Shown here one piece after another: positions 1 to 20,775 of a stretch of DNA of 20,775 nt. Source of the DNA: a virus. The stretch lies in the IMG/VR virus record IMGVR_UViG_3300001460_000270, positions 1 to 20,775 of that record; one strand, given 5' to 3'. Position numbers and translations under genes: made by a program. Numbering within the stretch: position 1 is the stretch's first letter; each line of letters starts with the position of its first letter. The notes below the pieces were generated by a model. The model did not search any database, was not told where the DNA came from, and was given only the letters and a program-made list of their open reading frames with translations.

Positions 1-569
1 ACTCCGTTTATGACTACGCTGTCAAGCGTATCCATGAAGCTTTCCTTCACCTCGTAGTTTCCAGCACTGATTCGCTTCAGGTATTCGCTACGCTTGAAGT
101 TAGACTTTGCCTCGTCCTGCATGTCTTCCTCTATCTCTCGAAGTGAGCGGTCAACGTTGGCTAGGTACTGACTGGTGTGCTTCAGCTCATGGTTCAATAC
201 GTAGTCAATACGACTCAGTTCCGCCAAGAACGCTGACTTGTACCATACACGGCTGGGATTTGCTTCCCTGTATTCCCTGACAGCTAGCTTGAGAGGCGCG
301 TCTGTATCCCAGTCACTATCATTAAGTAGAGGCAGAGACTCCATTAGCTCCACGATATTGGGAAACTCTGCAATCAACGATAGCTTTACAGCTACCCTGT
401 ACTCTCGGAAATCTTTCCATATTTGCGGGACTCCGAATTGGTCTTTGGTCTTCTCCACCTCTTGCTTCAATACTGATAGCACGATAGATTGTCGTGACTC
501 GTTATCTCCCAAGAGCTTGCTCTCGATTTGCGCTAACGCTTCCTGTGGTGTGAATTTAGATTTACTCAT
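1..569 (-). CDS. Hypothetical protein, 3' end outside window
   Basis: An open frame of 189 codons starts with MSKSKFTPQEALAQ and runs without a stop off the left edge, so the C-terminus is missing. The visible part is charged and mostly helical in character, with many Glu, Lys and Leu residues. It has no signal peptide, no membrane segment and no motif I recognise. A stretch near residues 116-150 (DYVLNHELKHTSQYLANVDR and following acidic residues) looks amphipathic and could form a coiled coil. The HELKH string resembles a zinc-protease HExxH only superficially: the position after E is L followed by K, and no third ligand or known family context is evident. The start is the first ATG after the shared regulatory motif at 598-635. 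It is the downstream member of the leftward module. Function unknown. Confidence 0.8.
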   Translation of the reverse strand, partial: MSKSKFTPQEALAQIESKLLGDNESRQSIVLSVLKQEVEKTKDQFGVPQIWKDFREYRVAVKLSLIAEFPNIVELMESLPLLNDSDWDTDAPLKLAVREYREANPSRVWYKSAFLAELSRIDYVLNHELKHTSQYLANVDRSLREIEEDMQDEAKSNFKRSEYLKRISAGNYEVKESFMDTLDSVVING

Positions 570-597
570 GTCAATTAGATTAAAAGATTAAACTGCT

Positions 598-635
598 TCT
601 GTAGTAATAACGCGGCAGGTTTGCTGTTATTGTGC
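598..635 (-). promoter_or_regulatory. Two-part leftward motif (site A)
   Basis: Read on the minus strand this is CACAATAA, then 14 nt, then CGTTATTACTACAG, ending about 29 nt before the ATG at 569. The same arrangement occurs before at least five other genes in the window. The halves also form an inverted repeat (AATAAC and GTTATT), so a hairpin or a dimeric-protein site is possible as well as a promoter. The role is inferred from its repeated position. Confidence 0.5.
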
Positions 636-643
636 TTGTGTTG

Positions 644-817
644 TTAACGAAAGTTAATTAAGTCTCTTACGTTGTATGACTTGTCAAGTGCCTCAATCAC
701 AAGTAGTTGGGCCTCGTGGTCGGCATCGCTGAAAAATATGTATGCTTCTACAATCTCTTCTATCGACAGGTTTAGCTGTAGAAAGGGGTTCGGAGAATTG
801 TCAAACGGCTTGTTCAT
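644..817 (-). CDS. Small hypothetical acidic protein (57 aa)
   Basis: The frame encodes 57 residues beginning MNKPFDNSPNPFLQLNLS and ending NVRDLINFR. Its ATG overlaps the TGA stop of the upstream gene in an ATGA junction (814-817), the classic sign of translational coupling, which supports both frames. The middle (SIEEIVEAYIFFSDADHEAQLLVIEALDK, residues 18-46) reads as an amphipathic helix-turn-helix-like arrangement, but I cannot assign a fold. No membrane segment or metal-binding motif is seen. It is the second gene of a two-gene unit driven from site B. Function unknown. Confidence 0.7.
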   Translation of the reverse strand: MNKPFDNSPNPFLQLNLSIEEIVEAYIFFSDADHEAQLLVIEALDKSYNVRDLINFR

Positions 818-1197
818 GATGCTATGGATTGTGTACGAGTCCGTAGAATCTCATACGATTTCTTGTAGTCTCTGCTCAACAAAGTGCACTCCAGTCCCAG
901 CATGTCAAACGGATGACGCAGACCATACATATCCATAAGAGCCATAGCTGTTGGTACATCGCAGCTAAGGACCATATTCGGTGATTTGCCAGTCATTATG
1001 GTAAGGTGTACGTTGACCTTGGTTCGGAATCCACCTTTCTTGCATTCAAACTCCATCCTTGCGCTGACACCATCGACGTTGACTCCGGGCATGTTGGTGT
1101 AGAGTAGCCGAATGCTATCTCGAACCTTCATCTCCATAGGGGAGGGAACGAATCCTATAAGGCTAAAGTGTTGCTGTCTTCCTGTTGCTTTCATCAT
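814..1197 (-). CDS. Hypothetical protein (127 aa)
   Basis: A 127-residue protein starting MMKATGRQQHFSLIGFVPSP. Either of the first two Met codons could be the start; the first is taken. The composition is that of a soluble mixed alpha/beta protein, with alternating hydrophobic strands (VNVHLTIMTG, PNMVLSC) and three Cys residues (C52, C79, C103) that form no recognisable zinc site. It begins about 25 nt downstream of the two-part motif at 1222-1258 and ends in an ATGA overlap with the 57-residue gene. No family recognised. Confidence 0.75.
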   Translation of the reverse strand: MMKATGRQQHFSLIGFVPSPMEMKVRDSIRLLYTNMPGVNVDGVSARMEFECKKGGFRTKVNVHLTIMTGKSPNMVLSCDVPTAMALMDMYGLRHPFDMLGLECTLLSRDYKKSYEILRTRTQSIAS

Positions 1198-1221
1198 ATC
1201 TTAATGTGTTTAATTGAACCT

Positions 1222-1258
1222 CTATAGTAATAACGCAGGACTCTCCTTGTTATTGTGC
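1222..1258 (-). promoter_or_regulatory. Two-part leftward motif (site B)
   Basis: On the minus strand: GCACAATAA, 14 nt, CGTTATTACTATAGAG. It matches site A almost base for base in both halves and in spacing, while the 14-nt spacer differs. Inside the spacer AGGA-GAG-TCCT forms a second small inverted repeat, so the whole site could fold as a hairpin. It lies upstream of the gene starting at 1197. Confidence 0.5.
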
Positions 1259-1287
1259 GTAGTATGTGAACGAATGTTAACGCTCTC

Positions 1288-1353
1288 CTAGAGGCAATCG
1301 ACATAGTCAATCCACTCCAATCCGTATAACTCCTGTAGCTCCTCGATGCTCAT
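1288..1353 (-). CDS. Possible microprotein (21 aa) coupled to ArdC-like gene
   Basis: The frame MSIEELQELYGLEWIDYVDCL starts in an ATGA overlap with the stop of the antirestriction gene and ends with TAG. Its coupling to the upstream gene and its acidic, helix-forming composition suggest a real translated product. At 21 residues, however, it could be accidental. No function can be given. Confidence 0.4.
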   Translation of the reverse strand: MSIEELQELYGLEWIDYVDCL

Positions 1354-2270
1354 GATTCCTCTTTTTCGTCCAGCATGTAGTCCACAGCTTTCATCGCTTT
1401 GGTCGCGGCTGACAGGGCCATCTTTGGCTTATCCTTTAGCTCTTTAACCCATCCATTGATATATGCCTGACTATTCTGCTCATCATCCTTTGGGCTGATT
1501 CCAGTGAGGCCCACAAGGAACTGACTCCCAATCTCAGCAACTAACTCCTCCTTGGAGTACGCATCACTTCCGAATGCTGCAACCTTGTCTAGTCGCTTCA
1601 AGATTGTTTCGTGTCCAGTGCTGTGAACCAGCTCATGGAACAAGGTCTTGTAGTAATCGTCGTTGGTGACGAACGTCTCTGGATTCGGCATCTGCACATG
1701 GTGACGTGACGGAACGTAGAACGCACGCTCTCCTCCATGAGACAGGCTTGGACGATTGTCCTTCGGGTACTGCTCTTTGTAAACTCTCTCAGCCTTGTCA
1801 ATCGGTGTGAATTCGCCCACACCTTCGACTGGAGCAACAGGCTTGCGTCTCGGCTCAATGTCATCACACTGGGCGATGTTGAATACGTTCCAAGAGCGAG
1901 GAGTGAAAATCTTGTCGTACTTCATGCCGTTCGGGATATCCTGATGCTTTCGGTAGAACTTGCCGTCCTCTCCACGGAATACGATGTTCCAGAAGACAAT
2001 CCATGTGCCTGACTCTCCCTTGCGAACCTGCCCCCCCTTGGCAACAGCTTGCTTGTATGTCAACCACTCGTTGTGCGGATACTCATGCTCCATCTGCTCT
2101 ACGCATAGGAACAGGGTGTTGACTCCCTTGTACGCCTTGCCAGTCGAGTTATTGATTGGAGACATCATGCCGTCACCTCCGCTCCAAGGACGAAACCACT
2201 GGAGACCTTTTGACTCCAAACCTTCTACGATTCGGTCAGTCACTTTCTTATAAATATCTACTTTAGCCAT
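1350..2270 (-). CDS. ArdC-like antirestriction protein with metallopeptidase domain
   Basis: The 306-residue protein has the two-part layout of the ArdC family. An N-terminal ssDNA-binding-type domain (about residues 3-135) carries the family pattern W-x-RPW, then PxNxxTGKxYxGVN and later WNVFNIAQC. A C-terminal zincin-like peptidase domain (about 155-300) carries FYVPSRHHVQMPNPETF and HELVH at 212-216, where H212 and H216 would bind zinc and E213 would be catalytic; EELVAE near 241-246 supplies the likely third ligand. Family members on plasmids and phages bind DNA and protect incoming DNA from host restriction. By analogy this protein would act in the cytoplasm early in infection. Length is normal for the family and all key residues are present. 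It is preceded by the two-part motif at 2313-2349. Confidence 0.9.
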   Translation of the reverse strand: MAKVDIYKKVTDRIVEGLESKGLQWFRPWSGGDGMMSPINNSTGKAYKGVNTLFLCVEQMEHEYPHNEWLTYKQAVAKGGQVRKGESGTWIVFWNIVFRGEDGKFYRKHQDIPNGMKYDKIFTPRSWNVFNIAQCDDIEPRRKPVAPVEGVGEFTPIDKAERVYKEQYPKDNRPSLSHGGERAFYVPSRHHVQMPNPETFVTNDDYYKTLFHELVHSTGHETILKRLDKVAAFGSDAYSKEELVAEIGSQFLVGLTGISPKDDEQNSQAYINGWVKELKDKPKMALSAATKAMKAVDYMLDEKEES

Positions 2271-2312
2271 GCTCTTTCAATTTGTGGGGAGACTGGATTG
2301 CCTCCCCTGTTT

Positions 2313-2349
2313 CTATAATGTTAACGCTCCTCAATCTCACTTTATTGTG
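2313..2349 (-). promoter_or_regulatory. Two-part leftward motif (site C)
   Basis: On the minus strand: CACAATAA, 15 nt, CGTTAACATTATAG, about 43 nt before the ATG of the ArdC-like gene. The first half lies inside the last codons of the upstream gene (2337-2663), so the motif is conserved even where it overlaps coding sequence. A GGGGAG/CTCCCC inverted repeat sits further downstream in the 5' leader. Confidence 0.5.
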
Positions 2350-2663
2350 TGGTCATGCATGCTTTCGTCAATCAGTCTCGGTGCTTTCATGGTAGAGCAG
2401 TACATCGGCTCAAATCCTTCTTGCCCTTCGAATGAGTTGTAAACGTATCCGGCTGCAACCAATGAACCGAGAACGCCTTTCTCCTCTGGTGTGAGTCCTG
2501 TGCCGTCGAATTCGCTGTAACCCATTCCGATTCCGTCGTTTTCTCCTTCTTGAATATCCTTGAGCATTGCTCTTTGTCGCTGAGTCATTTCACTATCATT
2601 TTTAATGTTTTCCAGTGCCATCGCTTCAATGCACACCAAACTAACGTTGTCATCAATCCACAT
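2337..2663 (-). CDS. Hypothetical protein (108 aa)
   Basis: A 108-residue acidic protein beginning MWIDDNVSLVCIEAMALENIK. A later Met (residue 15) is an alternative start, but the longer form fits the position of the upstream leader. The segment LTPEEKGVLGSLVAAGYVYNSF (about residues 57-78) resembles the helix-turn-strand of small winged-helix or MarR-like phage proteins. That is only a resemblance, because no full domain can be traced. No membrane segment. It follows site D, and its last codons contain half of site C. Function unknown. Confidence 0.7.
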   Translation of the reverse strand: MWIDDNVSLVCIEAMALENIKNDSEMTQRQRAMLKDIQEGENDGIGMGYSEFDGTGLTPEEKGVLGSLVAAGYVYNSFEGQEGFEPMYCSTMKAPRLIDESMHDHTIK

Positions 2664-2689
2664 TTTCTATCGGGGTTTTAGTTATACAG

Positions 2690-2720
2690 CTATAACGGAT
2701 TCAACATTTACTTTATTGTG
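2690..2720 (-). promoter_or_regulatory. Two-part leftward motif (site D)
   Basis: On the minus strand: GCACAATAA, 15 nt, CGTTATAG, followed by a perfect inverted repeat GTTATA-GCTG-TATAAC. CAATAA of the first half also supplies the TAA stop of the upstream gene. It lies 27-57 nt before the ATG at 2663. Confidence 0.5.
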
Positions 2721-3201
2721 CAGAGCCCAATCTAATTTGCGCCGCGCTCCGTGCGTGGCTAGGCATAAGGTCCTTAAGGCGGTCCAGTATCGCCTCGAAT
2801 TCAGACTGCAATGCATCCAGTTTAGCCTGTGCGATATCAATGGCTTCCTGAGCCTCGAACCGCTCACTTGGAGTAGTGCAAACATCCTTGACGCTGCGCA
2901 TGAAGCGCCGCTCAAGTAACGCGTCTTCGTATGCGTCTTGATTGTCCTCACGAGCCTCCTTCAACAGGACGCGCTCAACGTTCTCCTTGCACTCTCTCAA
3001 GGTCAATCCTCCAGCGAACATCTCGCTGTCATTGTCCTCGTATGCAGTGTACTCCTTGAGCACTTCGTCCTTTGCGATGAACATCTTGAATTCACCATCG
3101 ACGAATACGTCGGTGACCTTCTGCTGGATGACTCCGTATCCCGCGGCTCTCAGGTCCATCGTGTTGATGCCTCTCTTGAATGTGATGTTTAACTTACTCA
3201 T
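2713..3201 (-). CDS. Hypothetical protein (162 aa), C-terminal coiled coil likely
   Basis: The protein starts MSKLNITFKRGINTMDLRAAGYG. The first 65 residues alternate strands and turns (KVTDVFVDGEFKMFIAKDEVLKEYTAYED). The rest is strongly helical and charged; residues about 115-152 (EAQEAIDIAQAKLDALQSEF and following) have regular hydrophobic spacing that suggests a coiled coil. A short CxxxxE run around residues 90-95 is not a metal site. It is the most upstream gene of the leftward module, beside the divergence region, and therefore is likely to be among the first expressed. No family recognised. Confidence 0.75.
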   Translation of the reverse strand: MSKLNITFKRGINTMDLRAAGYGVIQQKVTDVFVDGEFKMFIAKDEVLKEYTAYEDNDSEMFAGGLTLRECKENVERVLLKEAREDNQDAYEDALLERRFMRSVKDVCTTPSERFEAQEAIDIAQAKLDALQSEFEAILDRLKDLMPSHARSAAQIRLGSAQ

Positions 3202-3634
3202 TATCAGTGTGTTAGGGGTTATGTTATATCTATTTAGCTATCGCGTTACAGGTTCTATAACGGATATCAATCTTGTTCTAGTATCCAGTACTTGCCAACA
3301 GATGTTAACATCCCACACATGGGTAGTACTATATGATTGACTAACGCAAGGGGGATGATTGTACCTGAGGTCTTCGGTGCTCGATAGTGAATCGATTCCA
3401 TCTGTCATTGGTTGGCGTATCCCTTAGGTTGATATAGATGCGATGTGCTCACCGGATAGGCTGGACCAAAAAGCCAAAACATTTAGCGCAACCCTGAGAA
3501 AGTTTGTGGGGGTGGGTCTGTGCAATGCGTTTCGGTTTGCTCAGCCAATCGTCCCTATGTATGTATAATCCCACTAGTAAACATTACTCCCAAAAAAACC
3601 GGGTGTAGCTGTATCATCAATTAAAAGAAATGTG
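3202..3634. other. Non-coding divergence region
   Basis: This stretch separates the leftward module from the rightward genes and has no convincing gene on either strand. Visible elements are a CGTTATAG half-motif reading leftward (3255-3262), like site D but without a matching CACAATAA half; a perfect 10-bp palindrome GAATCGATTC (3389-3398); a G-rich run near 3508-3524; and an A-rich run near 3592-3599. A regulatory hub, a replication origin or a packaging site would all be plausible at such a strand switch, but none is shown by a recognisable iteron or origin sequence. Confidence 0.4.
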
Positions 3635-3642
3635 TATTTTTG
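3635..3642 (+). promoter_or_regulatory. TAnnTTTG -7 element, leaderless type
   Basis: TATTTTTG matches the Bacteroidota -7 consensus TAnnTTTG. It ends exactly 4 nt before the ATG at 3647. In this class transcription starts a few nt after the box, so the mRNA would begin at or next to the start codon. No clear -33 TTTG is seen. Confidence 0.55.
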
Positions 3643-3646
3643 CGTG

Positions 3647-3739
3647 ATGATTTTTTTAGCATATAGCATACTTGGAGCTTACACTTTCTTCGCATTCAAG
3701 TGGACAGTTGAATTCATACTAAACAGGAAAAGGACTTGA
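3647..3739 (+). CDS. Membrane microprotein (30 aa)
   Basis: The frame encodes MIFLAYSILGAYTFFAFKWT followed by VEFILNRKRT. Residues 2-17 are hydrophobic and aromatic, enough for one membrane span, and the C-terminus is basic (NRKRT), predicting N-out/C-in topology. The ATG lies 4 nt after a TAnnTTTG box, the same spacing as three longer genes in the window. That shared spacing is the main reason to accept such a short frame. Small phage membrane proteins of this kind can be holin-like, lysis-regulating or superinfection-exclusion factors. No specific role can be assigned here. Confidence 0.6.
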   Translation: MIFLAYSILGAYTFFAFKWTVEFILNRKRT

Positions 3740-3766
3740 CTTTGTCATTTTTTTCGTGTAACTTCG
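3736..3766 (+). promoter_or_regulatory. Probable promoter for structured leader
   Basis: TTGAC (3736-3740) is followed 18-20 nt later by TAACTTCG (3759-3766), one mismatch from TAnnTTTG. Spacing fits the Bacteroidota -33/-7 arrangement. It overlaps the end of the membrane microprotein gene. Start of transcription would be near 3770. Confidence 0.45.
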
Positions 3767-3923
3767 CATCAGCTTAGCGAACGAACGAACATCTTCGAAT
3801 GCTTGCGGTGGCCGCATTCAAGAGTTCTTTAGATAGCTCCCAGCATTTTTATAAACTCGGCTATCATAATCGTATTAACTAAGTACGTGAGAAGAGGATG
3901 CTTGTGCCCTAACCCCAGATACT
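3767..3923 (+). ncRNA. Possible structured leader or small RNA
   Basis: About 155 nt between a probable promoter and the ATG at 3924. It holds GAAC repeated three times (3779-3790), a hairpin with GAATGC/GCATTC ends and an alternative inner stem GCGG-TGG-CCGC (about 3797-3819), and a second pair GATAGC/GCTATC. A 27-codon frame starting MLAVAAFKSS (3799-3882) overlaps both hairpins and may be an upstream reading frame. Such a long leader contrasts with the leaderless neighbours. It could be a regulatory leader of the 43-residue gene or a free RNA ending at the terminator at 4087-4116. No known RNA family recognised. Confidence 0.3.
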
Positions 3924-4055
3924 ATGAAAGAAGAAGAGTTCGACATATCATTCCTTGACCCTAAGAAGCTTAAAGAGTCAGAAGACAAACTAGAGAGCGG
4001 AGAGATTACCTGTAACATAGATTCCCCAGAGGACTGCGAGAGCTGTAGTGGCTAA
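3924..4055 (+). CDS. Small acidic Cys-containing protein (43 aa)
   Basis: The frame encodes MKEEEFDISFLDPKKLKESE and ends with a Cys-rich tail, ITCNIDSPEDCESCSG, holding three cysteines in C-x7-C-x2-C spacing. The tail could bind a metal or form a disulfide, but there are too few ligands for a classical zinc finger. The protein is highly acidic. It sits between the structured leader and a strong terminator, so it is probably transcribed alone. Function unknown; start is the first ATG of the frame. Confidence 0.6.
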   Translation: MKEEEFDISFLDPKKLKESEDKLESGEITCNIDSPEDCESCSG

Positions 4056-4086
4056 TCTCCTATAATTCATTTGGTTAGATAGGGAG

Positions 4087-4116
4087 GGGGATTGGCATTT
4101 GCCGGTCCCTTTCTTT
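4087..4116 (+). terminator. Rho-independent terminator
   Basis: GGGGATTGGC (4087-4096), loop ATTT, and GCCGGTCCCT (4101-4110) form a 10-bp stem with three G-U pairs, followed by the T-rich tract TTTCTTT. It closes the short transcript carrying the 43-residue gene, only a few nt before the next promoter box. Confidence 0.7.
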
Positions 4117-4118
4117 AT

Positions 4119-4126
4119 TACTTTTG
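4119..4126 (+). promoter_or_regulatory. TAnnTTTG -7 element, leaderless type
   Basis: TACTTTTG matches the consensus and ends 4 nt before the ATG at 4131. A TTTG at 4098-4101, inside the loop and stem of the preceding terminator, lies 17 nt upstream and may act as the -33 element. Confidence 0.6.
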
Positions 4127-4130
4127 TAGC

Positions 4131-4337
4131 ATGGACACATTGACGCAATTTGAAATGATTATCATTGCGGGTTCGATAGTTGGTACGTGGATTAAACACA
4201 GCTCCGATTACGCGCATCTGAAGGGAAGAGTGATTGCACTTGAGAATGATAACGGGGAGATGAAGGAGGACGTAAAGCAATTGCTCAGAGAGGTCCAAGA
4301 GCTGAAAGTTTTGTTGGCTAAGAACCAACTACAATAA
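4131..4337 (+). CDS. Small membrane protein with coiled coil (68 aa)
   Basis: Starting at the ATG 4 nt after the TAnnTTTG box gives MDTLTQFEMIIIAGSIVGTW and so on; a longer frame starting upstream at 4092 would run through the terminator and promoter and is rejected. Residues 8-21 (MIIIAGSIVGTWI) form one membrane segment. Residues 30-62 (LKGRVIALENDNGEMKEDVK onward) have heptad-like Leu/Val spacing typical of a coiled coil. Small phage proteins with this layout occur near lysis genes, some as spanin- or holin-like proteins, but the layout alone does not prove that. The transglycosylase gene lies 2.3 kb downstream. Confidence 0.7.
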   Translation: MDTLTQFEMIIIAGSIVGTWIKHSSDYAHLKGRVIALENDNGEMKEDVKQLLREVQELKVLLAKNQLQ

Positions 4338-4359
4338 CCCACAGCTAATTACGTTATAG
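4331..4359 (+). promoter_or_regulatory. Two-part motif in rightward orientation (site F)
   Basis: ACAATAA (4331-4337), 14 nt, CGTTATAG (4352-4359), then GTCT and the ATG at 4364. Both halves and the spacing match the sites before the leftward genes, but here on the plus strand and again in front of a gene start. CAATAA also supplies the TAA stop of the previous gene, as in site D. Confidence 0.55.
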
Positions 4360-4363
4360 GTCT

Positions 4364-4630
4364 ATGAAAGACCCTATCCATCTTTGTGATGTCGTATTGT
4401 TTGACGGCAAATCCAAGCGCGAGTATAAATTACGTGACGTTGTTCTAGCCGGAAACGATAAGAGTTTGATATGGCAATCGGACATACATCGTAATAGACT
4501 CATACAACTTGCGTTCAAAACCCCCTCCAAAGTAAAGACCCAGCGAAACAACATGCGTCTCTATATAAAGGATATTGATTTTAAAAAATATATCTCTGAT
4601 TCAAACCATAATTGGGGACTCAGTAAATAA
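4364..4630 (+). CDS. Hypothetical basic protein (88 aa)
   Basis: An 88-residue protein beginning MKDPIHLCDVVLFDGKSKREYKL with many Lys and Arg residues. The first 60 residues alternate strands (DVVLFDGKSKREYKLRDVVL) in a small beta-barrel-like pattern; the end (MRLYIKDIDFKKYISDSNHN) is less regular. No known motif. It is the only rightward gene preceded by the two-part motif typical of the leftward module, so it may be expressed with those genes and not with the structural genes around it. Function unknown. Confidence 0.7.
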   Translation: MKDPIHLCDVVLFDGKSKREYKLRDVVLAGNDKSLIWQSDIHRNRLIQLAFKTPSKVKTQRNNMRLYIKDIDFKKYISDSNHNWGLSK

Positions 4631-4631
4631 T

Positions 4632-4639
4632 TATATTTG
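4632..4639 (+). promoter_or_regulatory. TAnnTTTG -7 element, leaderless type
   Basis: TATATTTG, exactly 4 nt before the ATG at 4644. A TTGG at 4612-4615 is a weak -33 candidate. Confidence 0.6.
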
Positions 4640-4643
4640 TGCC

Positions 4644-4895
4644 ATGCAATACAAACGGGCACAGAAGGGAGCGAAGGTAAAGGGTGACCCAATCACCAAA
4701 GAGTCTAACCTAAAGGACATGGCGGTTCACATGGGCAAAGCCTTCCCTGATACAGCTATACCTGATAAGGTAATGCAGGGTTATGCTATGACATGGTTAC
4801 TTAGTGGTCGCAAAGATGACGCACTAAAAGCTGTTATTGCTCAGGAGAAGAAGCGTCAGTCAAAGGGATTACCCGCACCTAATATGAAATCATGA
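4644..4895 (+). CDS. Hypothetical basic protein (83 aa)
   Basis: The chosen start is the ATG 4 nt after the TAnnTTTG box, giving MQYKRAQKGAKVKGDPITKE; a longer frame from 4575 would overlap the previous gene and the promoter. The N-terminal 20 residues are very basic. The remainder (NLKDMAVHMGKAFPDTAIPD, then KVMQGYAMTWLLSGRKDDALKAVIAQEKKRQ) is helical. It starts a three-gene series in which successive frames overlap (ATGA at 4892; 11 nt at 5070), so the products are probably made together. No family recognised; a nucleic-acid-binding or virion role is possible because of the charge. Confidence 0.75.
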   Translation: MQYKRAQKGAKVKGDPITKESNLKDMAVHMGKAFPDTAIPDKVMQGYAMTWLLSGRKDDALKAVIAQEKKRQSKGLPAPNMKS

Positions 4896-5080
4896 AGACA
4901 GCTAAAAAATCAGAGAGAGGTAAATTAAAAGTTTCCTCAAAGAAAGTAGATGTACCATCCCCATCTGGATATCACTGGATGGAGGAGCAGGGTAGATACT
5001 ATTTAATGGAGGGGGATGATAATTCGCACCCCGGAGCTGTAGAGAAGGCATCGTTTAAGATAGCTACTCATGGCAAGTAA
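4892..5080 (+). CDS. Hypothetical protein (62 aa)
   Basis: A 62-residue protein, basic at the N-terminus (MKTAKKSERGKLKVSSKKVD) and acidic-to-neutral later, with the aromatic segment GYHWMEEQGRYYLMEGDDNS. It is coupled to the upstream gene by an ATGA overlap and overlaps the next gene by 11 nt. No motif recognised. Confidence 0.7.
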   Translation: MKTAKKSERGKLKVSSKKVDVPSPSGYHWMEEQGRYYLMEGDDNSHPGAVEKASFKIATHGK

Positions 5081-5492
5081 GAGAAAACAGTCGTATAAGT
5101 TGGGACTACCAACGAAGTATACCGACCCCGGACAGGGTAAAGAAATCAAAGCCACTGTAGAGGAGGATGCCGACAACAAGAAGAAGATGGCGAAGGACTA
5201 CAAGTCTGGCAAGCGTATCAAGCTATCTCTATTTAAGAAGCGAGTAGAGGCGAAGACAGGTACTAAAGTAAAGGCTAAGCCAATTAGTTCAGCAACTTCG
5301 TCTACGCTACAAAAGAAAGCCAAGAGTTCCGGAATTTCTTTCGGAACCCTAAAGCAAGTTTACCGACGTGGGCAGGGTGCTTGGCTTTCGTCTGGCTCAA
5401 GGAGAGGTGCGCCAATGGCAGCTTGGGCAATGGGCAGGGTCAACAGCTACATAAAGGGTTCTCGTAAACACGACACAGATTTAAGAAGTTAA
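5070..5492 (+). CDS. DUF5824-like phage protein
   Basis: A 140-residue, strongly basic protein. The first 85 residues are Lys-rich and low in complexity. The last 55 form a recognisable domain: SGISFGTLKQVYRRGQGAWL, then a Gly/Ser turn, AAWAMGRVNSYI and a final KHDTDLR. This arrangement (G-S/T-x-x-TL-K-x-V-Y-x-R-G, W-A-x-x-RV-x-S, ending D-x-DLR) matches my memory of DUF5824 proteins encoded beside structural genes of many aquatic phages. The family has no proven biochemical role that I know of. Last gene of an overlapping three-gene series. Confidence 0.7.
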   Translation: MASKRKQSYKLGLPTKYTDPGQGKEIKATVEEDADNKKKMAKDYKSGKRIKLSLFKKRVEAKTGTKVKAKPISSATSSTLQKKAKSSGISFGTLKQVYRRGQGAWLSSGSRRGAPMAAWAMGRVNSYIKGSRKHDTDLRS

Positions 5493-5500
5493 ACAACAAC

Positions 5501-5508
5501 TATATTTG
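5501..5508 (+). promoter_or_regulatory. TAnnTTTG -7 element, leaderless type
   Basis: TATATTTG, exactly 4 nt before the ATG at 5513. No good -33 element is seen upstream. Confidence 0.6.
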
Positions 5509-5512
5509 CGAT

Positions 5513-6097
5513 ATGAAAATGGTTAAAGTTGGGGGCAAAGAAGTCCCGTTTTTTGCAGCAGATGGCAAAGGGGGTAATGACCTCAAGAAAGCCATGTACG
5601 GCATGAAGATGAATAGGGCCGAATATGGTGCCAAGGTTGAGATGGGCCAAGGTGGTAAGATGTATGAGATGATGGGCGGAGGTGTCGTACAGCAATACGA
5701 TAAAGGCGGAGAAGTGGGAGACCCACCTAGAAAGTTTTTCGTGGCTTCTGGGTTTGACAATCGCGGTGACGACCCATCGGGTAAAGAGATTGCAGCAGTC
5801 TTCATGAGAACAGAAGATGGAGTAAAGCAAATCAATCCGAGAGACCTCATGGAAATCTTCCCTGACGCGGATAACATGATGCAGGCATATCGTATGGCTG
5901 GTATCGCTGTGGAGGGCGGTGACAAAGGTGTCACTTTCCCTGAGATGAACCAAGGCTCTTACAACAAATCGTTGATGGGAGAGTTTGGTGCCGAAGACAT
6001 GGACGGCCTCAGAGCTAAACTCAACATCGCTCCCGTTAAGTACGAGAGAGAAAGAGACCTCCCTAAGGTCGTTCCCGGTCTGCGAGGTGGAATGTAA
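5513..6097 (+). CDS. Gly/Met-rich phage protein (194 aa)
   Basis: The first half is unusually rich in Gly, Met and Lys, with repeated patterns such as YGMKMNRAEYGAKVEMGQGG and KMYEMMGGG followed by YDKGGEVG. The second half (about residues 70-194) is a more ordinary soluble domain containing DPSGKEIAAVFM, LMEIFPDADNMMQAYRMAGI and a basic C-terminus. Proteins with the KMY/GGK style of repeat are frequent in phages of Bacteroidota but have no assigned function known to me. The ATG at 5513 is preferred over the Met two codons later because it keeps the 4-nt distance to the promoter box. It converges on the secreted-protein gene with no spacer between the two stop codons. Confidence 0.75.
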   Translation: MKMVKVGGKEVPFFAADGKGGNDLKKAMYGMKMNRAEYGAKVEMGQGGKMYEMMGGGVVQQYDKGGEVGDPPRKFFVASGFDNRGDDPSGKEIAAVFMRTEDGVKQINPRDLMEIFPDADNMMQAYRMAGIAVEGGDKGVTFPEMNQGSYNKSLMGEFGAEDMDGLRAKLNIAPVKYERERDLPKVVPGLRGGM

Positions 6098-6589
6098 TCA
6101 GTTGAAGGAAACGAACTCGGTTCTATCCCGACCAATACGAAGAGGTCTAGTCGATACGATTAGGCTGCTTCTTTTTTCTGCGTATCCTGTATCTATGACT
6201 CCCTGAATGAAGTTTTCGTTCACGACGATATGTACTCCCTCTCCTACGTTGTTTCCATCCTCGTCTAAGCAAAGGATGGTGTAGATACCTTTCTCAAAAA
6301 GAGGTAAGGCTAATACGTCTGCTCCGTGGAATACGGTGTACGTTTCCAGCGAGGTACCCAAGTTCGGGTCTAGTACGTCTCCAAAGATTGAGTCTGGATT
6401 CATGCCCACGGCCCGGATTACGAGAACCTCGTGCGGTATTCCGTTCTGTGGTTTCATACTTAGTAGTAGGGGTGTGCTAAGTGCGTTCTCTTCTGTTGGT
6501 GCGTAAATACCATCGAGGATACTATTAAGGGATTGAGCGTTGCTTACGATTGCCAATGCGATTGCTAGGATAAAAAATAAATTCTTCAT
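6098..6589 (-). CDS. Secreted protein with signal peptide (163 aa)
   Basis: The N-terminus has a short basic start (MKN), a hydrophobic core of about 13 residues (LFFILAIALAIVS) and NAQ before the mature chain, which is a typical Bacteroidota Sec signal peptide cut near residue 18-19. The mature part is about 145 residues, rich in strands and turns (HEVLVIRAVG, ETYTVFHGADVLALPLF, GIYTILCLDEDGNNVGEGVHIVV), suggesting an immunoglobulin-like or other beta fold. It has one Cys, no lipobox and no C-terminal anchor. The gene lies alone on the opposite strand among structural genes and carries its own copy of the two-part motif. It may be an accessory gene acting at the host envelope, for example against superinfection; this is inference. 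Confidence 0.75.
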   Translation of the reverse strand: MKNLFFILAIALAIVSNAQSLNSILDGIYAPTEENALSTPLLLSMKPQNGIPHEVLVIRAVGMNPDSIFGDVLDPNLGTSLETYTVFHGADVLALPLFEKGIYTILCLDEDGNNVGEGVHIVVNENFIQGVIDTGYAEKRSSLIVSTRPLRIGRDRTEFVSFN

Positions 6590-6612
6590 AATGAATTGTG
6601 TTATGGGGTTCC

Positions 6613-6646
6613 CTTATACAACGCATTAAGATTCCGTATATTGTGC
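6613..6646 (-). promoter_or_regulatory. Two-part leftward motif (site E), shared with a rightward start
   Basis: On the minus strand: GCACAATA, 15 nt, CGTTGTATAAGG, about 24 nt before the secreted-protein ATG. On the plus strand the same bases read TATATTGT (6637-6644), a degraded TAnnTTTG placed 4 nt before the transglycosylase ATG at 6649. The two divergent genes may therefore share or compete for this element. Confidence 0.45.
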
Positions 6647-6648
6647 CC

Positions 6649-7200
6649 ATGCTTGTAAAACGCGGAAAAAAATTTCAAAGGGTCTCCAGAGTAAGCATGA
6701 GAGAGGGTGGTTTAGTAGACTGGCCTCCAAGCGGAGCGAAGTCTTTTGATTCTATTCTGGACAGACAGATATATAAGGAATCCACGGGAAACCCCTTGGC
6801 TGAGTCTCCAGCTGGTGCGAGAGGATTAGCTCAGATAATGCCCGGAACAGAGCAGTACCTAAAGGAGAAGGGAATGCTTCGAGAAGATTTCGACCCATTC
6901 AACCCTGAGCACTCGAAAGAAGCGCAACAGGTTTATATGAATAGTCTAATGAACAGGAGCTGGAATAAAGGCTCTGATGAGATTAAGATTGCTAAAGCAT
7001 TGGCAGCATATAACTATGGCCCTACAGCTACAGTTCGCGTGCTTAACAAAGCTAAAGAACAGGGCAAGGATATATATGAATCTCTTGACTGGATTGAAGA
7101 ATTACCCCTTGAGACTAGAGACTACATATCTAAGATACTTGGGTATAATGAAAATTTTGAAGACCAGTACGGAAGTTACAGACTAAGGTTTGATAGCTAG
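6649..7200 (+). CDS. Lytic transglycosylase (SLT-type)
   Basis: Starting at the ATG at 6649 gives 183 residues; the longer frame from 6598 would cross the shared promoter element. Residues about 36-140 are a lysozyme-like SLT domain: YKESTGNP with the likely catalytic Glu44, SPAGARGLAQIMPGT (53-67), and AAYNYGPTATV (119-129), the counterpart of the family's AYNAGP. Such enzymes cleave the MurNAc-GlcNAc bond of peptidoglycan with 1,6-anhydro product formation. The first 20 residues are basic, with no signal peptide, so it is either a virion-carried enzyme for DNA entry or a holin-dependent endolysin; the location near structural genes favours the former slightly. Its TAG stop shares bases with the stop of the opposing regulator gene. 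Confidence 0.85.
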   Translation: MLVKRGKKFQRVSRVSMREGGLVDWPPSGAKSFDSILDRQIYKESTGNPLAESPAGARGLAQIMPGTEQYLKEKGMLREDFDPFNPEHSKEAQQVYMNSLMNRSWNKGSDEIKIAKALAAYNYGPTATVRVLNKAKEQGKDIYESLDWIEELPLETRDYISKILGYNENFEDQYGSYRLRFDS

Positions 7201-7625
7201 GATAGTTTTATAGGTTCTCCCCCTTCTAGCTTTCTGTATATTCTTTGAACTAGAATTCTTCCCGACTGAGACAAACCAAGTCTATTCTTGTGATGACCTG
7301 CTTCGTGAAACATAGCGTTAACGAATGAGTCTATTCCCTTTCCGTGATGAATTACTTCTAGGTATCCCTTTTGTTGTAGAGGCATTACCGTTCTTTCATA
7401 CAGCTTACTCCTGCTCTTCTTCATTGCCTTGGCTAGGTGGTCAACGGTAAAGAACTCGTAGTCATAACAAAAGAGCATAGCCTCTATTTCAGCTGTACCT
7501 ATATCATAGTTAAGCCTGATGTCTCTCATAACCATAGATAGTTTCTTCAACTCATTCTTCTTTACATATCTCTTGTTCAGTTTGCTAAATTCCCTTCTCT
7601 TCCTAACCGGATGATGTCTACTCAT
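7197..7625 (-). CDS. Winged-helix (MarR-like) DNA-binding protein
   Basis: The 142-residue protein has a very basic N-terminal arm (MSRHHPVRKRREFSKLNKRY). A helical section (residues 43-54) precedes FTVDHLAKAMKKSRSKLYER followed by TVMPLQQKGYLE (59-90), which reads as helix-turn-helix with a recognition helix. Then come a wing (VIHHGKG to KNRLGL) and a closing helix, SQSGRILVQRIYRKLEG. This is the order of a MarR-type winged helix. It faces the structural gene at 7656 across a 30-bp gap holding both promoters, so control of its own and the late promoter is likely. The ligand and target are unknown. Confidence 0.75.
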   Translation of the reverse strand: MSRHHPVRKRREFSKLNKRYVKKNELKKLSMVMRDIRLNYDIGTAEIEAMLFCYDYEFFTVDHLAKAMKKSRSKLYERTVMPLQQKGYLEVIHHGKGIDSFVNAMFHEAGHHKNRLGLSQSGRILVQRIYRKLEGGEPIKLS

Positions 7626-7631
7626 TAGTAG

Positions 7632-7650
7632 TATATTTGTTTCAAATTTA
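7632..7650. promoter_or_regulatory. Back-to-back TAnnTTTG promoters in an inverted repeat
   Basis: TATATTTG (7632-7639, plus strand) is followed by TTT and CAAATTTA (7643-7650), which is TAAATTTG on the minus strand. Together they form a near-perfect palindrome. The plus box precedes the ATG at 7656 and the minus box precedes the ATG at 7625, each by about 16-17 nt. The two promoters overlap, so polymerase at one would block the other, and a dimeric regulator could bind the palindrome. Confidence 0.65.
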
Positions 7651-7655
7651 AGAAC

Positions 7656-8492
7656 ATGGCTACTCTTAGCGGAACTAGATTGAAAGATACATACACTGGG
7701 TTGCTTAAAACCAGTGATGCGGGTAACTTTACCGGAACACTAAAGGTTATTCAAGACGGCTCTGGAAATGAATCAGCTCTGTCTTTATCTACATCCACCG
7801 TAAAGGCAGCTGCTTTGCAGGTTAATACTATTACAGGGGGTAGTTCAAGTTCAAAGGCTTTAGTGTGGAATGACAGCACAAAAGCAATCGAGTATAGAAC
7901 CTTCCCATCTAACTCTACGGTTAGCACAACCGTTGGTGGAAGTGCTGCGCCTACCATAACCATCGAAGCCGCTGACGCATCAAGCACTACGATTACACTG
8001 GCTGCAACTGACGGCTTGAGTTACAGTCGAGCAAGCAACGTAATTACTATTGGGAGGGGTAATGAAACAATCAACCAGCTTAGTACAAGCACCACTCTCC
8101 TTGCCAGTAATTCTGGAAGCACGTATTACTTAAACTCTGTTAGTGGGTTTGTTATTACATTGCCTGCTGCGGCTCCCGGAGTTGTTTTTAAATTCATCAT
8201 TATTGGAGCGAATACTGGAAACATAAGTATTGTCACAGCAACAGGTGATTATGTTTATGGTAAGGCTGTTGTAACTTCTAACTCAGCTACTGGTCAATCT
8301 AGAGTGGGAACCGTGACCCAGAACAACTCTCGCAACGAAATAAATCTAGACCCTGATTCGACTAGTAGCGGTGGTCGTCAGGGCGATGTTGTCGATATTG
8401 TTGCTGTAGACTCTACTAACTGGTTAGTGACCGCTAATCTTACAACATCTAGCACTACAGTAGCTGCTGTATTAGTTATGCCTGCCCCATAA
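7656..8492 (+). CDS. Virion structural / appendage protein (278 aa)
   Basis: The protein begins MATLSGTRLKDTYTGLLKTS, a start seen in many marine phage structural proteins that continue with a repetitive Ser/Thr/Gly-rich beta domain, as here. The chain is almost free of Cys and Trp and is strand-rich throughout (TITIEAADASSTTITLAATD, then FVITLPAAAPGVVFKFIIIG with the later NISIVTATGDYVYGKAV). No enzymatic motif is present. A tail-fibre, head-fibre or decoration protein are all possible; I cannot choose between them. It is the first gene of the rightward series that leads to the terminase and is transcribed from the bidirectional element at 7632-7650. Confidence 0.65.
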   Translation: MATLSGTRLKDTYTGLLKTSDAGNFTGTLKVIQDGSGNESALSLSTSTVKAAALQVNTITGGSSSSKALVWNDSTKAIEYRTFPSNSTVSTTVGGSAAPTITIEAADASSTTITLAATDGLSYSRASNVITIGRGNETINQLSTSTTLLASNSGSTYYLNSVSGFVITLPAAAPGVVFKFIIIGANTGNISIVTATGDYVYGKAVVTSNSATGQSRVGTVTQNNSRNEINLDPDSTSSGGRQGDVVDIVAVDSTNWLVTANLTTSSTTVAAVLVMPAP

Positions 8493-8508
8493 TTCGTATC
8501 TTATTATC

Positions 8509-8793
8509 ATGGATGACATTTTAAAGAAGGCTATGTTTGAAGAGGTTGCTGATTTGCTTGCTCAGGTTGAACAGATAGCAGAGAAGTACAAGCACTCTGG
8601 TGAGTTGGTGTATAGTACAGCTTTTGGGTACTTAGAAGAAGAGGGCGAGGAAGCTAATAAATGGAGCTTGGCTTATGGTCACAATTGTAGAGACACGGAT
8701 GAGTTTGACGAGTTTGTTACACTTCAAGTTGAAGCGTTTCATCGTGGACGTGAAGAAGACGAAATTGATTTACCGGGTCTCTTTTTAAACTAA
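8509..8793 (+). CDS. Small acidic hypothetical protein (94 aa)
   Basis: A very acidic protein (many Glu and Asp; MDDILKKAMFEEVADLLAQV onward). The first 50 residues are helical with regular hydrophobic spacing. The C-terminal half has RDTDEFDEFVTLQVEAFHRG. No motif recognised. It lies 16 nt after the preceding structural gene in the same direction and 6 nt before the next, consistent with one transcript. Confidence 0.7.
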   Translation: MDDILKKAMFEEVADLLAQVEQIAEKYKHSGELVYSTAFGYLEEEGEEANKWSLAYGHNCRDTDEFDEFVTLQVEAFHRGREEDEIDLPGLFLN

Positions 8794-8799
8794 AGAGAT

Positions 8800-9036
8800 A
8801 TGAATGTAATTAGAAAGATTGTCATTGGGCCAAACCCCAAGGACGCTATGGCTTACTATGTAGGCATGAAGGCTGGTGGTGCTAAGGTAATCGCCATCAA
8901 AGAAGATGATGCTTCACTATATAAGTATAATGTAAGAAGGTATCATGTTTACCTAGAGGACGAAGATTCAACGTATATTTGGAAGACGGTTGAGAACCAA
9001 CCACTTTTAATTGAATACGATTGTAATTTTGAATGA
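8800..9036 (+). CDS. Small hypothetical protein (78 aa)
   Basis: The sequence MNVIRKIVIGPNPKDAMAYY is followed by VGMKAGGAKVIAIKEDDASL and an aromatic, strand-rich C-terminus (VRRYHVYLEDEDSTYIWKTV). The pattern suggests a compact alpha/beta fold. No family recognised. Its last bases overlap the start of the GroES-like gene by an ATGA junction (9033-9036), which suggests coupled translation and possibly a related role. Confidence 0.7.
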   Translation: MNVIRKIVIGPNPKDAMAYYVGMKAGGAKVIAIKEDDASLYKYNVRRYHVYLEDEDSTYIWKTVENQPLLIEYDCNFE

Positions 9037-9617
9037 AGACATTAAATCACTTCTTCGTTAAGGTTCCTAATAAATCAACAGGAACCCTAAAGCTTGGCGA
9101 TAAAGAAATCTTCTTAGATACTAGGTTCAACGAATTTGAACACAGAGTATGTTATGGGGAAATAATATCTGCCCCCTCTAAGCACAACACCGGAGCCAAG
9201 CCGGGAGACACTTTGTTCTTTCATCACCACGTAACTTCAGGTGCCTCCAATGTGATTGATGAATCAGAAGGAATCTATATGGCTATATATGACAATCAAA
9301 ACAAGAGGGGTAGTCACGCTATAGCTTATAGGGATTCGGAAGGAGATATTCATATGCTGGCTGACTGGGTCTTCTTAGAGCCCTTAGAAGAGGAAGCATC
9401 GGAGGACGTGACAGACAGCGGTATAATCTTATCCGTTATTAAAGAAACAAAGGATGAGGCTAGGGTTGTTACACCTAGTATAGACATGATTAAAGAGGGT
9501 GTAGTTAAAGGTGATGTTGTTGGCTTCTTAAAGGACAGAGATTACAAGATGAAACTTGACGATGGCTCGATAGTTTATCGTATGAAATCAGACGACATCC
9601 CATATGCGGTCAAGTAA
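9033..9617 (+). CDS. GroES-like co-chaperonin, apparently two modules
   Basis: Residues 108-194 align by eye over the full length of a GroES subunit: VFLEPLEEE, SGIIL (130-133), EARVV (142-146), GVVKGDVVGF (156-165) and the terminal MKSDDIPYAV, corresponding to GroES I-V-K-R, GGIVL, GEVLAVG, VKVGDIVIF and SESDILAIV. The first 107 residues repeat the pattern more loosely (FFVKV, KEIFL, YGEIISAP, AKPGDTLFF, HMLADWVF). The protein would cap a GroEL-type chaperonin to fold virion proteins, as T4 gp31 does. At 194 residues it is twice the normal length, like plant Cpn20. The mobile loops are hard to identify, so GroEL binding is unproven. Overlaps both neighbours. Confidence 0.7.
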   Translation: MKTLNHFFVKVPNKSTGTLKLGDKEIFLDTRFNEFEHRVCYGEIISAPSKHNTGAKPGDTLFFHHHVTSGASNVIDESEGIYMAIYDNQNKRGSHAIAYRDSEGDIHMLADWVFLEPLEEEASEDVTDSGIILSVIKETKDEARVVTPSIDMIKEGVVKGDVVGFLKDRDYKMKLDDGSIVYRMKSDDIPYAVK

Positions 9618-9894
9618 GTTCACTACCATTAACGCAGCCGAGAGACTTATGAGGTCTATGGAGATTGCAATAGATAACATGATTGATGAAGTTAAAAAAC
9701 CTGTTGACCCTGAGGCTGGAGGAAGTGCTAGGAAAGCTGAACTGCAAAGTATTAAACAGACGGCGGTGGACTGCAAGGAACTTTTGGTGGAACGGCAGCG
9801 GCTTGAACAGATGGTAAAAGACATGAGGTCTAACGGTAGCATCGAGCAACAGAAAGATTACTCAGGAGGATTCGCGGAAAAATTCAGTAAGTAG
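9604..9894 (+). CDS. Helical hypothetical protein (96 aa), possible small terminase
   Basis: A charged, almost wholly helical protein (MRSSKFTTINAAERLMRSME; later AELQSIKQTAVDCKELLVER) with coiled-coil-like spacing in residues 42-80 and a Gly-containing tail. It overlaps the GroES-like gene by 14 nt. Size, helicity and position two genes before the large terminase would fit a small terminase subunit, but no helix-turn-helix can be pointed out, so this is only a positional suggestion. It could equally be a scaffold-like or virion protein. Confidence 0.6.
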   Translation: MRSSKFTTINAAERLMRSMEIAIDNMIDEVKKPVDPEAGGSARKAELQSIKQTAVDCKELLVERQRLEQMVKDMRSNGSIEQQKDYSGGFAEKFSK

Positions 9895-9896
9895 AT

Positions 9897-10082
9897 ATGG
9901 CAAAGTTTATATGCAACGATTGCAGCCACGAGCAAGAGGGGCTCAACACATCCATCAAAATGTTGGACGGTAAGGTGAGGCACGACATAAGGTGTGATGA
10001 GTGTGGAGGATATATGGATTTAAAAGAACCCAAGTCAGGTATGCCTAGTTTCAAGGCTAACCGCTGGGGGCAAGTAATGTAA
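9897..10082 (+). CDS. Small zinc-ribbon protein (61 aa)
   Basis: Four cysteines form two knuckles: CNDC at residues 6-9 and CDEC at 33-36, a C-x2-C-x23-C-x2-C zinc ribbon. The rest is polar, with a basic C-terminal segment (FKANRWGQVM). Such ribbons in small phage proteins often bind DNA or other proteins; here, with the stop overlapping the terminase start by one base (TAATG), a packaging-related role is plausible but inferred. Confidence 0.75.
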   Translation: MAKFICNDCSHEQEGLNTSIKMLDGKVRHDIRCDECGGYMDLKEPKSGMPSFKANRWGQVM

Positions 10083-12196
10083 TGGACACCTTATTAAATC
10101 TAGATGAATATAAAGAGCCTGCTGTTAAGATATGTCCCAACGGTACAGTCGGAAGTATCGTCGAACTTGGCGGGCTTCTCATTTGCCTTCCCTCGATACC
10201 GAAGGACGGAATCAAAGGAGAGGGTCTGGAGGCAAGTTTGCAGATGTGGGAGAGAGTACCTATGCCAAAAGAACTGTCCCGTCTTAGAAGTATGGACGAG
10301 TGGGCAGAGGCCCCGAAGGAGTTTCGAGAGAAGTTTCATCCATATATCGAGGAAGAATTTAGAAGGCGTAGGGAGGGTCTTTGGTTTTACAATAAGGGTG
10401 AACCTACGTATATCACGGGGAGGCACTACATGCTCTTACAGTGGACGAAGATTGACATTGGATACCCATCGTATCTTGCGTTCCAACGTGACATCTTTCT
10501 CCACATGGCTGCGTGTGAATCTGACCCGCGTTGCATCGGTCAGCTTTATACTAAGTGTAGGCGTTCTGGCTACACTAATATCTGTAGCTCTGTTCTTCTT
10601 GATGAAGCTACTCAAGTTAAAGACAAGCTTCTCGGAATACAGAGCAAGACGGGTAAAGACGCGCAGGAAAATATCTTCATGAAGAAGGTGGTGTCTATGT
10701 TTAGGCACTATCCATTTTTCTTCAAACCTATTCAGGACGGTACTACAAATCCAAGAATGGAGCTAGCCTTTCGCGAGCCCTCGAAAAGGATTACAAAAAA
10801 CAACAAGACTTCTTTTGCTGGCGATGCATTGAATACAGTCCTCAACTGGAAGAACACTACGAACAATGCGTATGACGGAGAGAAGCTTCATATGTTGTAT
10901 ATGGACGAGGCAGGTAAATGGGAGAAGCCATCTGACATCCGTGAGGCTTGGAGAATAGAGAGGACCTGTTTGATTGTAGGCCGTCGTATAGTAGGCAAGG
11001 CATTAGTAGGGAGTACCGTGAACCCTATGGGTAAGGGTGGCTCTGAGTACAAACAGATATGGAGAGATTCAGACCCGCTTAAACGTAACGCTAACGGAAG
11101 GACAGTGTCAGGCCTGTATAGGTTGTTTATTCCTGCCTACGAATCGTTAGAGGGTTTCTTTGACCTTTATGGAAACCCAATCATCACTGACCCAAAGAAT
11201 GAGGTTAAAACATTAGAGGGGGACATGATGACCTTTGGCTCCAAGACATTCCTAAGAAACGAAAGGGATTCTCTTAAGAGTGATGCGAAAGAATTAAATG
11301 AGCTTATCCGTCAATTTCCATTTACACCGGACGAAGCATTCAGGGACAGTGTAGAGGGGAGCCTATTTAATATTGGTAAGATATACGAACAGATAGAGCA
11401 TAACGATTCTCTATACCCTAACCCAGTAGTCAAGGGTAATTTTCAATGGAGGGGAGGTGTCAAGGACACCCAAGTTGTTTTTAATCCTAACCCAGCCGGA
11501 AGGTGGTATGTATCATGGATGCCTGAAAGTTCTGAGCGAAGCGTGCTGACAAGAAACAAGGGTAAGATGATTCCCTCGAACCCAAGCAGGGGGTGTGGAG
11601 GGGTTGACTCTTATGACTTAGATGCTACTGTTGATGGAAGAGGCTCAAAGGGTGCTTGTCATATATACAACAAGTTTAACTTGGATGGGGCTAGCAATAT
11701 GTTTGTAGCTGAGTACGCGAGTAGACCACCGATGGCTAAGATATTCTATGAAGATGTATTGATGGCCGCTGTGTTTTATGGGTACCCGTTACTGATAGAG
11801 AACAACAAGTACGGTATCGTAAGGTACTTTGAATCAAGGGGTTATGACGGTTACGTAATGGATAGGCCGGCTCACCTAAAGTCTCCTAGCTCTTCGGTGA
11901 ATGTAAAAACGAAGGGTATCCCCTCAAATTCACAGGACGTTATACAGGCCCACGCCTCCGCAATAGAGGACTATATCCACAATCATGTTGGTCTAAATGA
12001 AGACGGTGAACCGGGAGCTATGTACTTTAATAGGACTCTAGAAGATTGGGTTGGATTCAAGATAGACAAGCGTACAAAGTATGACCTTTCGATAAGTGCT
12101 GGCTTAGCTTTACTGGCTGCTCAAAAAGTCAAGGCAGAAAAGAAAGAGGCTAAGTTCGATGAGAAGGTTTTCTTCAGAAGGTACAAGCTGAGTTAG
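10082..12196 (+). CDS. terL: Terminase large subunit
   Basis: A 704-residue protein with the layout of a phage packaging motor. The N-terminal part has WFYNKGEPTYITGRHYMLLQ (about 101-120), a block shared with terminases of crAss-like and other Bacteroidota phages. The ATPase has a Walker-A-like TKCRRSGYT at 157-165 (a degenerate P-loop, normal for this group), Walker B MLYMDE at 271-276 with catalytic E276, and a coupling motif VGSTVNP (309-315). The C-terminal RNase H-like nuclease has acidic residues D509 (GVDSYDLD), E573 (LIENN) and D668 (KYDLS). It drives ATP-dependent DNA packaging into the prohead at the portal and cuts the concatemer. Complete and of normal length. Starts at TAATG. 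Confidence 0.92.
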   Translation: MDTLLNLDEYKEPAVKICPNGTVGSIVELGGLLICLPSIPKDGIKGEGLEASLQMWERVPMPKELSRLRSMDEWAEAPKEFREKFHPYIEEEFRRRREGLWFYNKGEPTYITGRHYMLLQWTKIDIGYPSYLAFQRDIFLHMAACESDPRCIGQLYTKCRRSGYTNICSSVLLDEATQVKDKLLGIQSKTGKDAQENIFMKKVVSMFRHYPFFFKPIQDGTTNPRMELAFREPSKRITKNNKTSFAGDALNTVLNWKNTTNNAYDGEKLHMLYMDEAGKWEKPSDIREAWRIERTCLIVGRRIVGKALVGSTVNPMGKGGSEYKQIWRDSDPLKRNANGRTVSGLYRLFIPAYESLEGFFDLYGNPIITDPKNEVKTLEGDMMTFGSKTFLRNERDSLKSDAKELNELIRQFPFTPDEAFRDSVEGSLFNIGKIYEQIEHNDSLYPNPVVKGNFQWRGGVKDTQVVFNPNPAGRWYVSWMPESSERSVLTRNKGKMIPSNPSRGCGGVDSYDLDATVDGRGSKGACHIYNKFNLDGASNMFVAEYASRPPMAKIFYEDVLMAAVFYGYPLLIENNKYGIVRYFESRGYDGYVMDRPAHLKSPSSSVNVKTKGIPSNSQDVIQAHASAIEDYIHNHVGLNEDGEPGAMYFNRTLEDWVGFKIDKRTKYDLSISAGLALLAAQKVKAEKKEAKFDEKVFFRRYKLS

Positions 12197-12213
12197 GGGT
12201 CGCCGCATATTGT

Positions 12214-12221
12214 TATATTTG
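12214..12221 (+). promoter_or_regulatory. TAnnTTTG -7 element upstream of portal
   Basis: TATATTTG matches the consensus exactly, with the portal ATG 25 nt further on, giving a leader of about 20 nt. It shows that the portal can be transcribed separately from the terminase. Confidence 0.6.
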
Positions 12222-12245
12222 CACTTGAGGCCAACAAAATATTTC

Positions 12246-14699
12246 ATGACCCAAGGGAGCAAAAATACCAAATACGGAAACTTTCCAGACCCCTTTGCGT
12301 CACCAGAACAAAAGCTAGGGAAGTCTTACGGTTTAAAGTACGCTAAAGCAATTCAGAGTCAGTGGGGAAATGGAGATTCGTCTACCTCTCTACTTAGTCA
12401 AAGAATGCAGGACTTTGAAAAGAACAGAGACTACGCTAACGGAACACAAGACACGTCTGTTTACAAACAGATTCTAAATGCTCTTGACCCAAACAATGGT
12501 GACGGGACTCTACTTAACTTAGACTGGAGCCCTGTTCCAATCATACCTAAGTTTGTAAAGGTAGTTGTCAATAGGATTCTTTCCAGAAAGCCATATCCAT
12601 CTGTAGATGCCATCGACCCAATCAGTAAGGGGGAAAAGGATGAAGCAAAAGCTGAGGTAGAGGCTTCGATTAAAGACAAGGACTTATTAATGGAGGCTAA
12701 GTCATTAGGTCTTCAACCAAGGATTGACCCTGATATCCTTCCGGACACAACGGAAGAGGCAGAGATTTTCATGGAGCAAAACATGAAGACTAATGCTGAG
12801 ATAGCTGCTCAGTTGGGAACAGCGTTGACTTTAGATTGGAATGACTTTGACCAAACGATTTACAGGAGAGCTGTAGAGGATTTGGTTGTTTGTGGAATGG
12901 GTGTAATCAAAAGAGAGAACGACCCTAACTACGGAATAACAACTAAGTACGTAGACCCCGCTTCATTCCTGCACAGTCAAACAGAAGACCCTAACATGTC
13001 CGACTTGGTTTACGGTGCTCATGTAAAAAGAATAAGCATTCAAGAACTCAAGAGACAGGCTGGTAATCAGATATCAGAGAAAGAGTATGAAGAGATTGCT
13101 GGCTCTGTAAGGGGTAAGTCATACAACAACAAAGAGATTTTTGGTCAGAGAGGAATTGATAGAGCTTCAGGTACTAGCACGTTTGGATACGACGAGTACC
13201 TCATCGAGGTGATGGACTTTGAATTCCTTTCCGTTGACTGTGTTTACTATGAAAGCAAGGAGTCTAAATTTGGAAACTCTGGATTCTATTTTAAAGGTGG
13301 GGAATATAAAGAGCCGACAAGTTCTGTATATGATAGGCAGCCACATAAGATGGAGAACCAGATGGTTTACGGAGGTTGCTTCGTTATGAATACTAAGGTT
13401 CTTTACAACTACGGTCCAAAGAAAAATATTCCGAAGAACGTACACGACTTAACTAAGGCTAGGCTTTCTTATAGTGTTGCATGCACTAACCTAAGAAGAA
13501 TGCGACCTAAGTCTATTGTTGGTGGTGTCATTGGATTTGCTGACCAACTACAGCTAACTCACCTAAAGATTCAACAGTCAATCGCTAAGGCTAAGCCTGA
13601 CGGTATTCTTGTTGATATCGAAGGGCTGGAAAATGTACAGCTAGGGCGCGGAGGGGATTTAGAGCCTCTCCAGATTCAAGACATATACGAACAGACAGGT
13701 GTGTTCTACTATAGAAGTAAGAATGCTGAGGGTGGTTTTCAGAATCCTCCCATTCGCTCTATTGAAAACAGCATAAGAAATATAAACGAGTATATAAACT
13801 TGTATAATCATTACCTACGCATGATTCGAGATTCAACAGGAATCAACGAGGTGATGGATGCTAGCACCCCAAAGGGAGAAGCTTTGGTTGGTGTCAGGCA
13901 ACAAGCCTTGGCAGCAGGCAACAATGCGTTATATGATATTACAAACGCGAGCCTTGTATTGTATAAGAAGGTTTGCGAGGATGTCGTTAAGTGTTTGCAG
14001 GTAATACCAACGGACTGTGTTCTATATCGTGTATATCAGAAAGCCATAGGGGAGAGAAGCATGGATATCTTGAGTAGCTTCAATGACCTCCCTATGTACA
14101 ATTTCGGTATTCGTGTTGTTCAGGAGATGTCTGATGATGATAGAATATTTCTTGAGCAGAACGTTCAGGCTACTCTAGCTCAAAAAGAGATTGACCTTGA
14201 GGACGCGATGGCGGTCAGACAGGTTAAGGATATTGACCAAGCACAGAGACTCTTAGCTGTTAAGCGAAAGAAGCGTATTGAAATGATTCAGAAGCAACAG
14301 CAAGCTAACATACAGGCACAGGCACAGGCTAATGCACAAGCTTCTCAGGTAGCTGCTCAGGCAGATATGCAGAAGATTCAGATGGAGGCTCAGATAGAAG
14401 CTCAAAAAATTCAGATGAAGGGACAAGTAGAAGTTCAGGTAGCTGCTGCTTTACATCAAATGAGAAAAGAGCTTGAGATGATTAGAGCACAAGCCAGCTT
14501 AGGATTCAAGACAGAGGACAAGGAGTTTAAGGAAAAGATTGAGACGCTAAAAGAAGACAGAAAGGACAGCCGTGTAGTGAAGCAAGCTGTAGAGCAATCA
14601 AAGCTTATTTCTCAAAGACAGGGCTCAAGGGGTGAGCTAGAGGATTCATCTGTACGGGGGAATCAAGACGTAATCAACGAACTATTTGGAAATGAGTAA
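12246..14699 (+). CDS. Portal protein
   Basis: The start at 12246 (MTQGSKNTKYGNFPDPFASP) is chosen because a longer frame begins at a TTG upstream of the promoter box. The 817-residue protein has the usual portal order: N-terminal helical arm, then IPKFVKVVVNRILSRKPYPS (the conserved clip/stem approach of phages of this type), a central beta-rich wing with VVCGMGVIKRENDPNYGITT, a stem region (IRDSTGINEVMDAST, typical of portals), and a long C-terminal tail. The tail (about residues 682-750) is extremely Gln/Ala-rich with repeats of AQAQ, QMEAQ and KIQM and forms a long helix or barrel, followed by a charged coiled coil. It forms the dodecameric DNA gate at the capsid vertex and docks the terminase. 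Confidence 0.85.
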   Translation: MTQGSKNTKYGNFPDPFASPEQKLGKSYGLKYAKAIQSQWGNGDSSTSLLSQRMQDFEKNRDYANGTQDTSVYKQILNALDPNNGDGTLLNLDWSPVPIIPKFVKVVVNRILSRKPYPSVDAIDPISKGEKDEAKAEVEASIKDKDLLMEAKSLGLQPRIDPDILPDTTEEAEIFMEQNMKTNAEIAAQLGTALTLDWNDFDQTIYRRAVEDLVVCGMGVIKRENDPNYGITTKYVDPASFLHSQTEDPNMSDLVYGAHVKRISIQELKRQAGNQISEKEYEEIAGSVRGKSYNNKEIFGQRGIDRASGTSTFGYDEYLIEVMDFEFLSVDCVYYESKESKFGNSGFYFKGGEYKEPTSSVYDRQPHKMENQMVYGGCFVMNTKVLYNYGPKKNIPKNVHDLTKARLSYSVACTNLRRMRPKSIVGGVIGFADQLQLTHLKIQQSIAKAKPDGILVDIEGLENVQLGRGGDLEPLQIQDIYEQTGVFYYRSKNAEGGFQNPPIRSIENSIRNINEYINLYNHYLRMIRDSTGINEVMDASTPKGEALVGVRQQALAAGNNALYDITNASLVLYKKVCEDVVKCLQVIPTDCVLYRVYQKAIGERSMDILSSFNDLPMYNFGIRVVQEMSDDDRIFLEQNVQATLAQKEIDLEDAMAVRQVKDIDQAQRLLAVKRKKRIEMIQKQQQANIQAQAQANAQASQVAAQADMQKIQMEAQIEAQKIQMKGQVEVQVAAALHQMRKELEMIRAQASLGFKTEDKEFKEKIETLKEDRKDSRVVKQAVEQSKLISQRQGSRGELEDSSVRGNQDVINELFGNE

Positions 14700-15120
14700 C
14701 GCGACTAAGATTAATTTAGACACTTCATCGAGAGTGGATGTAACCTGTAGAAAGGGAGACACCTTTTCTCTTCGCTTGACCGTTACTGCCGCTGATGGAG
14801 TTACAGTGGGGTTTGCTGCTGGCGATATATTCCTGTTTCAAGTAAGAGACTCCGATACGGGTGACTTGGTTACTAACGGGGCTAGTACTTTTTCAGCAAG
14901 TGTCACTGCTGATAACGCAAGCGCGGGTGGAATAAACGATAGTGCCGGCACTACCAATACTTCACTCAAGTACATTGACCTTTCGGTGTCTGCGGACACA
15001 ATGAAGACCATGCCATCAGGACTATATGTTTATGATGTCGAACAGAAGTCAGGAACAGTTGTATCTACTTTGATTTTTGGTACACTTAAGGTGAACGAAG
15101 ATGTTTCAATAACCGCGTAA
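14692..15120 (+). CDS. Ig-like phage protein, BppU N-terminus-like
   Basis: The ATG at 14692 overlaps the portal stop; a TTG two codons earlier is less likely. The 142-residue product has the pattern of a common phage beta-sandwich: VTCRKGDTFSLRLTVTAADG (strand pair), FLFQVRDSDTGDL, then SGLYVYDVEQKSGTVVSTLI and GTLKVNEDVSITA, the last resembling the YDVE...G-x-V-x-V ending of the baseplate upper-protein N-terminal domain. This suggests a connector or fibre-attachment role at the virion. No Cys pairs or catalytic motif. Followed 9 nt later by the collagen-like fibre gene. Confidence 0.65.
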   Translation: MSNATKINLDTSSRVDVTCRKGDTFSLRLTVTAADGVTVGFAAGDIFLFQVRDSDTGDLVTNGASTFSASVTADNASAGGINDSAGTTNTSLKYIDLSVSADTMKTMPSGLYVYDVEQKSGTVVSTLIFGTLKVNEDVSITA

Positions 15121-15129
15121 TGAAGCACC

Positions 15130-17316
15130 ATGCCTGTAAGTGTAACCCAGCCTAAGAATGTAAAAATATCCAGCCAGCACGGTGACATCATTAAGGTGTC
15201 TATTGTTAAGGGTGGGTCGGATATTCAAGTAGTCACTCTTAATCAGGTGGCGAACAACTCTGTCACTATTGGTGGTGCGATTGGTGCTGGACCTGCTGGG
15301 GCGACAGGCGCACAAGGCCCTACTGGTGCTACAGGTCCTACAGGCGCTACTGGTCCTGCTGGGGCACAAGGCCCCGCTGGTCCTGATGGTGCTGACGGTT
15401 CTGACGGTTCGGGGGGAGCTACTGGTCCTACTGGTCCTACTGGTCCTACTGGTCCTACTGGCCCTGCTGGCCCTGCTGGTTCGGATGGTTCGGACGGCGC
15501 TGCTGGTCCAGTTAGTATAGTTAGAAATTTTGCGGTTACGGTAGTAAATAGCGGTGGTAACAAATTCGCAATAGATGGAGTAACCCAAGCTAGCTTAAAA
15601 CTCCTTAGGGGGCACAGGTATGTTTTCAGTCAATCTGAAGGCAGTAACTCTAATCACCCCATAGCTATACAGACAGCCGCAGGTTCTTCTTATACTAGCG
15701 GTTGGACCTACACTGGAACCCCCGGAGAATCTGGTGCCAACGGTAGTTTTGTCGTTCCAAATGACGCACCATCTTCTCTTCAGTATTACTGCACGGTTCA
15801 TGGGTATGGAATGGGTGCTCCCATTACTATTGAGAATCTACAGTCTGGTGCTGATGGAGCTGACGGAGCAGATGGTAGTAATGCCACAACGGAAACGTTA
15901 GACACTGCAATCAGTGTGTTTCTACCAGACGGAGGTAACTTTGGAAAGTTTTCTCATACCGACCAAATAGCTGTAGGTGACGGCAACAAGACAGCCATTG
16001 ATATAATTAGAGAGGCCCTTGTTCAGTTAGGCCAGATTGCAACTCCTTCAATAACTCTCACGCCTAGTAGCGTTGGTTTTAACGACACGGCTATAAGTAA
16101 TGCTACGGCGCAGATACAAGCGTCTGTAACAAACCCCAACCATTCTCAAGGTTCCACGATTACCTTTAAGTTTTACAAGAAGATTGGGACTGGTGCTTTT
16201 AGTTTGATTCATACTCAAACTGGAGTTACTGGAACTTCAGCCAGCTATACTCACAGTGAGACTTATAGTTTTGCTTTTGCTACAGAGAATCCGACTAGCG
16301 AGCACATCACTTGGAAGGTAAGTGCAGAAGAACCATCCAATGGTCAGGGTGAGGTGTTCAGTGAGGAAAAAGAATATGACCCTGTATATATTCCACCAAG
16401 ACTAATAAAGACCAATAACACTAATGGTATTGAGCTTCAGAGGACCACAAACGCCACGGCTACAGTATCCTCTGATGAGAATGATTCTAATCGTCAGTTA
16501 TATAACGGTCAAAGCAATCTCAAGTTTAAGGTTGAAGTTGAAACAAGTGGTGTTGCTCTGGATAGCTACGCAGTTCTAAATGCAAGTAATGCTCTAGTTG
16601 GAAACGTAGTAGACATATCTGGTGAAAGCCTTGACTCTAGCGGTAGAACCGGGACATTCACTGTCGCTATAGATGATGGCGATGTTGCTATTGGTGACTC
16701 TAACACATATAAAGTAAAAGTTTGGGATAGTGTAAGGCCCTACTCTAGCCTTAGCTCTACTGAGTGTGATTTTGAATCTGCATCTTACTCAGTAAATAGA
16801 GTGCCCGTTAAACTGGTGCTGAGTTCCACGGCTTTAACAGCCGCAAGCAGCGACGGAAACTTTCAAGACATGTATGATGGGTCCACCTCTAATAACGGTG
16901 TATCATCCTATCCTGAGAATATAACCTCTACCGGGGACTTACTTGATGCCAACACATCTCAGCTGAGCGTCAGTATGCTTGTGAATAATGCGCAGCAAAC
17001 AGGAGACTATGTTTATGTCTTTGTTCCTTCATACTATTTTTCAAATGGTAGTGGGGGTTATCAGGATTTAACAGGAGGCGGTAATGTCAATCAAGATTTC
17101 TTTGAGGATTTTGGGGGTAACAATTACTCACAAAGAATAGAAAGTCCACCACAAACAACTGGTGACTTTTGGCTTTTAAAATCAGCATTAAATTTGCAAA
17201 TTCAATTCGGTACAGCCGGCAATAAAATTCCATTTCATGTCTTAAGGCTTTACGAACCACTAGCCAATATTGGTTTGAGAGGAAGCTATTACCTAATAAG
17301 AAATACGGAATCTTAA
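15130..17316 (+). CDS. Collagen-like fibre with cupredoxin-like domain
   Basis: A 728-residue appendage protein. Residues 1-50 form an N-terminal beta module. Residues 54-128 are 25 uninterrupted Gly-X-Y triplets, mostly GPT, GPA, GAT and GSD, which would form a trimeric collagen-like shaft. Residues 130-236 resemble a cupredoxin-like domain found in marine phage fibres: [20 protein letters not shown], then [12 protein letters not shown]176, C221, H224 and M228 have the His-Cys-His-Met order of type 1 copper sites. A short second run ([10 protein letters not shown], 240-249) follows, then about 450 residues of strand-rich Ig-like segments ([20 protein letters not shown] onward). No lipobox or signal peptide. 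A receptor-binding tail or head fibre is likely; actual copper binding is not proven. Confidence 0.75.
15424..15459 (+). repeat. Tandem 9-bp repeat in collagen-like region
   Basis: GGTCCTACT occurs four times in a row, encoding four GPT triplets, inside a longer run of related GGNCCTGCT/GGTGCTACT units. Such near-identical units can change in number by slippage or recombination and so alter the length of the fibre shaft. Confidence 0.85.
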
Positions 17317-17317
17317 A

Positions 17318-17860
17318 ATGCCAGAGTTTAACGGACCCTTAACACATTCATCTGACTCTGCAAAGCTTCTTGAACTTGCCCTTCATCAAACTAGAGGCAT
17401 TGGTTTATTTGATACTGTAGCTGAAAGAAACTCTCTGTCTTCTGCCAATAGGTCATCCCCCTATTTGGCCTACATGTGTAATGACGATAAGTTGTATGTA
17501 TATGATGGGCCTAGGGAATCCGTGGTGGGGCTTGCCGATAAGTTACAGTCTGTAGGTAATAGTGATTGGACAAACACTAGCAACTGGAAAGAAGTAGGTT
17601 CGTCGAGTGGCGGGATTGACAATGTTGTTGAGGATACTGACCCTGAGCTTGGGGGAGACCTTGATGTTGGCAACTTTTCTTTTGTAAGCAGTAGCAACGA
17701 AGACATAAATTTAACTCCTGATGGGACTGGTTCTATTGCTCTTGACGCTGTAGTTAAGTTCAAAAGATTCAACACCACAGACGCTTCTAACATACCATCT
17801 CCAACTGCTGGTGCTTTGTATGCTGACAACAGTAACAGGCTATATTTTGGTGTGACTTAA
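17318..17860 (+). CDS. Tail-fibre-like protein (180 aa)
   Basis: The protein starts MPEFNGPLTHSSDSAKLLEL and has a first module (residues 20-85) with SPYLAYMCNDDKLYVYDG, followed by VEDTDPELGGDLDVGNFSFV and INLTPDGTGSIALD. The GGDLD...G...S...I-LTPDGTG string is a module I recall from many marine phage fibre or appendage proteins. The end (SPTAGALYADNSNRLYFGVT) fits the same class. It follows the collagen-like fibre gene after one base and probably is expressed with it. Whether it assembles with that fibre or is a separate spike is unknown. Confidence 0.65.
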   Translation: MPEFNGPLTHSSDSAKLLELALHQTRGIGLFDTVAERNSLSSANRSSPYLAYMCNDDKLYVYDGPRESVVGLADKLQSVGNSDWTNTSNWKEVGSSSGGIDNVVEDTDPELGGDLDVGNFSFVSSSNEDINLTPDGTGSIALDAVVKFKRFNTTDASNIPSPTAGALYADNSNRLYFGVT

Positions 17861-17875
17861 AACTGCTTATATTTG
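17846..17875 (+). promoter_or_regulatory. Complete -33/-7 promoter upstream of fibre gene
   Basis: TTTG (17846-17849), 18 nt, TATATTTG (17868-17875). This is the only site in the window with a good -33 TTTG at near-ideal spacing. A leader of about 25 nt with AAAGGA just before the ATG at 17903 follows, an unusually Shine-Dalgarno-like site for this genome. Confidence 0.65.
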
Positions 17876-17902
17876 CTTTTAGAAACTAAGAAATAAAGGA
17901 AC

Positions 17903-19021
17903 ATGGCTAGTTGGAAAAGAGTACTTATAGAAGGTGATGTCGTCAGCCCCTCTGCTGGTGACGGTATTGATGTCAGTGGGGCAGGCGAGGTATCGGCAGA
18001 CTTAAAGGCTAACAGTGGTCTCGTTATTGATACAACCGAGATTTCTCTTGACTTGGGTGCCTCCGCGATTGATGGAACGCTTGGTGTTGCAAATGGTGGT
18101 ACTGGCGCAGCTACACTAACAGCAAATGGCGTCTTGATTGGCAATGGCACTAGTGCTGTTACTTCCGTAGCTATGGTCACTAAGGGTCACATCTTGGTGG
18201 GTGACGGCTCAGGTAACCCTTCAGCTCTTGCTGTAGGAACTGACGACAAAATACTTGTTGCTGACAGTAGTGCGACCAACGGCGTTAAGTGGGAGACTAT
18301 TGGCGAATTGACATCTAGCGGTACCGTTACTGAGGTTATTGGCGGAACCAACATCAGTGTAGCGGACGCAACAAGTACTCCAACCGTTACTCTTGACGCG
18401 GCATTGACTAGCATGACATCTATGGCTGGTGCTAATGGTTCGACCAATAACCAAGCTGGTACCGGCTTAACAATTGCTGGAGGAGCAGGTGTAGGCACGG
18501 GTACTGGTGGTAGCATTCTTCTTAAGACATCTACGGTCAGCACCACAGGTGGAACTAGCGTAAGTGCTCTTGAAACCGCAGTTACTATCGCTGGTGCAAC
18601 CGCTAACGGTCTTGATACTACAGTAACTATTCACGGTGACCTCGTTGTTAATGGTTCTACGTCTTCTATTGATGTTCAGACTTTAACCGTTGAGGATGCT
18701 TCAATCTTGCTTGCTGATGGAGCAAACAGCGTTGGAAACGCTGACGGTGCTGGACTTACCGTAGACACGGTTACGGCTACCCCCGCAAACCATCCTAACT
18801 TTATTTGGAAAGACACCAACCTTGGTGTTGCTGGATGGCAGTTCAAAGACCACGGGGCCGCATCCTCTGCTGGTAGTGCTCCAATGGGTGTTGCTGCTTT
18901 GACTAAAGGAACCGCAGACCCTGCCTCGACCATCATGCCTACTGGTTCAATGTGGTACAATACTGGCAATGTTGGTGGCACCGGCTCAGGAACTAAGGGA
19001 CTTTATCTATACCTTGATTAA
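17903..19021 (+). CDS. Tail-fibre / appendage protein (372 aa)
   Basis: The first residues MASWKRVLIEGD match the start of the later fibre gene (MATWKKILVDGD), suggesting a shared anchoring tip. The body is Gly/Thr/Ala-rich, with the phage-fibre motif VANGGTGAATLTANGVLIGN and related segments (HILVGDGSGNPSALAVGTDD), a HGDLVVNGSTSS-VQTLTVEDASILLADG module known from marine phages, and the C-terminal IMPTGSMWYNTGN, GLYLYLD. No enzymatic motif. It has its own complete promoter. Likely a trimeric fibre component; the receptor is unknown. Confidence 0.7.
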   Translation: MASWKRVLIEGDVVSPSAGDGIDVSGAGEVSADLKANSGLVIDTTEISLDLGASAIDGTLGVANGGTGAATLTANGVLIGNGTSAVTSVAMVTKGHILVGDGSGNPSALAVGTDDKILVADSSATNGVKWETIGELTSSGTVTEVIGGTNISVADATSTPTVTLDAALTSMTSMAGANGSTNNQAGTGLTIAGGAGVGTGTGGSILLKTSTVSTTGGTSVSALETAVTIAGATANGLDTTVTIHGDLVVNGSTSSIDVQTLTVEDASILLADGANSVGNADGAGLTVDTVTATPANHPNFIWKDTNLGVAGWQFKDHGAASSAGSAPMGVAALTKGTADPASTIMPTGSMWYNTGNVGGTGSGTKGLYLYLD

Positions 19022-19197
19022 TGGGTTTACTAGGAAGAAAGAAAGAGGTTACTGGGTCCAATCCCAATGACCCCCTATCTCGTCAAGAAGTAACCTTTAT
19101 CTTAAAGACGATGCATGGTTGCACGTTCGAGGGTAAGGATGTACTTTTGTTGGCAGACGTAGTGAACAAGCTACATAGTTTTTTGAAGTCACAGTAA
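19021..19197 (+). CDS. Small hypothetical protein (58 aa)
   Basis: The frame MGLLGRKKEVTGSNPNDPLS ending in VVNKLHSFLKSQ starts in a TAATG junction with the fibre gene. The N-terminus MGLLGRKKE is like that of short proteins seen beside fibre genes in marine phages. The middle (SRQEVTFILKTMHGCTFEGKDVLLLADVVNKL) forms two predicted helices. A role as an assembly helper is possible but undemonstrated. Confidence 0.65.
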   Translation: MGLLGRKKEVTGSNPNDPLSRQEVTFILKTMHGCTFEGKDVLLLADVVNKLHSFLKSQ

Positions 19198-19213
19198 GTT
19201 AAAACCCACTGCA

Positions 19214-19396
19214 ATGAAATTAGACATCACTGAGATTCATTTTGTAAAGAGTTCTGTCGAGAACCAAACCATCAAGGCTTCAGATTCCAGAACGGTGTGC
19301 GGACTCTTAGATAAGTTGGACAAAGAGTTTGTCCGCTTGCAAAAGATTCAAGAAAAAGAGCAGCCTTCCAATGGCGTGATGGAAGCTGCAAAGTAA
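19214..19396 (+). CDS. Small helical protein (60 aa)
   Basis: MKLDITEIHFVKSSVENQTI leads into SRTVCGLLDKLDKEFVRLQK, a helix with heptad-like spacing, and a polar tail. No motif recognised. It sits 9 nt before the second fibre paralogue, with the same orientation and close spacing as the 58-residue gene, so the two small genes form a cassette between the paired fibres. Confidence 0.6.
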   Translation: MKLDITEIHFVKSSVENQTIKASDSRTVCGLLDKLDKEFVRLQKIQEKEQPSNGVMEAAK

Positions 19397-19405
19397 TGCG
19401 GCATC

Positions 19406-20527
19406 ATGGCAACTTGGAAAAAAATACTTGTAGACGGTGACAACACCAACCTAAGTAATACTAACCTTACTCAGACCTCCTCCAGCAGGATATATAACCT
19501 GAACGGAAACACTAACATTCTTGGGTTTCAGGACGGTATCATAAGGATGGTGGATGCCTCACTGGGGGCTGAGTTTCAGTTTGACTCTCACAATAGATTG
19601 TTTACTCTCTTTAATGAGAATGCAATTAGATTCAATGATGCTGACAACAGTCACTATATCGGCTTAAAGCCAAAGTCCGAAGTAGGTACCAGCTATACAA
19701 TTACACTTCCCGGTAGCCCTCCGGGTTCCGCTAACAGAATTCTTGAGTCTAACTCTAGTGGTGACCTAGCTTGGATTGACACGCCGTCTGGGAGTGGAAA
19801 TGTTAGTATAGATAGCTACGCGGAAAACAGAGTCCTTACAGCGGGCGACAGTAATGGAAATATAGATGGCGAGGCCAACATGACCTTTAATGGTAGTCAG
19901 CTCAATATTACGGGGAGAATTATCTGTACCGACTTTATATCCCTTGATACAAACAATAAAGCTATTAGGGGTAAAGATGATGGTGGTACAAGTAGAGAGC
20001 TAATTAAGTGTGATGGTTCTGGAAACACCCATGTAGGAAACGCCGACAAGAAGACATTGCTGTCTGGAGTATCGGTAGACGCTGGAACCCTAAGCCTTAG
20101 TTGTGGCACATTTTTAGCCACAGACATAACAGCACAGAATACTGGGCTTAGCAGTGCTGGCGACCACGGCCACGGTTCTATAGTTACTTATTTTGGAATT
20201 GACTCAGGCGTAGGAACCACAGCTGGAAAGGTTTACTATTATGACGGTAGTAGCTGGGAGTTTGCAGCGAGCAATGTAGAGGCTGGTAACAAAGCTTTTC
20301 TTGGCATGGCTTTAGGTAGCACTGAGGATGCTGGTTTTTTACTTCAAGGGTATGTAAACACGGGTGCTACTTTAACCGCCGCACGACAATGTTTTTTAGG
20401 AACTCAAGCTCAAATCACAAATACGTCTCCGAGTCAAGGTCAATTCAAGAGAGTCATGGGCCATTCGGTAACAACATCTGTGATGTACTTTAATCCTGAG
20501 GCGACTTACTTAGAGATAGGTTCATGA
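19406..20527 (+). CDS. Tail-fibre / appendage protein, paralogue tip (373 aa)
   Basis: The N-terminus MATWKKILVDGD is shared with the fibre gene at 17903, but after residue 12 the two diverge. The body includes LGFQDGIIRMVDASLGAEFQ, SYTITLPGSPPGSANRILES and a GGTSRELIKCDGSG segment. The C-terminal part (TAGKVYYYDGSSWEFAASNV, then LGMALGSTEDAGFLLQGYVN) matches a terminal module frequent in marine phage fibres (G-x-V-Y-Y...W...A-L-G-S...G-x-L-L-x-G-Y/F-V). Likely a receptor-binding or capping fibre. It ends 1 nt before the next gene. Confidence 0.7.
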   Translation: MATWKKILVDGDNTNLSNTNLTQTSSSRIYNLNGNTNILGFQDGIIRMVDASLGAEFQFDSHNRLFTLFNENAIRFNDADNSHYIGLKPKSEVGTSYTITLPGSPPGSANRILESNSSGDLAWIDTPSGSGNVSIDSYAENRVLTAGDSNGNIDGEANMTFNGSQLNITGRIICTDFISLDTNNKAIRGKDDGGTSRELIKCDGSGNTHVGNADKKTLLSGVSVDAGTLSLSCGTFLATDITAQNTGLSSAGDHGHGSIVTYFGIDSGVGTTAGKVYYYDGSSWEFAASNVEAGNKAFLGMALGSTEDAGFLLQGYVNTGATLTAARQCFLGTQAQITNTSPSQGQFKRVMGHSVTTSVMYFNPEATYLEIGS

Positions 20528-20528
20528 T

Positions 20529-20775
20529 ATGTCAACAGTATTAAAATACAACGGAACGGAAATGGCTAGTATATCTAAGATAAACGGTATTGAGAGGGGA
20601 AGCAGTGGCGGTGGTACAGCTACAACTACACCGACGGGTTCAATCTCCTTCGGTTTTGGGCAGGGTTCAGTCACAATTAGTAATCACTCTAGCTATACAA
20701 ATCCTAATTATTCAGTATCCGTGTCAATTGGCGGTACGGAAATCGTTGCTGATGCAGATGTAAATCACGCTATGG
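20529..20775 (+). CDS. Fibre-like protein, 5' part only
   Basis: The frame starts MSTVLKYNGTEMASISKING, a start recalled from short phage appendage proteins, and then turns into a Gly/Ser/Thr-rich strand region (TPTGSISFGFGQGSVTISNH). It runs off the right edge after 82 codons. It follows the previous fibre gene at a one-base gap and continues the appendage cluster. Confidence 0.65.
   Translation, partial: MSTVLKYNGTEMASISKINGIERGSSGGGTATTTPTGSISFGFGQGSVTISNHSSYTNPNYSVSVSIGGTEIVADADVNHAM

Follow-up and report, generated by a model that had tools for sequence, protein, structure and literature searches.

About half of the host-type promoters in the group of uncultured Bacteroidota phages studied here are placed exactly 4 nt before an ATG, an arrangement under which the mRNA would begin at its own start codon. 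In the window, i.e. the whole 20,775-base virus record that was analyzed, four boxes are placed in this way, and we consider it very probable that they are sigma-ABfr type promoters giving rise to leaderless mRNAs from 4131, 4644 and 5513, and possibly 3647. To the extent that sequence can show it, at least three of the four sites bear out the leaderless reading. An earlier, sequence-only reading had proposed leaderless translation in a single gene class, including a degraded box before the gene at 6649. Its leaderless interpretation is favored by the sharp 4-nt peak, the published start site, the near restriction to ATG and a pyrimidine at -1 followed by A at +1, while the single gene class and the 6649 box did not stand, and 3647 is the weakest case. 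All four boxes are present where that reading had placed them, together with three boxes that precede leadered genes:

3635-3642, plus strand: TATTTTTG box, followed by spacer CGTG (4 nt) and ATG 3647; weakest of the four
3647-3739, plus strand: 30-aa ORF that may encode a small single-TM protein, act as a leaderless upstream ORF or be spurious
4119-4126, plus strand: TACTTTTG box, followed by spacer TAGC (4 nt) and ATG 4131
4131-4337, plus strand: gene for a 68-aa protein with an N-terminal hydrophobic segment and a coiled-coil-like tail
4632-4639, plus strand: TATATTTG box, followed by spacer TGCC (4 nt) and ATG 4644
4644-4895, plus strand: gene for an 83-aa basic protein, predicted leaderless
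5501-5508, plus strand: TATATTTG box, followed by spacer CGAT (4 nt) and ATG 5513
5513-6097, plus strand: gene for a 194-aa glycine/lysine-rich protein, predicted leaderless
7632-7639, plus strand: TATATTTG box, leadered comparison, 16 nt to ATG 7656
12214-12221, plus strand: TATATTTG box, leadered comparison, 24 nt to the portal gene ATG 12246
17868-17875, plus strand: TATATTTG box, leadered comparison, 27 nt to ATG 17903

The four boxes all match TAHHTTTG, the -7 element of Bacteroidota primary-sigma (sigma-ABfr) promoters, and a 71.5-kb contig shares both the terminase and the four boxes with the window. If +1 lies 4 nt past the box, the leaders at 7656, 12246 and 17903 are 12, 20 and 23 nt long, within the 12-25 nt given for them earlier. 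Elsewhere in the window, we noted an ArdC-like anti-restriction protein (ArdcN plus a zincin-like metallopeptidase domain) on the minus strand at 1350-2270, and a probable tail/adhesin protein at 15130-17316, with collagen-like Gly-X-Y repeats at about 15290-15500.

The site at 3647 is uncertain because its -1 base is a G, the sole G among the 70 non-redundant 4-nt sites of the phage group, and because homologues of the ORF were found nowhere beyond the 71.5-kb contig carrying the same sequence. Both features would also fit a box that serves a non-coding or regulatory transcript, acting either through a leaderless 30-codon upstream ORF or as the leader of 3924, the next gene, which lacks a box; in E. 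coli and mycobacteria, small leaderless ORFs are known to affect downstream genes (PMC9031893). On the other side, the ORF resembles an intact single-TM peptide, and the window, scanned for Rfam families and for tRNAs, contained neither, the lack of an Rfam match counting against such a role. We regard a regulatory role as a serious contender, if somewhat less likely than not, and it is compatible with leaderless transcription at the other three sites.

Relatives were gathered via the terminase and the 5513 protein, giving about 110 phage loci (about 1.5 Mb), with six records read whole or nearly whole. In a first set of distances from TAHHTTTG to an ORF's ATG, there were 63 sites at 4 nt, compared to 6 and 13 at the adjacent distances of 3 and 5 nt, and permuted control motifs in this same set lacked the 4-nt peak. 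After removal of near-copies, the non-redundant sites numbered 70 at 4 nt versus 6 at 3 nt and 12 at 5 nt, followed by a trough of about 21 sites in total over 6-13 nt and a broad hump of 9-15 sites per position at 15-22 nt, so that the sharp 4-nt peak expected by the sequence-only reading was indeed found. The peak is spread over many proteins, with 28 protein families having a site at 4 nt and at most 10 at any other single distance (a merged cluster of 87 members, in which portal and low-complexity proteins were mixed, was left uninterpreted). Whole-record counts in 17 phage records gave 57 sites, mostly on the terminase strand, versus 7 for the reversed pattern, a ratio that serves as a guide only, because this control differs in dinucleotide make-up, and we therefore prefer the distance distributions. 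In the six records, 33 of the 69 gene-proximal sites that could be classed as leaderless or leadered were of the leaderless type. At some loci (L110-L112 in G015, L100-L103 in G012) a terminator-like hairpin with a T-run is immediately followed by a box, at 4 nt from the ATG in some cases and at 15-20 nt in others, forming terminator-promoter fusions.

Individual genes retain their own spacing. Orthologues of 4131 (L084, L011, L090, L091) keep 4 or 5 nt despite diverged flanks, as do those of 5513, and the 4644 orthologues keep 3 or 4 nt at about 45-48% protein identity, again with diverged flanks. Orthologues of 7656 mostly have 15-18 nt, with a single switch to 4 nt, and those of the portal (12246) mostly 15-26 nt, with one sub-branch at 5 nt. 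Of the families with three or more classed members, 10 had leaderless sites throughout, 5 had leadered sites throughout and 5 had both. What is conserved is each gene family's spacing, with no common functional class. The earlier idea of one gene class did not survive, as the sites precede unlike proteins: in the 71.5-kb relative these range from small basic proteins and a membrane/coiled-coil protein to a 459-aa virion-like protein and the product of a 3322-aa protein gene. We rejected a single functional class for the leaderless genes, given that protein lengths did not differ and the excess of K/R at the N-terminus slight (P = 0.01). The 68-aa protein of 4131 looks holin- or spanin-like on inspection, and Pfam and PHROG searches with it returned no match. 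Very long genes also occur behind such boxes, namely the 3322-aa protein gene (G001, about 31833-41801, minus strand), preceded by a 4-nt box, and a 3880-aa gene with a 5-nt box in G006; their scanned parts gave no confident PHROG match.

One could argue that genome compaction alone accounts for these sites, with 4 nt as the shortest distance between promoter and gene and no selection for leaderless initiation. Phage genomes are compact, and some boxes directly follow terminator-like hairpins; compaction, however, predicts a graded fall-off, instead of the drop to 12 sites at 5 nt and to about 21 over the whole of 6-13 nt, with a renewed rise to 10-15 per position at 15-20 nt, and gene families keep a single mode. 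We consider this explanation unlikely.

Published start sites in flavobacteria indicate where these transcripts should begin. In Flavobacterium johnsoniae, the -7 element spans -12 to -5, with many transcripts starting 4 or 5 nt past it (PMC6847099), in agreement with the earlier suggestion that transcription starts a few nucleotides past the box. With that spacing, a 4-nt spacer therefore sets +1 on the A of the ATG, where transcription should start, although the spacing is that of F. johnsoniae and may not be that of the phage host. Start codons at 4 nt were ATG in 79 cases, GTG in 5 and TTG in none; these starts are predictions, and orthologues align from the same Met. The base at -1 was a pyrimidine in 63 of 70 4-nt sites (90%), compared to 53 of 120 leadered sites (44%) at the same offset from the box (Fisher P = 9e-11). 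A pyrimidine at -1 followed by a purine at +1 is the usual initiator, which the -1 pyrimidine and the A of ATG at the 4-nt sites fit. This signature is diagnostic within the phages only, because leadered genes in one host family (that of G057) share the pyrimidine. In leadered promoters of these phages the fifth base past the box, on which +1 would fall, is an A in 60% of cases, a weak hint because A is enriched across the fifth to seventh positions. No clear -33 TTTG motif emerged in the aligned upstream regions of the 70 4-nt or 120 leadered sites; the element is weak in F. johnsoniae as well (PMC6847099).

Transcripts could instead start 1-3 nt upstream or elsewhere, leaving the ATG near, not at, the 5' end. 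The 5-nt sites among orthologues of 4131 and 5513 and in the portal sub-branch lend this some weight, but a spread of start sites would call for a much less sharp peak at 4 nt, the pyrimidine and A suit a start on the A, and the published spacing is itself 4-5 nt, which makes short leaders improbable. That the four boxes are random matches is hardly credible: the window contains four TAnnTTTG-N4-ATG sites versus 0.22 expected (order-2 Markov model, maximum 2 in 400 runs; Poisson P = 8e-5 for at least four, 0.0014 for at least three), an expectation that would allow one of the four, 3647, to be random, while the group evidence speaks against chance and the conservation among orthologues refutes it for 4131, 4644 and 5513.

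A leaderless origin of these mRNAs is thus the preferred reading, in which a Bacteroidota phage would use the boxes as promoters of the primary-sigma (sigma-ABfr) type. The host's RNA polymerase would presumably initiate 4 nt past TAHHTTTG, on the A of the ATG, so that 4131, 4644, 5513 and possibly 3647 would be transcribed as leaderless mRNAs, and ribosomes would initiate on the 5'-terminal AUG without an upstream signal. The choice between no leader and one of about 12-22 nt appears to be fixed gene by gene, and the advantage may lie in compact promoters and in initiation without need for a leader.

The window also carries a second promoter type, CAATAA-N14/15-CGTTA, overlooked by the sequence-only reading, which precedes minus-strand genes (608-632, 1231-1255, 2322-2347, 2693-2718) and bears on two plus-strand genes:

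4332-4356, plus strand: second-type promoter, CAATAA (4332-4337)-N14-CGTTA (4352-4356), 7 nt before ATG 4364
4364-4630, plus strand: gene for an 88-aa protein behind this promoter
6619-6643, minus strand: divergent promoter element of gene 6589-6098, CAATAT-N14-CGTTG, with the same arrangement in G002/L083 and L011
6649-7200, plus strand: lytic transglycosylase (SLT domain, PF01464, 9.7e-17), excluded from the box-led leaderless genes

Of 54 co-occurrences of CAATAA and CGTTA among close relatives, 30 had a gap of 14 or 15, and control motifs were flat. CGTTA usually lies 14-51 nt from the start codon, and exactly 7 nt in all seven close-spaced sites (4364 and its orthologues), which may represent a second leaderless placement. 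The letters of the "degraded box" before the transglycosylase are present (6637-6651 reads TATATTGT-GCCC-ATG); TATATTGT at 6637 is the reverse complement of the CAATAT of the minus-strand element, and is better read as part of that promoter, which is kept in relatives. An alternative-sigma promoter for 6649 (SM5, TAnnTTGY) was also rejected as a general class, as its 13 sites at 4 nt were 6649 orthologues, intragenic positions or scattered cases. That the phages encode their own sigma factor for the CAATAA/CGTTA promoters was likewise set aside, as G001, G002 and G006 gave no match to Sigma70_r2 or Sigma70_r4_2, and Sigma70_r2 was found only in G013. In that related phage the domain (54346-54552, E = 2.4e-20) lies in a 307-aa frame; the window's nearest relatives did not show it. 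An ECF-type motif with a CGT box described in F. psychrophilum (PMC9723704) offers a lead to the second promoter type, and nothing firmer.

Beyond the phage group, and with regard to a place in the order Crassvirales, the terminase is distant from crAss-like phages (22-34% over part of its length) and matches Flavobacterium elemo, Pachyviridae, Pervagoviridae and Maribacter phages better (30-46%). In 50-kb stretches of six more distant isolates (phi46:3, Calle_1, phi14:2, Gundel_1, Panino and crAss001), no boxes lay 3-5 nt before predicted genes and 26 lay at 13-30 nt; the corresponding counts were 3 versus 10 in elemoA and 1 versus 9 in the Manatee Spring phage. ElemoA (NC_055852), a culturable relative that grows on Flavobacterium sp. 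BAL314, has 4-nt sites before 20173 and 4450. Across 80 Bacteroidota-class genomes, the 4-nt pattern was usually about 2-fold, and in some cases 5- to 10-fold, over the reversed control (early host samples from G038 and G044 had been chosen near known matches, hence were biased, and were excluded from rates). In two Bacteroidota families (G057, G097, G098 and G034, G099, G100), TAHHTTTG-N4-ATG exceeded its control about 5- to 7-fold in three of three genomes each, well above what is usual in the sampled class. Distances in the first of these cluster at 3-7 nt, and leaderless or near-leaderless starts may be its main mode. An anti-Shine-Dalgarno check in the host genomes rich in such sites did not locate the 16S 3' end there. 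We conjecture that phage and host match in leaderless richness; the broader proposal, that the phages run a gene-specific two-mode translation program matched to host families with mainly leaderless or near-leaderless starts, as against 4-6% in the few species studied, is tentative and rather doubtful.

Bacteroidota lack Shine-Dalgarno signals, and leaderless mRNAs have been deemed, from few species, too rare to explain how starts are chosen. A sharp 4-nt peak in phages and some host families offers a predictor of leaderless genes that needs only sequence, fixes gene starts in phages whose small genes resist calling, and opens start-codon choice in Bacteroidota to tests with reporters or during infection of a host. 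The mechanism itself is known; we found no description of its prevalence in this phage group in the open-licence papers searched.

Leaderless mRNAs of flavobacteria share with the phages the -7 box TAnnTTTG, the start-site spacing and the AUG start. In flavobacterial hosts, however, they are a minor mode, with 87% of leaders in F. johnsoniae being longer than 10 nt (PMC6847099) and leaderless transcripts making up 5.5% of mapped mRNAs in F. psychrophilum (PMC9723704), whereas in the phage group they correspond to about half of the gene-proximal boxes. Bacteroides thetaiotaomicron belongs to the same phylum and has the same type of sigma factor, but its short leaders (<10 nt, 3.7%; PMC7366714) are rare and scattered. 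The TA-led leaderless genes of Actinobacteria and Deinococcus-Thermus likewise reveal themselves by a fixed distance from -10 element to start, although the sigma motif differs; the same survey assigned hardly any leaderless genes to Bacteroidetes, and its authors note that their search was confined to Pribnow-like boxes (PMC3160421). Among phages, the mRNAs of lambda cI and other leaderless transcripts also start at the AUG (PMC3160421, PMC9031893), yet lambda cI is a single well-studied case in E. coli, whereas here the arrangement extends to many genes per genome in phages of Bacteroidota.
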